A stretch of 64,000 nt of DNA from an uncultured Oscillibacter sp. (lineage in GTDB: Bacteria > Bacillota > Clostridia > Oscillospirales > Oscillospiraceae): positions 1 to 64,000 of the forward strand of contig NZ_CANTJS010000004.1 of the NCBI RefSeq assembly GCF_947654275.1, in the 5' to 3' direction. The notes below the pieces were generated by a model that did no database searches, was not told where the DNA came from, and was given only the letters and a program-made list of their open reading frames with translations. The position numbers and the translations under genes were made by a program. Below are positions 1 through 64,000 of the stretch, in pieces. Positions within the stretch are counted from its first letter, which is position 1. Each line of letters begins with the position of its first letter.

Positions 1-99
1 TCGCCTGCCGTTCTTCGCCTGCCGTTCTTCGCCTGCCGTTCTTCGCCTGCCGTTCCCTCGCCTGCCGTTCTTCGCCTGCCGTTCCCTCGCCTGCCGTTC
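1..99. repeat. Tandem array of a 13-bp unit, seven copies
   Basis: Seven copies of TCGCCTGCCGTTC start at 1, 15, 29, 43, 58, 72 and 87. They are separated by one base (T) or two (CC), so the period is 14-15 bp. The array may continue to the left of the window. No coding function is apparent and the unit is not a palindrome. Copy number could vary by slippage. Confidence 0.9.
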
Positions 100-194
100 T
101 TCCTGCTCCGGGTTTTGCGCGGCGTCCCGGCAAAGGCCGCCGGTGCACGCATGGTTTGTCTCTCCGGCGCATAGAGTCTGTCAGGTGATGTGTT

Positions 195-1121
195 GTGAAG
201 GCTGCAAAAAAACGCCGGCGAACCGACGCCTGTCTGGTTCTCTGCGGTGTACTGATCTGGTTTCTGGCGGACGCGGACCGGGTCCGTAGGGCGGCGGCAG
301 AGGCCCTGATTCTCTGCGGCTCCTCGGTGATACCGGCTCTGTTCCCCTTTCTGGCGGTGTCCGCCCTGCTGATTTCCCTGGGCTTCGGGGACTGGGTCTC
401 TCCCCATCTGGCGGGGCTGATGGCCCTGTTCCGTCTGCCGGGCAGCGCCGGGTCCGCCCTGCTGCTGGGTCTGGTAGGGGGCTATCCCATTGGGGCGAGG
501 ACGGCGGCGGACCTCTATGAAAAGGGCCTGCTGACCTCCGGAGAGGCGGAACGGCTGCTGTCCTTCTGCAACAACTCCAACCCGGTGTTCCTGGTCAGCG
601 TCCTGGGGGCCGGGGTCTTCGGCAGCGTCCGCGCCGGGATTTACCTGTGGCTCATTCACATTCTTTCCGCTCTTCTGGCGGGTCTGTTTTTCCGGGGAAA
701 GCGGAAACAGACTGCCCCCCAGCGGGTGACAAGGAGAACCCCCTGCCAGGAGCTCCCTTCCCTCCCGACCGCCCTTGTGAGGGCGGTTCAAGGCAGCGCC
801 CTGTCCATGCTGTCGGTCTGTGCCTTTGTGGTGCTGTTCTATGTGCTGGCCCAGCCTCTCGGCGGGCTGGGCGGAGGTCTGGGCCCGGCCCTGGTGGGTC
901 TGACGGAGCTGTTCTCCCTGACGCCGATGCTGACGCCCTCGTATTCCGGCTTCATTCTGGCCTCCGGCTGTGCCGGCTGGGGCGGACTGTCGGTGCTCTG
1001 TCAGACGGCGGCGGTGCTGGACGGCAGCGGTCTCAGACTCCGGAACTGCGTCCTGGGCAAGGCCTTGCAGGGGGCGCTTGCCGCCCTGCTGGCGGCGCTG
1101 GTTCAGAGGTTTTTGCTGTGA
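195..1121 (+). CDS. YlbJ-like sporulation / nucleoside-recognition integral membrane protein
   Basis: A 308-residue polytopic membrane protein with hydrophobic segments near residues 13-30, 37-62, 82-97, 128-165 and 200-300. The motifs GGYPIGA (about 95-101) and FCNNSNPVF (about 124-132) are typical of the YlbJ / nucleoside-recognition (Gate) family. YlbJ is a forespore membrane protein in Bacillus, so its presence fits an endospore-forming lineage. The start is a GTG at 195 with a weak AGGTGA ribosome site just upstream. The gene stands alone on the plus strand between two repeat regions, so context does not refine its role. A general Gate-family transporter is the alternative. Confidence 0.7.
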   Translation: MKAAKKRRRTDACLVLCGVLIWFLADADRVRRAAAEALILCGSSVIPALFPFLAVSALLISLGFGDWVSPHLAGLMALFRLPGSAGSALLLGLVGGYPIGARTAADLYEKGLLTSGEAERLLSFCNNSNPVFLVSVLGAGVFGSVRAGIYLWLIHILSALLAGLFFRGKRKQTAPQRVTRRTPCQELPSLPTALVRAVQGSALSMLSVCAFVVLFYVLAQPLGGLGGGLGPALVGLTELFSLTPMLTPSYSGFILASGCAGWGGLSVLCQTAAVLDGSGLRLRNCVLGKALQGALAALLAALVQRFLL

Positions 1122-1186
1122 TGGATAGAACAATCTGTTGTTTTTTGGCGAATTGATACGAATTGTATTCGGTTTCTGTTTCAGGC

Positions 1187-1243
1187 CCAGTCCCGGAACG
1201 CGGGGCGGCACAGAGGCCGCCCCCTGCACGTCGCCGCCGGAAA
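1187..1243. repeat. 57-bp dispersed repeat, copy 1
   Basis: Identical over 57 bp to 1335-1391. It carries an imperfect GGGGCGGC / GCCGCCCC dyad and lies in non-coding DNA between two genes. Between the copies, 1250-1280 holds a second short palindromic motif (GGGGCCGGG ... CCCGGCCCG). Confidence 0.9.
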
Positions 1244-1334
1244 ACCGCCCTGTAGGGGCCGGGCTCTGTCCCGGCCCGTTTTTCATTGACAACCTGGCCC
1301 CTTTCTCATCGGCGACCCGTTTCCCATTCCCGGT

Positions 1335-1391
1335 CCAGTCCCGGAACGCGGGGCGGCACAGAGGCCGCCCCCTGCACGTCGCCGCCGGAAA
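1335..1391. repeat. 57-bp dispersed repeat, copy 2
   Basis: Second exact copy of the repeat at 1187-1243, in the same orientation. It ends six bases before the stop codon of the minus-strand DUF6273-type gene. It resembles the REP-like GC-rich intergenic repeats of Oscillospiraceae; that comparison is from general knowledge. Confidence 0.9.
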
Positions 1392-1396
1392 GCCCC

Positions 1397-2005
1397 TCAG
1401 TCTGTTCTGAGCCAGAACGCGGGACGAACACAGCTGTCTGTCTCTTCCACGCCCTGCGCCGCCCGTTCAATGTATCCGTCAAAATTGACACAGCTGATGA
1501 AATCGTACGCCCCCTCTTCCCTGTCACGAAAATCCCCATAGTACCGCAGCCACCAGCAGCCCCTGTTCTGCTCCTCGCAGTCCTCGTCCATAAACCACGC
1601 CCCCTGGGACCGCGCATAAGCGGTCGTCAGCGCTCCACGCTCTTCATAATCCACATAGTCCTCCGCTTCATCGTCAAATAACGCTTCCACTTCCTCTGTG
1701 CTTAACAGAAACATATAATCCTGCGTATTTCCGGCCGGGTTTTCCACCGTGGAAAGGAGAATTTTCTCCCGCTCCTCTGCCGAAAAAGCCTGCATGAGAA
1801 AATCATGGTTCAGCCAGCTTCTCAGTGCGCAGTCCCGCCATGTGACCCGTTCGGAACGCGTATGATATGGCTTGCAGTCCAGCAGGTACCTGCTCACGCA
1901 GAGGCAGCGGCCCTCTTCCTCCTTCAGAACAATCCACTCCACCGGCTCCTTTTTCATCCCGCTGTTCTGCGGGTATGCGCCTGCCACCACGGTTTTTTGA
2001 TACAT
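1397..2005 (-). CDS. DUF6273-type domain protein, function unknown
   Basis: About 202 residues from an ATG at 2005, preceded by a GGGAGAAG ribosome site; an upstream in-frame ATG (2095) has none. The sequence opens with WIVLKEEEG and contains SRYLLDCKPYH, LRSWLNHDFL and the ending SCVRPAFWLR. These are features of the DUF6273 / 'VRPAF' module found in many Firmicutes proteins, often on larger extracellular or phage-linked proteins. No signal peptide or membrane segment is visible, so this copy is probably cytoplasmic. It is acidic in the centre (residues about 108-150). No operon partner is adjacent, and the biochemical role is unknown. Confidence 0.7.
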   Translation of the reverse strand: MYQKTVVAGAYPQNSGMKKEPVEWIVLKEEEGRCLCVSRYLLDCKPYHTRSERVTWRDCALRSWLNHDFLMQAFSAEEREKILLSTVENPAGNTQDYMFLLSTEEVEALFDDEAEDYVDYEERGALTTAYARSQGAWFMDEDCEEQNRGCWWLRYYGDFRDREEGAYDFISCVNFDGYIERAAQGVEETDSCVRPAFWLRTD

Positions 2006-2072
2006 AGCTTCTCCCTTTCTCACCGCAAGCGCCGGCCCTCCCGGTACGGCGGGCGTCACGCGGCGCTTTTTC

Positions 2073-2106
2073 ATCAAAAGAAAGACCCCCGGCACTGGCC
2101 GGAGGC
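2073..2106 (-). terminator. Intrinsic terminator of the nucleoside ABC transporter operon
   Basis: On the minus strand CCTCCGGC-CAGT-GCCGGGGG forms a stem (with G-U pairs) followed by TCTTTCTTTT. It lies about 45 bp beyond the stop of the last permease gene and just upstream of the DUF6273-type gene. Confidence 0.75.
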
Positions 2107-2149
2107 CTCTCCATTTTGTATGGTTTTGAATTTTTTCTACAAGATGTAT

Positions 2150-3091
2150 TTACCGCTGTCCCTTGTCGTAGGGAATGCCCTCTGCCTTGGGCGCCCGGGA
2201 CTTCTGAGAGGTGAAGGCCAGGACCACCAGGGAGATGATATAAGGCAGCATATTGTAGACAGCGGCCGGCAGCTCCAGGCTTTTCAGGAAGTCAAAGCCG
2301 GTATACACGTTGCCCAGGGCCCGGCAGAAGCCGAAGAGCAGCGCCGCCAGGGCGATGCGGGTGGGCTTCCACTGGCCGAAAATCATAACCGCCAGGGCCA
2401 GGAAGCCGAAGCCCGCCACACCGTTCTCGAATTTCCACTCGCTGACGCCGGCGGTGATGTACACAATGCCGCCCAGGCCCCCCAGCATGCCGGAAATCAG
2501 CACGCCGGCATAGCGCATTTTATAGACGTTGATGCCCACGCTGTCCGCCGCCTGGGGATGCTCGCCGCAGGCCATGAGCCGCAGGCCGAAGCGGGTCTTG
2601 TACAAGGAGACATAGGAGCCGATGAGGGCCAGCAGGGCCAGCAGCATGAACCAGTTGAACTCGAAGCCCCCCAGGTTCACAATGAAGGCCTTTTTGGCGT
2701 TGATATACTGGATGGTAGAGGATACATTGTCCACATTCTCGGCGGTGTTCATGGCCTTGACAAACACTGTGGCCGCCGCGGTGCCCAGCAGGTTCATGGC
2801 GGTGCCCACCAGGGTCTGATCCGCCTTGAAGTTCACGGCGGCCACCGCCAGCAGCAGGGAGTACAGCATCCCCAGCAGAACCGCCGCCAGCACCACCAGA
2901 ACAATCATGACAAAGGCGGAGGTGCTGTCCGGCAGGAACTTCATCATCAGCGCGCCGCCCAGCGCACCCATGACCATGATGCCCTCCAGGCCGATGTTGA
3001 TGACGCCGGAGTGCTCGGAGAAGCAGCCGCCCAGCGCCACCAGCAGAAGGACGGAGGCGAAAATCAGCATATATTGCAGCAGCAAAATCAT
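2150..3091 (-). CDS. ABC transporter permease, nucleoside uptake (NupQ-like)
   Basis: A 313-residue permease of the BPD_transp_2 family with about eight to nine hydrophobic segments. The motifs GGCFSEHSGVINIGLEG (about 21-37) and GQWKPTRIALAALLFG are typical of the second permease of BMP-type nucleoside importers such as NupQ/YufQ. It should pair with the upstream permease to form the membrane channel. Its start overlaps the stop of the upstream permease by 4 bp (ATGA), indicating translational coupling. The context of ATPase, two permeases, lipoprotein, DeoD and DeoC supports uptake of nucleosides rather than sugars. Confidence 0.88.
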   Translation of the reverse strand: MILLLQYMLIFASVLLLVALGGCFSEHSGVINIGLEGIMVMGALGGALMMKFLPDSTSAFVMIVLVVLAAVLLGMLYSLLLAVAAVNFKADQTLVGTAMNLLGTAAATVFVKAMNTAENVDNVSSTIQYINAKKAFIVNLGGFEFNWFMLLALLALIGSYVSLYKTRFGLRLMACGEHPQAADSVGINVYKMRYAGVLISGMLGGLGGIVYITAGVSEWKFENGVAGFGFLALAVMIFGQWKPTRIALAALLFGFCRALGNVYTGFDFLKSLELPAAVYNMLPYIISLVVLAFTSQKSRAPKAEGIPYDKGQR

Positions 3092-4203
3092 TTCCCGCCG
3101 CCTCCTTTCTTCTCATCCCGGCGGTTCAGCCACCGGTTCAGAGCCACCTTGAAGAACAGCACGAAGCCGCAGAGATAGATAATCAGGGCGGAGATAAAGT
3201 CGGAAATCTGGGCGGAATACATGGTTTTGTCCACATAAGCGCCGCCGTTGGTGATGTGCTGGATAAAGTAGGAGGAGAAGATGGAGCCAATGGGGCTCAG
3301 CCCGCCCAGGAAGGCGGCGGCGATGCCGTTGAAGCCCATGGCGGGGACGGCGGACTGGGTGCACTGCCACTGCTCGAACCCGGTGAGGAAGAGCATGGCC
3401 GCACCCATGCCGGCCAGCGCCCCGGCGATGGCCATGGTGAGAATCAGGTTTTTCTTCTCCCGCATGCCGCAGTATTTGGCGGCAAACTTGTTGCAGCCGG
3501 TGGCCTTCAGCTCATAGCCCAGCTTCGTCTTCTCCAGCAGCACCCAGACCAGAACCGCCGCAATGACGGACAAGGGCACCGCAATGGTCACATACTGGTT
3601 TTTGCTGAACAGACCCCCCAGACCCAGAGAGGGCAGGATCGCCTCGGGGCTGGTGCTGGACAGGGTGTAGGTATAGGGGCTGGTCTCCTCCTTGACCTTT
3701 GTCAGGAGGGTGTTCACGGAATAGAGGCTGATCCAGTTCAGCATGATGCAGGAGATGACCTCGTTGACGTTGCAGCAGGCCTTCAGCACGCCGGAGACAG
3801 CCCCCAGCAGCGCCCCGGCCAGGACGGCCGCCATGAGGCAGAGATACCAGGGCAGATGCAGCCCCAGGGCACAGTAGAGACAGGCTCCGGCCCCCACCAC
3901 GTACTGCCCCGCCGCGCCGATGTTGAACAGGCCCACCTTATAGGCGAAGAGAATCGACAGGCTGCACATCAGCAGCGGCGCGGTCTTCACCAGGGTGCTG
4001 CCCAGATATTTCAGCTGAGCGGTGGTCCGGGAATAGGTCATGAAGTTCTTGACAATGGTCAGAATGGCCTCGCCGGCTCCGGCGGGATTGATAAGCAGCA
4101 GGGCAATGTAGCCAAGCAGCAGTCCGATCAGGATGCACAGCAGGGAGGCCAGCAGGGACTGCACCGCGCCGTTGCGCAGCAGAGGCGATTTCTCCTTTTT
4201 CAT
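3088..4203 (-). CDS. ABC transporter permease, nucleoside uptake (NupP-like)
   Basis: A 371-residue integral membrane protein starting at an ATG, with MKKEKS before the first hydrophobic helix. The segment AYKVGLFNIGAAGQYVVGAG (about 85-105) is the conserved BPD_transp_2 motif. FLGGLSPIGSIFSSYFIQ near the C-terminus is typical of NupP/YufP proteins. It forms the transport channel with the downstream permease. The stop of the upstream ATPase gene overlaps this start by 4 bp, so all three transporter genes are coupled. Confidence 0.88.
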   Translation of the reverse strand: MKKEKSPLLRNGAVQSLLASLLCILIGLLLGYIALLLINPAGAGEAILTIVKNFMTYSRTTAQLKYLGSTLVKTAPLLMCSLSILFAYKVGLFNIGAAGQYVVGAGACLYCALGLHLPWYLCLMAAVLAGALLGAVSGVLKACCNVNEVISCIMLNWISLYSVNTLLTKVKEETSPYTYTLSSTSPEAILPSLGLGGLFSKNQYVTIAVPLSVIAAVLVWVLLEKTKLGYELKATGCNKFAAKYCGMREKKNLILTMAIAGALAGMGAAMLFLTGFEQWQCTQSAVPAMGFNGIAAAFLGGLSPIGSIFSSYFIQHITNGGAYVDKTMYSAQISDFISALIIYLCGFVLFFKVALNRWLNRRDEKKGGGGK

Positions 4204-5738
4204 GACGCCGCCCCCTCTCTCTTCGCGCCGGCCATGTACAGGCCCAGCTCCTCCACGGTGACCTTCTTCGGGTCAAACTCACCGACAATCTCCCCCTCGT
4301 ACATCACGAGGATACGGTCGGACACGTTCATGACCTCGTCCAGCTCCAGGCTCACCAGCAGCACGCCCTTCCCGGCGTCCCGCTGGGCCACAATCTGTTT
4401 ATGGATGTACTCAATGGCTCCCACGTCCAGACCCCGGGTGGGCTGGACCGCAATCAGCAGCTCCGGGTCCTTGTCAATCTCCCGGGCAATGATGGCCTTC
4501 TGCTGGTTGCCGCCGGACATGCTCCGGGCGGGGGTGACGGGGCCCTGGCCGGAACGGACGTCGTACTGCTCAATGAGGCCCACGGCGTACTCCCGAATGG
4601 CCCGCCTCTTCAGGAAGCCGGCGGGCGTGACAAAATGATGCTCGAAATAGCGTTGGAGCACCATATTGTCCTCCAGCGTGTAGTCCAGCACCAGACCGTG
4701 TTTATGCCGGTCCTCGGGAATGTGGCTCATGCCGGAAACAGCGCGCTTGCGGATGGGGGCATGGGTGATATCCTGGCCGTTCAGGGTCAGGGTCCCCGCC
4801 TTCAGGGGCTCCAGGCCGGTGAGGCCGTAGACCAGCTCGGTCTGTCCGTTGCCGTCGATGCCGGCGATGCAGACAATCTCGCCCCGGCGGACCTGGAAGG
4901 AGACGCCTTTCACCGCGTTGTTGTTGTGCCGCTTTGAGGCGACGGTCATGCCCTTTACGTCCAGAACGACCTCGCCGGGTCTGGCGGGGGCCTTCTCGAC
5001 GGCAAAGCTCACGTCCCGGCCCACCATCATGCGGCTCAGCTCCTCCTGGCTGGTCTCCGCAATGCTGACGGTGCCGATGTACTTCCCTTTCCGCAGCACG
5101 GAACAGCGGTTGGCCACGGCCATGATCTCGCCCAGCTTGTGGGAGATGAAGAGAATGCTCTTCCCCTCGGCGGAGAGGTTCCGCATAATCTGCATCAGCT
5201 CGTCAATCTCCTGGGGAGTCAGCACGGCGGTGGGCTCGTCGAAAATCAGGATCTCGTTCTCCCGGTACAGCATTTTCAGAATCTCCGTGCGCTGCTGCAT
5301 GCCCACGGTGATGTCCTCCACCAGGGCGTCCGGGTCCACCCTGAGCCCGTACTTCTCCGACAGGGCCAGCACCTTTTCCCGGGCCTCGGCCTTCTGGAGG
5401 AAGCCGTGCTTACAGGGCTCCACGCCCATGATGATGTTGTCCAGAACGGTGAAGCACTCCACGAGCTTGAAATGCTGGTGCACCATGCCGATGCCCAGGG
5501 CGTTGGCATCGTTGGGGTCCCTGATGGAAACCGGCTGCCCGTTCTTTCTGATGGAGCCCTCCTCCGGCTGGTACAGGCCGAAGAGCACGCTCATCAGCGT
5601 GGATTTTCCGGCGCCGTTTTCGCCTAAAAGGGCGTGAATTTCGCCTTTTTTAAGCTGCAATGTGATATTGTCGTTGGCCACGATGCCCGGAAAGCGCTTG
5701 GTGATGTTCAGCATCTCGATGGCATAGTTCTCTTCCAA
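4200..5738 (-). CDS. ABC transporter ATP-binding protein, duplicated ATPase (NupO-like)
   Basis: About 512 residues with two ABC ATPase halves, the architecture of NupO/YufO and RbsA-type importers. The first half has Walker A GENGAGKS (39-46), a VGMQQR signature region and Walker B ILIFDEPTAVLTP. The second half has a degenerate Walker A (GIDGNGQTE) and the MSGGNQQK signature, as is usual in this family. I chose the TTG at 5738 because GGGGGAGG lies 7-8 bases upstream; an in-frame GTG at 5768 has no ribosome site. It energises nucleoside import with the two downstream permeases. A sigma-A promoter at 5801-5829 serves it. Confidence 0.87.
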   Translation of the reverse strand: MEENYAIEMLNITKRFPGIVANDNITLQLKKGEIHALLGENGAGKSTLMSVLFGLYQPEEGSIRKNGQPVSIRDPNDANALGIGMVHQHFKLVECFTVLDNIIMGVEPCKHGFLQKAEAREKVLALSEKYGLRVDPDALVEDITVGMQQRTEILKMLYRENEILIFDEPTAVLTPQEIDELMQIMRNLSAEGKSILFISHKLGEIMAVANRCSVLRKGKYIGTVSIAETSQEELSRMMVGRDVSFAVEKAPARPGEVVLDVKGMTVASKRHNNNAVKGVSFQVRRGEIVCIAGIDGNGQTELVYGLTGLEPLKAGTLTLNGQDITHAPIRKRAVSGMSHIPEDRHKHGLVLDYTLEDNMVLQRYFEHHFVTPAGFLKRRAIREYAVGLIEQYDVRSGQGPVTPARSMSGGNQQKAIIAREIDKDPELLIAVQPTRGLDVGAIEYIHKQIVAQRDAGKGVLLVSLELDEVMNVSDRILVMYEGEIVGEFDPKKVTVEELGLYMAGAKREGAAS

Positions 5739-5800
5739 TGTCACGACCTCCCCCTTCTTCACAGACACTTCAAACCGTCGTCACAGTTCGTTCATATTGT

Positions 5801-5829
5801 ATTGTACTATATTCCGCCGCATATTTCAA
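5801..5829 (-). promoter_or_regulatory. Sigma-A promoter of the ABC transporter genes
   Basis: Minus strand TTGAAA (5824-5829), 17-bp spacer, TACAAT (5801-5806), about 65 bp upstream of the ATPase start. Confidence 0.7.
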
Positions 5830-5911
5830 AGGATATTTGCAATTTTCCACAAAATTTCCTGCCGTGCCTTTGCCGGGGCGGAACATTTTGCGGAACCGGG
5901 ACCGCATAAAG

Positions 5912-5942
5912 CGCAAAAGAGGACGGGCAAGGCCCGTCCTCT
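5912..5942 (-). terminator. Intrinsic terminator / attenuator after the BMP lipoprotein gene
   Basis: A perfect 11-bp stem (5918-5928 with 5932-5942) is followed on the minus strand by TTTT and GCGC. It lies between the lipoprotein gene and the transporter ATPase gene. It would let the binding protein be made in excess of the transporter, which also has its own promoter. Confidence 0.8.
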
Positions 5943-5959
5943 CCGGTGTGCAGGGAAAT

Positions 5960-7144
5960 TTACTTGATATTTCCGTACTCGTTCACAGTGGTGTTGGCCA
6001 GGGTGGGCATGGCGGTAATGTCGTCGGAGACGGTGATCTTTCCGTCGAACATATCCTTCACCAGGGCCTTATAGTCGTCCTGAGTGAAGCCGTCGGCCCA
6101 CTGGGTGGTCTCCATGGGGAGCAGGACATAGTTGGCGTCGGGGTCGTCGCCGGACACCAGGCCCAGGGTCTCGGCCTTGCCGCCGTAGTTGGCGAAGTTG
6201 CCGGCGGCCACCTCGTCCAGCATGTGGGTAACGGTGGCCGCCAGGCCCTTCATGGCGGAGGTAACCGTCAGGCCCTCGCCGTAACCGCCGTCGATCTGGG
6301 CGGACTGGTCCACGTCCACGCCGATGACCTTGGCGCCGTCAACCTTGGCAGCCGCCTCAGCGGCAGAGGCGTAGATGCCGCCGCCGCAGGCAAAGACGCA
6401 CTCCACTTTCAGGGTCTGATACCAGTTGTCCATATAAGCGGTAATATCGGGGTCTCCACTGAACTGGTTGCCATAGACATATTCCACAACAGGCTTCACG
6501 CCCAGCTCACCGGCGGCGGCGTCCACGCCTTGGAGGAAGCCATAGCCAAAGCGCTGCACGGCGGGAACAGCCATGCCGCCCAGATAGCCCAGGTGGGTAT
6601 AGCCCAGCTTCACAGCGGCCACGCCGGCCATGTAGCCGGACAGCTCTTCCTGGTACACGGCGCAGTAGGTGTTGGCGGGCACGGTGCCCACGTCGCCCTC
6701 GGCCACGTCCAGAGCGATGAAGTTCACATCGGGATAGGTGTCGGCCACCTCGGTGATGGTCTCGGCAAAGGCGAAGCCGGGCATGACGATGGTGTTGTAG
6801 CCCTCATCAATAGCGGCCTCCACCATGGCCACGCGCTCGGCGGTGGAGTCACCGACGGGCTTGAAGTAGGTGAAGGGCACACCCTTGGACTCACACCAGG
6901 CCTTGCTTGCCTCATAGGTGGTCTGGTTAAAGGACTGGTCGGTGATGTCGCCATAGTCGGTAATCATGGCAACCATCATGTCGCTTTCGCCGCCGCCGGC
7001 AGGCTCCTGCTGGGCGTCGCCGGCGGGCTCCTGCTGGGCATCGCCGGCAGGCTCCTGCTGGGTGTCTCCGCCGGAATTGCCGCCGCAGGCGGCCAGGGAC
7101 AGGCAAAGGACCAATGCCAGCATCATCGCAAGAAACTTCTTCAT
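5960..7144 (-). CDS. BMP-family substrate-binding lipoprotein, nucleoside uptake (NupN/Med-like)
   Basis: A 394-residue lipoprotein. The signal peptide ends in lipobox LAAC with lipid-modified Cys20, followed by a linker with three near-copies of QQEPAGDA (about 29-49). The BMP fold follows: MVAMITDYGDITDQSFNQ, the family hallmark, near residue 55, and VIGVDVDQSAQ toward the C-terminal lobe. It should capture nucleosides outside the cell and hand them to the adjacent ABC permeases. The ATG at 7144 has AGAAGGAAGG nine bases upstream; a TTG three codons earlier abuts that site and is unlikely. A strong promoter precedes it (7211-7239). Confidence 0.9.
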   Translation of the reverse strand: MKKFLAMMLALVLCLSLAACGGNSGGDTQQEPAGDAQQEPAGDAQQEPAGGGESDMMVAMITDYGDITDQSFNQTTYEASKAWCESKGVPFTYFKPVGDSTAERVAMVEAAIDEGYNTIVMPGFAFAETITEVADTYPDVNFIALDVAEGDVGTVPANTYCAVYQEELSGYMAGVAAVKLGYTHLGYLGGMAVPAVQRFGYGFLQGVDAAAGELGVKPVVEYVYGNQFSGDPDITAYMDNWYQTLKVECVFACGGGIYASAAEAAAKVDGAKVIGVDVDQSAQIDGGYGEGLTVTSAMKGLAATVTHMLDEVAAGNFANYGGKAETLGLVSGDDPDANYVLLPMETTQWADGFTQDDYKALVKDMFDGKITVSDDITAMPTLANTTVNEYGNIK

Positions 7145-7210
7145 TGGAATCAACCTTCCTTCTGATTTGACTCTCGCAGGGGCGCGGGGCGCTCCTGCAA
7201 GGACGGGCCT

Positions 7211-7239
7211 ATTATATCAACTCTTTCAGGCAATTTCAA
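7211..7239 (-). promoter_or_regulatory. Sigma-A promoter of the BMP lipoprotein gene
   Basis: Minus strand TTGAAA (7234-7239), 17-bp spacer, TATAAT (7211-7216). It is an excellent consensus match about 67 bp before the start codon. I saw no purine-riboswitch fold in the leader. Confidence 0.82.
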
Positions 7240-7419
7240 CCAGATTCACGGATTGTTTTCCCTTTGGCCTCAATTTTGTAAACTTTGCCCAGCCGCCAGA
7301 CAGGGGGCTTTTCCGCTTCCTCGGCCCCCGGACCGGCTGCGCGCCAGGGGATTCAGGGCGGTCCGGGTGCTTTCCCGGCATCGCGGAGGCAAACCGGAAG
7401 CGAAGCGGAAACAAAAAAC

Positions 7420-8139
7420 TCAGCTCCGGCGGGCCATTTCCACGGCGGTCTCCAGGGCAATCTCCATCATCTGGGTGAAGCTGGTCTGCCGGTCCGCCGG
7501 GGGCAGGGCCTCGCCGGTGACCAGACTGTCGGAGATGGTGCAGATAGCCAGGGCCCGTTTTCCGGCCTCGGCGGCGTTTAAGTACAGGGCGGCGGACTCC
7601 ATCTCAATGGCCAGAACGCCCATGTCCCCCCATTTCAGGGTATCCCCGGCCTTGTTGTAGAACACGTCGGAGCTGAGCAGGTTCCCCACCACCGGAGCCG
7701 CGCCCAGGCGGCGGGCCGCCTCCACGGCGGTTTCCAGCAGCTCGAAATCCGCGATGGGGGCAAACTGGCCGGAGAGGCCGAACTGATGGGCATAGCGGGA
7801 ATCGGTGCAGGAGCCCTGACCCATCACCACGTCCCGCAGCTTCAGCCTGGGGGAGATGGCCCCGGCGCTGCCCACCCGGATGATGTTGTCCACATCATAG
7901 AAGTGGAACAGCTCGTGTGAGTAGATGCCGATGCTGGGCATTCCCATGCCGGAGGCCATGACGGACACCGGCGTGCCGCGGTAGGTCCCGGTATAGCCCT
8001 GGACGCCCCGGACGTTGTTCACCAGCCTGGCGTCTTCCAGAAAGGTCTCCGCGATGAATTTCGCCCGGAGGGGATCGCCGGGCATCAGTACGGTTTTGGC
8101 GAAATCGCCCTTGACAGCTTCGTTATGCGGCGTTCCCAT
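7420..8139 (-). CDS. deoD: Purine-nucleoside phosphorylase DeoD
   Basis: A 239-residue, full-length member of the hexameric DeoD family. Visible motifs are MPGDPLRAKFIA (19-30, phosphate loop), RVGSAGAI (88-95), AIEMESAALY (177-186, nucleoside/ribose binding) and the catalytic Asp204 in SDSLVTGE. The enzyme splits purine (deoxy)nucleosides with phosphate to give the base and (deoxy)ribose-1-phosphate in the cytoplasm. It starts three bases after the deoC stop, so the two are one operon and the deoxyribose product can feed DeoC via phosphopentomutase. With the adjacent importer this makes a nucleoside scavenging unit. Confidence 0.95.
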   Translation of the reverse strand: MGTPHNEAVKGDFAKTVLMPGDPLRAKFIAETFLEDARLVNNVRGVQGYTGTYRGTPVSVMASGMGMPSIGIYSHELFHFYDVDNIIRVGSAGAISPRLKLRDVVMGQGSCTDSRYAHQFGLSGQFAPIADFELLETAVEAARRLGAAPVVGNLLSSDVFYNKAGDTLKWGDMGVLAIEMESAALYLNAAEAGKRALAICTISDSLVTGEALPPADRQTSFTQMMEIALETAVEMARRS

Positions 8140-8142
8140 GCT

Positions 8143-8799
8143 TCATCCCTCCATGGCCTTCACGGCCTTGACCACCCGGCTGGTCCCCAATCTGGAGGCC
8201 CCCAGGCTGATAAAATCCTCAGCGTCCTTCAAATCGGAAATGCCTCCGGCGGCTTTGATCTTCACGCCGGGGCCCACGTGTTTGGCGAAGAGAGCCACGT
8301 CCTCCTGGGTGGCTCCGCCGCCGCCGAAGCCGGTGGAGGTTTTAATGTAGTCCGCCCCGGACTCCGTGACAATTTCACACAGCTTGATTTTTTCCTCATC
8401 GGTGAGGAAGCAGGTCTCAATAATCACCTTCAGCAGCTTCCCCTTGCAGGCGGCCTTGACGGCCCTGATCTCCGCCAGGACCTCGTCCCATTTCCGGTCC
8501 TTCACCCAGCCCACGTTAATCACCATGTCCACCTCGTCCGCGCCGTTGTCCACGGCGTCGGAAGCCATGAAGCACTTGGCGGCGGCGGTGTCGTAGCCGT
8601 TGGGGAAGCCGATGACGGTGCACACGGGCAGACGGCCCCCCAGGTACTCCGCCGCCTGCTTCACAAAGCTGGCGGGGATGCAGACGCTGGCGCAGCCGTA
8701 TTTGACCCCGTCGTCACAGACGGCCCGGATTTCCTCCCAGGTGGCCGTCTGAGCCAGGAGAGTGTGGTCGCATTTGCCAAGAATTTCCTTCAGTTCCAT
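8143..8799 (-). CDS. deoC: Deoxyribose-phosphate aldolase DeoC
   Basis: A 218-residue class I aldolase that cleaves 2-deoxyribose-5-phosphate to acetaldehyde and glyceraldehyde-3-phosphate. Numbered from the chosen start, the Schiff-base lysine is K153 in YIKTSTGF, the second active-site lysine is K182 in VKIKAAGG, and the acidic residue is D91 in DEVDMVI. Two starts are possible. An ATG at 8799 has AAGGAG nine bases upstream and gives the usual family N-terminus. An in-frame ATG at 8832 has only AGAGGA and would add eleven residues. It is the first gene of the deoC-deoD operon, behind a promoter at 8865-8893. Confidence 0.94.
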
Positions 8800-8864
8800 T
8801 TCAGTCTTCTCCTTCATCATCATAGAATCCAATCCTCTGCCGGCGGCATATGCTTCTTTTGTGC

Positions 8865-8893
8865 ATTATAGCAAAGTTTCCCCCGTCTGTCCA
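8865..8893 (-). promoter_or_regulatory. Sigma-A promoter of deoC-deoD
   Basis: Minus strand TGGACA (8888-8893), 17-bp spacer, TATAAT (8865-8870). Confidence 0.75.
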
Positions 8894-8912
8894 GTGGCCC
8901 GTCCCCCAAACC

Positions 8913-8941
8913 TTGCAAAAAAGCCCCGGCGGTGCTAAAAT
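8913..8941 (+). promoter_or_regulatory. Sigma-A promoter of the secreted protease gene
   Basis: TTGCAA (8913-8918), 17-bp spacer, TAAAAT (8936-8941), 37 bp before the start codon. It is divergent from the deoC promoter. Confidence 0.7.
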
Positions 8942-8978
8942 TTTTGAATATCAAAGATTAAATTATGGAGGCTGCCCT

Positions 8979-10184
8979 ATGAAAAGACGTTTCCTCTCTC
9001 TCCTCTGCGCCCTGGCCCTGCTGCTGGCGGCGGTCCCCTCCGCCGCCGCGCTGGAGGGCGAGGCCCGGCGGGCTCTGGAGGTTCTGACCGTGCTGAACAT
9101 CGCCGGGAATCCCCCGGCGGACTCCGCCCTGAAAACCGCCATTCCCCGGGGCGAGGCAGCGGTGCTGCTGCTGCGCTTCTCCGGCTCCGGCGTCTCCCAG
9201 CCGGACACCGCCCTCAGCCGCGCCAAGGCCGCGGGCTGGCTGACCCGCACGGTGCCCCAGGAGGGGCCCATCACCGCCGGGGAGTTCTGCGCCGCATTGC
9301 TGCGGCTGCTGGGCTATGAGGGCGCATCCGACACCGACGGGACCGTATACGCCCGGCGCATCGGCCTCACCGCCCGGGACTATGAGGGGAACCTGACCTG
9401 GGGGGACGCTTTCCAGATTCTCCGGGACGCTCTGACCTTCCCCTATCGGGACGGGCCCGCCGTCATTCAGCAGCTGACCGGCGCCGGCTTCTGCGCCCGC
9501 TCCGATGCCGAGGCCCTGGGGCTTTTCGATGAGGAGCTCACCGCCCGGCAGACGGCGGACCGGCACATGTCCGCCGTCTTCTGCATCCGGACCTATGAGA
9601 CAGATCTGGAATACCGGATGGGCGTTCCCAGCGGCGAGGCCAGCGGCTTTTTCATCACCTCCGACGGTCTGGCGGCCACCAACTACCACACCATTGAGGG
9701 GGCCCTCTACGCCACCGCCACCCTGGTCACCGGCGAGGTCTACCCGGTGGAGCGCGTCGTCTACCACGACAAGGGCATGGACATCGCCCTGCTGAAAATC
9801 TCCCAAACCTCCACGGACAAGGCCGAGGCCCCGGCCTTCGCCGTCCTGGAGCTGGCGGAGGAGGCGGATCTCCGGCCCGGCGACGTGGTGTATACCCTGG
9901 GCAACCCCCTGGGCCTGGGTCTGGCCGTGAGCAGCGGCATCGTCAGCGATGTGGACCGGGTCGTGGACACCTATACCCTGCCCTGCGTCATGAACACCGC
10001 CGACATCTCCCAGGGCAGCAGCGGAGGCGCGCTGCTGAACGTTTACGGCCATGTGGTGGCCGTCACCTCCGGCGCTTATACCTACGGCAACAACATGTAT
10101 CTGGCCGTCCCCATCGCCCCCGTCCTGGAGGCGGACTGGACCGCCCAGGGCCAGACCCTGGCGGAGGTTGCCCGGGCCTCCTGA
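8979..10184 (+). CDS. Secreted trypsin-like (S1C/HtrA-type) serine protease with SLH-like N-terminal region
   Basis: A 401-residue protein from an ATG with GGAGG just upstream. The signal peptide (MKRRF, then a hydrophobic core to about residue 24) indicates export. Residues about 29-160 show two degenerate SLH-like segments (PRGEAAVLLLRF; ITAGEFCAALLRLLGY). The protease domain (about 195-385) has the triad His237 (AATNYHT), Asp268 (GMDIALLK) and Ser348 (QGSSGGAL). There is no PDZ domain, so it is smaller than HtrA/DegP. A cell-surface quality-control or processing protease is the likely role. It is monocistronic, between divergent deoC and secG. Confidence 0.83.
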   Translation: MKRRFLSLLCALALLLAAVPSAAALEGEARRALEVLTVLNIAGNPPADSALKTAIPRGEAAVLLLRFSGSGVSQPDTALSRAKAAGWLTRTVPQEGPITAGEFCAALLRLLGYEGASDTDGTVYARRIGLTARDYEGNLTWGDAFQILRDALTFPYRDGPAVIQQLTGAGFCARSDAEALGLFDEELTARQTADRHMSAVFCIRTYETDLEYRMGVPSGEASGFFITSDGLAATNYHTIEGALYATATLVTGEVYPVERVVYHDKGMDIALLKISQTSTDKAEAPAFAVLELAEEADLRPGDVVYTLGNPLGLGLAVSSGIVSDVDRVVDTYTLPCVMNTADISQGSSGGALLNVYGHVVAVTSGAYTYGNNMYLAVPIAPVLEADWTAQGQTLAEVARAS

Positions 10185-10196
10185 CGCCCCCGGTTC

Positions 10197-10218
10197 TCCC
10201 AATTTCTTTGGGAATTTT
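10197..10218 (+). terminator. Weak terminator after the protease gene
   Basis: TCCCAA pairs with TTGGGA (10208-10213), followed by ATTTTG. The six-pair stem makes this only a candidate. Confidence 0.35.
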
Positions 10219-10229
10219 GCAAAATGCTC

Positions 10230-10258
10230 TTGAAAACAGCGGCGGACTGTGGTAGAAT
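10230..10258 (+). promoter_or_regulatory. Sigma-A promoter of secG
   Basis: TTGAAA (10230-10235), 17-bp spacer, TAGAAT (10253-10258), 63 bp before the secG start. Confidence 0.75.
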
Positions 10259-10321
10259 TTATGCTTGTCGAAGTGATTAAAAAATTTCAGGCCAGGGCCT
10301 GAATGTTGGAGGTTGAACGTT

Positions 10322-10552
10322 TTGAAGCTTTTCATCACCATTTTGCAGCTCCTCTGCGGTCTGGGAATCATCCTGGCCGTGCTGTTCCAGTCCGGCAAGA
10401 GCGCCGGCCTCTCCGGCGCCATCGGCGGCGTGGCGGACTCCTTCCTGGCCAAGAACAAGGCCAAGACCATGGACGCCAAGCTGGCCCGGGCCACCAAGTG
10501 GATTGGCGCCGTGTTCCTGATTCTGACCATGGTGCTGCTGATTCTGGGCTGA
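10322..10552 (+). CDS. secG: Preprotein translocase subunit SecG
   Basis: A 76-residue membrane protein with two transmembrane helices (about 2-22 and 56-75). The conserved loop QSGKSAGLSGAIGG is typical of SecG, which is the usual length. It is the small non-essential subunit of the SecYEG channel. The start is the TTG at 10322, nine bases after GGAGG; the in-frame TTG at 10313 directly abuts that site and cannot be used efficiently. The gene is alone between its own promoter and a strong terminator; the frequent partner rnr is not here. Confidence 0.94.
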   Translation: MKLFITILQLLCGLGIILAVLFQSGKSAGLSGAIGGVADSFLAKNKAKTMDAKLARATKWIGAVFLILTMVLLILG

Positions 10553-10606
10553 GAAACCGAAGCAAACGTTGCAAAAAGCGCGAAAAGGCACGAAAAGGCA
10601 CGAAAA

Positions 10607-10637
10607 ACGTCCGGACAGATGTCCGGACGTTTTTTTG
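10607..10637 (+). terminator. Strong intrinsic terminator of secG
   Basis: ACGTCCGGAC - AGAT - GTCCGGACGT is a perfect 10-bp stem followed by seven T, then TTTTTTGC again. Confidence 0.92.
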
Positions 10638-11000
10638 CACTTTTTTGCCCTGTTCCGCCGCCCAGGGCCCGAGGCGGTTCGGGAGTGTCCATTCCCGCAT
10701 TTTATAACAGGACCATGATGCAGGGGCCGCCGCCCTCGGCGGCCTGCCGATACAAGGGCCTCACATCGGGCCGTCCAAGGGGGCGCTGCAAAATAAAATC
10801 TGCCAATCGGACACTCCCGGCGGTTCCGGGCATCCGGGACCCGGACGCCTCCTGAGAAGGTTCCTCCCTTGCGTCCCGTCTCCGTCCCATGCTCCCCCGA
10901 ATGGGATGCCGCACGGGACGGCCTCGGAAACACATCCCGTCTCTTTCCCTGCGCCGGACGCCGCCCAATCAGGGTAATTTCAATAAAATGCGAAGAATCT
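10638..11000. other. Non-coding stretch between secG terminator and lexA promoter
   Basis: No credible gene is seen. CGGGAGTGTCC at 10680-10690 recurs inverted as GGACACTCCCG at 10809-10819. A GCCGCC/GGCGGC hairpin lies at about 10726-10742 inside this bracket. The rest is GC-rich sequence without clear features. Confidence 0.6.
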
Positions 11001-11001
11001 G

Positions 11002-11013
11002 GAACGCCTGTTT
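11002..11013 (+). promoter_or_regulatory. LexA (SOS) box on the lexA promoter
   Basis: GAAC-GCCT-GTTT matches the Gram-positive LexA operator (GAAC-N4-GTTY, flanked here by G and G). It overlaps the -35 element at 11012-11017, the expected place for autorepression of lexA. Confidence 0.75.
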
Positions 11014-11040
11014 GCATTTTTGAAAAAGATGTGTTATAAT
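11012..11040 (+). promoter_or_regulatory. Sigma-A promoter of lexA
   Basis: TTGCAT (11012-11017), 17-bp spacer, consensus TATAAT (11035-11040), 54 bp before the lexA start. Confidence 0.82.
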
Positions 11041-11094
11041 GGTTCCAAATCGTCTGGGGATGGTTCAAAGCGCCCCAGGATAGGAGGCTTTCCT

Positions 11095-11685
11095 ATGCCG
11101 GAGCTCACCCACATGCAGCAGAAAATATACAACTACATTGCCGCCTGCGTACAGCAGCAGGGCTATCCCCCTTCCGTGCGGGAGATTGGCGACGCGGTGG
11201 GACTGCGGTCTCCCTCCACCGTCCACTTCCACCTCAAGCACCTGGAGGAAGCCGGGGTCATCACCAAGGGAGCCGGCAAGGGCCGGGCCCTGGCTCTGAC
11301 GGAGCCCCCCGTCCCCAAAAACCAGGTGCCCATCCTGGGCAATGTGGCCGCCGGCAATCCCATTCTGGCGGAGGAGTGCATTGAGGACTATCTTCCCTTC
11401 GACGCCGGCGGACGGGACGAGGAATATTTCGCCCTGCGGGTCCGGGGAGAATCCATGCTCAACGCCGGCATCCTGCCCGGCGATCTGGTGGTGGTCCACC
11501 GGCAGTCCAGCGCCCGCCACGGGGATATCGTGGTGGCCCTTCTGGAGGACGAGGCCACGGTAAAACGCCTCTCTCTCCGAAACGGTCAGGTCTGGCTGAT
11601 GCCGGAAAACGACGACTACTCCCCCATCGACGGCACCTATGCCCGGATTCTGGGGAAGGTGGAGGCAGTGACCCGGTATTACTGA
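11095..11685 (+). CDS. lexA: SOS-response repressor and autoprotease LexA
   Basis: A 196-residue LexA of normal length, starting at an ATG with AGGAGG about eight bases upstream. The N-terminal winged helix (1-70) contains YPPSVREIGDAVGLRSPSTV, the DNA-recognition region. The self-cleavage site is Ala86-Gly87 (NVAAGNP), with catalytic Ser120 (RGESMLNAGI) and Lys157 (DEATVKRL). RecA filaments trigger cleavage and release SOS genes. The box on its own promoter implies autoregulation. It is monocistronic, with a shared terminator facing the flagellar operon. Confidence 0.97.
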   Translation: MPELTHMQQKIYNYIAACVQQQGYPPSVREIGDAVGLRSPSTVHFHLKHLEEAGVITKGAGKGRALALTEPPVPKNQVPILGNVAAGNPILAEECIEDYLPFDAGGRDEEYFALRVRGESMLNAGILPGDLVVVHRQSSARHGDIVVALLEDEATVKRLSLRNGQVWLMPENDDYSPIDGTYARILGKVEAVTRYY

Positions 11686-11795
11686 GGCGGCAGGCCCCGC
11701 GTCCTCAGCCGCCGGACGGCTTTTGTCTGTCCCCCTCCAGTCCTCTGAAATCAGCTGGAATTCCGGTTCTCTCCCTCCCCCTTCCCGGCAGCAGA

Positions 11796-11828
11796 AAAGC
11801 CCTGGAGATGCTTCATCTCCAGGGCTTT
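11796..11828. terminator. Bidirectional terminator between lexA and the flgM operon
   Basis: A perfect 15-bp stem (11796-11810 with 11814-11828) has a 3-base loop. A/T-rich flanks on both sides let it serve convergent lexA (+) and yjfB (-). Confidence 0.88.
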
Positions 11829-11841
11829 CTTCCCGCGCCTG

Positions 11842-12012
11842 TCAGGCGTAGGTGTCAATATACTGCCCCTTGGGCAATTCTTCCAGCATCCGCACCATTT
11901 CCTGGCCCGCCAGCTCCGCCGTGTCCATGACCTTCTTGGTCACCGCGGTGGAGTACTGCACCTGAAACTGCGCGGCCTTCATGCTCATCGCCATGCTGGC
12001 AATGGAATCCAT
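11842..12012 (-). CDS. Putative motility protein, YjfB family
   Basis: A 56-residue small acidic/amphipathic protein (MDSIASMAMSMKAAQ...). It matches the YjfB 'putative motility protein' family, a SigD-dependent gene of Bacillus of unknown mechanism. The central part is predicted as a single helix. The start is an ATG at 12012 with AAAGGAG about 12 bases upstream; longer in-frame extensions run through csrA and lack a ribosome site. It is the last gene of the flgM-csrA operon, which supports a motility role. Confidence 0.75.
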   Translation of the reverse strand: MDSIASMAMSMKAAQFQVQYSTAVTKKVMDTAELAGQEMVRMLEELPKGQYIDTYA

Positions 12013-12040
12013 CACAAAGCAACTCTCCTTTCTGCCCGAA

Positions 12041-12295
12041 TCAGGCGTTTCCATCAGGCGGCTTCCGCTCCGGAATGCCGCCCAGCAGCCCCAGCAGCTC
12101 CGCCGGGGCCGCTTCCTCCGCTGCGGAATCCCGGTTGGCCGCCGTGGCGTCCAACAGCTCACTCCGCAGAATGGGGATTTCCTGAGGCGCGGAGATGGCC
12201 AGACGCACCCGGCCCCCTTCCACGGAAATCACGGAAATGGATATCTCCTCGCCAATCACCACGGACTCGCCGGGCTTTCGCTGCAAAATCAGCAA
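12041..12295 (-). CDS. csrA: Carbon storage / flagellar translational regulator CsrA
   Basis: An 84-residue protein with the canonical CsrA core MLILQRKPGESVVIGEEI ... VRLAISAPQEIPILRSEL. It is followed by an Ala/Glu-rich tail of about 35 residues, longer than usual. CsrA binds GGA hairpins near ribosome sites and represses flagellin translation in Bacillus. The start is a TTG at 12295 with GGGGAGG upstream. It overlaps the end of fliW by a few bases, the conserved fliW-csrA arrangement in which FliW sequesters CsrA until flagellin is exported. No flagellin gene lies in this window. Confidence 0.95.
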   Translation of the reverse strand: MLILQRKPGESVVIGEEISISVISVEGGRVRLAISAPQEIPILRSELLDATAANRDSAAEEAAPAELLGLLGGIPERKPPDGNA

Positions 12296-12738
12296 GGTAC
12301 GGCCCCCTCCCCGCTGCCAAATTCCGATAGGGGGTGCCGCATTTCGTACTGCTCCATAATGACCTGCCGGGCCACTCGGGTCTCAGGGTGGACAACCAGG
12401 GGACAGCGGAGATTGACCGTGCTGTCGGAAACAGGCTTCTTCACCGCGCAGAGCACGTAAAAGCCCAGCTCTCCCGCGTCGGCCACGCCGAACTGCTGAA
12501 GCTCCGGCTTGCGGAGCACCGGCGCATAGTCCGGCTTCAGGGCAAAGGGGTCCAGCACGATGAAGGCCAGGGCAGGCGTCGCCGTGCTCTGGAGACAGAG
12601 CATGTTTCCGTGGCTCCCGTCAAAGGGCAGAAGGAGAAAGCTGTGTTCCTCCTCGAAGCCGAATATGCCCGCCGGAAAGGCGAGGGTCTCGTCGGCCTCA
12701 TATTCAATCTCGCCGAAATATTTGGTCTGGAGCTTCAA
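12289..12738 (-). CDS. fliW: Flagellar assembly factor FliW
   Basis: A 149-residue FliW of standard length. It contains FPAGIFGFEEEHSFLLLPFD (about 22-41) and the region FIVLDPFALKPDYAP, both characteristic of the family. FliW binds free flagellin or CsrA in a partner switch and so couples filament export to flagellin translation. The start is a TTG at 12738, six bases after AGGAGG. Its end overlaps csrA. Its place after flgL and the DUF6470 gene is the same order as in Bacillus subtilis (flgL-yviE-fliW-csrA). Confidence 0.95.
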   Translation of the reverse strand: MKLQTKYFGEIEYEADETLAFPAGIFGFEEEHSFLLLPFDGSHGNMLCLQSTATPALAFIVLDPFALKPDYAPVLRKPELQQFGVADAGELGFYVLCAVKKPVSDSTVNLRCPLVVHPETRVARQVIMEQYEMRHPLSEFGSGEGAVPC

Positions 12739-12751
12739 TGGGAACCTCCTG

Positions 12752-13360
12752 TCACGCCTGCACGTCTACAGGCTCATAGTCGGGATCGGCGGAAGGCGGC
12801 ACATACAGCGGCCCGCCGATATACTTGATGATAACCTCCGGCTTCTGCTTGACGGAAATCTCAATGTCGCCGGGGGTAAACTCAAACTTGGCCTGGCTGA
12901 CCCGCCAGTCGAAATTCAGCTTATCCATCTCATAGCGGATGTTCATCTCGCCGGGGTCCCAGGTAATCTCCGGGCCCTCCTTGGGGATGAAGTCCATGGC
13001 CGGCTGGCTGAACATCTGCGTGCTGATGGCAGTCTTGGCAAGCTGGGCCTGCACATCCTCGCCTATCTGGGCTTTCAAATAGAGCTCTCCCTCCTGGGCA
13101 TAAGTGGCAGTGGCCGTGTAGGCGGCCTGCCGGCCTTCCTGTGCGTTCTTCTGGACGCTCTGGGCGGGAGTGGGCATTATGGAGCTGCGCATCTCAAACG
13201 TGTCCATATTCAGCTGAATCGGCCGGCTCTTGATGCTCAGTCCGCCCCGGTCCCGGGAAATTTCCAGCTCGGCGGATGCCTGTACGTGCTTCAGCTGCGC
13301 ACGGGACGTCTTCATTTCAATTTCGATCGGGACTCTCGTAATTTCAATCAGTTGTTCCAT
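12752..13360 (-). CDS. DUF6470 family protein (YviE-like)
   Basis: A 202-residue protein without a signal peptide or membrane segment. Segments such as SRDRGGLSIKSRPIQLNMDTFEMR and the C-terminal EISVKQKPEVIIKYIGGPLYVPPS match the DUF6470/YviE family. That family is always seen between flgL and fliW, and its function is unknown. The start is an ATG at 13360 preceded by AAGGAG about 13 bases away. Position in the SigD-dependent operon suggests a cytoplasmic role in late flagellar assembly; that is inference from synteny only. Confidence 0.8.
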   Translation of the reverse strand: MEQLIEITRVPIEIEMKTSRAQLKHVQASAELEISRDRGGLSIKSRPIQLNMDTFEMRSSIMPTPAQSVQKNAQEGRQAAYTATATYAQEGELYLKAQIGEDVQAQLAKTAISTQMFSQPAMDFIPKEGPEITWDPGEMNIRYEMDKLNFDWRVSQAKFEFTPGDIEISVKQKPEVIIKYIGGPLYVPPSADPDYEPVDVQA

Positions 13361-13432
13361 AAATCATAGCGCTCTCCTTCCATCTGAATTTCCAATTCGC
13401 GGATTCTCTATCTATATCTGTATTCCCGGACC

Positions 13433-14926
13433 TTACAGGTTCATATAATCCATCAGGCTCTGGGACAAAATACTGTTGCCCACCTTCAGTGCGGTGTCAT
13501 AGCAGTATTTGGCATACATGTAGTCCTCAATGGCGGCGGCGGGATCAACATCCTCCAGAGCCAGGAACTGCTCGTTCAGGGTCTTGGCATTGTTGGTCAG
13601 CAGCTCGCCGTTGTCCCTGAGGAAACCGCTCTGGGCATCCAGCTCGTCATAGCGCTGCTTGGCCAGGCTGGCGCTGTCCTCGAACTGCTGGGCCAGGGCA
13701 TACGCCCGGGCCTTATCCTCGTCGCTGGCCCAGGCGCCGCTGTCAGGGTCGCAGCGCAGCAGAATCTGTCCGAATTCCTCCATGACGGAAACCACGTTGT
13801 TGGGCATATCGTCAAAGGTCCACTCCTTGCCGTCCACCTTGACGGTCTTGGATGTGGTGCCGGTGCCGCCCAGGTAGTAAACCCCCTGAAGGGCCTCGTT
13901 GAACACGCTGGACTCCACAATCTCGCCTTCCCGCTCCTGGAAGCCCAGGCCCAGGTCGATGAATTTTTTCTCATCGTTGAGATAGTAGTTCAGCTTTTCA
14001 TTGTCGTTGGAATCCACCGGGACGCCGCGGTAGCACAGCTTCCGGCCGGCCTCGCTCTCCTCGCTGGTGGGGGTGCCGTCGGCCTTCAGGTATTGCTTGG
14101 AGCTGTTTTCATCATAGTCTGGGTTCTCCTGGGGGACCTGCTCCGCCTTGGAGGCCTTGCCGGTGCCGTAGCCGTCGGCCTTCAAATACTGGCCGTAGCG
14201 TTTGTCCTGATAGACCGCCACATCCACCGTCGTACCGTTCGCGGCGGCGTCCGCCTCCATCTGCTGGACCTCTTTCATGTATTCCTCGTCATAGTTGGGG
14301 TTCTCCTTGGGTCCCAGGGCGGCCAGAGCCGGGTCGTTGGTGAACAGGGCCCCGTTCTGCGCCTCCTGAGAGGCCGGGTCGATCATATACTTGAAAGCGC
14401 CCGCGTGTTCGGCATTGGTCGGATCCGCCTTGGCGGGGTCGATATAGTCGGGGTTCTTGGCCGGCTTCCAGGTAAAGGGCACATTCAGGGTATCCGCCCC
14501 GGAGAAGACGAAGTTCTCTCCGTACCGGCCGTTCATGCTCTGAATCACGCCGTCCGCCTTGGAGACCAGAGTCTGCCCCAGGGCGTTGCGCCCGGAGGCA
14601 ATGGGGTCGTTGAGGGCCTCCAGAATGCTGCCGAAGCCGGTGTCGGGCTTCACGGTGTCGATCATCTCGGAAACGCCGTCCAGGGTCTTCCATGCCTGCT
14701 GATACTTGCTGTACACAGATTCGTTCAGCGTCAGCTGGCTGCTGGCCCGCAGATAGGACCGGCGAAGCTGGAAGCAGCGGGCGGCAGCGGCGGGGTCCTC
14801 GGCAAAGGAATTGAAATTGCGCTGGGTCTCAATCTTGGTCATAGCCTGGCTCATGGTCCAGCCGGAGCGGTTCAAATTATAGCGGTAGTTCTTCAGATTG
14901 CCTACCGTTGTCATACGCGGAATCAT
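13433..14926 (-). CDS. flgL: Flagellar hook-filament junction protein FlgL (HAP3), expanded
   Basis: A 497-residue protein with conserved N-terminal (1-145) and C-terminal (about 340-497) helical D0/D1 regions of FlgL. The N-terminal part has TMSQAMTKIETQRNFNSFAEDPAAAAR and the end has GNSILSQSLMDYMNL. Typical FlgL proteins are near 300 residues. The extra 180-200 residues (about 150-330) contain recurring NPDY/NPNY and YLKADG elements that also occur in FlgK next door. It forms the second junction ring between hook and filament. GGGGGAA precedes the ATG at 14926. It is part of the flgM operon and is exported through the flagellar type III apparatus. Confidence 0.93.
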   Translation of the reverse strand: MIPRMTTVGNLKNYRYNLNRSGWTMSQAMTKIETQRNFNSFAEDPAAAARCFQLRRSYLRASSQLTLNESVYSKYQQAWKTLDGVSEMIDTVKPDTGFGSILEALNDPIASGRNALGQTLVSKADGVIQSMNGRYGENFVFSGADTLNVPFTWKPAKNPDYIDPAKADPTNAEHAGAFKYMIDPASQEAQNGALFTNDPALAALGPKENPNYDEEYMKEVQQMEADAAANGTTVDVAVYQDKRYGQYLKADGYGTGKASKAEQVPQENPDYDENSSKQYLKADGTPTSEESEAGRKLCYRGVPVDSNDNEKLNYYLNDEKKFIDLGLGFQEREGEIVESSVFNEALQGVYYLGGTGTTSKTVKVDGKEWTFDDMPNNVVSVMEEFGQILLRCDPDSGAWASDEDKARAYALAQQFEDSASLAKQRYDELDAQSGFLRDNGELLTNNAKTLNEQFLALEDVDPAAAIEDYMYAKYCYDTALKVGNSILSQSLMDYMNL

Positions 14927-14944
14927 GGCTGCGTTCCCCCTTTA

Positions 14945-17659
14945 TCAAGTCGTTACGCCGGTGTTGTTGATGAGTTTATCCAGAACGGTGTCTATGGTGG
15001 TCATCAAGCGGCAGGCGGCGTTATAGGATTTGGCATACATCATCAGGTTCATGGCCTCGTCGTTGAAGTCCACGGAGGATACACTGGCCCGGTTGGTGTC
15101 AATCTGGAGTGTGGACTTGTAAGAGGTGGTAAGAGAATTATTGGTCACATCCTGGTCATTGCCCAGAATTCCGCCCATATTCTCCCACATCTCACTGAAG
15201 GTTCCGTTGAACATCGAGTCGCCGGTGGCGTCCCGGGTGGAGAAGAGGTCGCTGGGCACATAGTCCATCTTCGTGTGGAACAGGTTCTGCATGTGGAGAA
15301 TGTTCTTGCTGTCTCCGGAGGCGGGCTCCGACTCGCCGGGGCCGCACTCAAAGGAGCGGATGATGGAGACCGCGTTCTTGGACCAGCTGTTCGAAATACT
15401 GATATTTCCTGCTGTAATATTGGTGGTGTCGTCTCCGTTATTGTGGTTGCTGATCAGGACGCCTCCTTCAAAGATGCCCATTGTGATGGGGTTCCCATCC
15501 TCGTCGGTATAGGGCACCTCTTCCATGATCGGATTGCCATTCTGGTCAACCATCGGATTTCCGTCCTGGTCGGTCTTCTGGACCTGGTGGGTCTGAGGCT
15601 GGCTGAGATAGGCCTTCACGGCCTCGGTTCCGGTTTTGCCGGTGGCCTCCAGGGCGGTTTTGACCTCCTTGGGAAGTGCGTCCCAGACCTCCGGTTTATC
15701 CCACTTGGTATCCTTGTTCAGCTTATATTCGCCCATGACGGCATTTCCGTCGTCGTCCACCATCGGGGCGCCGGTTTCATCAAGCTTCTGGTAGGGAATG
15801 CTCACAGGCATGCCGATGACCCGGCCCGTGTCCTCGTCTACCATGGGCTCGCCGTCCTCGCCCATCACCAGGCCGATATAATTCCCCTGGTCGTCGTAGC
15901 GGTAGCCCTGGTTGGCCCCGTTGATGGCATTGGCCAGCTGATTGGCCAGCAGGTCCAGGCTCTTCTGGAAATAGGGGATGCCGCGCTTGCTGCGGGCCTT
16001 TTCGTCGCAGGAGAGGGCGTCCTCATTTGTTCCGTCAATGATGCTGGTGTCCATGAACTCGCCCTTTTCGGTGAGGAGCTCCCGATCCGCCTGGAGTGCG
16101 CCGTGAAGGTCGTTGTCATCCAGGTGGACAGGCGTGGACAGCACCTGCACGTATTCATACTTGGTGTAGATGGGAGCGCCGGTTTCGTCCTTGCCGGACT
16201 CCCGGTAGGAGACGATATGCATGTTCCCGGTGTCCGGGTCCCGGTTTTTAATGGTCTTCCCCAGGTTGTCAATGGCCTCCTGATAGGCGGCGGCGTTTCC
16301 GTCCTTCCGCAGCTCAATGGGCGTCTGCTTTTCGGTGATGTAGTGAAGATAGCCCTTGCGGTCCCGCAGCTCGGAAACCGTCATATTGAAATTGGGATTG
16401 TTGACCAGCTTGGCTTCCGACTCGTCGGCGGTGGGCTGGCCCTTTCCGTTCAGATAGGGCTTGTAGTCCGGGTTGGCCTCATAGCTGATCTGGGAGAGGT
16501 TGGGGTCCGTGGTCACAGCCCCGTCCGCATCCAGATACCACTCGTTCCCCACTGCGTTGGGCCGGGTCAGGTCCGCCTTCGGATTCAGCGTCCGGGCGGG
16601 AGCGGCCTGGGCCGGGTCGTTGGTGGGTGTGCCGTCCGCCATGAGATAGCGGGGGTTGGTGTCGCTGGGGTCCTGGGCCGCATCAAAGTTCGGGTTGGGA
16701 ATCCTGGCCTCCGCCGCGTCCTCCGGGAACATGGCGGGCTTGCCGTCGGCCCCCAGATAGGGCCAGGTGGTGGTATCCTTGGGGTCCAGCTCCCGCTTCT
16801 GGGCCACCTGGTCAATGGAAATCTGAGCGGCATAGACGCCGTCAATCAGGGTGGCGGTATCCGTCACGGAAGTGGGGTCCGGGTTGGCGTCGTCCAATTT
16901 AATGGTGATTTTCTCAACCTCCTGGCCGGGGCAGATCTCCTCCATACTGTAGGTCACGTCGATCTTTATATAGCCGGAGAGCTCGTCAATCAGCACGTTC
17001 CGCTGGTCCCGGAGCTCCAGGGCGTTGTCATCGTGGATGTCGCACTTGCGAATCTCCTCGTTCAGCTCCCGGATGCCGGTCAGAAGCCCGTTGACCTTCT
17101 CCACCTTCTCCTCCAGGCCTTTCACCGTGTTGTTATACAGCTCTTCAAGCTTTCCGGCGTAGTCGTTGAAGCGCTCCACCACCTTCTGAACGGCGGCCTT
17201 GACCTGCCGGTCAAACTCGGCGTGGCCGGTCTCGGTGGTCAGGTTGCCCAGTGCCTTGCGAATCTCCTCCAGACCGGCGCCCAGAATGCCGAAGTCGTCG
17301 CCCTCGGTCTGCTCGCCCTTGCCCACCTCGTCCAGAATGCTGGCAATCTGCTGGAGGCCGCTCAGCTTGGCATCCATGTAGCCCACATCGGCGTTGGAGC
17401 TGCGGAAGCGGATATCCAGATAGGGGTCCCGCAGCTGGGAGACGCCGGTGCACAGCACGCCCTGTCCGGTGCGGACGTCGGCGGCGTTGGCATAGCGGTC
17501 GCTTCCGCCCACGTGGAGGCTGGTCTGATCCAGCCGCTGGCGGGTATAGCCCAGCGTGTTGATGTTGGAAATGTTATTTCCCGTGATGCTCAGGCCGGTC
17601 TGGGCGGCGTAAATCGCCAGGCGCGCCTGGGTAAAGGAACCGAAAGTACCAATGGCCAT
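14945..17659 (-). CDS. flgK: Flagellar hook-associated protein FlgK (HAP1), greatly expanded
   Basis: A 904-residue FlgK; the usual length is about 450-650. Residues 1-235 are a canonical N-terminus (FGSFTQARLAIYAAQTG, ITGNNISNINTLGYTRQR), and 860-904 are a canonical C-terminus (SVDFNDEAMNLMMYAKSYNAACR). The middle carries two kinds of low-complexity repeat. Residues 296-425 have four or five copies of YL-x-ADG-x-PT with NPNF/NPDY spacers. Residues 588-728 have at least five D-x-x-G-x-P-(M/I)-V-like units. The frame is unbroken. FlgK caps the hook and carries FlgL and the filament, so the insert would be exposed on the ring surface. Confidence 0.93.
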   Translation of the reverse strand: MAIGTFGSFTQARLAIYAAQTGLSITGNNISNINTLGYTRQRLDQTSLHVGGSDRYANAADVRTGQGVLCTGVSQLRDPYLDIRFRSSNADVGYMDAKLSGLQQIASILDEVGKGEQTEGDDFGILGAGLEEIRKALGNLTTETGHAEFDRQVKAAVQKVVERFNDYAGKLEELYNNTVKGLEEKVEKVNGLLTGIRELNEEIRKCDIHDDNALELRDQRNVLIDELSGYIKIDVTYSMEEICPGQEVEKITIKLDDANPDPTSVTDTATLIDGVYAAQISIDQVAQKRELDPKDTTTWPYLGADGKPAMFPEDAAEARIPNPNFDAAQDPSDTNPRYLMADGTPTNDPAQAAPARTLNPKADLTRPNAVGNEWYLDADGAVTTDPNLSQISYEANPDYKPYLNGKGQPTADESEAKLVNNPNFNMTVSELRDRKGYLHYITEKQTPIELRKDGNAAAYQEAIDNLGKTIKNRDPDTGNMHIVSYRESGKDETGAPIYTKYEYVQVLSTPVHLDDNDLHGALQADRELLTEKGEFMDTSIIDGTNEDALSCDEKARSKRGIPYFQKSLDLLANQLANAINGANQGYRYDDQGNYIGLVMGEDGEPMVDEDTGRVIGMPVSIPYQKLDETGAPMVDDDGNAVMGEYKLNKDTKWDKPEVWDALPKEVKTALEATGKTGTEAVKAYLSQPQTHQVQKTDQDGNPMVDQNGNPIMEEVPYTDEDGNPITMGIFEGGVLISNHNNGDDTTNITAGNISISNSWSKNAVSIIRSFECGPGESEPASGDSKNILHMQNLFHTKMDYVPSDLFSTRDATGDSMFNGTFSEMWENMGGILGNDQDVTNNSLTTSYKSTLQIDTNRASVSSVDFNDEAMNLMMYAKSYNAACRLMTTIDTVLDKLINNTGVTT

Positions 17660-17698
17660 ATCAAAAAACTCCTTTTGTCATCTCACCCGGGGCCCAGC

Positions 17699-18175
17699 TC
17701 AGGCCCGGAAATCTGTTCTCATGGACGGGGGCAGCTGTACGCCCGGCCCCCGGTAGCCCGGCCCCTGGGAGGCCGGCCTGACGCCCATGGCGGCAATGGT
17801 GCTCTCCACCTCCCGGAGATTCTTCTCCAGAAGCTCCCGCGCCGTCCGGGAATGCTCCTCATAGACGCGGTAGCGCTCCTGAAGGGCGGAGACGGCCTGC
17901 CGGATCTCCTCCCGCAGGGCGGGGGGACAGCGGTCCGGCACCCTGGACAGGGGCACGTTCCGGAGCCCCAGGCCGTCCAGCAGCTTTTCTCTGGTCTGTT
18001 CCAGACCCCGGAAAAAGAGGGCCTGGGCCTGTTCCTGCCGGAGCACCTCGTCCAGGGCCACCAGATCATCCTGCTCCACGGCGGCCCTTTTCTGGTCCGC
18101 CAGGTCCGTCAGCGTCTCCAGGCCCTGACGCAGGTTTCCCAGAAAGGTCAGGTAGGAACGGAATTGTTCATCCAT
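17699..18175 (-). CDS. flgN: FlgN-family export chaperone
   Basis: A 158-residue, mostly helical protein (about 1-125) with a Gly/Pro-rich tail. Its pattern (LGNLRQGLETLTDLADQKRAAVEQDDL ... VSALQERYRVYEEHSRTARELLEKNL) fits the FlgN family of cytoplasmic chaperones. FlgN binds the C-terminal helices of FlgK and FlgL and takes them to the export gate. Its place between flgM and flgK supports the call. It begins three bases after the flgM stop. Confidence 0.85.
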   Translation of the reverse strand: MDEQFRSYLTFLGNLRQGLETLTDLADQKRAAVEQDDLVALDEVLRQEQAQALFFRGLEQTREKLLDGLGLRNVPLSRVPDRCPPALREEIRQAVSALQERYRVYEEHSRTARELLEKNLREVESTIAAMGVRPASQGPGYRGPGVQLPPSMRTDFRA

Positions 18176-18178
18176 TGT

Positions 18179-18487
18179 TTAATCCTCCGTCAGAAGCATC
18201 ATCCGACCGGCTATGGCCATGGGGTCCGGGGCGTACTCCCCGGCGGACACGGCCCGGCGGAGCTCCTGAATGTCGCCGGTGGTGGTGGCGGTCCGCACCT
18301 CGTGGGACAGTCGGCTGACCAATTCCATTTGGAAGCCGCTCTTTCCCGCGGGACGCGGAGAAAACGCCGCCGAATCATAGTTGGGTTCCACAGTGGTCCG
18401 GGCGGCGGCGCCGCGCTTTTGTGGAGTGTAGTAAGTCTTGGGCCGGGAAACAGAGGAAATGGGCCCGGAACCGGAAGAAGTCAGCAT
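18179..18487 (-). CDS. flgM: Anti-sigma-28 factor FlgM
   Basis: A 102-residue protein. The C-terminal 50 residues hold the FlgM-type region: FQMELVSRLSHEVRTATTTG, then IQELRRAVSAGEYAPDPMAIAGRMM. The N-terminal half is disordered and rich in Ser/Pro/Arg. FlgM holds SigD inactive until the hook is complete. The ATG at 18487 follows AAAGGA. It is the first gene of the operon, directly behind a SigD promoter, giving the usual autoregulatory loop with sigD at 54.6-55.4 kb. Confidence 0.88.
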   Translation of the reverse strand: MLTSSGSGPISSVSRPKTYYTPQKRGAAARTTVEPNYDSAAFSPRPAGKSGFQMELVSRLSHEVRTATTTGDIQELRRAVSAGEYAPDPMAIAGRMMLLTED

Positions 18488-18546
18488 ACAATCTCACATC
18501 CTTTACCGCAAATATCCGCAGTCAGCTTGAAATCTATTCATTATTC

Positions 18547-18573
18547 TTATCGGCCACAGGGGGAAAAAGTTAA
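18547..18573 (-). promoter_or_regulatory. SigD (sigma-28) promoter of the flgM operon
   Basis: Minus strand TTAA (18570-18573), 15-bp spacer, GCCGATAA (18547-18554). The Bacillus SigD consensus is TAAA-N15-GCCGATAA, so the -10 is exact. It lies 60 bp before the flgM start. Confidence 0.88.
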
Positions 18574-18641
18574 GAATCCCCGGTGAAAATTCTTCCTGTC
18601 CCCGGTCCTCCGCCGCCGGACGCCCCGCAGCCAGGGAAAAA

Positions 18642-18687
18642 GGCGCAAAAAAAGAGGCGCAAAAAACCCGCTCCGGAGGGAGCGGGC
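18642..18687 (-). terminator. Intrinsic terminator of cheAWRB with repeated T-tract tail
   Basis: Minus strand GCCCGCTCC-CTCC-GGAGCGGG followed by six T, then GCGCCTC, seven T and GCGCC. It ends the che operon just upstream of the flgM promoter. Confidence 0.9.
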
Positions 18688-18706
18688 TTCAGGCGTCCGG
18701 CAGGCG

Positions 18707-19756
18707 TTATCCCAGGGTTTTCAGGTGGCGGAGCAGAACGTTGGCCACGTTTTCACAGCTGGCCTGGATACAGACGGCCCCGATATCGTGGGCCACCGCA
18801 GGCATGCCGTAAACCACGCTGGATTCCTTATCCTGGCCGATGGTATACGCGCCCTTTTTCCGCATGGCGAGAAGGCCCGCCGCGCCGTCCTGGCCCATGC
18901 CGGTCATGATGATGCCCACCATTTTGCAGCGGACCACCTCGGACATGGACTGGAACATGGCGTCCACCGACGGGCGGTGTCCGCTGACCTTCTCCCCCGG
19001 CACGCAGGAAACGGTATACCGCTCCCCGATGCGCACCACCCGGCACTGAAGGTCCGCCGGAGCCACCAGGGCCAGCCCGCGGTGGAGCTCGTCGCCGTTT
19101 TTGGCCTCCCGGACCTCCATCTTGCACAGGCGGTTCAGCCGCTCGGCATACATCTGGGTGAAGCCCTTGGGCATGTGCTGGACAATCACCATGGCGGGGA
19201 TATCCGCCGGAAGGCGCTTCATGACCTCCAGGGTCGCCTCCGTTCCTCCGGTGGAGGCCCCCAGGCCCACAATCACATGGTCCAGCGCAGAAGAGGCCCC
19301 CAGCGCCGCCGGAGCGGCCAGAGGCTGCCTGGGAGCCTGAACGCCGGGCGCCGCCGCCCGGACCCGGGCCATGGAGGCAATGATGACCTTCTGGCTCAGA
19401 GCTGTGACAAAGGCGTCCTTATTGTCCTGGGGCTCCGGCTTGCGGACAAAGTCCACTGCGCCGGCGGACAGCGCATCAAAGATTTTCAGATTCAGCGAGG
19501 AGACCAGAATCATCGGAATGGGGTTGGTGGGAATATAGGATTTCAAAAAATCAATGCCGTTTTGGCCCGGCATCTCCACATCCATGGTGACGACATCGGG
19601 CTTCAGCGTGGATATCTTCAGTTTTGCATCCAGGGTGTTAATGGCATATCCGACCACCTCGATCCTGGGGTGGGCGGACAGCCCCTTAATGATGAGGCTG
19701 CGGGCCAGAGCGGAGTCATCCACCACCAGGACGCGGATCGTCTTTCCAGTTACCAC
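18707..19756 (-). CDS. cheB: Chemotaxis protein-glutamate methylesterase CheB
   Basis: A 349-residue two-domain protein. The receiver domain (1-125) has VVDDSALAR and the phospho-acceptor Asp59 (VTMDVEMPG). A linker (130-157) is rich in Ala/Pro. The methylesterase domain has Ser168 (LGASTGG), His194 (VQHMPKGF) and Asp290 (TGMGQDG). It removes methyl groups from chemoreceptors and deamidates glutamines when phosphorylated by CheA. The start is a GTG at 19756 with AAAGGAGGTG about 12 bases upstream. It is the last gene of cheA-cheW-cheR-cheB. Confidence 0.96.
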   Translation of the reverse strand: MVTGKTIRVLVVDDSALARSLIIKGLSAHPRIEVVGYAINTLDAKLKISTLKPDVVTMDVEMPGQNGIDFLKSYIPTNPIPMILVSSLNLKIFDALSAGAVDFVRKPEPQDNKDAFVTALSQKVIIASMARVRAAAPGVQAPRQPLAAPAALGASSALDHVIVGLGASTGGTEATLEVMKRLPADIPAMVIVQHMPKGFTQMYAERLNRLCKMEVREAKNGDELHRGLALVAPADLQCRVVRIGERYTVSCVPGEKVSGHRPSVDAMFQSMSEVVRCKMVGIIMTGMGQDGAAGLLAMRKKGAYTIGQDKESSVVYGMPAVAHDIGAVCIQASCENVANVLLRHLKTLG

Positions 19757-19783
19757 AACAGGAAAGCACCTCCTTTGGACTGG

Positions 19784-20620
19784 TTATTTTTGGAATGTCG
19801 CAGTAGCCAGCCGGCGGTAGGGGGCGTTCTGGCTCAGGTTCTCCGAGGCGCTGATCAGCAGATAACCGCCGGGAACCGTCGCGTCATAGAACCGCCGCAC
19901 AAGTGCGTCCTTAGTGGGCTGGTCAAAGTAAATCATCACGTTCCGGCAGAAGATGACGTCGAACTTCCGGCGGAAGCGGATGGGGTCCATCAGGTTGAAG
20001 GTCTGGAAAATCACATTGTTCCGCACGGCGGGGGTCACGGTGTAGGTGCCGTCCTTGTTGGCGGTGAAGTACTTCCGTTTCCACTCCTGGGGGATGGTAT
20101 CCGGCAGGGAGTACACCCCCCGCTTGGCGCTGGCCAGGGCCTGGGCGGAGATATCCGAGGCCAGAATGCGGGTGTCCCACTGATTGGCCTGGGCCCCCAG
20201 GTAGTCGTAGAGGAACATGGTAATGTTATAGGGCTCCTCCCCGCTGGAGCACCCGGCGCTCCAGATGGAGAGGCATTTGTCCTTCTGATGGCGGCGGACC
20301 AGCTCCGGGATGATATTCTGGCAGAAATAATCCAGGTGCTCCTTCTCCCGCATGAAGAAGGTATAGTTGGTGGTCAGCTTGTTCAGGACCAAAATGATAT
20401 CGTCGTTTTCCTTCTTTTCCAGCACGTGGCTGACAAAGTCGGAAAAATTCCGATAGCCCAGCTTCCGGATGGCCGGGGACAGCCGGCCGGTAATCAGCTG
20501 CTTTTTCTGGGTCAGGTCGATGCCGTAGGTGCTCTGTATGAACGACACCAGCCGCTTGAAGTCCGCGTCGGAGATTGTCATGGGGGCGAAGCCGCTCCCG
20601 GTCCCTTGTTTGTTTTCCAT
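19784..20620 (-). CDS. cheR: Chemotaxis methyltransferase CheR
   Basis: A 278-residue CheR of standard length. The N-terminal helical domain contains TISDADFKRLVSFIQSTYGIDL. The SAM-dependent methyltransferase domain contains WSAGCSSGEEPYNITMFL (SAM binding) and CRNVMIYFD. It methylates receptor glutamates and opposes CheB. The start is an ATG at 20620 (MENKQGTG); longer in-frame extensions run into cheW and have no ribosome site. It lies about 25 bp after cheW and 27 bp before cheB. Confidence 0.95.
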   Translation of the reverse strand: MENKQGTGSGFAPMTISDADFKRLVSFIQSTYGIDLTQKKQLITGRLSPAIRKLGYRNFSDFVSHVLEKKENDDIILVLNKLTTNYTFFMREKEHLDYFCQNIIPELVRRHQKDKCLSIWSAGCSSGEEPYNITMFLYDYLGAQANQWDTRILASDISAQALASAKRGVYSLPDTIPQEWKRKYFTANKDGTYTVTPAVRNNVIFQTFNLMDPIRFRRKFDVIFCRNVMIYFDQPTKDALVRRFYDATVPGGYLLISASENLSQNAPYRRLATATFQK

Positions 20621-20645
20621 TGTGTTTGCCTCGTCTCCTGTTTTT

Positions 20646-21140
20646 TCAGGGCTCCAGCAGCTGTTCACAGTCCAGCACCAGCATGGTGCCGCTGCCGTCG
20701 GGCAGGGTGCACATGCCGGAAACCAGCTTCTGAGCGCTCCGGGAGGGAATGGGCACAATGCTGTCCTTGGGAATGTCGATCATCGACTCCACAGAATCCA
20801 CCAGAATGCCGATCTGAGTCTCGTTGTAGTTCAGAACCACCAGGAGGCTCTCTCCGTCCTCCAGGGGGAACTTGCCCAGGCGCTGCCGGATGTCCATGAT
20901 GGGGATGATCTGTCCCCGCATGTTGAAGATGCCCCGGATATAGTCCGGCATCATGGGCAGATAGGTCACGGTGTGGTGGTTCAGAATCTCCACCACATAT
21001 TCCGCGTCCAGGCCCAGTTTCAGGTTATCTGTCACAAAAATGAGATGCTTGCGGCTCTCAATGACCTCTTCCTCCTGAGGTGCGGTCTCGTCGTATTCAC
21101 TGCTGATCTGAAACAGCGCCTCTTCCTGTACAGCCTTCAT
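20646..21140 (-). CDS. cheW: Chemotaxis coupling protein CheW
   Basis: A 164-residue CheW domain protein (core about 30-160) with IFVTDNLKLGLDAEYVVEIL, MRGQIIPIMDIRQRLG and a C-terminal MLVLDCEQLL. A 28-residue acidic N-terminal extension precedes the core. It bridges chemoreceptors and CheA. The ATG at 21140 is preceded by GAGGGAGG. A longer open frame to 21242 lies inside cheA and is not needed. Confidence 0.94.
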   Translation of the reverse strand: MKAVQEEALFQISSEYDETAPQEEEVIESRKHLIFVTDNLKLGLDAEYVVEILNHHTVTYLPMMPDYIRGIFNMRGQIIPIMDIRQRLGKFPLEDGESLLVVLNYNETQIGILVDSVESMIDIPKDSIVPIPSRSAQKLVSGMCTLPDGSGTMLVLDCEQLLEP

Positions 21141-21163
21141 CGTTTCATCCTCCCTCCGCGCTC

Positions 21164-23242
21164 TCAGACGCCGTGGGCCGCCGCGTAGAGGCCGCCCGCG
21201 TCCAGAATGATGCTGATATTGCCGTCTCCCAGGATGCTGCATCCTGTAATTCCGTAATTCTTGATGTCAAAATTGTTCACATATGTGGGGAAGGGCTTGA
21301 CAACGATCTGCTGCTCGCCCAGAAGCTCGTCGACAAACAGGCAGTAGGAGCAGTCCCCGGACTCCAGCCACAGCAGAATGCCGTCCTCAATCTCCTCGGC
21401 GCCGCCGGGGAGATTGTAGAACTCCCGGGCCCGGATGACGGGATAGTAATTGTCCATAACCTTGACCATCTCTCCGTTGACCGAGTCGTGGAGAATGTCT
21501 TTGGAGGTCATTTTCATGCTGGAGCAGATATTGTTGATGGGGATGGTGAAGATGGAGTCCCCCACAGAGACCTCCATGCCGTCCATGATGGACATGGTCA
21601 GGGGAATGCGCATGGTGGTGGTCATGCCCCGGCCCTGCTCGCTGGTGATGCTGACGGTGCCGCCCAGGCTCTCCACGCCGCTCTTCACCACGTCCATGCC
21701 CACGCCGCGGCCGGAGAACTCCGTCACTTCCTTGTTGGTGGAAAAGCCCGGGGCCATGAGGAAGTTCAGGATTTCCTTATGAGAATATTCCACATCCGGA
21801 GAGGCGATGCCGTTTTTGATGGCCTTTTTCAGTACGGCCTCGTCATTGACGCCGGCTCCGTCGTCGGAAATCTGGATGATGACCTCGCTACCGGTGTCCT
21901 GGGCGGAGAGAACCACCTCGCCCACCGGGTCCTTGCCGGCGGCAATCCGCTCCTCCGCCGTCTCCTCGATGCCGTGGTCCATGGCGTTGCGGACCATGTG
22001 CATGATGGGGTCCCCGATGGAGTCCACGATGGTTTTGTCCACCTCGGTGTCCTCTCCGATCAGGGTGAGCTTGGCCTGTTTGTTCAGCTTCTTGCACATA
22101 TCCCGGACGATGCGGTTCATCTTCTGGAAGGTGTTGGACACCGGCACCATCCGCAGGGACATGGACACGTCCTGAAGCTCGTCTGTAAGCTTGCGCAGCT
22201 CCCGGGCGGACTTGTGGAAGGCGTCCAGATTCAGACCCTTCAGGTCCGGGGAGGAGGTGACCATGGCCTCGGTAATGACAATCTCGCCCACCACGGCGGA
22301 AAGCTGGTCCAGCTTGCTCAGGTTCACGCTGATGAGGCTCTCCTTCTGGTGCTGCTGTCCGCCGCCGGCGGCCTGAACCGCGGGAGCGGGAGGAGCGGCC
22401 TTGGGCGCGGGGGCCGCGGCGGCCTCCGGCGCGGGGGCGGGTTCCTCCTCCTCCACAGGGGGGGCGGGCACATAGTCGTGGGGCTGATAGGACCGGACGG
22501 AGCCGGCGGAGCGCACCTCGGGAATGGCCTTCTCCCGGTCCGCCGCATTTTTGAACATCAGCAGGAAGCCGTTGTCAATAATGGTCTCGGCCGTGGACGC
22601 GTCGCTCTCCACCCCGGCGGGCTCATAGAGGAAATCCGCCTCGGAGCAGAAGGACTGGATGGCGGTCAGCAGCATGTAGGCCCGGAGATTTTCCATGCCG
22701 CAGCCGTCGTCAAAGAAGACCCGCAGCTCAAAGGGGAAATCCGCGTTGCCCTCTGTCGACTGGGCAGGCGCGGGGGCCGCCGCCGGAGGCGGCGCGGCGG
22801 GCGCCGGAGGCGCGGGAGCGGGCTCTGGTTCCTCCTCGCCCTTAATTTTGGCGATCAGACTATTAATATTTGCAAGGAAACTGTCGACATCCTTATTAAG
22901 GGGCTGTTCGGCCTCGACCTTTTCCATCTCCTCCCGGAAGTAGTCGATGGCATGGAACATCAGGTCAAACATGGCGGGGCGGTTCGCCTCGGAAACCACG
23001 TCCATTGTATTTTCCCGGACGATGAAGAACATGTCCTCGATCCGGTGGGCCACCGCCGCCAGGGAATCGAACTCCATCATGGCGGAGGATCCCTTGATGG
23101 TATGCATAATGCGGAAGATCTCATTCACGTTTTCCTGGGAGAAAGTATTTCCCTTTTCCGCGTCAAGAACAATATTTTCCAGTTGTTCAAGCAACGTGTT
23201 GGTCTCGTAAATATACATATCCAGAATATCGTTGCTGCTCAC
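21164..23242 (-). CDS. cheA: Chemotaxis sensor histidine kinase CheA
   Basis: A 692-residue class II histidine kinase. P1 (1-105) carries the phospho-acceptor His47 in IMHTIKGSSAMMEF. P2 (about 170-260) is flanked by two Ala/Pro linkers (about 138-162 and 258-300). P3 starts near 305, the ATPase P4 follows with HMVRNAMDHGIE and GRGVGMDVV, and the CheW-like P5 is at the end. It phosphorylates CheY, CheB and CheV. The start is a GTG at 23242 with AAGGTGG upstream. It is the first gene of cheA-W-R-B, and a weak SigD-type site precedes it. Confidence 0.97.
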   Translation of the reverse strand: MSSNDILDMYIYETNTLLEQLENIVLDAEKGNTFSQENVNEIFRIMHTIKGSSAMMEFDSLAAVAHRIEDMFFIVRENTMDVVSEANRPAMFDLMFHAIDYFREEMEKVEAEQPLNKDVDSFLANINSLIAKIKGEEEPEPAPAPPAPAAPPPAAAPAPAQSTEGNADFPFELRVFFDDGCGMENLRAYMLLTAIQSFCSEADFLYEPAGVESDASTAETIIDNGFLLMFKNAADREKAIPEVRSAGSVRSYQPHDYVPAPPVEEEEPAPAPEAAAAPAPKAAPPAPAVQAAGGGQQHQKESLISVNLSKLDQLSAVVGEIVITEAMVTSSPDLKGLNLDAFHKSARELRKLTDELQDVSMSLRMVPVSNTFQKMNRIVRDMCKKLNKQAKLTLIGEDTEVDKTIVDSIGDPIMHMVRNAMDHGIEETAEERIAAGKDPVGEVVLSAQDTGSEVIIQISDDGAGVNDEAVLKKAIKNGIASPDVEYSHKEILNFLMAPGFSTNKEVTEFSGRGVGMDVVKSGVESLGGTVSITSEQGRGMTTTMRIPLTMSIMDGMEVSVGDSIFTIPINNICSSMKMTSKDILHDSVNGEMVKVMDNYYPVIRAREFYNLPGGAEEIEDGILLWLESGDCSYCLFVDELLGEQQIVVKPFPTYVNNFDIKNYGITGCSILGDGNISIILDAGGLYAAAHGV

Positions 23243-23272
23243 GAAAACACCACCTTATAGCCTTTTTCAATT

Positions 23273-23299
23273 CTATCGACCTGATACGCTAAAAAAATA
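23273..23299 (-). promoter_or_regulatory. Candidate SigD promoter of cheA
   Basis: Minus strand TATT (23296-23299), 15-bp spacer, GTCGATAG (23273-23280). Spacing is right and the -10 differs from GCCGATAA at two positions. The candidate site before fliD has the same TATT and GTCGATA core. Confidence 0.4.
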
Positions 23300-23336
23300 A
23301 GTAGCCCATACAAGTTTTTTCTGCGAGGTGTCACGA

Positions 23337-24764
23337 ATGCCTGATATTCTCGGCGCAACCAACCCGGTACCCGGGTATGACAACGCAAATGTCAACCGGA
23401 ATATCCCGGTTTCCCCCAACAACACACAAATTCAGAATGTACCGGACCCCAGCCGGGTCAGCCGGGCCGACGGCCGCACGGAACAGCAGAGCGGCGGCGA
23501 GGGAAGCCCTGTCCGGTACGACTCCAATTTCCAGACCTTCCTCCAGCGTCTCCGGGGAACGCCGGGGGCGGCGGAGAGCCTGGCCCGCATCTTCTCAGGC
23601 CGGGAGGGCACCGTCGTCCTCTCCGGCATGAGCGCCGGCATCGCCGAGGAGATGTCCCAGATTCTGGAGATGCTGCGGATGGACGAAAGCCAGCTGCTGG
23701 AGTTCCTCACGGGGCAGTTCAAGGCGGGGTCCCGCTTCGGCGGGGCGCTGTTCGCTCTGCTGCGCAACGCCTATGCCCGGGCCGGGTCCGACGGCGTCCG
23801 GGGGGACATTCTTCAGTTCCTCAAGTCCTATGTGGACTTTGACTCCACCGCCCACCTTGAAAGCAGCATCCTCCGGAATCTGTCTGCCATGGCCGACGCC
23901 ATGCCCGCCAGCTGGGCGGAAAAGCTCCGGGAGATGATTGCCAGGCTGCAAAACGGCATGGCCGCCGGAAACCGGGCGGGAAACCTCCAGCTGCTCCAGA
24001 GGGACATCTTTCCTTATATGTCCTCCTATGTGGAGCGCACCCACGACTTCGGCCTGCCCCGAACCCTTCTGACCATGCTGGCGCTTCACGTGTCCCGGTA
24101 TGAGAACGGCGGGGAGGAAAAGCTTCTGGAGTCCTTCCACCAGCTCAGCGGCTACGGCACGCTGAAGGGCCAGCTGGGAAGCATTGATGACCAGTCCCTT
24201 CTGCTGCTTCTGAAAAGCCGGCAGCTGCCGGGCTCCTCCCCGGCCATTCAGTTCTCGGACCATCTCGCCGCGGCGGCGGCCCGGGCGCTCCGGGGCGAGG
24301 GCAGCGCCGAGGTGCAGCAGGCCTTTCAGAACCTGGTTCACGCCATGCTCATCAACGAGAGCGTCTACATGCCGCTGAACCATTACATTCTGCCTCTGGA
24401 GTGGAACGGGCGGATGCTGTTCTCCGAGCTGTGGGTGGACCCCAACGCCGAGGACGAGCAGCAGGGCCAGGGGGGCCGGCGGGAGAGCGCCATGAAGTTC
24501 CTCTTCAAGATTGATGTGCAGTCCCTGGGCCTGTTCGACGTCATTCTGACGGCCCGGGACAGCGACGTGGATATCCAGATTGCCTGTCCGGACAAGGTCG
24601 CCCCCTTCTCCCGGCAGATTGAGGCCGGCATCACCCAGATTCTCGCCAACCATGAGCTCAAGCCCTCCCGGGTGCTTGTGCGGCGGATGGAGCGCCCGGT
24701 CGCCCTGACCGACGTGTTCCCCAAAATCTTTGAAGGGATGAACAGTGTAAATGTCAAGGTCTGA
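23337..24764 (+). CDS. FliK/YlqG-like flagellar protein (hook-length-control-like C-terminus)
   Basis: A 475-residue protein without a signal peptide. The N-terminal 70 residues are disordered (Asn/Pro/Ser-rich). The middle (75-330) is helical. The C-terminal 110 residues (LPLEWNGRMLFSELWVD ... MKFLFKIDVQSLGLFDVILTARDSDVDIQIACPDKVAPFSRQIEAGITQIL) resemble the Flg_hook domain of FliK. The next gene is a short FlhB-like protein overlapping by 14 bp, the same pairing as ylqG-ylqH of Bacillus. That suggests a modulator of the export gate rather than the main hook ruler. The start is an ATG at 23337, eight bases after GCGAGG. Confidence 0.6.
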   Translation: MPDILGATNPVPGYDNANVNRNIPVSPNNTQIQNVPDPSRVSRADGRTEQQSGGEGSPVRYDSNFQTFLQRLRGTPGAAESLARIFSGREGTVVLSGMSAGIAEEMSQILEMLRMDESQLLEFLTGQFKAGSRFGGALFALLRNAYARAGSDGVRGDILQFLKSYVDFDSTAHLESSILRNLSAMADAMPASWAEKLREMIARLQNGMAAGNRAGNLQLLQRDIFPYMSSYVERTHDFGLPRTLLTMLALHVSRYENGGEEKLLESFHQLSGYGTLKGQLGSIDDQSLLLLLKSRQLPGSSPAIQFSDHLAAAAARALRGEGSAEVQQAFQNLVHAMLINESVYMPLNHYILPLEWNGRMLFSELWVDPNAEDEQQGQGGRRESAMKFLFKIDVQSLGLFDVILTARDSDVDIQIACPDKVAPFSRQIEAGITQILANHELKPSRVLVRRMERPVALTDVFPKIFEGMNSVNVKV

Positions 24765-25074
24765 TGGAACCGCGGCCAGAAACGCCAAAAAGGCGGTGGC
24801 CCTTCAGTACGGACCGGGCGACGCCGCGCCGGTCATTGTCGCGTCGGGCATGGGATACCTGGCGGAAAAAATCGTGGAGACCGCCGCCGAAAACGGCGTG
24901 CCCATTTATGAGGACAACTCCCTGTCCACCATCCTCACCCAGCTTCAGCTGGGGCAGGAGATCCCCGAAAGCCTGTATCAGGCCATTGTGGAAATTTACG
25001 TGTATTTCCTCCGCTTCGACCCCTCGGGGCAGGGACAGAAAAAGCAGAACGGCGTGACGCCGGAACAACCATGA
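24751..25074 (+). CDS. FlhB-like export-switch protein without membrane domain (YlqH/FlhX-like)
   Basis: A 107-residue protein equivalent to the cytoplasmic C-terminal domain of FlhB. The segment AVALQYGPGDAAPVIVASGMG, then GVPIYEDNSLSTILTQLQLGQEIPESLYQAIVEIYVYFLRF, aligns with residues about 275-350 of the full FlhB at 57.6-58.7 kb. The NPTH autocleavage motif is absent and there are no membrane helices. In Bacillus, YlqH-type proteins can substitute in part for the cleaved FlhB C-terminus. It overlaps the upstream gene by 14 bp. It probably acts at the cytoplasmic face of the flagellar export gate. Confidence 0.82.
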   Translation: MSRSDGTAARNAKKAVALQYGPGDAAPVIVASGMGYLAEKIVETAAENGVPIYEDNSLSTILTQLQLGQEIPESLYQAIVEIYVYFLRFDPSGQGQKKQNGVTPEQP

Positions 25075-25101
25075 TATCATGATATAAGGAGAGGTGACAA
25101 C

Positions 25102-25734
25102 ATGACGACAGCCAATCAGGACTCCTCCACCTATTTGATACTCGACAGCGCCAACACGCCGCTGGCCCACGGAAAAATGGAGACCCCGCCGGGGAGCAAG
25201 CCCATGCGGATGCTGGTGCTGGAGGCCAAGGTGGACGACGTGATGGAGCATGAGGAAGTAAACCTCATCGGCATGGGCAGCAGCGATCTGCCCATGCGCT
25301 GCCGGGTCCTCCGCCAGCGGGGGGACAAGGTGCTTCTGGAAAAGCTCGGCACCCTGGACGGCGAGCTCCGGCGGAACCTCCGGGTCCCGGTGCAGTTTGA
25401 CACCTTCCTCTATCCTCTGGACGACGCCTGGAGGGGCCGGAGAAACGCCCGGTCCCTGGACCTCAGCTGCGGCGGCATCGCCTTTCTGGCGGAGGACGGC
25501 CTGGAGCTCCACGACCGGGCGGAAATCGTCGTGGTCCCCACGGAGAATCCGGTGCTTCTGCGCTGCGAGGTTCTGCGCAAGCAGGAGCGGGAGGGCGGCC
25601 CCTTCTTTTACGCGACCAAATTTGTAGATATGTGCGAGGACGAGGAGGTCGCCGTGCGGGAGGCGGTTTTCAGCCTTCAGCTCCAGTCCTCTCCCAGGAA
25701 ACCGTCAGCGAACAGCCAGGAGGTACGAAAATGA
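25102..25734 (+). CDS. PilZ-domain cyclic-di-GMP effector
   Basis: A 210-residue protein with a YcgR-like N-terminal beta domain (about 10-85) and a PilZ domain (about 88-195). Both c-di-GMP motifs are present: RRNLR at 90-94 (RxxxR) and DLSCGG at 120-125 (D/NxSxxG). YcgR-type proteins slow or bias the flagellar motor, or control other surface machinery, when c-di-GMP is high. Its stop overlaps the start of the giant SLH protein by 4 bp (ATGA), so the two are translationally coupled. This links c-di-GMP sensing to a surface protein rather than only to the motor. AAGGAGAGG precedes the start. Confidence 0.88.
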   Translation: MTTANQDSSTYLILDSANTPLAHGKMETPPGSKPMRMLVLEAKVDDVMEHEEVNLIGMGSSDLPMRCRVLRQRGDKVLLEKLGTLDGELRRNLRVPVQFDTFLYPLDDAWRGRRNARSLDLSCGGIAFLAEDGLELHDRAEIVVVPTENPVLLRCEVLRKQEREGGPFFYATKFVDMCEDEEVAVREAVFSLQLQSSPRKPSANSQEVRK

Positions 25735-28700
25735 TGACAAAACCCAACACCGCGCGACTGAACACAAGACCAGGGTTCGCCGCCCTGGTCCTGTGCATGA
25801 TTCTGCTGGCCCTCTCCGGGGTCCTCTCCCGCCCCGTTCAGGCGGCGGAGTGGATGGAGCCCTACCTGGAACAGGTCTCCGAGTGGGGGGTCATGCGGGG
25901 CGACGCCTCGGGCAACATGCACGAGGACCGGCAGATCACCCGTGCCGAGTTCGTCACCCTGGTGAACCGGGCCTTCGGCTATACCGACGCGGGCCCCAAC
26001 CCCTTTACGGACGTTCTCCCCAGCGACTGGTTCGAGGAGGACATCCGCATCGCCCATCAGGCGGGCTACTTCAACGGCACCAGCGCCACCACCGCCTCCC
26101 CCAGGGCGCTGGTGACCCGTGAGCAGGCCGCCGCCTTCCTGGGCCGGTGTCTCCGGCTTCAGGGCACCTCCGGCGCGGGCACCAGCTTCCAGGACGGCTA
26201 CCAGATCACGCCCCAGTTCCGGGGACTGGTGCAGGAGGCGGCGGAGCTGGGCATCATCCAGGGCTATACCAGCGGCGACTTCCGCCCCAAGGACAACATC
26301 ACCCGGGGACAGGTGGCCTGCTTCCTGGTCCGCGCCCTGGGCACCCTGGTTCAGGAGCCCGGGGAGAACATCTCCGGCGGCGTCTACGGAAACCTGACCA
26401 TCAACACCCCCGGCGTGAAGCTGAAGGACACCGTGATTACCGGAAACCTCTACCTCACCGGCGGCGTGGGTCTGGGCAACGTGGAGCTGGAAAATGTCAG
26501 CGTCATGGGCAAGATCGTGGTCTGCGGCGGCGGCGAGGCCGAAAAGGGCGCCAACAGCATCGTCCTGCGGAACGTGACGGCGGACAGCCTGGAGGTGGAC
26601 AGCCTCACGGAACAGTTCCTCTCCATCCGCTCCGAGGGCCTGACCAACATCGGGAACACCACCATCCGCACCTCCGCCTACATAGAGGATGTGACGGACG
26701 ACGGTCTGGGACTGCGCTTCATCTCTCTGGAGGGCGGAAACGACGCCCTGTTCCAGTTCGCGGGCAACATCAAGGAGGTCGTCAACCGCACCCCCGGTTC
26801 CACCTTCCAGATGGCCCAGGGCATGGCCCATGTGGTTACCGTCGACGAAAAGGCCCTGGGCACCACCCTGAGCATTGACAACCGGGCCAGCATCAAAAAT
26901 CTGAACCTGGACACCGCCGTTCCCGTGACGGGCGCGGGCAGCGTCAGCCAGATGAACGTCAACGCCGCCGGCTCCTCTGCCACCATGCTGCCGGACAACA
27001 TCACCGTCCGGCCGGGCATCACCTCCAACATCAACGGACAGGTCATGGACAACGTGACGGCGGCGGAGTCCTCCGAGGACCCCCGGCTGCTGACGGGCTT
27101 CCCCGTCATGCGGAACGTGGGCCCCACGGCGGCGGACGCGGTTTTTAGCACCAACAAGCGGGGCACCATCTATTGGGCCCTCACCGCCCTCAGCGACGGG
27201 TCCGTCAGCGAGGACGACCTGATCCGTCCCCCCACGGGCTCCAACAGAATCATCCGCAGCGGCACCCTCAACGCCACTGCCTCCAACACCGAATTCACCG
27301 CCCGTCTCACGGGCCTGGCCCGGGACGGCTCCTATTACGTTTCCGCCATGCTGGTGGACAGCCGGGGCCGGAGAAGCCCCGTAAAGACGGTGGCCTTCAC
27401 CACGCCGGACGACTCCGTGCCCAATTTCGCCGCCGGCTATCCCTACACCATCCTCACCCTGGACAGCGACAAGGAGCAGGTGGTCCAGGTCATGGCCATG
27501 CCCACCAAGAACTGCCAGATGTACTACGTCCTGCTGCCCAACAACGCCGTGGCTCCCACGGCGGCGGACTTCAAGGCCGGTTCCATCCCCGGCAATCTGG
27601 GCTTCGGCATCGTGGACGTGACGAAAAACACGCCCTATCTGGTGCCCAAGGTCAACACCTCCTATCTGGCGGAGCAGACCACCTACAGTCTCTATCTCTG
27701 GCTCAATGACGCCGACAACGGCCGCAGCTCCGCCGTCCGCCGCCTCCAGGTGACGACGCTGGACCGCACGCCCCCCGTCATTCAGCACCTGACGCCCCAG
27801 GACCCCGGCGCCAGAAACGTCCGCCTCTCCTTCTCCCTCAACGAGCCCGGCACGCTGTACTGGGCCGTGGTCCGGCATAACGCCCCCTTCTACGGCGCGG
27901 GCATCATCGACCCCAGAACCGAGGGCGCCACGCCGGATCAGTACAAGGGCGCTCAGATTCAGATTCAGAGCGGCACCGGGGCCCTGAGCCGGGGCAGCAC
28001 CCGGGCAGCCCGGGCCGATACCGACTACACCATCAACGTCACCGGCCTTCAGCCTCAGACGGAATACGACCTCTACTATGTGGCGGTGGACAACGCGGGG
28101 AACTACAACGTCTACACCCAGGAGCTGACGCCCCCCATGCTGATTCACACCCTGGACAACGAGCCCCCTACGGTGCATCAGGAGTTCAGCCATCCCGCCA
28201 ATGAGAGCACCACACAGCCGGAGGTCTACCCCGACACCTCCATCAGCGTGGTCTTCTCCGAGAGCGTCCAGGGCATCAGGCCCAACACGGTTCCCGCCGA
28301 GTACAATGTCTTCCGGGAGCTGTACAACAACGTCACCAAGGCTACCCCCGGCTCCGCCGAGCGGGCGGCGGCGGAAAAGGCCCTGGCCGACGCCCTGCGG
28401 GAGCACATCAAGCTCTATCAGCGGCCCGCCAACAACGCCACGCCTCAAAACCCGGTGACGGACCGCCACGCGGGCAACGAGGCCTCCATCGGGGACGACT
28501 GGGTCATCGACTACCGGAAGGCGGAGATCACCACGGACATGGAAACCGGTGAAATGCTCATCACCTTCCACTACAACGAAAATCCCAGCGAAAGCGCCCT
28601 GAACCTCACCAGCGGAGCCAATTACTACATCACCGTGGAAGGCATCTCCGACATGGCGGGCAACACCATGCGGGGCGGCAACCGTGGCGTGATTACCCTG

Positions 28701-30776
28701 CCGGTGTTCCACACCATCGACGCCCAGGTCCTCCTGGAGCGGACCAAGACCCTCAGCGCCACGGTCAACGGGTCCAACGTGGACTTCGACATGACCTTTG
28801 ACCTGACGCCGGTGACGGCCAGCAGCGTGGACGCGGACATCAACTGGGATATGCTGATCTGGTACACCGCGCCGGACCCCGCCGCCTCCTCTGTGGAATT
28901 TGAGCTGTTCTACACCGACGACGGCGTGAACTGGAAGCAGTGCACCAACACGATTCCCAATCCCTCCACCGAAAGCCCCACCAGGGCCCTGATTCAGACC
29001 TTTGACGGGGAGCCCCGGACCGGCATCAGCGTGGGCAAGTGGTTTGCCAACTACGGCTTCGAGCAGCTGAAGACCATGCAGCACCGGGAATACGGCGTGC
29101 GCATCACCAAGGTGGGCTCCTCCGACCAGCGGGGCGACTGGAGCGTGCCCATCACCTTCGACATCCGCATTGTGGCGTCGGACCAGAGCTCTCTGCGGGA
29201 GCTGGCCACGCCGGACCTCAGCCCCTCTTCCTGGGAGAGCAACCAGGCGGGCGACAACGCGGTGAACGAAATCGGCGTGCCCACGCCCTTCACCGTGACC
29301 CATACCTTCTCCGACTCCAGCGCCCCCACCTTCATCCGGGGCTATCCCAACTTCCGGCCCGGCGACGAAACCGCCAACATCACCATTATGCTGAACCGGA
29401 ACAAGACCACCTGCTACTACGTCATCGCCCCTCTGGGGACCATCCCCACCACCTATGACGGGGAGAATATCGACGATGTGGCCAGCTGGCTCAAGCTGGA
29501 AGAAAACGGCACCAACTTCAACGGCACAGGAGACAAGGGTCTTGTCACCGTACCGGTAAGCACCGACATCATGAACCCCCAGTTCCGAAACGAGCAGATC
29601 AAGACCGGCAACATCCGCTTCAACTCCGGAGCCACGGACCTGCCCACCATTACGGGCCTGCTGGCGGACACGGAATACATCGCCTACTTCGTGCTCCGGG
29701 GCGAGAGTCAGACCTCCTACTCCGGCGTGTACGCCTTCCGCTTCAAGACGGAAAAGGTGGTGCGGCCCATCCTGTCCATCACCCTGGCCTCTCCCAGCGC
29801 CACCATCAGCGCCGACCGGGAAGCCGACGGCGGCTATCTGCTGGTCCCCGCCGGACTGGAGCCCTCCCTTCTGCGGACCAAGCTGGACACCACCAACGTG
29901 GTCATTCCCGACGACTATCAGAAATACTGGCAGAGCAGCTGGTATGGCATGACCTATCTCCAGGCCATGCAGACCTCGGTGATGGACGGACCCAACTCCA
30001 TCGGCTCCGTCTTCGACCTGTTCATTCCCAAGACCATTCAGGATGAGGTGGCCTCCATCATCATCTCCGGCAGCGCCGGCGCGGGCCACCCGGGCAGCCT
30101 GGTCCTGCGGGAAACCAGCAACATCACCACGGACCTGCGCTTCACCCAGGATTATTCCCGGTGGATGGATCTGGGCGTTCCCTGCTGGCTGATTGCCGTA
30201 GCCAGCAGTCCCCAGGGCTCGTCCTATGCCTTCTGCGCCAACTATCCCCTGACCAAGCTGGACACGGAGCACCCCAAGCTCCAGTCCATGGGCACCTCCA
30301 TGTATACCTCTTCCGGCGCGCTGTGGTTTGAGTCTCCCGCCGAGGCCATGCAGGCCCTGTACTACGGCAGCCTGACCATCCAGTTTGACGAGGACCTGAA
30401 CTGGAAGACCAGCAGCACTTCCGACACCTGGCTGGAGCTGGTGAACACTTCGAGCACCGTTGTGGGCCCCGGCCAAATCCACGCCAACGCCCTGCTGAGC
30501 GCCGGGCAGAACATCAACCTGATCCCTGACAGCCAGGGCAAGAGCAACCCCCTGAACTTCGAGTTCGGCCCCATTGCCTTCGGCAGCACCATCACCCTGC
30601 GGACCGCCAACCTCTGCGACAGCGCAGGCAACGCGGGCTTTGCCGACGGCAACCTGATGCTCCAGCTGGAGCTGGTGCAGCACCCTGTGAGCAAGATGTA
30701 CAGCATGCGCTTCGTGGTGACCAACGCCTCCAAAAACTGGCTGGCCGACGGGTTCAGCTATGACCCCATCACCTGA
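25731..30776 (+). CDS. Giant SLH-anchored surface protein (1681 residues)
   Basis: An exported protein with a signal peptide to about residue 38 (VQA-AEW). Three N-terminal SLH domains (about 40-84, 90-143, 152-205) have motifs such as ITRAEFVTLVNRAFGY and DFRPKDNITRGQVACFLVRAL. Residues about 215-470 are rich in hydrophobic/Asn ladders (NLTINTPGVKLKDTVITGNL) suggesting a right-handed beta-helix. Several fibronectin-III/Big-like modules follow (for example ADTDYTINVTGLQPQTEYDLYYVAVDNAGNY and a Big_5-like PDTSISVVFSESVQGIRP). It should attach to the cell wall through SLH and project far outward. The start (ATG 25731) has AGGAGGT and overlaps the PilZ stop. No adhesin target can be read from the sequence. 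Confidence 0.87.
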   Translation: MMTKPNTARLNTRPGFAALVLCMILLALSGVLSRPVQAAEWMEPYLEQVSEWGVMRGDASGNMHEDRQITRAEFVTLVNRAFGYTDAGPNPFTDVLPSDWFEEDIRIAHQAGYFNGTSATTASPRALVTREQAAAFLGRCLRLQGTSGAGTSFQDGYQITPQFRGLVQEAAELGIIQGYTSGDFRPKDNITRGQVACFLVRALGTLVQEPGENISGGVYGNLTINTPGVKLKDTVITGNLYLTGGVGLGNVELENVSVMGKIVVCGGGEAEKGANSIVLRNVTADSLEVDSLTEQFLSIRSEGLTNIGNTTIRTSAYIEDVTDDGLGLRFISLEGGNDALFQFAGNIKEVVNRTPGSTFQMAQGMAHVVTVDEKALGTTLSIDNRASIKNLNLDTAVPVTGAGSVSQMNVNAAGSSATMLPDNITVRPGITSNINGQVMDNVTAAESSEDPRLLTGFPVMRNVGPTAADAVFSTNKRGTIYWALTALSDGSVSEDDLIRPPTGSNRIIRSGTLNATASNTEFTARLTGLARDGSYYVSAMLVDSRGRRSPVKTVAFTTPDDSVPNFAAGYPYTILTLDSDKEQVVQVMAMPTKNCQMYYVLLPNNAVAPTAADFKAGSIPGNLGFGIVDVTKNTPYLVPKVNTSYLAEQTTYSLYLWLNDADNGRSSAVRRLQVTTLDRTPPVIQHLTPQDPGARNVRLSFSLNEPGTLYWAVVRHNAPFYGAGIIDPRTEGATPDQYKGAQIQIQSGTGALSRGSTRAARADTDYTINVTGLQPQTEYDLYYVAVDNAGNYNVYTQELTPPMLIHTLDNEPPTVHQEFSHPANESTTQPEVYPDTSISVVFSESVQGIRPNTVPAEYNVFRELYNNVTKATPGSAERAAAEKALADALREHIKLYQRPANNATPQNPVTDRHAGNEASIGDDWVIDYRKAEITTDMETGEMLITFHYNENPSESALNLTSGANYYITVEGISDMAGNTMRGGNRGVITLPVFHTIDAQVLLERTKTLSATVNGSNVDFDMTFDLTPVTASSVDADINWDMLIWYTAPDPAASSVEFELFYTDDGVNWKQCTNTIPNPSTESPTRALIQTFDGEPRTGISVGKWFANYGFEQLKTMQHREYGVRITKVGSSDQRGDWSVPITFDIRIVASDQSSLRELATPDLSPSSWESNQAGDNAVNEIGVPTPFTVTHTFSDSSAPTFIRGYPNFRPGDETANITIMLNRNKTTCYYVIAPLGTIPTTYDGENIDDVASWLKLEENGTNFNGTGDKGLVTVPVSTDIMNPQFRNEQIKTGNIRFNSGATDLPTITGLLADTEYIAYFVLRGESQTSYSGVYAFRFKTEKVVRPILSITLASPSATISADREADGGYLLVPAGLEPSLLRTKLDTTNVVIPDDYQKYWQSSWYGMTYLQAMQTSVMDGPNSIGSVFDLFIPKTIQDEVASIIISGSAGAGHPGSLVLRETSNITTDLRFTQDYSRWMDLGVPCWLIAVASSPQGSSYAFCANYPLTKLDTEHPKLQSMGTSMYTSSGALWFESPAEAMQALYYGSLTIQFDEDLNWKTSSTSDTWLELVNTSSTVVGPGQIHANALLSAGQNINLIPDSQGKSNPLNFEFGPIAFGSTITLRTANLCDSAGNAGFADGNLMLQLELVQHPVSKMYSMRFVVTNASKNWLADGFSYDPIT

Positions 30777-31026
30777 CGGGGAACGCCTCCCGGCGGGGGC
30801 CAAAGGGGCCAGCCCCTTTGGTATCCCCGTCAGGGGGGACACCCCCCTGAATCCCCCCAATGACGGGGGTTATTGAAATGAGATACGGACTGCTTTTCCG
30901 CCCTTAAAATTCCCCGTCATGGGGGAGTCCAGAGGGGGGTTCCCCGCGAAAGCGCGAAGTATAGAGTCCCCGCCGCTATGGCGGGAATAAGGACCCACCC
31001 TTCGGTGGGACACAGGAGGTCTTATT
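30777..31026. other. Palindrome-rich spacer between the two SLH protein genes
   Basis: No gene is seen. It holds perfect inverted repeats at 30800-30821 (9-bp arms, CCAAAGGGG) and 30830-30850 (9-bp arms, TCAGGGGGG). There is an outer pair CCCCGTCA/TGACGGGG (30825-30832 with 30861-30868), a CCGCC/GGCGG hairpin at 30970-30984 and CCCACC-CTTC-GGTGGG at 30994-31009. The last sits five bases before the ribosome site of the next gene. None has a T-tract, so these look like REP-type or leader structures rather than terminators. Confidence 0.75.
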
Positions 31027-34000
31027 ATGAGATTTCGATTTCACCGCCGCCTGCTGGCCCTGCTGCTGGCGGCGGCATTGGTTTGTTCCCTGACGCCTGC
31101 CGCGTTTGCTATTAACACTTACGAAATTGATCCGGTACGTCCCAATATAAGCGTTGGCGAAACGATCACCCTGACCGCAGAAACAAATACCACTTATACC
31201 TCTATCACCTGGGTAAATGAAAATACAAGTGCCGTAACCCTCTCCGGTTCCGGTGAAACGGTCTCTATTACCGGAATTGCGCAGGGTTCCGCTGTTATAA
31301 AAGCAACGTTCAACGACACACCAGATGGTAATATAACATCTCAAGCAACTGTTACCGTCGGAAGCGGTTCTTCCACTCCTACTGTAACCAATGTCACCGT
31401 CTCCCCCTCTTCCCGGTCTCTGACGGTGGGACAGACCTTCACCCCCACGGCCACGGTTACCATGTCCGACGGCAGCACGCCGCCTGCCGTCACTTGGAGC
31501 ACCACCAGCGCCGCCATCGCGTCCGTGGACCCCTCCACCGGGAGGGTCACGGCGGTGGGGCGGGGCATGGCCGACATCATGGCGACAGCGGGCGGAAAAA
31601 GCGACATCTGCCAGGTTACGGTCGAGAATGCCGCCACAGTGCCGGTTACCAAAGTGACCGTCAGCGGGCCGTCCCACCAAGTCACCGAGGGGGAAACCCT
31701 CCAGCTGACGGCCACTGTGGAGCCCGCCAACGCCACGGACAAAACGGTCACCTGGTCCAGCAGCGACCAGTCCGTGGCGACTGTCAGCCCCAGCGGTCTG
31801 GTTACCGGCATCAAAACCGGCGAAAACATCCAAATCGTCGCCACCGCCGGCGGCGTGCGGAGTGAATACTATAATATCACGGTGGTTTCGCCCCCCCGGG
31901 ACCCGTCTTTGAAGGTGGAGCCCACCACCCTGCTTATGGGCGTGGGGGAGATGGAGACCATCACCGCCGTACTGGAGAACGTCAATACCACCAACCCCAG
32001 ACTGACCTGGACGGTGAAGGACCCTTCTGTGGCCTATCTGGTCAACGGCAGCTCCGGCGCCCGGGTCAGTCTCCGGGCCAGGGCCGTGGGCAGCACGGAG
32101 GTCTCGGTATACAATCCCGCCTCCAACCTCACCGCCGTCTGCAAGGTGCTGGTCACTGCCACGCCTCCCACCGGCGTGGAGATTACCACACCCCCCACCA
32201 AGGGCACCTCGATCTACGTGGAGCGCACCGGCTCCCCCAGAGAGCTGAAGGCCCAGGTCTACCCCGACGGCGCAGACCAGACGGTGACCTGGAGCGTGGC
32301 GGACACCTCCATTGCCACCATTGACCCCTCCACAGGCGTCATCACCGGCGTGAAGCCCGGCAAAACCGTGGTCACGGCCGCCGCCGCGGCAGACCCGGAG
32401 AAAAGCGACCATTCCGACATTGAGGTCTCCGGCATCCTGCTGTCCGAACACGAGCTGAACCTGCTGGTGAACCGGACGGAGAGCCTGTCCTTCCCCACCT
32501 ACGGCAACGCCCCCACCTCCGTCAAGTGGACCAGCTCCAACCCCTCCATTGCCGACGCCTCGGGGGGCCGCATCACCGGCCACATGCCCGGCACCTGCAC
32601 CATCACCGCCACGGCGGGGAACTACACGGACACCTGCACCGTCACGGTGGCGGAGGACGTGGCGGAGTCCATCGACCGCACCATTGACGCCGGAGAGACC
32701 CTGCCCTTCTCCGATCTGACGTCGGACCTGGACCGCCGCTCCCGGGACAAGGCAGGCAGCTATCTGGACTATATCTACGGTCTCAGAGTCGCCACCGGCG
32801 AGGGCACCCTCTTCTATGGCTACGTCTCCCCCGAGACGCCGGGCCACGGCGTGGGGTCTACCGAGCGCTATTACATGAACCCCGGCGTGGACCAGCGGCC
32901 CATTCGGGACATCACCTTTGTGCCCAAGGCCGGCTTCTCCGGCACCGCCGTCATCCACTACAACGGAGCGGACAGCAAGGGCATCACCTTTGTGGGCACC
33001 ATCCGTGTGGAAGTCGGCTCCACCGGCGACGTGACCTACTCCACCGCCATCAATCAGCCTGTAACCTTCTCGGCGTCGGACTTCATCGCCATCTGCCAGA
33101 CCCGGAACGGGCGGAATCTCCGGTATATCACCTTTGAACAGCCCTCCGCCAGCCGGGGCACGCTGTACTATGATTACAGCGCCAGCCAGTATTCCTCCAA
33201 GGTGGACAGCGCCACCCGGTACTATCCCAACAGCAATCCGCCCATTGACAAGGTGACCTTCCTTCCCGCCAAGGACTACACCGGCACCGTGGACGTGACC
33301 TATCACTGCACGGACACCTCCGGCATCCCCTATACCGGGTCCGTCCGCATCACGGTCTTCTCCCCCACCGGCGGCTCCGGCAGCGACGTGGAATGCACCA
33401 CAGCCGTCAACCAGAGCGCGGACCTCAGCGCGTCCAGCTTCAATGACGCCTGCCAGCACGCCACAAATTCCAACCTGAACTACATCCGCTTCGACCGGCT
33501 CCCCTCCTCCAGCGTGGGAACCCTCTACTACAACTACACCAGCAGCTCCACCTACGGCAGCCGGGTTTCCACCTCCACCCGCTATTACCGCAATTCCACC
33601 CCCCGGATTTCCTATATCACCTTCGTGCCCGCCCGGGGATACAGCGGAACCATTACCGTTCCCTTCACCGGCACCAGCACCTCCGGCCGGACCTTCACCG
33701 GCAATCTCATCATTCGGGTGGGAGACGAGTACGGCACCGTGAACTACTCTACGCCGGAAAACGAGCCTGTGACCTTCCGGGCCGAGGACTTTAACAGCGC
33801 CTGCCAGCGCAACAACGGCACCACGCTGAACCGAATCAGCTTCTCCCTGCCCGCCGCCAGCACCGGAACGCTCTACTACAACTATGTCAGCTTCTCCGGC
33901 ACCGGCACCCGGGTTTCCGCCTCCACCAGCTATTACCGCACGGGCACCAATTCCATCTCCAATGTCACCTTTGTCCCCGCCTCGGGATACAATGGTACTG

Positions 34001-35334
34001 TCTCCATCCCCTTCAGCGGCTATGACGACAGCGGAGCCCGGTTCAGCGGCACGGTGTCCGTCACCGTGGGCCGGGGCAGCGACAGCCGGACCGTCACCTA
34101 TACCACCGTCACGGACGGAACCGTCCGCTTTGACGCGGCGGACTTCAACAACGTCTGCCGGGACATCACCGGCAGCACCCTGAACTATGTCCGCTTCGAC
34201 CTGCCGGCCTCCCGCTCCGGGACCCTCTACTACCAGTATGACAGCGCCCGGAAAAGCGGAACCAAGGTCACCAGCTCCACCAGCTATTACCGCACCGGCA
34301 GCAGCCGGCTGATTAACGACGTCAGCTTCGTGGCCTCCGGCAGCGCCGGAACCGTCTCCTTCCACTATACCGGCTGGGCCAGCAACGGAGACTCCTTCAC
34401 AGGTACGGTGGAAATCACCATCAACTCCCCCACCAGCAATCACCTTCGGTATATGGGCAGCTCCACGCCCATCTCCCTGCGGACCTCCGACTTCCAATCG
34501 GCCTGTCAGGGCGCTCTGGGCAGCGAGCTTTCCTATATTGAATTCAACAGCCTGCCCGGCTCCGGACACCTCTACCTGGGCTACACCAACCCCCTCCGCA
34601 CCGGCACGGCCGTCACCACCGGCACCCGCTATTACCCCAACGGCTCCCCGGAAATCGGCCAGATCATCTATCTTGCCAAGGCAGAGCTTCAGGGCCTGGT
34701 CAGCGTCTCCTACACGGCTTATTCCGTCAACGGCGGAAGCCACACCAACACCCTGGAATTCACCCTCTCCAACAGCTACTGTACCACCCCCTTCAGCGAC
34801 GTGGCCAGCGGCTGGGACTGGGCAAAGCCCTCCATTGAATTCCTGCGGTACAGCGGCATTACCACCGGCTACAGCAACAACACCTTCGCCCCCGGGCGGC
34901 AGATCAGCCGGGGCGAGTTCACCCTGATGGTCTGCCGGGCCTTTGGCTTCTCCACCGCCGGAGGGGCCTCCGGCTTCCCGGATGTGCCGGCCTCCAGCGT
35001 CTATGCCGGGGCCATCGCCACCGCCAGGGACCTGGGCATCGTTCAGGGTGAAAACGGCCTCTTCCGTCCCACCTCTCCCATCACCCGTCAGAGCGCCATG
35101 ACCATGATCTCCCGGGCCATGACCGCCGCCGGGCAGACGCCCCCCGCCGCATCCACCGCCCTGCTCTCTGCCTATGCCGACGGGGACCAGGTCTCTGCCC
35201 ATGCCCGGTCCGCCGTGGCGGCGCTGATTCAGATGGGCGCGGTACAGGGCAACGCCAGCAAGCGCCTCAACCCCACGGCGGCGATCAGCCGGGCGGAGAT
35301 GGCGGTTATCCTTCACCGGGTTCTCGCCCGGTGA
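31027..35334 (+). CDS. SLH-anchored surface protein with Ig-like (BIG2) domains and six ~115-residue repeats
   Basis: A 1435-residue exported protein (signal peptide to about residue 28). Residues 30-112 and 120-545 form about five BIG2-type Ig domains (for example TVTWSSSDQSVATVSPSGLVTG). Six tandem modules follow at about 546-666, 667-786, 787-903, 904-1020, 1021-1137 and 1138-1249. Each module (the first degenerate) has an ACQ/VCR-type Cys, a GTLYYxY strand, a (T)RYY/SYY motif, FVPAxGYSGT and a closing TGxVxITV. Three SLH domains (about 1252-1435) anchor it C-terminally, opposite to the neighbouring giant protein. AGGAGGT precedes the ATG. The first Ig domain has noticeably AT-richer codons than the rest. 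Confidence 0.88.
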   Translation: MRFRFHRRLLALLLAAALVCSLTPAAFAINTYEIDPVRPNISVGETITLTAETNTTYTSITWVNENTSAVTLSGSGETVSITGIAQGSAVIKATFNDTPDGNITSQATVTVGSGSSTPTVTNVTVSPSSRSLTVGQTFTPTATVTMSDGSTPPAVTWSTTSAAIASVDPSTGRVTAVGRGMADIMATAGGKSDICQVTVENAATVPVTKVTVSGPSHQVTEGETLQLTATVEPANATDKTVTWSSSDQSVATVSPSGLVTGIKTGENIQIVATAGGVRSEYYNITVVSPPRDPSLKVEPTTLLMGVGEMETITAVLENVNTTNPRLTWTVKDPSVAYLVNGSSGARVSLRARAVGSTEVSVYNPASNLTAVCKVLVTATPPTGVEITTPPTKGTSIYVERTGSPRELKAQVYPDGADQTVTWSVADTSIATIDPSTGVITGVKPGKTVVTAAAAADPEKSDHSDIEVSGILLSEHELNLLVNRTESLSFPTYGNAPTSVKWTSSNPSIADASGGRITGHMPGTCTITATAGNYTDTCTVTVAEDVAESIDRTIDAGETLPFSDLTSDLDRRSRDKAGSYLDYIYGLRVATGEGTLFYGYVSPETPGHGVGSTERYYMNPGVDQRPIRDITFVPKAGFSGTAVIHYNGADSKGITFVGTIRVEVGSTGDVTYSTAINQPVTFSASDFIAICQTRNGRNLRYITFEQPSASRGTLYYDYSASQYSSKVDSATRYYPNSNPPIDKVTFLPAKDYTGTVDVTYHCTDTSGIPYTGSVRITVFSPTGGSGSDVECTTAVNQSADLSASSFNDACQHATNSNLNYIRFDRLPSSSVGTLYYNYTSSSTYGSRVSTSTRYYRNSTPRISYITFVPARGYSGTITVPFTGTSTSGRTFTGNLIIRVGDEYGTVNYSTPENEPVTFRAEDFNSACQRNNGTTLNRISFSLPAASTGTLYYNYVSFSGTGTRVSASTSYYRTGTNSISNVTFVPASGYNGTVSIPFSGYDDSGARFSGTVSVTVGRGSDSRTVTYTTVTDGTVRFDAADFNNVCRDITGSTLNYVRFDLPASRSGTLYYQYDSARKSGTKVTSSTSYYRTGSSRLINDVSFVASGSAGTVSFHYTGWASNGDSFTGTVEITINSPTSNHLRYMGSSTPISLRTSDFQSACQGALGSELSYIEFNSLPGSGHLYLGYTNPLRTGTAVTTGTRYYPNGSPEIGQIIYLAKAELQGLVSVSYTAYSVNGGSHTNTLEFTLSNSYCTTPFSDVASGWDWAKPSIEFLRYSGITTGYSNNTFAPGRQISRGEFTLMVCRAFGFSTAGGASGFPDVPASSVYAGAIATARDLGIVQGENGLFRPTSPITRQSAMTMISRAMTAAGQTPPAASTALLSAYADGDQVSAHARSAVAALIQMGAVQGNASKRLNPTAAISRAEMAVILHRVLAR

Positions 35335-35371
35335 AGCCGCCCGGCAGCAATCAGAGAAAGGGGATTCAAAA

Positions 35372-36130
35372 ATGGGTTTACTTGAATGGATTCAGCAGTT
35401 TTTTGACCGGGACGACGACTTCCTGGACTTGCCGGAGGAGGATTCCACGGAATCGCCGGAGGAGGATTTTCCACCTCCTCCCTCTGAGGAGGACTCCAAA
35501 ATCCCGCCGGAGCTCTATTCCGGCATGCGGGTGGAGGTGACCACGCCGGAGAACCATCTTCTGTTTGTGGGCCGCCTGAAAATCTACGGCGCAGGCGTGC
35601 TGGAGGTCCGCTGCGAGCCGGAGGGCCAGGCCCCTCAGGCCATGTACAAGCAGGCGGTGAAAATCCGGGGCTTCCAGAAAAACGCGCAGGCCTTTTCCCT
35701 GAACGGCACCGTCTGCCGCAGCTGTGAGGACTTCTGGCACATTGAGAACCTGCAATTCCTCCAGAGCAGGGACCACCGGGATTTCTTCCGCCAGCACGCC
35801 GAGCTGAAGGGCACGGTCATCCCCAACCAGCGCTATCGGGAACAGGAGCAGCTGCCCTGCGTGGTGCAGGACATCAGCGCCAGCGGCGTCCGCCTGACGG
35901 TCAAGAAGGAGTTCGAGGTGGGTTCCGTCTTTCTGATGGACCTGACAGTGGTCTCCGAGGAGGCTCCCTTTGCCTTTACCTGTCAGGTGGAATGGCGCAA
36001 TCAGCGGCGGCGGGACTTTGAGTATGGCTGCCATTTCCAGAACCTCCCGGAAAAGGAGCAGGAGCGGCTTTTGCAGGCCATCTTTGCCCTCCAGCGCAAA
36101 ATCCTCCAGTCCAAACGGGACGCCATGTAA
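35372..36130 (+). CDS. PilZ-domain (YcgR-like) cyclic-di-GMP effector
   Basis: A 252-residue protein. An acidic, Pro-rich N-terminal stretch (12-45) is followed by a YcgR-like beta-barrel domain (about 48-132) and a PilZ domain (about 135-235). The binding motifs are RDFFR (136-140) and DISASG (167-172), both intact. It probably signals c-di-GMP level to the flagellar motor or to the surrounding surface system. It follows the second SLH gene by 37 bp with AGAAAGGGG before the start, so cotranscription is likely. A very strong terminator closes the unit. Confidence 0.88.
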   Translation: MGLLEWIQQFFDRDDDFLDLPEEDSTESPEEDFPPPPSEEDSKIPPELYSGMRVEVTTPENHLLFVGRLKIYGAGVLEVRCEPEGQAPQAMYKQAVKIRGFQKNAQAFSLNGTVCRSCEDFWHIENLQFLQSRDHRDFFRQHAELKGTVIPNQRYREQEQLPCVVQDISASGVRLTVKKEFEVGSVFLMDLTVVSEEAPFAFTCQVEWRNQRRRDFEYGCHFQNLPEKEQERLLQAIFALQRKILQSKRDAM

Positions 36131-36140
36131 ACGCATGTGA

Positions 36141-36172
36141 AGAGCCCCCCGCCCAGATGGGCGGGGGGCTCT
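36141..36172 (+). terminator. Very strong intrinsic terminator after the PilZ gene
   Basis: A 14-bp perfect stem (36141-36154 with 36159-36172, loop AGAT) with a GC-rich core. T-rich repeats follow. Confidence 0.93.
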
Positions 36173-36256
36173 TTGCGCCTCTTTTTTCGCGCCTCTTTTT
36201 TCGCGCCTCTTCTTTTTGCGCCTCTTTTTTTTCGCCTCTTTTTTTTGCGCCGTTTC
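36173..36256 (+). repeat. Array of GCGCCTC plus T-tract units behind the terminator
   Basis: Six GC(G)CC-T-rich units begin at 36175, 36189, 36203, 36218, 36234 and 36247, so the period is 13-16 bp. Each is followed by a run of five to eight T (the last by GTTT). The same unit follows the cheB terminator in the same orientation relative to transcription. Confidence 0.85.
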
Positions 36257-36367
36257 CCGGTTTCCTCCGCCGGGCCTTCCCCTCCCGCCGGACTAAACCG
36301 CCGCGGTTTGGGAAATACTGGTATTATTGATTTCCGGCGCGGTTTCGCGCCTGTCCGGAGGGTTTTC

Positions 36368-37840
36368 ATGAATCTTAGCTTTTCTCAGTTCTGTTCCGCC
36401 GGGCCAGAGGCCTATGCCACGCTGCGCCGCTGCGTCGACGAGAGGAGCCGCCTGGGCGGCGGCTGTGAGTTTCCGGACTGCCGGATGCCCCAGGGCTGCG
36501 TGCCTGCTCAGGCCGTCCTGGGCTTCTCCCGGCAGGGAAACGCCTATCTGCTCTACTGGAGGCCGGCAGTGGCTTACCACGGGAGCAGCCGGGTGCTGGC
36601 GACGCTGTTCAGCCGGAGCGTCTGGCGGTTTGACAGCTATGAGTCCATGGCGGGGCGGCTGCTGTCCCTGCGGCGGGAGACTGCCGCCCAGCCCTACCAC
36701 CCCGCTCCACTGACTCAGGAACGTCCTGCTCCTCTGACTCAGGACCGTCCCGCTCCCCTGACTCAGGTCCGCCCGGCCTCCATAACGGCGGAGCCCCGGT
36801 CTTCCGTCTGGCCCTCCCTCTTCTGCCGTCTCCGGGACGCCCTGGGGGAAACCGTCCTGGGGCAGGACCAGGCTGTGGAGGCCGCGGCCTACCGGCTATA
36901 CAGCCACTGCGGCAAAAAGGCCCCCGCCCGGCCCCTGTCCCTGATTTTCTACGGCCCCACCGGTGTGGGAAAGTCCGAGCTGGGGAAGGCCCTGGCCCCC
37001 GCTCTGGAGCGCTGCACCGGCAGGCGCTTTCAGCTCGTTTGGACGGAGCTGAACACCTTCACCCAGCCCCATTCCGTCCACCGGCTCACCGGCGCGCCGC
37101 CGGGCTATGTGGGCTATGAGGACCAGCCCGTATTCGAGGCGGTGAAGCGCAACCCCTCCACGGTGTTTATGTTCGACGAGCTGGAAAAGGCCCACCCGGA
37201 GGTTTTGAAGGTCTTTATGTCCATTCTGGATGAGGGGCGCTGCACCGCCCACCGGGCCGACGAGGACGGGGGGCGGGAGCTGGATTTCCGGCGCTGCGTC
37301 TTCGTCTTCACCACCAACCTGGACCTCACAGACTCCGGCGGGCGGCCTGTGGGCTTTTCAGACGGCGGCGAGGCCGTCCTCCAGCCGGAAGGGACCAAGG
37401 CGCAAAAAACAGCCGCCTCGCCGGCAGAGCTGGCGGAACGGCTGTTTCAGGAAAACGAGTCAGCCCGGCGGGCCATGGTGCGGCAGGGAGTCCTGCGGGA
37501 AATCGCGGGCCGGTTCAGCGGCCTGATTGGCTTCCAGCCCCTGAGTGACGCCGCCCAGGCGACCATCACCCAAAAACAGATTCAGGCCCTGGGCCGGGAA
37601 TACGGGCTGCACATCACCCAGGTAGACCCGGAAACCGTCCAGGCGCTGACGCCCAAGGGGGCCCTGTCCGCCCGGTCCTCCGTCTGCGTGCTGGAGGGGC
37701 TGTTAACCCCCCTGTTCGCCCCGGCGGCGGAAGGGCGGTCTTACCGCCTTTCCGGCCCGCCGGAGGCCCTCCGGCTGCTGCCTGTCTACGGTTCTATCTC
37801 CAGCTCCTCCACGGAGTTGCTCTCGGTGTCGTACCGGTAG
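36368..37840 (+). CDS. ClpB/ClpA D2-like AAA+ ATPase with novel N-terminal region
   Basis: A 490-residue protein with one AAA+ module (about 155-485) of the ClpA/B D2 type. Walker A is GPTGVGKS (196-203), the pore-loop motif is GYVGY (246-250), Walker B is VFMFDELEKAHP (265-276) and sensor 1 is TTNLD. The N-terminal 110 residues are Cys-containing and match no Clp N-domain I recognise. A linker at 113-136 carries three copies of APLTQxRP. There is no D1 domain, M-domain or ClpP-binding loop evident. The start is an ATG at 36368 with GGAGG upstream. Its last 18 codons overlap the convergent gene. A specialised unfoldase for a local substrate is possible. Confidence 0.75.
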   Translation: MNLSFSQFCSAGPEAYATLRRCVDERSRLGGGCEFPDCRMPQGCVPAQAVLGFSRQGNAYLLYWRPAVAYHGSSRVLATLFSRSVWRFDSYESMAGRLLSLRRETAAQPYHPAPLTQERPAPLTQDRPAPLTQVRPASITAEPRSSVWPSLFCRLRDALGETVLGQDQAVEAAAYRLYSHCGKKAPARPLSLIFYGPTGVGKSELGKALAPALERCTGRRFQLVWTELNTFTQPHSVHRLTGAPPGYVGYEDQPVFEAVKRNPSTVFMFDELEKAHPEVLKVFMSILDEGRCTAHRADEDGGRELDFRRCVFVFTTNLDLTDSGGRPVGFSDGGEAVLQPEGTKAQKTAASPAELAERLFQENESARRAMVRQGVLREIAGRFSGLIGFQPLSDAAQATITQKQIQALGREYGLHITQVDPETVQALTPKGALSARSSVCVLEGLLTPLFAPAAEGRSYRLSGPPEALRLLPVYGSISSSSTELLSVSYR

Positions 37841-39090
37841 ACATGCTGCCCGTCGGCAGACAGGAAATAGCTGCCGGCAATCTCATTGCTGCCGGTCTGC
37901 TGATTCACCGAATAGGCGCTGATTCGGACGCAGGGACTGCCATAGACCATAATCAGGCCGTCCTGTACCAGGACATTATACTCCTCCATGCTGCTGCCCT
38001 CCAGACCCAGAACGGCGGGGTTCAGCTGCTTGAAGCCCTCCACCGTCAGTCCGGGGGCCTGAGGCGCAGACGCAGGCGGCTTGGGATCCCGCACCCGGCC
38101 CGAGGGCGTATCCACCGTGACGGAACAGGAATCCTCATCCCATTCCAGCAGAAGAGTGTGCACAATCTCGTTGTCAATGTCCCCGTTTCGAGCCAGGGTC
38201 ACGGTGGTCACAGGCGGCGACGCCGGCGCATCCTCCGTGGCCTCCTTCCCCTCGAAATCCGGAAGGTCCGTCCGGACCATCTCCGCGTCAATGGCGGAAA
38301 AGCCAGCATCCTCCTGGGTCATCAGAACGGCGTACGCGGCCATCAGGCCCTTGGGGTCGCTGACGCCCTCATAGGTATAGCGGGTGACGGTAACCTCCTC
38401 CGCTTCCTCTGCGCCTTCAGCTTCCTTCGCGCCCTCCGTACCTTCTGCCCCTTCTGCACTTTCCGCATCTTTCGTGCCTTCCGTGCCTTCCGTGCCTTCC
38501 GTGTCTTCCGCCTCATCTGCGGCGGGGGCCTGCTCTCTGGGGATTTTTTCCTCGTAGACCACCACGGTGTCCTGCACCGGCAGGGCGGGCACCCCGATCT
38601 CCTCGCTGAAGAGGTACACAACCGGCGCGGTAATGGGCTCCAGAGGCTTGTCGGCCTCCTTGCCGCCCTTTCCCTTCAGGAAGAAGAACACACCCGCAGC
38701 CACCGCAATGGCCACCAGGGGCAGCAGCAGCAAAATCTTTTTCTTGCCGCCCTTTTTGCCCGCCGCCTGGGCCTCTCCGCCCTCGGCGCCCTTCTCAGGA
38801 GCCCGCTTCGCCGCCAGCTTCGCGGCCTTGGCAGATTGGGCGGCGGCCTTTTTTTCCACCTTGGCCACCTTGGCGGCGGCCTTCTTCTCGGCCACAGACA
38901 CCTTTTTTGAAATTTTTGCCGCCTGCTTCTCCGCCTTGGCCGCCTTTTTCGCGTCTTTCGCCGCGGCGGCAGCCGTTTTCTTTTCGGCGGCTTTTTTAGC
39001 CTTGGCTATCTTTTTCGCCGCGTCGCTCTCCGCCTTCGCGGTGATTTTAGCGGTTTGCTGCGCAATCTTTTCAGCTGCATCCTGTTTCAA
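37786..39090 (-). CDS. Lys/Ala-rich single-pass membrane protein, function unknown
   Basis: A 434-residue protein not assignable to a family. Residues 1-97 are a long Ala/Lys-rich helix (histone-H1-like composition). Residues 119-138 form one transmembrane helix after GKKGGKKK, so the N-terminus is probably cytoplasmic. An acidic stretch (192-232) has EGT/EGA/EAE triplet repeats. The outer part (235-434) has two possible small alpha/beta domains. The start is a TTG at 39090 with AGGAGA eight bases upstream. It lies 33 bp after the FtsA-like gene in the same direction, so the two are probably cotranscribed. The basic tail could bind nucleic acid or anionic lipid. Confidence 0.7.
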   Translation of the reverse strand: MKQDAAEKIAQQTAKITAKAESDAAKKIAKAKKAAEKKTAAAAAKDAKKAAKAEKQAAKISKKVSVAEKKAAAKVAKVEKKAAAQSAKAAKLAAKRAPEKGAEGGEAQAAGKKGGKKKILLLLPLVAIAVAAGVFFFLKGKGGKEADKPLEPITAPVVYLFSEEIGVPALPVQDTVVVYEEKIPREQAPAADEAEDTEGTEGTEGTKDAESAEGAEGTEGAKEAEGAEEAEEVTVTRYTYEGVSDPKGLMAAYAVLMTQEDAGFSAIDAEMVRTDLPDFEGKEATEDAPASPPVTTVTLARNGDIDNEIVHTLLLEWDEDSCSVTVDTPSGRVRDPKPPASAPQAPGLTVEGFKQLNPAVLGLEGSSMEEYNVLVQDGLIMVYGSPCVRISAYSVNQQTGSNEIAGSYFLSADGQHVYRYDTESNSVEELEIEP

Positions 39091-39123
39091 GGTCTCACTC
39101 TCCTAGCTCCTTTTTTCCCCACC

Positions 39124-41025
39124 TCAGCGGATGGTGACGGAATCCCGATCCTTCAGCACCTGCCGGAACCCGCATTCCACGCCGTTCACCGACAGCTGCA
39201 CCGGTCTGTCCAGATGCTCCAGGTCCAGACCGGACTTCTCCAGCAGGTCCATCACATAATGGGGCTGGTCGTTTTCCTTCGCCGGCAGAACCAGGGGCCT
39301 GCCGTTTAAAACCACCTCCAGAGTCCGCCGGCGGGGGGCCACGCGGGGAGCGGGAGGCGGGGCGGGCTGGGGCTCAGGCCTGGGTTCAGGTTGGGGCTCG
39401 GGTTTAAGCTCTGGTTCGGGTTCGGGTTCGAGAACTTTTTTCCTGCTCTCCAGCGTCAGGATGACGTCCCCCTGCCGCAAAGGCGTCTTCATAGGCGCCT
39501 CCTGGTTGTTCAGCAGCACCCGGCCGGAGAAATCCGGTCCCAGCAGCTCTCCCAGGGTCTTCGCCGCATCGGCGCCGGGCCGGGCGGGGGTGAACTGAAT
39601 GCGGTCTCCCGCGTGAATCACCGTGGTAATAGGGGCGTCGGCGTCGTTGACCCGGAGGACCGCCGGGGCGGCGGGTTCCCCCCGGAGAAGCACATGCCGC
39701 CCATCCAGGGTAACGCCCAGATTTTTGCCGGAACGGCCCAGCAGGTCGGCGTAGGTGTATCCGTTCATCAGCAGGATATCCCGGAGGGTCAGGACGCCGC
39801 TGCGGAAGAGCTTGGCGGCGCCGCCGTTCAGCGTCACCACATAGCTGTCGTTCAGCAGGCCCAGGGCGGCGGACACAGCAATGCCCAGAGGCGTGGCGTA
39901 CTCCGGATTGTTCAGGTCCAGATCGTCGGAAAAGGCGCTCTTGACGTAATTGCTCCCGGCAATGGCAACCCGGCGCTCGTCCATCTCCAGGCTGGCCGCC
40001 ACCCGCTCCCGGAGGCCGTCCAGCTTGCTGCCGCCGCCGGCCAGGAACAGCGCCGACGGCGCACCGCCGTTGAGCCCCGTCACCTGCTCGGCAATCGCTG
40101 AGGCCAAACGGCCCATGGGCTCCTGGATAATCTCCCCCAGGGCCTCGTGGCTCACCGTATTCTCCAGACCCAGAATATCCGTATAGTGGAGGTCCTCATG
40201 GGTGGCCAAATCCCGCTTCAGCTCCTCGGCGGTTTTGAAGTCCACAAGGAAGGCCCGCATAATGGCCTCCGTAATCTCGTCACCGGCAATCGTCGCCATG
40301 GTATACCCGGTGACGCTGCCCTCCCGGCAGAGGGCAATATCCGTGGTGCCCGCGCCGATGTCTACCAGGGCCAGATTCAAAAGACGCAGCTCCGCCGGAA
40401 TGGCGGCGTTCATGGCGGCAATGGGCTCCAGGGTCAGGCTGGCCACCTGGAGACCCGCCGCCCGCATGGCGGCGTACAGGCTTTCCACCACCTCGCCGGG
40501 GAGGAACGTAGCCACCACCTCCGCCTCGGCCTTCTGTCCGCTGTGGGCCAGCAGGGAGTTCAGGGGATAGTTGTCCAGCCGGTACTGCGCCACGGTATAG
40601 CCCACCATGAAGAACTGACGCCGGCTCTCATCGTCAATCTGCAGGGCCTCCTCCGCTGCGGAGAGGGCCCCGGCCTCCAGGTGGCTGATGATCTCGGCGG
40701 TAATGGATTTCTCATCGGTCAGGTCCATGCTGAAGCTGCCCCGCTGGGTCCGCAGGGCCCGTCCCGCAGCGGCTACGCAGACCCGCTCCAGATGGATGCC
40801 CAGCCGCTCTTCCAGCCGCTCCGTCACCGTTCTGGCAAGCCCCGCCACCTGCTGGATGTTGTCAATCTGTCCATCCATCATGGAGCGGCTGCCATGCTCC
40901 GCCATTTCTATATCCAGGGCCTTGAACCGTCCGTTCATTGGCCGGCCCACCACGCCGATGACGCTGCGGGTGCCTATATCCAGGGCATAGATCAGGTCCT
41001 GCTCCTGGGGTCTGTAGTCCGTCAT
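39124..41025 (-). CDS. FtsA-like actin-fold ATPase with Pro-rich tether and beta-grasp tail
   Basis: A 633-residue protein. Residues 12-400 are an FtsA/PilM-type actin fold. It has phosphate-1 YALDIGTRSVIGVVG, an SHS2 (1C) insert ending VCVAAAGRALRT, phosphate-2 LALVDIGAGTTDIAL and the adenosine motif FLAGGGSKLDGL. No ftsZ is adjacent, so it is unlikely to be the divisome FtsA. Residues 420-510 may be an SLBB/SAF-like domain. A PEPEPxLKPEPQPEP-type linker (about 523-555) leads to an ubiquitin-like C-terminal domain (about 560-633). The amphipathic membrane helix of FtsA is missing. AAGGAG precedes the ATG at 41025. It may serve a surface machine of this island. Confidence 0.72.
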   Translation of the reverse strand: MTDYRPQEQDLIYALDIGTRSVIGVVGRPMNGRFKALDIEMAEHGSRSMMDGQIDNIQQVAGLARTVTERLEERLGIHLERVCVAAAGRALRTQRGSFSMDLTDEKSITAEIISHLEAGALSAAEEALQIDDESRRQFFMVGYTVAQYRLDNYPLNSLLAHSGQKAEAEVVATFLPGEVVESLYAAMRAAGLQVASLTLEPIAAMNAAIPAELRLLNLALVDIGAGTTDIALCREGSVTGYTMATIAGDEITEAIMRAFLVDFKTAEELKRDLATHEDLHYTDILGLENTVSHEALGEIIQEPMGRLASAIAEQVTGLNGGAPSALFLAGGGSKLDGLRERVAASLEMDERRVAIAGSNYVKSAFSDDLDLNNPEYATPLGIAVSAALGLLNDSYVVTLNGGAAKLFRSGVLTLRDILLMNGYTYADLLGRSGKNLGVTLDGRHVLLRGEPAAPAVLRVNDADAPITTVIHAGDRIQFTPARPGADAAKTLGELLGPDFSGRVLLNNQEAPMKTPLRQGDVILTLESRKKVLEPEPEPELKPEPQPEPRPEPQPAPPPAPRVAPRRRTLEVVLNGRPLVLPAKENDQPHYVMDLLEKSGLDLEHLDRPVQLSVNGVECGFRQVLKDRDSVTIR

Positions 41026-41379
41026 ATCCCTGACACTCCTTTTCTGTCATCACAGAGTCTGCTCTCAGGCAGACTCCGGCACTCCCAAAACGGGCGCGTC
41101 CCTGCCGGCGCCGCCCCCTGCCGTCAAACCGAAATGTTGCCAGAAGGCGGACCTGCCGCCTTCTGGCAACCATTGCAGGGAACCCGGTGTGCGGAACGGC
41201 ATTCGCTCTCCGCGCAACCGCTTATCTTCAGAACCCGTGTTCACAGCCGCCGAACACCCTATGAGCGGTTTGCTCCCGCTCCTCGTTCAATTTTCCTGCC
41301 CTACGGCAGTATGCCCGCGAAAATGCCCGAATCGGGAGGAACACGCCTTGTTTCGTCCTCCGGCTATGAATGCAGCTTC
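41026..41379. other. Non-coding spacer between the MCP and FtsA-like genes
   Basis: No gene is seen. The sequence holds a 15-bp perfect hairpin at 41136-41170 (GTTGCCAGAAGGCGG arms, 5-base loop) without a T-tract. A smaller AGTCTGC/GCAGACT hairpin lies at 41056-41075 in the leader of the FtsA-like gene. No convincing promoter was found. Confidence 0.65.
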
Positions 41380-43173
41380 TCAGTACTTGCTGAAGGGGCT
41401 GGAATCTCCGCTGTATCCGGCATAACCGCTGTCCGGCTCCGCCACGCTGTCGTCAGCGGCAGCATAGCTGGGGGCGGGAGCGGGGCTTTCATAGCTGCTG
41501 CCGCTGTCATTGCGCAGACGGAACTTGCTCATCAGGCTCTTCATCAGGGAGGCCTGGCTGCTGAGCTCCTCGCTGGCGGCGGCGGATTCCTCGGAGGTGG
41601 CGGAGTTGGTCTGCACCACGGAGGAAATCTGGTCGATGCCCTCGGTGACCTGGGCAATGGCCTCGGCCTCCTCCTCCACAGCCTTGGCAATCTCCTGGAG
41701 GGCGGACATGGACTCGTCGGTGGCTTCCACGGTCTTGCTCAGGGACAGGGAGACCTTTTTCACAATCTCGCTGCCGTCCTGAACAGAGGCGATGGAGTTG
41801 TCAATCAATTCCTTGGTGGCCTTGGCAGCCTGGTCGGACTTGGTGGCCAGATTCCGCACCTCGTCGGCAACCACGGCGAAGCCCTTGCCGGCGCTGCCGG
41901 CCCGGGCGGCCTCCACAGCGGCGTTCAGAGCCAGGATGTTGGTCTGGAAGGCAATGTTCTCAATGGTGGCAATGATCTTGCCGATTTCCTCCGAGGAGCT
42001 GGAAATCTTCTCCATGGCCTTGACCATCTCGTCCATGTACGCGGCGCTCTCCCGAACACGCTGGTCGGCGTTCCTGGAGTGGTCCATGGCGATTTCGCTG
42101 CGCTTGGCATTGCTCTGGGATTTCTCGGAAATATCAGCAATGGTGGCGGACAGCTCTTCCACGGCGCTGGCCTGCTCCGTAGCGCCCTGAGCCAGAGCCT
42201 GGGCGCCGGTAGACACCTGCTCGGAGCCGGCGGAAACCTGCTCGCCGCTGAGGGTGATCTGGGCCAGGGTGTCGCTGAGGCTGCTGTTGATCACACGGAT
42301 GGATTTGAGCATGTTCACCAGCTCGCCTACATACAGCTGTTCAGCATTGGTGCGGCAATTGAAGTTTCCGCTGCCCATCTCCTCCAGGAGACGGCAGGTA
42401 TCGCTGATAACACCGGAAAGGACACGCTGGCTGGTCCGCAGGGCGTCGCACATCTCGCCCAGCTCGCTCTTGCTCTCATAATTTACGGGGATGTCCAGCT
42501 TGCCCTCGCTGAAACCAACCAGGGCCTTGCGAACCTCCTCCACAGGAACTACAATGCTCTTGATGATTGTCAGCGCGATGCGGAGCACTGCCACAGTGGC
42601 GATCAACATCGCCACAATAATGGAAATTATTGCTATCGTGGAAATGATATTCTGCCGCGAGATAATGTTGGCCTGCTCAGACTGGAGCCTGGCAGCCAGC
42701 GCATCACCAGCGGATGCAGCCTGGTTCAGAGCGGGGGTGCAGGTACTTACGATCATATTGGCCGCCTGCTGCTGATTGGTCCGAACAGTCTGTCCAATTG
42801 TGACAGCCTCCTCCTCCCATTCCTCTACCATGTTAACAAAGTTGTTCAGCTCGGTCTTATCCTCAAGGGGATAGATACTGTTCAGAGTAGCTAACTGAGA
42901 GGCCAGCTCATTGATTTTGCTGTTGCAGGTATCGACGCTGGACATATTGCCGGACAATACCGCGTCACGCAGGTTACGGGCGGCAATGTTGTAATCAATG
43001 CGGCAGTCGGACGCCAACTCATTGGATTCCACATACTTTTCCAGAATGTTAGTATATTGCCTCTTCTGTACTGTCATCAGGATCAGCGCTGCGATGATAA
43101 TAATTACAGAGACAATGATGGTAATGCCGTACCCCACGACCAGGCTCTTCCTGATCTTCATGTTCTTAATCAT
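41380..43173 (-). CDS. Methyl-accepting chemotaxis protein
   Basis: A 597-residue transmembrane chemoreceptor. TM1 is at about 10-33, a periplasm-facing four-helix-bundle sensor at about 34-178, TM2 near 182-205, then HAMP. The signalling domain has the conserved hairpin tip [23 protein letters not shown]. The C-terminal tail is Ser/Pro/Ala-rich and ends without a clear CheR-docking pentapeptide. The start is an ATG at 43173 with GAGGAGG nine bases upstream; an in-frame start 45 bp earlier lacks one. The sensor half is more AT-rich than the signalling half, suggesting module exchange. The ligand is unknown. Confidence 0.94.
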
Positions 43174-43236
43174 TTCTGATTTCCTCCTCTTTATGTTCGG
43201 TTCCTGCTTATCTATCAATCATCGGCTCCGTGCTGC

Positions 43237-43974
43237 TTACATCACGTCGCCGTATCTTCCCTTTTTCACGTCACCGAAAATCTGTCCGTCCACCAGCGTC
43301 ACCACCCGGCGGCGCATGATGTTCACATATTTGCTGGCGTGGGTGGCCATGATGACCGTGGTTCCCCGGTGATTGACCTCCATTAAAAGCTGGAAGATAT
43401 CCCAGATATTATCATCGTCCAGATTTGCGGTAATCTCATCCAGCACCAGGATAGGCGGACTGTTAATCAGGGCCCTGGCCAGCTCCACACGGCGGCACTC
43501 CCCCACCGACATCTCGGCAGGGTACTTCTTCCCGGCCCCCCGCATGCCGACCAGTCCCAGCACCTTATCCACCCGCTCCTGCAGATGCTTTGCGTTTTCA
43601 AAGCGGCGGCGTCCCACCTGAGCCGCAACCCAAAGGTTTTCCTCCACGGTCATTTTCCGGATCAGGCTGTGTTCCTGCTGCACCTTTCCGAAGAGAATGG
43701 CCATGCGGTTGTGGCTCCAGGGAATCAGCTTGGTCAGATCCTTCTGGTCCAGACTGACCCGGCCCCGGTCCGGCTTGAGCTTGCCGGAAATCAGATCCAG
43801 CAGCGTGCTCTTCCCGGCTCCGCTGCTGCCGATGATGAAGACGAACTCTCCCTGCTTGATGGTCAGGTCGATGTTCTCCACCCCGGTCTCAAAGCGCCGG
43901 CCTCCGTTCTCCTTCCGCTGCCGCCGGCTCAGCTTATAGCGCTTTGTTACATTTTCCAGCGTGATCGTGGGCAT
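43237..43974 (-). CDS. Orphan FtsE-like ABC ATPase
   Basis: A 245-residue ABC ATPase. Walker A is GSSGAGKST, the Q-loop region is FGKVQQEHSLI, and Walker B is ILVLDEITANLD, close to the FtsE/LolD pattern DEPTGNLD. The signature LSGGQ is replaced by MSVGE (MSVGECRRVELARAL). An unusual charged insertion (KLSRRQRKENGGRRFETG) follows the first strand. No permease such as FtsX is adjacent. The start is an ATG at 43974 right after GGAGGT. It sits between the MCP and fliD-fliS-fliT-like genes, so a motility or envelope role is suspected but not shown. Confidence 0.75.
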   Translation of the reverse strand: MPTITLENVTKRYKLSRRQRKENGGRRFETGVENIDLTIKQGEFVFIIGSSGAGKSTLLDLISGKLKPDRGRVSLDQKDLTKLIPWSHNRMAILFGKVQQEHSLIRKMTVEENLWVAAQVGRRRFENAKHLQERVDKVLGLVGMRGAGKKYPAEMSVGECRRVELARALINSPPILVLDEITANLDDDNIWDIFQLLMEVNHRGTTVIMATHASKYVNIMRRRVVTLVDGQIFGDVKKGRYGDVM

Positions 43975-43987
43975 AGTACCTCCGCGC

Positions 43988-44018
43988 GTGGATGCCCCCG
44001 GCACTGGGCCGGGGGCTC
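43988..44018 (-). other. GC-rich hairpin before the FtsE-like gene
   Basis: GCCCCCGGC and GCCGGGGGC-type arms flank a short CACTGG loop, with no T-tract. A related core (CCCCGGCACTGG(G)CCGG) occurs in the terminator at 2073-2106. It lies between the FliT-like stop and the FtsE-like ribosome site and could attenuate transcription. Confidence 0.5.
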
Positions 44019-44023
44019 CGGCA

Positions 44024-44410
44024 TTATTGATAAATCGACTTTTCCCGGGTCACCTTTCGGTTTACAATCCGGTCCAGGTCCACCAGCTGCTTCAAAAGCC
44101 TCTGATTGATAGCCGCCTGATTGGCCAGGGCCGCCTCCTCCGGCGCCGGCGTACCGGACCCCTTCAGAAGCGCCTCCATGGGGCCCTGCGCCTCCTGGGG
44201 AAGCGCCGCCTTCAGCTGGTCCAGAACCTGCTGCCCCCGGCGGAGCTTTTCCACAGGCTCCTGCCGCATGGCCACCAGCATCTGAACCGTCACCTGATCA
44301 TTGCGGTCCACCGCCTCCGCCAGCTGGCGGGTCAGGTCGTAGGTCTCGTTCAGGGCCGTGTAGATCCGCTTCAGCTGAACATGAATATTCATCAGCGCGG
44401 ATGCCTCCAT
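44024..44410 (-). CDS. FliT/FlgN-like flagellar chaperone candidate
   Basis: A 128-residue helical protein (VQLKRIYTALNETYDLTRQLAEAVDRNDQVTVQMLVAMRQ..., ending NRKVTREKSIYQ). Size, helical content and position after fliD-fliS fit FliT, the FliD chaperone; FlgN-type proteins look similar. Sequence alone does not settle the family. Two starts are possible: ATG at 44410, or ATG at 44392, which is preceded by GGAGG inside the gene. It follows fliS by eight bases, so coexpression is near certain. Confidence 0.6.
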   Translation of the reverse strand: MEASALMNIHVQLKRIYTALNETYDLTRQLAEAVDRNDQVTVQMLVAMRQEPVEKLRRGQQVLDQLKAALPQEAQGPMEALLKGSGTPAPEEAALANQAAINQRLLKQLVDLDRIVNRKVTREKSIYQ

Positions 44411-44418
44411 CCTCTCAC

Positions 44419-44796
44419 CTACTTCCCGGAATCGCCGCTCTTCTGCGCCTGACGGAAGGCGTCCCGCAGCTCCCCGATCATGGACTTCACATGGGCCAGC
44501 AGGTCCTGCCGCCGGCCAATCTTCACCCGGCCCAGCTCATAGGTGAAATACTCATAGAGCTGGGTCAGGTTTTTGCTGATGGGATACTGCCGGTCCAGCG
44601 TATCATCCAGATACTGGATGATCTCCACTGCCCGCTGCACCGAGGCCTCAAAAACGGGATAATCCTGCTTCTTCAGCGTGATTTCCGCCTGGGCAAGGCG
44701 CTTAAAAAGCTCGTCATACAGCAGAAGAAGCAGCTCGCCCTGGGTCATGGTGTTGACGCTTTGCTCCTTATATTGGTTGAAGCCCTTCATATCCAT
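44419..44796 (-). CDS. fliS: Flagellin export chaperone FliS
   Basis: A 125-residue FliS of normal length. The pattern YKEQSVNTMTQGELLLLLYDELFKRL (about 9-34), then FEASVQRAVEIIQYLDDTLD and LYEYFTYELGRVKI, is diagnostic. FliS caps the C-terminal disordered region of flagellin to prevent premature polymerisation. It lies directly downstream of fliD, the usual order. Confidence 0.96.
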   Translation of the reverse strand: MDMKGFNQYKEQSVNTMTQGELLLLLYDELFKRLAQAEITLKKQDYPVFEASVQRAVEIIQYLDDTLDRQYPISKNLTQLYEYFTYELGRVKIGRRQDLLAHVKSMIGELRDAFRQAQKSGDSGK

Positions 44797-44829
44797 CGTC
44801 TGTGAATCACCGCCTTTTCATGCGCTTCA

Positions 44830-47637
44830 TCAGCCGCCCATCAGCTGGGCGAAGTAAGAGCTCTGGGAATTCATCTGGGCCACCAGCTGCTCCAGCTGAG
44901 AGAACTTACTGGTGTAGTAGTCCACCTGGTCGCTCATTTTGTCTTCCCACTTCTCAATTTCCTTGTCAATCTTATCCAGCTCCTGCTGGATGGTGTTGGT
45001 ATACATGGTGCTGGGGGCCAGGGGGGAACCGGCCTTGCTGACCAGCACGCCCTTGCCGCCCTCGGTCTTGCCGTACAGCTCCAGGGGCTGTTTCAGCGCC
45101 TGCATCAGGCCGTTGCTCTTGGCTCCGGAATCCGTGCTGGCGGTAAAAGCGTCCCGCACGGCGTCCGGGTCGTTGTTCAGCGCGTCCCGGAACTTTGTCT
45201 CGTTAAACTCCAGGGTGCTCAGGCCGTTGGAATAGTTCACGGTAATGCCCGCCGCCCGGAGGGCCGCGCCGTTCTCGCCGGTCATGGACACAGCGGAGGT
45301 CAGGCGGGTGTACAGGCTGCGCAGGTCGTTATCGCCAAAGAGGATGCCGGTCTTGGCCTTTTCCTCCCAGGCCTCAATGGTGCTCTCGGACATGCCCTCC
45401 TTGTCCTCGTCGGTCAGGGGCTCATACCGCTGGTTTTTGCTCTGGTTGCGATACAGGGGCAGGGTGGAATAAGCATTCTTGATCTCCGTCACCATGGCGT
45501 TGTAGTCCGCCACCATTTCCTTCACCACGTCCACAATTTTGTCCGCGTCGGAGCTGGTTTCAAAGGTGACGGCCTCGGCCTTGTCGTCCCGGACGGCAGT
45601 TTTCTCCGTGACAGCGGAAACGTCCATGGCCTGGTCGCTGCCGGCGTCAAAACGCAGGCGGCCCTGGGCGTCCACCCGGGCGTAGACCTCCTCGCCCTTA
45701 TGGTTCTCAAAGGTCAGCTTCCCGTCCTCGTCCATGGAGCCGTATACGGTCTTGCCGCTCTTTTCGTCCAGGAAGGCCAGTCTGCCGTCGTCCAGCTTTT
45801 CCGCGCTGAACTGCTTGCTCTTGCCGTCTCCCTGGTCCACAGAGAAGAGAGGGTTGCCCTTCTCGTCCAGGGACTGGCTGACGTCATATTTGATATTTCC
45901 GTCCTCGTCGGTCTCGTAGCCAAAGGTCCCCTTGAGGTTGATGGTCATGCCGTCCAGCTCCACACTGTTGGAGCTGCGGGTAATTTCTCCCAGGGAGGTT
46001 CCGTTGATGCTGACCTCCAGAATGGCATCCTGGCCCTTGGTATAAGTTCCATCACCCTTGTCGTCATAGGTGCCGGGCGCGCCGAACAGCTTGGAGGACA
46101 GGCCCTCGAACCGGATTTCGCTGGCAGCTCCCGTGTCCTTGGCGGTAAAGGTCAGCTCGTTGGTCAGCTTGGAATAGCCCACCTTGACCCCGGAATCACT
46201 GTTGCTGTTCATGGTGTTGATTACCGTACTCAGGGTGGTATTTTCATTAAACCGCCCCACTTCCTTGCCGTTGACCTTAAAGGAATAGAGCTGGTTTCCG
46301 TCGGTGTCCGTCACCGGCACCTTTGTGACCTTACCATTGCTGTCCACTTTCAGCTCATAGAGCGCTTCCAGATCCTTAAAGCCGTCCTCGCCCAGCAGCT
46401 CGCCCAGCGTCTTGTTAGTATTGAGATAGCTGGTGATCTGATTGCTCTCACCGAAGCCAAGGGTCTCGCCCTTGGTAGACTGGACGGAAAAAGTGGAGCC
46501 CTTCTGTCCAGTGGTAAACTGGAGCTGGATGCCCTTTTCGCCGCCGTTTTTGTCGCTCACCGTCAGCTTGCCCTTTCCAAAGGCCTCGTCAATATTTTTC
46601 TGGAGGGCTTCGAGATACGCCTGGTCCCGCTCCGCCGGGGTCCGTTTATCGTCCTTGTCCGCCTTGATATCCTTGGCGGTGGGCATTTTCACGGTCTTGG
46701 TGACGCCGTCCAGAGTAATCTGAAGGCTGCCGCCCTTGGAAGACAGGTACTCCAGGGTGCTCATGGTCTCCTTCATATTTGCCACGCCTGAGGCGTCCAG
46801 GCTCTTGACCTGTTTGCCGTATATACTGCTGAGATCCTGGCCGCCCAGCAGCTGTTTCTTTACGCTGTCACTGGCCGCACTGATATAGACATTGTTATTT
46901 TTGGGGTCCGCAAAGGTGATTTTGCCGTCCTTGACCTCGGCCCGAACCAGCTCCTCGGTCAGCTCCTTGCCGGTGTAGCTCTTGCTGCCGATGATCACCG
47001 TCTGCTCTTCCAGCTGCCGGTTGATCTCGTCCGCCAGCTCCTGGGCGTTGTCATAGGTCTTGGTCTCGTCAAAGTTGATGGTCAGGTAGCTCAGCGCGTT
47101 GGAACCGCCATAGGCCAGGGTCATGCTGCCGGAAAAGGTGCTGACGGTCATATCCTTGTCCAGGTCCATGGACCCGGGGGCGGCCGCAGACACGGTTCCG
47201 GAATTGAAGTCGGAGGTCTGTTTGTCCAGGAAGGTTCCGCTCAGCTTATAGGTGGCGGCGGAGGCCAGCTGCCGGACCCGGTCCACCCGGATGTCGCTGT
47301 TGGAGCGCCCGGTGGCGGTGACCTTGTCGGCATTGCTGCCCTTGGCCACCGTTTTCACCGCCTGATCGAAAAAGCTGGTGGACATCAGGTTGTTGGAAGA
47401 ACGGTAAGACGTGTACTTCGCGAGGAAGGACGACATCTTATCGATCATGCTTCTGTAGGACTCCTGCTTCCACTCGGTCTTTGTGCGCTTCTGGCTCAGG
47501 GATGTGATCTTGTTTTTGTACGCGGATATCGCGTTTTCGATCATACCCTCCGTATCCAGACCGCTGGCGAGGCCGGAGATGACATTTCTGCTTCCATAAA
47601 TGCTGCTTGCGCTGCTGACGCTGCTGACAGAGGCCAT
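44830..47637 (-). CDS. fliD: Flagellar filament cap protein FliD (HAP2), expanded
   Basis: A 935-residue FliD; most are 450-700. The N-terminus (VISGLASGLDTEGMIENAISAYKNKITSLSQKRTKTEWKQESYRSM) and C-terminus (LDKIDKEIEKWEDKMSDQVDYYTSKFSQLEQLVAQMNSQSSYFAQL) are canonical. The long middle holds several beta-rich domains and a repetitive stretch near residues 575-662 (DEDGN, DEKGNP, DGKSK, DDGRL, DEDGKL). FliD forms the cap that folds flagellin at the filament tip and can act as an adhesin. The start is the ATG at 47637 after AAGGGAG; an upstream in-frame ATG (47655) lacks a site. It is the first gene of fliD-fliS-fliT-like. Confidence 0.94.
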   Translation of the reverse strand: MASVSSVSSASSIYGSRNVISGLASGLDTEGMIENAISAYKNKITSLSQKRTKTEWKQESYRSMIDKMSSFLAKYTSYRSSNNLMSTSFFDQAVKTVAKGSNADKVTATGRSNSDIRVDRVRQLASAATYKLSGTFLDKQTSDFNSGTVSAAAPGSMDLDKDMTVSTFSGSMTLAYGGSNALSYLTINFDETKTYDNAQELADEINRQLEEQTVIIGSKSYTGKELTEELVRAEVKDGKITFADPKNNNVYISAASDSVKKQLLGGQDLSSIYGKQVKSLDASGVANMKETMSTLEYLSSKGGSLQITLDGVTKTVKMPTAKDIKADKDDKRTPAERDQAYLEALQKNIDEAFGKGKLTVSDKNGGEKGIQLQFTTGQKGSTFSVQSTKGETLGFGESNQITSYLNTNKTLGELLGEDGFKDLEALYELKVDSNGKVTKVPVTDTDGNQLYSFKVNGKEVGRFNENTTLSTVINTMNSNSDSGVKVGYSKLTNELTFTAKDTGAASEIRFEGLSSKLFGAPGTYDDKGDGTYTKGQDAILEVSINGTSLGEITRSSNSVELDGMTINLKGTFGYETDEDGNIKYDVSQSLDEKGNPLFSVDQGDGKSKQFSAEKLDDGRLAFLDEKSGKTVYGSMDEDGKLTFENHKGEEVYARVDAQGRLRFDAGSDQAMDVSAVTEKTAVRDDKAEAVTFETSSDADKIVDVVKEMVADYNAMVTEIKNAYSTLPLYRNQSKNQRYEPLTDEDKEGMSESTIEAWEEKAKTGILFGDNDLRSLYTRLTSAVSMTGENGAALRAAGITVNYSNGLSTLEFNETKFRDALNNDPDAVRDAFTASTDSGAKSNGLMQALKQPLELYGKTEGGKGVLVSKAGSPLAPSTMYTNTIQQELDKIDKEIEKWEDKMSDQVDYYTSKFSQLEQLVAQMNSQSSYFAQLMGG

Positions 47638-47730
47638 ATACCCCACTCCCTTCATAATATCAGGCGATTCGCCGCCTCACGGAGGCGGTGAATCCTTCCA
47701 AGAATTTTTTTGATATTCCTCTATGTTTTT

Positions 47731-47757
47731 TTATCGACATATAGTATAATAAAAATA
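47731..47757 (-). promoter_or_regulatory. Candidate SigD promoter of fliD
   Basis: Minus strand TATT (47754-47757), 15-bp spacer, GTCGATAA (47731-47738). The -10 has one difference from GCCGATAA. It lies about 94 bp before the fliD start. The region also contains an opposing TATAAT that may serve parA. Confidence 0.5.
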
Positions 47758-47798
47758 AGAGGTCCGCGTTTAGTTTTTACAGTAAGGAGGAAAATCCT

Positions 47799-48578
47799 TT
47801 GACACAGGTTATCACCGTCACAAACCAGAAGGGCGGCGTGGGCAAAACCACCACCGTCTCCGCCCTGGTCTGCGGTCTCACCCAGCGAGGCGCACGGGTT
47901 CTGGGCGTCGATCTGGACCCCCAAGGCAACCTGGGCTTCACCCTTGGCCTGGACATCGGAGACGGCTACACGGTCTACGATGTGCTGACCGGAGCACACC
48001 CCATTGAGGCATCCATCTCCCACACGGACTACGGAGATATCCTCCCCTCGGACATCATGCTCTCCACCGCCGAGGTGGCCTTTACCGCGCCCCGCCGGGA
48101 ATTCATGCTCTCCCAGCATCTGGACGCCGTCAAGGACCGGTATGACTTCATCATCATCGACACGCCCCCGGCCCTGAACATCCTGACCATCAACGCTTAT
48201 GTGGCCTCCACCGGGCTCATCGTCCCCATGGAGGCGGAGGTGCTGAGTCTGGTGGGCGTCTCCCAGATTCAGGACACCATTGAAACCGTCCGCAAATCCT
48301 TCAACCCGGATCTGAAGGTCCTGGGCATTCTGCTGAACAAATATAACCAGCGCCTCACCCTCTCACGGGAAATTCTGGACCTCGCTGAGGCGGTGGCTGA
48401 GCAGCTGGACAGCCGGGTGTTCCCCACCAGAGTCCGCCGGGGCGTGGACGTGGCCATGGCCCCTGCCCACGGACAGAGCGTGCTGACCTACCAGCCCCGC
48501 TGCAAGGCCGCCATGGACCTGCGGAAAATCGTGGACGCCGTGGCCGGTCCCCGGTTCCCCGCTCTTAAAAGACGCTGA
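47799..48578 (+). CDS. ParA-family ATPase
   Basis: A 259-residue Soj/ParA-type ATPase. The deviant Walker A is KGGVGKTT (11-18), switch I has DLDPQGNLG, and Walker B has FIIIDTPPAL. The start is a TTG at 47799, eight bases after AAGGAGG. No ParB gene follows; the next gene encodes a ComFB-domain protein instead. A chromosomal soj normally sits with spo0J near the origin, which is not seen here. Its place among flagellar genes suggests positioning of flagella or chemoreceptor arrays, like FlhG/ParC, but that is inference. Confidence 0.9.
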   Translation: MTQVITVTNQKGGVGKTTTVSALVCGLTQRGARVLGVDLDPQGNLGFTLGLDIGDGYTVYDVLTGAHPIEASISHTDYGDILPSDIMLSTAEVAFTAPRREFMLSQHLDAVKDRYDFIIIDTPPALNILTINAYVASTGLIVPMEAEVLSLVGVSQIQDTIETVRKSFNPDLKVLGILLNKYNQRLTLSREILDLAEAVAEQLDSRVFPTRVRRGVDVAMAPAHGQSVLTYQPRCKAAMDLRKIVDAVAGPRFPALKRR

Positions 48579-48611
48579 CAACAGATCAACGACAGTAAAG
48601 GAGTTTTTATT

Positions 48612-49304
48612 ATGGCTTCCAGTAACAGCAGCAAAACCGCCCATGTCATGAACCTTCTCAGCAAAAACCGCGGCGGCGCTCCCGCCCCGGAGCCCGAAGC
48701 GCCGGCCGAGAAGACCAAACCCGCCGAGCCCGCCGAACAGGTCGAGACCGTTGAAAAGCCCTCCCCCGTGGCCCCTATCATCTCCTCCATCAATGCCGAC
48801 GCCGCCGTCTCCAACCAGATCAAGGACGCCCTGGAAGCGGAGCTCACCGAGGATTCTCCGGCGCCTCCCCAGACCCCCCAGGAGAAGGCCGCCCCTCCCC
48901 GGCCGGCGGAGCCCGCTCCCCCCAGCGCCGAGGAGCTGATGGACCTGCCCCCCATCAGGCCCGCCGAGGAGCCGGCAAAGGCACCGGCAAAAGTACCGGC
49001 AGAGACCCCCCCAGAGGCGCCAGCAGAGGAGTGCTATGTCAACGTGATGCAGCTTCTGGTAGAGGAAAAGGCAGAGAAGTACATGCAGATGTTCGGCGTC
49101 TGCTGCTGCGAGCGCTGCCAGCTGGACGTCAAGGCCTTTGCTCTGAACCACCTGCCCCCCAAGTATGTCTTCATGGGCCCTGACGAGCGGGTGCCCCGCC
49201 TGACGGTGTATGAGGCCCAATACAGCAGCGACATCACCGCTCAGCTGCTCAAGGCCTGCACCATCGTCCACGAAACGCCCCACCACACCCGTCCGTCCCT
49301 CTGA
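48612..49304 (+). CDS. ComFB-domain protein (putative cyclic-dinucleotide receptor)
   Basis: A 230-residue protein. Residues 1-140 are disordered and rich in Pro/Ala/Glu, apart from a short helix near 58-80. Residues 141-225 are a ComFB domain (YVNVMQLLVEEKAEKYMQMFGVCCCERCQLDVKAFALNHLPPKYV). Cys164, 165, 166 and 169 cluster in the usual CCxxC region. ComFB-family proteins have been reported as c-di-GMP/c-di-AMP receptors in cyanobacteria and Bacillus; ligand binding here is inferred. It starts 33 bp after parA with AAAGGAG, so the two form an operon closed by a terminator. Confidence 0.82.
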   Translation: MASSNSSKTAHVMNLLSKNRGGAPAPEPEAPAEKTKPAEPAEQVETVEKPSPVAPIISSINADAAVSNQIKDALEAELTEDSPAPPQTPQEKAAPPRPAEPAPPSAEELMDLPPIRPAEEPAKAPAKVPAETPPEAPAEECYVNVMQLLVEEKAEKYMQMFGVCCCERCQLDVKAFALNHLPPKYVFMGPDERVPRLTVYEAQYSSDITAQLLKACTIVHETPHHTRPSL

Positions 49305-49416
49305 GGGCCAGGCACGCCGGTCTGTCCGGAATCCCGCCGCCGCGGAATCCCCGGGGCGGCGGGCAAAGTCCGCCCTGAAAACCATATGCCGGTTTTCCGG
49401 CGCGCTGACCTGCCAA

Positions 49417-49455
49417 AAAAGGTTCGACACGTTTCTGTGCCGAACCTTTTTCTTT
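49417..49455. terminator. Terminator of parA-comFB, likely bidirectional
   Basis: AAAAGGTTCGACAC (49417-49430) pairs with GTGCCGAACCTTTT (49437-49450) with one G-T mismatch, then TTCTTTC. A-rich sequence on the other side makes it usable for the opposite strand. Confidence 0.88.
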
Positions 49456-49458
49456 CTT

Positions 49459-49648
49459 TATAGTCACCGCAGTTGAAAAGAAGCATTTGCTTCTTTTCAA
49501 CAAGTGCGGCGATGATTCGCCGCACAGGCCGCAAAACGGCCTTGCGGTGGACTTCATAGCCGGCACAGGGGCTTTTTACCTAGCCCGTCAGCGGCTCCGC
49601 CGCTGGTTGAAAACCGGTATCTGCCGGTTTTCAACTGTGCTGACTATA
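49459..49648. mobile_element. 190-bp MITE-like element with terminal inverted repeats
   Basis: The ends are near-perfect inverted repeats: 19 of 21 bases match, starting TATAGTCA and including CAGTTGAAAA. Inside are six hairpins: 49472-49501 (13-bp stem), 49505-49524 (7 bp), 49527-49541 (5 bp), 49568-49586 (GGGCT/AGCCC), 49589-49605 (7 bp) and 49606-49635 (12 bp). Each terminal repeat is itself the first arm of a hairpin. TA dinucleotides flank both ends. There is no open frame. It sits between the parA-comFB terminator and the end of the fla/che operon. Confidence 0.75.
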
Positions 49649-49688
49649 TCAGCCCTTCCGGCAGGGTTCCGCTTCGGAGCCAAGGGGC

Positions 49689-50969
49689 TTATTCCTTCCC
49701 CTCATCCTCCGGCTCCTGGTCCTGATAGGCGTGGGTCAGCTGATCCCAGAGCACGCCCACATTCTCCATGCAGTTGAAGTAGATGGTGGTCAGCAGCTGG
49801 TTGGGGATGCCCAGCTCCTCTGCCATGCGGTTAATCCCGTCCCAATCGGCGTTTTCATAGCTCAGCACCAGCTTGTAGAGCATGCCGCAGCGGCCCTCGC
49901 CCCGCACCAGGCCGTTTTTCACCTCGTCGGCCACCGGCAGCTCCTCCAGAATCTCCTCCAGCGGCGCATCTACCAGATAGTTCAAGGTGGAGAACATGCC
50001 CATCAGATAGGCCTCGGACCGGGAGATGGGCATATTTTCGGCGTGCTTCATCAGCTCACTGCAAAAATGGGCCCGCATAAAGGATTTCTTCAGGAATTCC
50101 TCCGTGCCGGGGTCGTCGTTCTCGCCGCTGTTGGCGGCACTGAGGAGGTAAACCCACTGCCGCAGCTGCCCCAGGCCCAGGGTCATGATGGCCTGGTTGA
50201 TGGTGGTGGCCCGATGCCGCAGGGCGAAGAACACGGAGTTGGCCATTTTCAGCAGGTTATAGCTGAGACTGGCGTCCATGGAAATCAGCTGCTCAATCTC
50301 GTCCACATCCGGCTCGTCCCGGGTCAGCGCCACCATCAGGCGGAAAAAGTTGCTCTGGAGATAGGCGCTGCTGTGAACCTTGGTGGTAATCTTCTCGGCC
50401 ACATAGGGCCCCTCCACCGCGTCGGCGTTGAGAGAAATGGCCTTTTGGTACTGTTCTGCCGTCTCAATATGGGAGATGATGCACTTTTTGTTCATGCTGT
50501 GGGCCACTTCCACCGTGTTCCGGATGGTAACGTCCGTGGCGGTTTTTGCATTCAGCTTGATGTACTCAATGCTGTCCAGCAAAGCCAGATACCGGGGGGC
50601 GAACTGGAACTCGTTGACGGCAATCTTATACCCCTCCTTGGCATACTGGTCCACGAAGTGCATGGACAGGGGGTGGATAATCACGCTGTCGTCAATTTGA
50701 ATGACCAGCTCCGACTTGTCAAACAGCCTGGGCGTTTTCTTCATCAGCAGCATGGTGGTGAAGGTCATGAAGTTCAAGGATCCCTTCAGCGTCGTTGTGC
50801 TGTTCTGCGTCAAAAAGCTGTAGACCGTATCCGCAGAAGCGAACTCATTGGCCGGGCTGTTGCTGTCCGAGCTGAACGCCTGATTCTCGCCATGGTATAC
50901 GATCTCATATCCCAGGATTTTTCCAGAGGTATCCTTGATCGGCTGCCTTACAATATATTTGCTGCTCAT
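49689..50969 (-). CDS. Degenerate EAL plus HDOD signalling protein (CdgJ/YuxH-like)
   Basis: A 426-residue protein. The N-terminal domain (1-195) resembles an EAL domain beginning RQPIKDTSGKILGYEIVY. The catalytic DDFG is replaced by NEFQF and other metal-binding residues are missing, so phosphodiesterase activity is unlikely. The C-terminal HDOD domain (about 200-400) has LISMDASLSYNLLKMANS and INQAIMTLGLGQLRQWVYLL. Such proteins act as c-di-GMP or protein-interaction modules in motility control. GGGAGG precedes the ATG. It is the last gene of the fla/che operon, 17 bp after cheV. Confidence 0.87.
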   Translation of the reverse strand: MSSKYIVRQPIKDTSGKILGYEIVYHGENQAFSSDSNSPANEFASADTVYSFLTQNSTTTLKGSLNFMTFTTMLLMKKTPRLFDKSELVIQIDDSVIIHPLSMHFVDQYAKEGYKIAVNEFQFAPRYLALLDSIEYIKLNAKTATDVTIRNTVEVAHSMNKKCIISHIETAEQYQKAISLNADAVEGPYVAEKITTKVHSSAYLQSNFFRLMVALTRDEPDVDEIEQLISMDASLSYNLLKMANSVFFALRHRATTINQAIMTLGLGQLRQWVYLLSAANSGENDDPGTEEFLKKSFMRAHFCSELMKHAENMPISRSEAYLMGMFSTLNYLVDAPLEEILEELPVADEVKNGLVRGEGRCGMLYKLVLSYENADWDGINRMAEELGIPNQLLTTIYFNCMENVGVLWDQLTHAYQDQEPEDEGKE

Positions 50970-50985
50970 GGTGTTCCTCCCGCTT

Positions 50986-51912
50986 TTACTTGCTGTGCTT
51001 CTCTTCCAGCAGGTGATCGATCACCTGCACCAGATGTCCGATTTCCGGCTTGCTCATCTGCTCGTCGGCGCCCAGCTCCTTGCCCTTTTGGCGCATCTCC
51101 TCCGTAATCAGAGACGAGAAGATAATCAGCGGCAGATGCTTCAGCTCCTTGTCGTCCTTAATCAGCTTCGTCAGCCGGTGTCCGTCCATCTGAGGCATCT
51201 CGATATCCGTAATCACCAGGGACACGTAATCTTCCAGATTTTTCTTGCCCCTGACTTCATTCAGGTAGCTCCAGAGCGCCTGACCGTCGGGGAACATCTT
51301 GGTATTGACATAGCCGGATTTGTGGAGGGCCTCCTCAATCATCTTGCTGAGCAGCACGGAGTCCTCCGCCACCACAATGGCGGCGTCGCTCCGCTCCCGT
51401 TGGCCCAGACGCTCAATCTCAGACATCTGAATGGTGGTCTCCGGGGCAATCTCTGCCACAATCTTCTCAAAGTCCAGAATGGTCACCAGGTCTTCGCCGC
51501 ACTGGGCAATTCCGGTGGCGATGCCCTCGTTTCCTCCGGCCACGGTCTTGTCGGGCTTCTGGATGCTCTTCCAGGAAATGCGGCTGATGCCAACCACCGT
51601 GTGGACACGGAAGGCAATATTCATCTTGTTAAAATTGGTGACGATGAACAGGTCCTTGGGCTTTTTCTCCCCGGGCTCCGACAGCAGATACTGAGGCAGG
51701 TCCACCACTGTGATGACCTGATCCCGGGGCTTGAAAATCCCCTCCACCGCCGGATGGGCGTGAGGCATGGGCTTCACCGGCTGGGAAACCAGAATCTCCT
51801 TGACCTTCGCCACATTGATTCCATACAGGCTGTCATTGATGGTAAACTCCATGACCTCGATCTCATTCGTACCGGATTCCAGCAGGATGCCCCGCTTGTC
51901 CTCTGCCAGCAT
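50986..51912 (-). CDS. cheV: Chemotaxis coupling/adaptation protein CheV
   Basis: A 308-residue protein with a CheW-like domain (about 15-155) and a receiver domain (about 175-305). The phospho-acceptor is Asp236 in LVITDIEMPQMDG. CheV couples receptors to CheA and, when phosphorylated, contributes to adaptation. The ATG at 51912 lies ten bases after AAAGGAG; the in-frame GTG at 51921 abuts that site. It follows cheD by 30 bp. Confidence 0.95.
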   Translation of the reverse strand: MLAEDKRGILLESGTNEIEVMEFTINDSLYGINVAKVKEILVSQPVKPMPHAHPAVEGIFKPRDQVITVVDLPQYLLSEPGEKKPKDLFIVTNFNKMNIAFRVHTVVGISRISWKSIQKPDKTVAGGNEGIATGIAQCGEDLVTILDFEKIVAEIAPETTIQMSEIERLGQRERSDAAIVVAEDSVLLSKMIEEALHKSGYVNTKMFPDGQALWSYLNEVRGKKNLEDYVSLVITDIEMPQMDGHRLTKLIKDDKELKHLPLIIFSSLITEEMRQKGKELGADEQMSKPEIGHLVQVIDHLLEEKHSK

Positions 51913-51942
51913 ATTCCGCACTCTCCTTTCAAAGGTTGTCTC

Positions 51943-52428
51943 TTAAATAATCAGCTCTTTCCTGCCATAACAGCGGACACAGCCCAGGCCGGTGGCCGGG
52001 TCGAACAGCAGCGTCCGGGCCACGGAACCGCCCACGTCCTCCTTCAAGAGCTGGATGCCCTCTTTTTTCAGGTTCAAATGCACGCTTTCAATATTGCGCT
52101 GTCCGATATTGCCAAGGTTTCCGCCGCTGACCTCGAACATTTTGGCTCCGCCGGCAATTTTGGCGGTAATCCGTGCGCGGGAGGCGCCTTTCGACTCCAT
52201 CAGGCGCAGCGTTTCGCGGATTCCGGTATCCGCGTATTTAAATGTGTTTTTCCTTCCGGGCTCCATATTCAGCGGCAGCATAATGTGAACCATTGCAGCC
52301 AGTTTGATACGCTGATCGTACAGACAAATCCCAATGCAGGAGCCCAGGGCGTAGGTAATCAGCATGCCGCTGTCCTTCGCCATTTTCATGTCCGCAATTC
52401 CGATCGTGATTTTATTCTCCACTGTCAA
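51943..52428 (-). CDS. cheD: Chemoreceptor glutamine deamidase CheD
   Basis: A 161-residue CheD of standard length. The catalytic Cys is in YALGSCIGICLYD and the catalytic His in AAMVHIMLP; a Thr in the ITAKIAGGAKMF region completes the usual triad. It deamidates receptor glutamines and is regulated by binding CheC. The start is a TTG at 52428, seven bases after AAGGAAG, and the gene overlaps the end of cheC by 17 bp. The fixed cheC-cheD pair is typical of Gram-positive bacteria. Confidence 0.95.
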   Translation of the reverse strand: MTVENKITIGIADMKMAKDSGMLITYALGSCIGICLYDQRIKLAAMVHIMLPLNMEPGRKNTFKYADTGIRETLRLMESKGASRARITAKIAGGAKMFEVSGGNLGNIGQRNIESVHLNLKKEGIQLLKEDVGGSVARTLLFDPATGLGCVRCYGRKELII

Positions 52429-53041
52429 CGCCCAGCTTCCTTAGCAAAAAGTTCAATGAACGGATATCCGGCGACAGCAGCAGCCGGCAGGGAATCTGCT
52501 TTCCGCTGCACACAAAATCGCCGCCGATGGTCATAATATAGTCGGACTGGCCGCCGTACATCGCCATGGGCACCGCCATAATGGCCCCCTGCATATCCAC
52601 GGTAAAGGCCGGAACCGTCAGGTCGATGTCGATGCCCGCAAGGCCCGTGAGGGCATTGATGAAGGTGGAAATCATGATGTTGCCCACCTCCGTCAGGGCG
52701 GAGCGCTCCATATCCCGAATCTGCTCGTAGCTCTCCACCTGCTCGTTCAGCATGCTTTCCGCCACCAGCTTCACGAAGTCCAGCTGCTGAACGGACAGCA
52801 TAATGCCGCTGAGCTGATTGCTCATGCCCACCAGCACGCCGGCGGTAATTTCCTCCGGTCCGCCGATCCACTCAATGGCCTCGTTATAGCTCATGATGCG
52901 GACCTCCGGCTGCTGGATGCGCACCGGCTTTCCAATCAGGGAGGACAGCGAGGTGGCCGCGTTTCCGGTACCGATGCTGCCAATCTCCTTCAGGGTATCC
53001 AGCTCCAGAGAGGACAGCTCATTGTAGTTCTTCATACCCAT
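52412..53041 (-). CDS. cheC: CheY-P phosphatase CheC
   Basis: A 209-residue CheC with two phosphatase motifs: ExGSIGTGNAATSL (residues about 19-31) and ExGNIMISTFINAL (about 117-130). Each supplies the catalytic Glu and Asn of the D/E-x3-N signature. It dephosphorylates CheY-P and is stimulated by CheD. Starts are ATG at 53041 (GGGAGG upstream) or the nearby MKNY ATG at 53035. Confidence 0.95.
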   Translation of the reverse strand: MGMKNYNELSSLELDTLKEIGSIGTGNAATSLSSLIGKPVRIQQPEVRIMSYNEAIEWIGGPEEITAGVLVGMSNQLSGIMLSVQQLDFVKLVAESMLNEQVESYEQIRDMERSALTEVGNIMISTFINALTGLAGIDIDLTVPAFTVDMQGAIMAVPMAMYGGQSDYIMTIGGDFVCSGKQIPCRLLLSPDIRSLNFLLRKLGVDSGE

Positions 53042-53055
53042 GACATCCCTCCCTC

Positions 53056-53808
53056 TTAACTGCGCAGGCTGTTGATGGTGGACTCCACCTCGTCGGAGGT
53101 CTGCACCATCTTCAGCGCCAGTCCGTAGGCCCGCTGAGCCTCAATTACCTTGGTATACTCCTCCGCCAGGTCCGCGTTGGACATCTCCAGCAGACCCTGC
53201 ACCGCCTTGGCGGCGCTGCGGCGCATACCGCCGTTTTTGTCCACGGCGATGAACCGGGTCCCGTCCACGTGCTGCATGCCGCTGTAGTTGATATAGTCGA
53301 ACACGCCCACCGGCTGAGCCTCTTCCCGCTGGGAGGGGTCCACCTCAATCATGCCGCCGGTCTCACCGAGGACAAAGCGCCCTTCGTTGTCGGAGAGATA
53401 ATAAATCCGTTCCATCTCCGGCTGCCCGTACTGGTCCACCTGTCCGTTGGGCCGCATCAGCTCCGAGAGGCAGAAGGCGCCGTTCCGGGTCAGGGTCACC
53501 TCATTGGTATTCAGGTCCACCAGGGCGAAAAAGCCCTCTCCGTCAATCATGTAGTCCTGACTGCGGCCGGTGTCCGCCACCGGGCCGGCAGAAAAGTCCG
53601 TGTCCACCTGCCACAGGGCGGTGCCCACGCCGTAAGGGCGCATCTCAAAGTCCGTGGCCTTGACATCGTCGTACATCAGCGCGGCGAAGCGTCCCTTTTG
53701 GGCCTTGTAGCCGTATGTATTGAGGTTTGCTATGTTGTTTCCCTGAACGCCCATGCGTTTTTGCTGCTGGTGGGCGCCGATGGCGCCGATGAAAAAGGAT
53801 TGATTCAT
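53056..53808 (-). CDS. Flagellar rod protein, FlgF/FlgG family (FlhP-like)
   Basis: A 250-residue flagellar hook-basal-body protein. The N-terminal signature is QQQKRMGVQGNNIANLNTYGYKAQKGRF, the central part has DYMIDGEGFFALVD, and the C-terminus has LLEMSNADLAEEYTKVIEAQRAYGLALKMVQTSDEV. Length suits FlgF/FlgG distal rod proteins. The order sigD-flhO-flhP at this site matches the FlhO/FlhP pair of Bacillus, and this would be FlhP. AGGAGG precedes the ATG. Confidence 0.88.
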   Translation of the reverse strand: MNQSFFIGAIGAHQQQKRMGVQGNNIANLNTYGYKAQKGRFAALMYDDVKATDFEMRPYGVGTALWQVDTDFSAGPVADTGRSQDYMIDGEGFFALVDLNTNEVTLTRNGAFCLSELMRPNGQVDQYGQPEMERIYYLSDNEGRFVLGETGGMIEVDPSQREEAQPVGVFDYINYSGMQHVDGTRFIAVDKNGGMRRSAAKAVQGLLEMSNADLAEEYTKVIEAQRAYGLALKMVQTSDEVESTINSLRS

Positions 53809-53823
53809 CTTTCAGCCGCCTCC

Positions 53824-54576
53824 TTACTGCATCCGGCCCACATCTGTGGCAGCCCGCGACATCAGCTGGTCGTACATTTTGGAAATCTGAGCGGCGCTCT
53901 GTAACGCCCGCTGGTAGGTAATCATCTCGGTCATCTGCTTCACAACATCGCTGTTGGAGCGCTCCAGATAGCTCCACCAGACTTCACTGTCCTGGCTGAG
54001 CTCCGCGTTTTCCCCCTGGAAGAGCCCCCGGTCCGTGTGAACCAGAGCGCCGTTGTCCTCAAAGCTGTAGATTCCCAGCCGGCCGATCAGGCCGCCCTCA
54101 TTGTAAAAGATCTGCCCCTGCTTGTCGCAGTTGATCTTGTCGGTTCCCAGGTAAATGGGGTTCTGGTCCGGGCCCAGGACCTGGCCGAAGCCCGGCAGGC
54201 AGAGATAGCCGTCGTCATCCAGGGTGAAGTTGCCCATTCTCGTATAGTACACCTCGCCGTCGGGATTCTGCACGGCGAAAAAGCCGTCGCCCACGATGCC
54301 GAAGTCCAGACTCAGCCCCGTGGGCTCCATGGTGCCCTGGGTATAGTCGGTATAAATTTCGCTGGTGGCCCGGATATAGCTCTGCCGGCCGATTTCCTGG
54401 CCCTCGCTGAAATTGGTGCCCACCCGGGCATACATCACATCGTCGAAGGTGGTCGCGGTGTAGCGGTCCTGCTTATAGCCTGCGGTTGAGACGTTCACCA
54501 GGTTATTGGCCACCACATTCAGGTTGCTCTGGTGGGTCAGCATGGCAGAGGTCAGATTGTAAAAGCCCTTGAACAT
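53824..54576 (-). CDS. Flagellar rod protein, FlgF/FlgG family (FlhO-like)
   Basis: A 250-residue flagellar rod protein paralogous to its downstream neighbour. It starts MFKGFYNLTSAMLTHQSNLNVVANNLVNVSTAGYKQDR. It has LDFGIVGDGFFAVQ and VYYTRMGNFTLDDDGYLC, and ends with SNSDVVKQMTEMITYQRALQSAAQ. It should be exported by the type III apparatus and polymerise in the distal rod. It begins a few bases after sigD, with AAAAGGGG upstream. Confidence 0.88.
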   Translation of the reverse strand: MFKGFYNLTSAMLTHQSNLNVVANNLVNVSTAGYKQDRYTATTFDDVMYARVGTNFSEGQEIGRQSYIRATSEIYTDYTQGTMEPTGLSLDFGIVGDGFFAVQNPDGEVYYTRMGNFTLDDDGYLCLPGFGQVLGPDQNPIYLGTDKINCDKQGQIFYNEGGLIGRLGIYSFEDNGALVHTDRGLFQGENAELSQDSEVWWSYLERSNSDVVKQMTEMITYQRALQSAAQISKMYDQLMSRAATDVGRMQ

Positions 54577-54580
54577 ATGA

Positions 54581-55402
54581 TTACCCCTTTTTTCTCCTGG
54601 TTTGATTTTCCGCGGCCCCGTTGAGATAGGCCTCCATATGAACGCGCAGCTTCTGGAGCGCCCGGGTGTGAATCTGGGAAATACGGGGCTCGCTGAGCTC
54701 CATCACCTGCGCGATCTCCTTCAGGTGCAGATTTTTTTCGTAGTAAAGGGAAAGGACGATCTGCTCGTTCTTCCTCAGCTGGGAAATTCCCTGGGCCAGG
54801 GCCCGCTGGGTCTCCCGCTCCTGGAGCATCGCCTCCGGCTGGCCCTGGGTGTCCCCCGAGGGGACCTCCAGCTGATAGCCGGTGGTTTCCCGGGTGTCCA
54901 TCAGCACATCCAGGGAGAGCACATTGCTCAGGGCAATGTTGGCGGCGTCCTTCTGATAGCGCTCCGGCGTCACGCCCAGGCGCTCCGCAATCTCGGCGTC
55001 GGTGGGATACCGCCCCAGGGAGGCGGAGAGCTCCGAAACGGCCAGGTCAATCTCCTTGGCCCGCTTCCGGACATTCCGGGGCATCCAGTCCTGCTTCCGG
55101 GCCAGGTCGATGACCATTCCCCGGACGCGCTTGGAAACGTAGGTTTCAAACTTCACGCCCTTGTCCGGGTCGAACTTGTCGATGGAGCCCAGCAGGGTCA
55201 GGATGCCCTCGTTGATGATGTCGTCAATCTGGGCAAAGCTGCTGTAAACCCCCCGAATCTGCATGGCGGCGCTTTTAATCAGGCCCTCGTACCGGAGGAC
55301 CAGCGGCCATTTCAGACTCTCGTCCCCCGTCTCCTTATAGAGCCGCAGCAGGTCCTGGGTTTCCATCTCCTCAATTTCCCGCTCGGTATAGGCGGCCGTC
55401 AT
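54581..55402 (-). CDS. sigD: Flagellar sigma factor SigD (FliA, sigma-28)
   Basis: A 273-residue sigma-70 family protein. Region 2 has LVLRYEGLIKSAAMQIRG, DDIINEGILTLLGSIDKFDPDKGVKFETYVSKRVRG and DLARKQDWMPRNVRKRAKEID. Region 4 has LRKNEQIVLSLYYEKNLHLKEIAQVMELSEPRISQIHTRALQKL. It directs transcription of late flagellar and chemotaxis genes and is held by FlgM. The start overlaps the flhA stop (ATGA), so translation is coupled. Unlike Bacillus, no flhF or flhG lies between flhA and sigD. Confidence 0.95.
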   Translation of the reverse strand: MTAAYTEREIEEMETQDLLRLYKETGDESLKWPLVLRYEGLIKSAAMQIRGVYSSFAQIDDIINEGILTLLGSIDKFDPDKGVKFETYVSKRVRGMVIDLARKQDWMPRNVRKRAKEIDLAVSELSASLGRYPTDAEIAERLGVTPERYQKDAANIALSNVLSLDVLMDTRETTGYQLEVPSGDTQGQPEAMLQERETQRALAQGISQLRKNEQIVLSLYYEKNLHLKEIAQVMELSEPRISQIHTRALQKLRVHMEAYLNGAAENQTRRKKG

Positions 55403-57504
55403 GTGCCCACCGCCCTTCTCTCGGGACGGGCCTCCAGGGTGATGTTGCCGATAGCCTGAATCTGAACGGCGTTGGTAATCTCATTGAAGGAAAGCACATA
55501 TACGCTGGGGAAGAACTGGGTAATCATCTTGGCGAAGTAGCCCCGGATGACCTGGCTCACCAGAATCACCGGCGTCTGAGAGAGATCGTTGAACTTCTTG
55601 ATCTGGGCGGAGAGCTGAGAGACAATCTGCTGCATCAGCTCCGGCCCCATGGCCAGGTAAACGCCCTGCTCGTTCCGGGTCAGAGAAGCGATGATCTTCT
55701 TCTCCACCTCGGCGTCCAGGGTGACCACCCGCAGCTGACCGTCCTCGCAGAAGCGGCGGGTGATGGTCCGGGCCAGAGCGCCCCGGACCTGCTCCGTAGC
55801 GGAATCGACGTCCCGGCCCTGCCCCAGGGCGTCGGCCAGGGTCTCCACGATGGTGGCCAGGTCCTTGATGGGCACGCCCTCCTTCAGTAGGTTCCGCAGA
55901 ACCTTTTCCAGAACGGAATAGGAAATGATATTGGGAATGGCCTCCTCCACCAGCTCGGGCGCGCTGCGCTTCAGGTTATCCACCAGCTGAATGGTCTCCG
56001 TCCGGCCCAGCATCTCATAGGCGTATTTCTTCACCGTCTCAGACAGGTGGGTCAGCATGACGGACAGGGGATCGATGACGTTGTAGCCGTAAATCTCCGC
56101 CATTTCCTTGTTCTCCGGCAGAATCCACCGGGAGGGGATGCCGTAGGCGGGCTCGATGGTCTCGATGCCGTCGATTTCCCCCAGGGGATTGGCGGGCTCC
56201 AGAGCCAGGTAGTAGTCCACCAGGATCTCGCCCCGGGCCACCTCCTCGCCCCGAATCCGGATGACATACTGGTTGGTCCCCAGAGATGAAGCGTCGTGGA
56301 GGCGGATGGAGGGGAAGACGAAGCCCATGTCCTGGGCATACTGCCGCCGGAAAATAACGATGCGGCTGATGAGCTTGCCGCCGTGGCTCTCGTCCACCAT
56401 GGGAATCAGGCTGTATCCAAATTCCATTTCGATGGGCTCCACCGAAAGGAGATTGTAAACGTTGTTGATATCCTTGTAGTAATCGGTTTCGCTGGGCGCC
56501 GCCGTTTCCGCCGCGGCTGCCTGCTGCTCCGTGGCCGCGGCAGCGGCGGCCTCCTCGGCCTTTTCCTGTTCCAGCCGGCGGCTGATGAACCAGCCGCCCC
56601 CCAGCAGCACGCCGCCGCCCACAAACAGGGCCAGATGAGGCGTGTTGGGGATCATCGCCAGGAAAATCAGAATCACGCCGGTGGTCATAATGGCCCGGGG
56701 CTGTGCCTTGAACTGGGAGACGACGTCCTTGTTCAGGCTGCCCTCGGAGACGGACCGGGTGACAATCATGCCGGTGGCCGTGGAAATCATCAGCGCCGGC
56801 AGCTGGGACACCAGGCCGTCACCGATGGTGACGATGGAATAGCGGGAAATCACGTCGGAAAAGGTGCCCCCGTTCATCAGTATGCCGATCAGCACGCCGC
56901 CGATAAAATTCAGCATGGTGATGATGAGGGACATCACCGCGTCGCCCTTGACGATTTTGGTGGCGCCGTCCATAGCGCCGTAGAAATCCGCTTCCTTTTG
57001 AATCTTGTTCCGCCGGTCCCGGGCTCCCTGCTCGTCGATAAGGCCGGAGGAGAGGTCGGCGTCAATGGCCATCTGCTTGCCGGGCATGGCGTCCAGGGTG
57101 AACCGGGCCGCCACCTCGGCCACGCGCTCGGCGCCCTTGGTGATGACGATGAACTGCACCAGCACAATGATCAGGAAAATCAGCACGCCGATGACGATGT
57201 TTCCGCTGGTAATCAGGTTTCCGAAATTCTGAATCACCTCGCCGGCATAGCCGTGCTGGAGAATCTGCCGGGTGGTGGATACGTTCAGTCCCAATCGGAA
57301 CAGCGTGGTAATCAGCAGCAGGGATGGGAAAATGGAGAATTCCAGAGCGTCGGAGATGTTCATGGTAATCATCAGAATCATCACCGACAGTCCGATATTG
57401 ATGACCAGCAGGAAGTCCAGCATCGCAGGGTGCAGCGGGATGATCAAAAACAGAACGATGACCACGACGCCCAGGGATATTGCGTTGTCCATAATCCGTT
57501 TCAT
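55399..57504 (-). CDS. flhA: Flagellar export gate protein FlhA
   Basis: A 701-residue protein of normal length. About eight transmembrane helices (to about 320) include the conserved FHIPEP-type loop ARFTLDAMPGKQMAIDADLSSGLIDEQGARDRR. The cytoplasmic domain (about 350-695) includes YGIPSRWILPENK and VIDPLSVMLTHLSE. It forms the nonameric export ring at the centre of the flagellar secretion gate and docks chaperone-substrate complexes. GGAGGTGAG precedes the start. Confidence 0.97.
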   Translation of the reverse strand: MKRIMDNAISLGVVVIVLFLIIPLHPAMLDFLLVINIGLSVMILMITMNISDALEFSIFPSLLLITTLFRLGLNVSTTRQILQHGYAGEVIQNFGNLITSGNIVIGVLIFLIIVLVQFIVITKGAERVAEVAARFTLDAMPGKQMAIDADLSSGLIDEQGARDRRNKIQKEADFYGAMDGATKIVKGDAVMSLIITMLNFIGGVLIGILMNGGTFSDVISRYSIVTIGDGLVSQLPALMISTATGMIVTRSVSEGSLNKDVVSQFKAQPRAIMTTGVILIFLAMIPNTPHLALFVGGGVLLGGGWFISRRLEQEKAEEAAAAAATEQQAAAAETAAPSETDYYKDINNVYNLLSVEPIEMEFGYSLIPMVDESHGGKLISRIVIFRRQYAQDMGFVFPSIRLHDASSLGTNQYVIRIRGEEVARGEILVDYYLALEPANPLGEIDGIETIEPAYGIPSRWILPENKEMAEIYGYNVIDPLSVMLTHLSETVKKYAYEMLGRTETIQLVDNLKRSAPELVEEAIPNIISYSVLEKVLRNLLKEGVPIKDLATIVETLADALGQGRDVDSATEQVRGALARTITRRFCEDGQLRVVTLDAEVEKKIIASLTRNEQGVYLAMGPELMQQIVSQLSAQIKKFNDLSQTPVILVSQVIRGYFAKMITQFFPSVYVLSFNEITNAVQIQAIGNITLEARPERRAVGT

Positions 57505-57567
57505 CCGTCGCTCACCTCCCGTCCTTCAGTTCCTTTCTGCCCTTTCCCTCCGGGGAAAACGGCTCTC

Positions 57568-58650
57568 TTATTTGCGCGGCTTTGTAATCTGGTCCTTTCC
57601 GTTCAGGCGGAAGATGTAGACCAGCACCTCCGCCACTGCGTTATAGAGGGTGGGCGGAATCTCCTGATCCACCTCCGTCTCCGCATACAGGGCCCGGGCC
57701 AGGGGCACGTTTTCAATCACGGCCACCTGATTGGCCTCCGCCACGCTGACAATCCGCAGCGCCAGGGAGTCCTGGCCCTTCGCCAGAACGATGGGGGCGT
57801 TATCCTGCTCGGGCTTATAGCGCAAAGCCACGGCAAAATGAGTGGGGTTCCGGATGACCACGTCGGCCTGGGGCACCTGCTGCATCATGCGGCTCTGGGC
57901 CCGGCGGCGCTGCATCTCCTTGATTTTCCCCTTGATCTGAGGGTCGCCCTCCATCTGCTTGTATTCTTCTTTAATTTCCTGTTTGCTCATGCGGATCTGC
58001 CGCTCGTAATCCCACCACTGGTAGAGAAAATCCGCGGCGGCCAGGGCGATAAAGGCAATGGCGATCCGCACAACCATGCCCATGCTCTCCTCGAAGAGGT
58101 GGCCGCAGGCCGCCCTGATATCCACATAGAGATACCGGGCGCTCTCGTGAAACATCCCCATGAGGCTCAGATAGATGATGACCATGAGGACGGTTATTTT
58201 CAAAATGCCCTTCAGGGCGTTGATTACGCTTTTGAGGGAAAACAGCCGCTTGAACCCCTCCAGGGGATTGAGCCGGCTGAACTTGGGCCGCAGCAGCTCG
58301 CCGCTGACCAGCAGACGGGTCTGGGCGAAGGTGGCCACAATGGCGCACAGCGCCGTAATCACAGTGATGGGCAGCACGGTCTTTCCCATCAGCAGCATTC
58401 CCTGAAGCATCAGTTCCCACAGGATGCTGCCGAGGTCACCGGCCGGCGCGGCGGCACACTCCAGAATGCAAAAGCGCATGAAGGCGGTCAGCTCCTCAGC
58501 GATGTTCCCCGCCAGCAGCCAGAAGCTCATGAAGGAGCCCAGAAGCGTCGCCACGGCAACGGCGTCCTGACTGAGGAAGACGTTGCCCTTCTTCCGTTCG
58601 TCTCTTCGCTTTTTTGGCGTTGCCTTTTCGGTTTTGGAGCCCTCGGCCAT
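57568..58650 (-). CDS. flhB: Flagellar export switch protein FlhB
   Basis: A 360-residue FlhB with four transmembrane segments (about 28-55, 80-110, 145-165, 190-212). The cytoplasmic domain holds the autocleavage site NPTH at 268-271. Cleavage switches export from rod/hook to filament substrates. Its C-terminal part is paralogous to the short protein at 24751-25074. GGGGGG precedes the ATG, and it lies about 23 bp after fliR. Confidence 0.97.
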   Translation of the reverse strand: MAEGSKTEKATPKKRRDERKKGNVFLSQDAVAVATLLGSFMSFWLLAGNIAEELTAFMRFCILECAAAPAGDLGSILWELMLQGMLLMGKTVLPITVITALCAIVATFAQTRLLVSGELLRPKFSRLNPLEGFKRLFSLKSVINALKGILKITVLMVIIYLSLMGMFHESARYLYVDIRAACGHLFEESMGMVVRIAIAFIALAAADFLYQWWDYERQIRMSKQEIKEEYKQMEGDPQIKGKIKEMQRRRAQSRMMQQVPQADVVIRNPTHFAVALRYKPEQDNAPIVLAKGQDSLALRIVSVAEANQVAVIENVPLARALYAETEVDQEIPPTLYNAVAEVLVYIFRLNGKDQITKPRK

Positions 58651-58673
58651 GCTTCATCCCCCCTTTCCCGGCC

Positions 58674-59438
58674 TCAGCCGGTCATAGCCAGGATTGCGGC
58701 CATGTCGTTCAGCATCTCCCGCTCCAGAGTCAGCAGGTATTCGCTGAACGGCACAATCAGCGCCAGCAGCAGCGCCAGGCCGATGATGACCTTCAGCTCA
58801 ATGTTGATGGAGAACACATTGATTTGGGGAATGACCTTCATCAAAACGCCCATGCCCATCTGTCCGATCATCTCCGCCGCCAGAATGGGCATGCAGAGCT
58901 TCACCGCCAGCACCGTGCACTCCGCGAACAGCATCAGCATGGCGTCCGCCACATCGGGGCCGAAGGAGACCCCGCCGTAGCCCACCACCTCGCTGGATGT
59001 GAGCATCATCCGCAAAAGGGTATGATGTCCGTTGCCCGCGAAGAACAGCAGCGTCATCAGCGTATTCAGCAGCACGCCGGTGACGGACATGTTGGACTGA
59101 GAGCCGGAGTCGTAAATCTGGCTCATGGTCATGCCCATCTGGGTGTCGATGGTGTGTCCCGCCAGCTGGGGAATATAAAAGAAAAAACTCACCACCATGC
59201 CCAGCACGAAGCCCAGGGCCAGCTCCAGCAGGACGGCGGCCGCGAAGGCCGGCAGTCCCACCGGCTCGGGGACCTCTCCGCCTGTGACGGAGTAGGTAAA
59301 CGCCGACATCACCAGTATAAAACCGGCCCGGAAGGTCCCCGGAATGTTCTGCCTTCCCAACAGGGGATTGAACAGCACAAATCCGCTGGTGCGGGCTGTG
59401 ATATAGAGAAACAGCGTCAGCGCGCCCATGTCAATCAT
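58674..59438 (-). CDS. fliR: Flagellar export gate protein FliR
   Basis: A 254-residue integral membrane protein with six predicted helices, opening MIDMGALTLFLYITARTSGFVLFNPLLGRQNIP, a typical FliR N-terminus. Conserved regions FAAAVLLELALGFVLGMVVSF and QMGMTMSQIYDSGSQSN follow. It assembles with FliP and FliQ into the export pore. It starts 13 bp after fliQ. Confidence 0.95.
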   Translation of the reverse strand: MIDMGALTLFLYITARTSGFVLFNPLLGRQNIPGTFRAGFILVMSAFTYSVTGGEVPEPVGLPAFAAAVLLELALGFVLGMVVSFFFYIPQLAGHTIDTQMGMTMSQIYDSGSQSNMSVTGVLLNTLMTLLFFAGNGHHTLLRMMLTSSEVVGYGGVSFGPDVADAMLMLFAECTVLAVKLCMPILAAEMIGQMGMGVLMKVIPQINVFSINIELKVIIGLALLLALIVPFSEYLLTLEREMLNDMAAILAMTG

Positions 59439-59451
59439 ATGCCCGCCTCCG

Positions 59452-59712
59452 CTACACGGTCATCAGCGCGAAAATCTCCCGGGTATACTCCTGAAGCGTA
59501 TCCAGCATCCAGCCTCCGGCCAGCAGCAGCACCCCCACCACGATGACCACCTTCAGAATAAAGCCGATGGTCTGCTCGTGGATCTGGGTCACCGCCTGGA
59601 AAATAGCCACCACCACGCCGGCCAGCATACTCAGCACCAGCATGGGGCCTCCCAGCTTGATCACCACCCCCACGGCCTCCCGCAGGACGTCCGTCACCAT
59701 CGTCGTATCCAT
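59452..59712 (-). CDS. fliQ: Flagellar export gate protein FliQ
   Basis: An 86-residue protein with two transmembrane helices (about 14-38 and 50-70). The family pattern VVIKLGGPMLVLSMLAGVVVAIFQAVTQIHEQT...FILKVV is clear. It is part of the FliP5-Q4-R1 pore complex. GGAGGG precedes the ATG. Confidence 0.96.
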   Translation of the reverse strand: MDTTMVTDVLREAVGVVIKLGGPMLVLSMLAGVVVAIFQAVTQIHEQTIGFILKVVIVVGVLLLAGGWMLDTLQEYTREIFALMTV

Positions 59713-59723
59713 GGCCCGCCCTC

Positions 59724-60398
59724 CTAGTTAAAGGTCCGCACCAGGGTGGAAAACAGCAGCTCCCAGCCGTTCAGACTCACGAACAGCAGCAGCTTGAAGG
59801 GCGCGGAAATCATGGACGGCGGCAGCATAATCATACCCATGGACATCAGGGTGCAGGACACCACAATGTCTATCAGCATAAAGGGAATATACAGCAGCAG
59901 TCCGTAGGTGAACGCCGTTTGCAGCTCACAGGTGACAAAGGCCGGCGCCAGCACCCGCAGGGGCACCTGCTCCGCCACCGTGGCGGTGTTCACCGGGTCC
60001 GGCATCTCCACCTTCGCCAGGTCGCAGTACATCTCCAGGGTGTTCACCTTGGTGTTGCGGGCCATGAAGTCCTTCAGGGGCACCTCGGCCCGGCGGAAAA
60101 ACTCCTCCTGGTCAATCTCCTCCGCGATATAGGGGTCATAGGCCTCGGTCTTGATCTGGGAAAACACGGGGGACATGGTGAACAGCGTCAGAAACAGGGC
60201 CATTCCCACGAGAACCAGGTTGGGCGGGGTCTGCTGGGTGCCCATGGCCGTGCGGAGAAAGGAAAAGGAAATGATAAACCGGGTGAAGGAGGTCATCATC
60301 ACCACGAGAGAGGGCAGGAGCGTTATCATCGTGGTGAGGAACAGGATCTCCAGCGCCTGCACGCTCTCGCCGTTTACATTGATTAACGCATCAGGCAC
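59724..60398 (-). CDS. fliP: Flagellar export gate protein FliP
   Basis: A 224-residue FliP with LEILFLTTMITLLPSLVVMMTSFTRFIISFSFLRTAMGTQQTPPNLVLVGMALFLT and C-terminal PFMLIDIVVSCTLMSMGMIMLPP. I use the GTG at 60398, nine bases after GGAGGT; the longer open frame is Arg-rich and overlaps fliO. From this start there is no cleavable signal peptide, which many FliP proteins have, but the mature region is complete. Confidence 0.95.
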   Translation of the reverse strand: MPDALINVNGESVQALEILFLTTMITLLPSLVVMMTSFTRFIISFSFLRTAMGTQQTPPNLVLVGMALFLTLFTMSPVFSQIKTEAYDPYIAEEIDQEEFFRRAEVPLKDFMARNTKVNTLEMYCDLAKVEMPDPVNTATVAEQVPLRVLAPAFVTCELQTAFTYGLLLYIPFMLIDIVVSCTLMSMGMIMLPPSMISAPFKLLLFVSLNGWELLFSTLVRTFN

Positions 60399-60405
60399 CT
60401 GGGAC

Positions 60406-60774
60406 TCACCTCCGCCCTTTCTGCTCCAGCATTTTCTGCAGCGCCTCCCGGAAGCCCGGCGTCCCGGTTCCGCCCTTGGTCTCCGGCGCTTCACGCCAGG
60501 CGGCGGCCTCCTCCTCTGTGAACTCCGCCAGGGCGGAGATATTCGCTCCGGTCACACCCAGAAGAAACCAGCGCCCTCCGGCCTGAACCAGAATCAGCTT
60601 CTGATCCCTGCCCAGGGCCAGCTGGCCCACAATCTTCATGCTTCCTCCGGCCTGAATGGGACCGAATCCGCCCCGGCCCGCCACAAAGCGTGTGAACCAG
60701 TAGGCCATTCCAATCACCACCAGGACGCTGACCAGCAGCCACAAAAAGGAGACCACCGTAGTATCCCCCGGCAT
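60406..60774 (-). CDS. fliO: Flagellar biosynthesis protein FliO
   Basis: A 122-residue protein. One transmembrane helix (about 8-30) is followed by a cytoplasmic SH3-like FliO region (MKIVGQLALGRDQKLILVQAGGRWFLLGVTGANISALAEF). FliO assists assembly of the FliP ring. Position between cheY and fliP is typical. The ribosome site is weak, and the start lies four bases after the cheY stop, so it is probably translated by coupling. Confidence 0.88.
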   Translation of the reverse strand: MPGDTTVVSFLWLLVSVLVVIGMAYWFTRFVAGRGGFGPIQAGGSMKIVGQLALGRDQKLILVQAGGRWFLLGVTGANISALAEFTEEEAAAWREAPETKGGTGTPGFREALQKMLEQKGRR

Positions 60775-60778
60775 ATTG

Positions 60779-61147
60779 TCAGGGATTCCCCAGAATCGTG
60801 CTGACAGTTTTTAACACGCGGTCCGGCTTGAAGGGCTTGACGATGAAGTCCTTGGCGCCGGAGCGCACCGCGTCCATAACCATGCTCTCCTGGCCCATGG
60901 CGGAGCACATGACCACGTTGGCCCCGCTGTCCTTGGCACGGATGGCCTTCAGCGCCTCCAGACCGTCCATGTTGGGCATGGTGATATCCATAATCACCAG
61001 GTCCGGCCCGATTTCGCTGAACTTCTCCACAGCGTCCGCGCCGTCCACGGCCTCATAGAGATCGGTGTAACCGTTTTTGCTCAGAGTGTCCTTGATCATT
61101 TTGCGCATGAACGCGGCGTCGTCCACCAGCAGGATTTTCTTACCCAT
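60779..61147 (-). CDS. cheY: Chemotaxis response regulator CheY
   Basis: A 122-residue single receiver domain. Asp9/Asp10 (LLVDDAAF) form the acidic pocket, Asp54 (VIMDITMPNMDG) is the phospho-acceptor, Ser83 and Lys105 (FIVKPFKP) complete the active site. When phosphorylated by CheA it binds FliM/FliY to set motor direction. AGAAGGAAGG precedes the ATG. It lies between fliY and fliO, as in Bacillus. Confidence 0.96.
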   Translation of the reverse strand: MGKKILLVDDAAFMRKMIKDTLSKNGYTDLYEAVDGADAVEKFSEIGPDLVIMDITMPNMDGLEALKAIRAKDSGANVVMCSAMGQESMVMDAVRSGAKDFIVKPFKPDRVLKTVSTILGNP

Positions 61148-61204
61148 AGTTGCATCCTTCCTTCTATCCTAGTCGTTTTCCGGATTTCTTGTTTGTTTAA
61201 ATCT

Positions 61205-61210
61205 ATTATA
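61205..61210 (-). promoter_or_regulatory. Possible internal promoter before cheY (-10 only)
   Basis: Minus strand TATAAT with a poor -35 (ACAACA at 17 bp). It lies in the 104-bp gap between fliY and cheY, the largest gap in the fliM-to-sigD part of the operon. Confidence 0.35.
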
Positions 61211-61251
61211 TGAAAAGCACTGCGTCCTGTTGTTCGCCCAGGACCAGCGGC

Positions 61252-62709
61252 TTATTTCTTCGAGACAATCTCAATCCCGGGCTTCTGCACAATCTCCGTG
61301 ATGCGGACGCCGAAGTTGTCGTCAATCACCACCACGTCGCCCCGGGCAATGCACTTGCCGTTGACAAACAGATCCACCTGGTCGCCGGCCAGCTTATCCA
61401 GCACCACCAGGGAACCCTTGGAGAATTCCAGAATATCCTGCACCTTTCTCTGGGTCCGGCCGATTTCCACGGTCACCTGGAGGGGAACCTCCATAATCAG
61501 ATCCAGGTTCTGGGCCTGCTCCTCTCCCAGCGCGTCCAGCCCTTCCATCTCCTTCAGATGCGCGGGCTTGGTGTTGATGACCTTGGGCTGCGGCGGGGCC
61601 GCCGGGGCCGGAGCGGGGGCCGGTGCGTTCTGTGCCATGGCTGTGGTCATGGCGGACATCATGGCCGCCATCATGGTCCCCAGGTCCGCCACCGTCGCGG
61701 GCTGAGCCGTGCCGGACTGGGGCGCAGGGGCCGGTGCGGGAGCCGGCGCAGGGGTGGGAGCCGGGGCCGGCGTGGGAGCAGGCGCAGGGGCGGGGGCGCT
61801 TTCCGTCATGCCGCCCATCAGCCGCTCGATTTCCTCCTGACTCAGCTTGCCGCCGCCGCCATCGGAAGCGGGGGCGGGAGCCGGAGCAGGCGCGCTCTCC
61901 GTCATGCCGCCCATCAGCCGTTCGATTTCCTCCTGGCTCAGCTTGCCGCCGCCATCGGAGGCTGGGGCGGGAGCCGGCGCGGGGGCGGGGGCGCTCTCCG
62001 TCATGCCGCCCATCAGCCGTTCGATTTCCTCCTGGCTCAGCTTGCCGCCGCCATCAGAGGCAGGGGCGGGCGCGGGTTCGGGGGCCGGGGCGGGCTCGGG
62101 GATCATGTCCTCGTCGCTCAGACCCAGTCCCTTCAGCAGCTCCTTGGCCAGGCGGACGCTCATGACGTTCATGAACTCGCTTTCCAGGGCCTCCTCAATC
62201 TTCAGGGAGAACTTCACAATTACAATGGTGTCCTCTCCCTGGGGCAGGCGGGTCTGCTTGAAGGTAGCCAGATCCTCCAGCTCGAAGGGCTCCGGCGTGG
62301 AGATATCCACCCGATAGCCCAGGAAATCGCTCATGGCAGTGGCCGCGGAGCCCATCATCTGGTTCATGACCTCGCAGGCGGCGCTGATGGTCAGCTCGTT
62401 CAGCTCAAATTCCTCGTCAGAGGTCTCCGTTCCCATCAGGATATCCACAATCACCCGGATATCACTGCGCTTGAGCAGCATGATGTTGCTGCCCGAGAGG
62501 CCCTCCACGTACCGGATTTCGATGCCCATGGCCGGTTCCAGAGAGCCCAGCACGAAGTCCGCCACATTGATGACCGAGACCTTCGGCGTCGTGATATCCA
62601 CTCTGTGATCCAGCATGTTGGACACCGCTGTCGCAGAGGAGCCAAGGCTGATATTCATCATTTCCCCGAGGGCGTCAATCTCCATCGGGTTGAATAGTAC
62701 TTTGTCCAT
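61252..62709 (-). CDS. fliY: Flagellar switch protein FliY (CheC-like phosphatase plus FliN) with triple peptide repeat
   Basis: A 485-residue protein. The CheC-like domain (1-200) has two phosphatase motifs (EIDALGEMMNISLGSSATAVSN and ELTISAACEVMNQMMGSAATAMSD). The FliN/SpoA domain is at about 400-485 (LDLIMEVPLQVTVEIGRTQRKVQDILEF). Between them, an Ala/Pro linker contains three copies of LSQEEIERLMGG at 224-235, 257-268 and 289-300. In Bacillus one such peptide sits at the FliM and FliY N-termini and binds CheY-P; here FliY lacks the N-terminal copy. AAGGAG lies 12 bases before the ATG at 62709; an upstream ATG (62745) overlaps fliM. Confidence 0.94.
   Translation of the reverse strand: MDKVLFNPMEIDALGEMMNISLGSSATAVSNMLDHRVDITTPKVSVINVADFVLGSLEPAMGIEIRYVEGLSGSNIMLLKRSDIRVIVDILMGTETSDEEFELNELTISAACEVMNQMMGSAATAMSDFLGYRVDISTPEPFELEDLATFKQTRLPQGEDTIVIVKFSLKIEEALESEFMNVMSVRLAKELLKGLGLSDEDMIPEPAPAPEPAPAPASDGGGKLSQEEIERLMGGMTESAPAPAPAPAPASDGGGKLSQEEIERLMGGMTESAPAPAPAPASDGGGGKLSQEEIERLMGGMTESAPAPAPAPTPAPAPTPAPAPAPAPAPQSGTAQPATVADLGTMMAAMMSAMTTAMAQNAPAPAPAPAAPPQPKVINTKPAHLKEMEGLDALGEEQAQNLDLIMEVPLQVTVEIGRTQRKVQDILEFSKGSLVVLDKLAGDQVDLFVNGKCIARGDVVVIDDNFGVRITEIVQKPGIEIVSKK
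61771..62058 (-). repeat. Three tandem ~96-bp units inside fliY
   Basis: Three in-frame units of 31-33 codons (residues 218-250, 251-281 and 282-313) have almost identical DNA: SDGGG(G)KLSQEEIERLMGGMTES plus a run of Ala-Pro pairs. The near identity suggests recent duplication or ongoing gene conversion. Confidence 0.9.
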
Positions 62710-62714
62710 TCTGT

Positions 62715-63713
62715 CTACTCGCTCCTTTGCTCTAGCTGATAACATACTTCATCTATTTTAACAGCCATATTCTTCTTATGGGTTCCCATGCGGCCCGTAA
62801 ACCAATGGTAACCGCCGATCTCCAAAAATACGGGGGATTCCTTGGAGTGCCCCAGGTCAATGACGTCTCCCACATTCAGGTGGAACACATCGCTGAGGGA
62901 AAGCTGCGTGCTTCCCAGCTCCGCCACAATCTCCAGGCTGGAATCCCGCAGACTGTCGAAAATCTCGTCGGATTTATCCTCCGCAGCCACGCGCCGCAGG
63001 GGGCTCTCCCGGCTGATCTCCGTGAAGACGTTGCTCAGCATCTCTCCCGGCAGACAGATGCTCATGCGGCCTGAGAGATTGGTGAACTGCAGCTTCAGGT
63101 CCACAATCACCACCGTCTCATCCAGCCCGATGATGGGGTTCAGCGTGGGATTGACCTCCGTCCGGGTGTACTCGAAATGGATGGGCGCGTAGCTCTCCCA
63201 GCTGGAGTCCATCACCTTGATGATGTCCTGCACCAGGTTGTCATAGAGCTTGAGCTCCAGGTCCGTATAGCTGTACTCCAGAAGGTTGTCGTCCACAGCG
63301 CCCTCGCCGCCCAGCATCCGGTCCATCATGCTCAGGGCTGTGCTGGTGGAGAGATAAATCGCCACAGGCGTGTCGTCTTCCTTCTCCTTGATGTGCACCT
63401 GCACCAGCGCCAGCACGTCGCCCTCCATCAGGGCGTTGGAAAACTCAAAGTACCGCTGTTCCTCGATGCTCTCCACCGTAATCTCGCAGTTCGCGCGGAG
63501 CCGCGCGTTCAGCCTCGAGCCAATGACACGGGAATAGTTGTCATAAATGCCGTTGAGCATCTTGATTCGGTCTTTGGTAAATTTCCGCGGACTGCTGAAG
63601 TCGTATTTCTGATATTTCTTTTCCGGCGCTGCAGATTTGCTCTCCTGGTTTTCCCCGCTTCGAACGGAGTTCAGCAAAGCGTCAATCTGAGCTTGTGATA
63701 ATACATCTGCCAT
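62715..63713 (-). CDS. fliM: Flagellar motor switch protein FliM
   Basis: A 332-residue FliM of normal length. The N-terminal CheY-binding peptide is VLSQAQIDALLNSV (4-17). The CheC-like middle domain is at about 45-230. The C-terminal FliN-like domain is at about 250-330 (ELGSTQLSLSDVFHLNVGDVIDLG). It sits in the C-ring between FliG and FliY/FliN and receives CheY-P. AGGGGG precedes the ATG. It stops just before fliY. Confidence 0.97.
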   Translation of the reverse strand: MADVLSQAQIDALLNSVRSGENQESKSAAPEKKYQKYDFSSPRKFTKDRIKMLNGIYDNYSRVIGSRLNARLRANCEITVESIEEQRYFEFSNALMEGDVLALVQVHIKEKEDDTPVAIYLSTSTALSMMDRMLGGEGAVDDNLLEYSYTDLELKLYDNLVQDIIKVMDSSWESYAPIHFEYTRTEVNPTLNPIIGLDETVVIVDLKLQFTNLSGRMSICLPGEMLSNVFTEISRESPLRRVAAEDKSDEIFDSLRDSSLEIVAELGSTQLSLSDVFHLNVGDVIDLGHSKESPVFLEIGGYHWFTGRMGTHKKNMAVKIDEVCYQLEQRSE

Positions 63714-63800
63714 GAGATCCCCCTAACCCGCCCTGCGGTGAATCTAGAAGCCCTGCCGCGCACGCGGATTTAAATACACGGCAGCCAACTGCGGCCGCTT

Positions 63801-64000
63801 TTACATACCAATTTCTAAAATGCCGTCCTTGATCTCCTGCTCAATATTCCGGCCGCTGATAATCATTTCCACCCGGCGGTTCTTCGCCCGGTTTTCCGGC
63901 GTGTCGTTGGTCGCCACCGGCCGCCACTGGCCGATGCCCTCGCTGACCAGCCGGGCAGGGTCCACGGAGCTGTGCTCCTGAATGAAGATCACCACATTGG
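63801..64000 (-). CDS. Flagellar motor protein MotB-like, C-terminal part (truncated by window edge)
   Basis: The last 66 codons of a gene that continues beyond the window. The sequence VVIFIQEHSSVDPARLVSEGIGQWRPVATNDTPENRAKNRRVEMIISG is the end of an OmpA-like peptidoglycan-binding domain, with the diagnostic NRAKNRRVEMII segment. Position upstream of fliM supports MotB rather than a general OmpA protein. It would anchor the stator to peptidoglycan. Confidence 0.85.
   Translation of the reverse strand, partial: NVVIFIQEHSSVDPARLVSEGIGQWRPVATNDTPENRAKNRRVEMIISGRNIEQEIKDGILEIGM

Follow-up and report, generated by a model that had tools for sequence, protein, structure and literature searches.

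Repeated CheY-docking-like peptides in the interdomain linker of FliY from Oscillibacter and related Clostridia

What might a CheY-docking-like peptide do when it occurs three times inside a FliY protein and is missing from its N-terminus? This question is raised by the fliY gene of an uncultured Oscillibacter sp., which adjoins fliM and cheY in the window (the whole stretch of 64,000 nucleotides that was analysed). The N-terminal CheY-binding peptide of E. coli FliM is LSQAEIDALL (complex 1F4V). FliY is described as the CheY phosphatase of the B. subtilis motor (PMC340952), and the EIDALL sequence in the N-termini of FliM and FliY is given as a CheY-P binding site (PMC9126983). The fliY ORF of the window covers positions 61252-62745 of the minus strand, with an upstream in-frame ATG at 62745. 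The second Met (62709), which is preceded by a ribosome-binding-site-like AAAGGAG, is the likelier start, and the protein therefore begins with MDKVLFNPMEIDALGEM, without an N-terminal LSQxEIDALL. The NCBIfam model NF005995 (flagellar motor switch phosphatase FliY) matched with 322.5 bits (cut-off 218), the best stretch running from model position 28, which indicates that the part usually holding the CheY peptide is absent (the family profile does not depend on this customary peptide); a motif scan likewise found no docking-like peptide ahead of the CheC domain in this FliY. The absence of the peptide from the FliY N-terminus had been claimed in a preliminary description of the locus, together with a single copy in the adjacent FliM and three near-identical copies in an Ala/Pro linker of FliY. 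All three observations were confirmed: FliM carries VLSQAQIDALL at residues 4-14, and FliY contains LSQEEIERLMGG three times within positions 61771-62058. The near-identity at DNA level also held, as the 10-residue cores are the same in protein, and in DNA two copies match throughout whereas the third has 2 changes in 30 nucleotides. Tandem Repeats Finder reported the array at 61774-62092 with a period of 99 nucleotides, 3.3 copies and a score of 457.

Similar to the FliY proteins of B. subtilis and T. maritima, the window protein combines a CheC-like domain with two E..N sites, a linker and a FliN domain, and the Pfam domains CheC (PF04509) and FliMN_C (PF01052) were both found in the one protein (Table 1). 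It differs from these homologs in that the single N-terminal EIDALL-type peptide is missing and the linker holds peptides instead, of which related proteins have one to five, mostly of a Glu type. AlphaFold2 modelling on 50 aligned FliYs gave a mean pLDDT of 71.7, with high values in the CheC blocks, 37-48 in the first half of the FliN domain and values near 80 over most of the second; each repeat was predicted to form one short helix, the rest of the linker having low confidence. Among solved structures, T. maritima FliY 4hyn, which represents the CheC part, has the closest fold, followed by CheC. Both active-site pairs are present in the CheC-like domain (E28/N31 and E125/N128 in the 497-residue reading), and these residues are conserved in 112-113 of 113 array-bearing rows of this putative CheY-P phosphatase. 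The linker also includes, before the FliN domain, a Met-rich predicted helix (within LGTMMAAMMSAMTTAMAQ, positions 61639-61683, residues 355-369), and a similar Met-rich stretch was seen at loci L018 and L020.

Table 1. Positions of fliY, its parts and neighbouring chemotaxis and motility genes in the window.
Feature	Position	Strand	Remarks
fliY	61252..62709	minus	CheC-like putative phosphatase domain, linker with three docking-like peptides, FliN domain
CheC-like domain of FliY	62128..62688	minus	AlphaFold2 pLDDT mostly 90-96; nearest solved fold T. maritima FliY 4hyn
Ala/Pro-rich linker, about 196 residues, housing the array	61519..62106	minus	pLDDT blocks 44-69
Docking-like peptide copy 1, LSQEEIERLMGG	62005..62040	minus	residues 236-247 (497-residue reading); predicted short helix, low confidence
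Docking-like peptide copy 2, LSQEEIERLMGG	61906..61941	minus	residues 269-280 (497-residue reading); predicted short helix, low confidence
Docking-like peptide copy 3, LSQEEIERLMGG	61810..61845	minus	residues 301-312 (497-residue reading); predicted short helix, low confidence
FliN-like C-terminal domain of FliY	61288..61500	minus	PF01052
fliM	62715..63713	minus	
Single canonical peptide LSQAQIDALL at FliM N-terminus	63672..63701	minus	
cheY, presumed ligand, directly downstream of fliY	60779..61147	minus	nearest solved T. maritima CheY 1tmy/4iga
Stand-alone CheC, second presumed CheY-P phosphatase	52412..53041	minus	
CheD	51943..52428	minus	
CheV-like CheW-receiver fusion	50986..51921	minus	

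The linker peptides cannot be attributed to chance, since their motif score is 31.3 and none of 4,380 shuffled linkers scored above 7.6, the score matrix being partly trained on the linker copies themselves. A degenerate DNA pattern for [ST]Q[ADE]EIE matched three times in the 3.05-Mb, 93%-complete assembly, each time at one of these sites, so that no other carrier of the linker motif was found in this assembly by that pattern; the backwards control gave no matches. An assembly artefact was rejected as well, since a 99%-identical FliY from a separate assembly ('Oscillospiraceae bacterium isolate C15_39_OV_BP', L051) also has three copies and the complete genome of Oscillibacter valericigenes Sjm18-20 (L087) encodes a FliY with four. 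Two copies are present in the FliY linker of F. plautii ATCC 29863 (L084) and four in that of O. ruminantium GH1 (L078). TAL effector repeats are two-helix units of 33-35 residues which pack as a solenoid. Phmmer returned TAL matches with tiny E-values, which arise from the summing of many weak units (19-26 bits each, one alignment) of similar period, and a relationship was rejected as a coincidence of period: the FliY units consist of one short helix in a low-confidence linker, and their spacing among relatives ranges from 23 to 41 residues.

To place the array among related proteins, 248 FliY rows were read, 235 of them distinct, and two with masked N-termini were set aside. In the remaining 233 distinct FliYs, a non-random sample whose proportions are not population frequencies, the peptide is found at the N-terminus only (104), in the linker only (101) or in neither place (28, a class that includes the sub-threshold variants L037, L204 and L234), and never in both. 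The two placements are thus mutually exclusive in this sample, which suggests that the N-terminal and linker peptides share a role. The 101 array FliYs hold 251 copies in total, with one (10 genes), two (43), three (38), four (9) or five (1) per gene. The search for related loci used QEEIERLM among its six patterns and kept 80 of 524 loci, which favours array carriers; a further 60 loci (L131-L190) are the best-scoring matches of searches in the class (391 genomes, 149 matched) and the phylum (299 genomes, 248 matched), and 40 regions (L191-L230), mostly late-starting or long matches, were chosen by hand. Two family surveys are free of the QEEIERLM-pattern bias. In the window's own family 66 of 200 genomes gave some match and 22, including that of the window, possess a window-type FliY (E < 1e-86; next match 3e-46); linker copies were found in all 22, with L012 truncated at the edge of its contig. 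This survey gave no FliY match for G082 and G155, which belong to the window's genus, and flagella may be patchy in the genus. In the family of genome G441, 121 of 250 genomes matched and 30 matches were taken as loci; 16 of these encode a window-type FliY, as told by an E-value gap (5e-56 vs 2e-43) and the absence of an N-terminal copy. Linker copies over threshold are present in nine of the 16, including L238 with an atypical MSQAEMDAML, and lacking in seven, one of which has the variant LSPEEIAALV. The array is therefore dispensable in the G441 family and not essential to a FliY of this type.

A tree of 163 distinct rows, built from the CheC and FliN domains, grouped the linker carriers into a single clade (94 rows, SH-aLRT 99). 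Every third row of L131-L190 entered the tree and long branches were flagged; left out were identical domains, eight duplicate or truncated rows, rows with a low CheC score and the 16 window-type FliYs of the G441 family. Named members of the clade belong mostly to Oscillospiraceae, Oscillibacter, Lachnospiraceae and Butyricicoccus, with a few MAGs titled Paenibacillaceae or Clostridium. Copies are present in 93 of the 94 rows, the exception being L202, where they were lost; with this row and the seven copy-less proteins of the G441 family, universal retention of the array was rejected. Losses besides that of L202 were seen in several Lachnospiraceae. The nearest branches outside the clade (L024-L028, L197-L199 and L201) have neither form of the peptide, and the N-terminal carriers lie further out. 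This arrangement fits a loss of the N-terminal peptide before, or together with, the gain of linker peptides, the order being uncertain as long branches meet there.

Multiplication of the peptide is not confined to the linker clade. At L035:1229-2860 (G008) and L043:807-2465 (G176) an N-terminal copy is followed by three or four units of the MSPEAIAAMLD type before the CheC domain, and at L216:1013-2359 (G593) LSQEEIDALL is followed by two LSQEDIDAML units, again before the CheC domain. The same kind of peptide has been multiplied independently in these proteins, where the units come after a first N-terminal copy and precede the CheC domain, unlike the linker arrays. Since such N-terminal arrays sit in two other parts of the tree, multiplication must have happened more than once; they are undercounted here because the score matrix misses MSPEAIAAMLD-type units. 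In contrast, no second copy was found in any of 227 FliM-like ORFs carrying the peptide (duplicates included; peptide-bearing FliMs only), so that among the switch proteins read copy number varies only in FliY. A peptide in the N-termini of FliM and FliY is already known, whereas no description of internal or repeated docking copies in FliY was found in the open-access literature searched.

The preliminary description had proposed that copy number may vary between strains, and counting of the repeats showed that it is labile between close relatives. Among 129 pairs that share 90-99.9% domain identity, 32 differ in copy number, for example L083 with three copies and L091 with two at 99.3%; the main counts given above were recomputed on distinct sequences, and this pair count still holds duplicate genomes. 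Such lability is also what is expected if the Ala/Pro linker simply grows by replication slippage with the peptides as passengers or spacers, and the homogenisation of copies within a gene (nucleotide identity 0.878 within genes vs 0.702 between genes, as expected of recent duplication or conversion) and the loss of arrays in several Lachnospiraceae agree with neutral expansion. The peptides themselves do not look like passengers: the within-gene pN/pS of the copies is 0.107 (221 copy pairs, distinct sequences), Q3 is invariant and, with I6 and E7, belongs to the least changed positions, copies persist throughout almost the whole clade, and only four decayed copies were detected in array genes at a relaxed threshold, a number that somewhat underestimates decay because a search by motif score preferentially picks up intact copies. 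Judged from these substitution patterns the linker copies are under purifying selection, and we regard a purely neutral origin as very improbable.

Which partner the selected peptide serves can be approached from its signature. The linker consensus is [LM]SQ[EA]EIE[KR/A][LM][LM], which shares the core of the N-terminal FliY/FliM motif, with Q3 in 251 of 251 and I6 in 248 of 251 copies. As compared to the FliM N-terminal peptide, the copies have the LSQ, Ile6 and hydrophobic residues at 9-10 in common, whereas they are internal, repeated, carry Glu in place of Asp at position 7 and usually have a basic residue at position 8. Of the 251 linker copies, 246 have Glu at position 7, where 100 of 104 N-terminal FliY peptides have Asp or Asn; 181 have Lys or Arg at position 8, where the N-terminal peptides mostly have Ala (97 of 104). 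All 104 FliM matches to a strict pattern, in which D, E or N may stand at position 7, have Asp there, as do all 95 matches at array loci. The earlier identification of the repeats as LSQxEIDALL CheY-docking peptides thus stands for the core, while positions 7 and 8 set them apart from a plain FliM peptide. The pairing of position 7 must differ here, since the Lys119 position of E. coli CheY presumably aligns with Thr114 of the window CheY. In E. coli, position 7 corresponds to FliM Asp12, the salt bridge of which with CheY Lys119 was kept during 90% of a simulation (PMC7012829).

With Glu at 7 and a mostly basic position 8, the peptide may bind CheY with a different affinity or may have some other partner, such as the receiver domain of the CheV-like protein encoded in the window or an unknown chemotaxis or motor protein. 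The distinct signature and the uniform Asp of FliM at the same loci would agree with such a partner; the conserved Q3, I6 and hydrophobic positions 9-10, however, are those of the CheY-docking motif, and the mutual exclusion with the N-terminal peptide suggests a shared role, so that we consider a partner other than CheY improbable. It must also be noted that T. maritima FliY is reported to show no preference for activated CheY (PMC7355467), which counts against the reading of the peptides as CheY-P docking sites. On the side of CheY, covariation is weak. Residue 113 is Lys in 73 of 76 aligned sequences where cheY lies downstream of an array fliY, vs Glu in 58 of 60 N-type rows. The 13 rows without copies have Q113 (9), E113 (3) or K113 (1); E113 is found in L204, whose N-terminal peptide is a variant, and in the two rows with a masked N-terminus. 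A specificity of K113 for array genomes was rejected, as it was found in three of eight array genomes of the G441 family (eight of the nine were searched) and in none of the seven without copies. Since it occurs in only these three and is retained in the copy-less L202, K113 marks ancestry and not need. Within the linker clade, mutual information revealed no excess covariation of motif variants with CheY groove residues, and no groove position was clearly on top.

The position of the array relative to the two domains bears on what docking would achieve. Across 109 array rows, among which some duplicates remain, 22-75 residues (median 31) separate the CheC domain from the first copy, and 60-138 residues separate the last copy from the FliN domain. 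The peptide of 104 N-type rows is found 10-138 residues ahead of the CheC domain (median 22.5), so that in both layouts the dock is usually tethered near the phosphatase domain. Linker length differs as well, with a median of 192 residues in array rows vs 86.5 in N-type rows. A rule-of-thumb chain estimate for tethers of 31-95 residues gives an effective concentration at the domain of about 11 to 2 mM. The preliminary description had regarded the linker as a flexible antenna raising local CheY-P either for dephosphorylation or for steeper switching. The former is favoured by the location of the array near the CheC domain and not the FliN domain, and by the retained E..N sites. Steeper switching does not follow: by our reasoning CheY has one groove, and independent sites then add capacity and local concentration, not cooperativity; for a steeper response the sites would have to be coupled, which an array alone does not bring about.

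A main function in switching would mean that the peptides concentrate CheY-P at the base of the C-ring and hand it to second sites of the FliM/FliN type, with copy number setting bias or sensitivity. Two-step binding of CheY is established, and the FliM peptide is described as a tether which possibly delivers CheY to second sites (PMC9126983, PMC7355467). The only PF01052 matches in the 93%-complete assembly are those of FliY and FliM; as the only FliN-type protein found besides FliM, FliY should be abundant in the C-ring, which would suit such a function. Against it stand the distance of the array from the FliN domain as compared to the adjoining CheC domain and the expectation that independent sites give no steeper response, and a switching function appears to us possible but rather unlikely. 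In two other genomes (G093, L046 and G162, L045) a FliN-type domain was found in separate short ORFs of 158 and 164 amino acids without a CheC domain, unlike the FliY fusion. The peptides are also tethered to both domains of FliY itself and might bind these in an autoinhibitory manner; the low confidence of the repeat region in the model speaks weakly against this, and we consider autoinhibition extremely improbable.

For the reading that we put forward, in which the linker peptides are relocated and multiplied CheY docking sites feeding the adjacent CheC phosphatase domain, we see about an even chance. In such a scheme a docking site of the FliM/FliY type would have been lost from the FliY N-terminus and re-established beyond the CheC domain in one lineage, its signature changing to [LM]SQ[EA]EIE[KR][LM][LM], before it was multiplied through in-frame duplications of a roughly 30-residue unit. 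Each peptide, predicted to be a short helix, would sit on a flexible Ala/Pro tether and could hold one CheY-P near the two CheC active sites, which would make FliY a phosphatase on the rotor with additional capacity to capture CheY-P. With every further copy more CheY-P could be held and hydrolysed per FliY, copy number tuning capacity and not cooperativity. Binding of CheY or CheY-P, its delivery to the CheC sites, the phosphatase activity of this FliY and any effect on signalling are predictions from sequence. Together the data suggest a motor with extra signal-binding capacity in gut Clostridia. A bolder and doubtful extension is that the rotor serves as a tunable store and sink of CheY-P, with mostly two to five extra peptides per FliY, hundreds of CheC-coupled sites and a capacity set by repeat number. 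Should FliY occupy the three FliN positions that accompany each FliM in a 34-fold ring, a motor might contain about 100 FliY molecules; CheY-P capacity would in this view be a readily evolvable trait. Whatever the function, these proteins show that a docking-like peptide can change its place in a switch protein and become multiplied, on more than one occasion, in common gut bacteria, and they provide a natural series of zero to five docking peptides with which one may ask whether CheY-P docking at the C-ring serves switching or dephosphorylation.

The surrounding genes place FliY in a pathway which resembles that of B. subtilis, as CheC, CheD and a CheV-like protein are encoded nearby. Beside cheV, cheD and cheC, an EAL and HDOD protein is encoded at 49689-50969 on the minus strand, a possible link between signalling of the cyclic-di-GMP type and motility. 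Gene order around cheY varies: in the 15 genomes of the G441 family that were searched (L274-L288 with L231-L246) the cheY match lies about 400-600 bases upstream of fliY on the same strand, whereas in the window it is found downstream.
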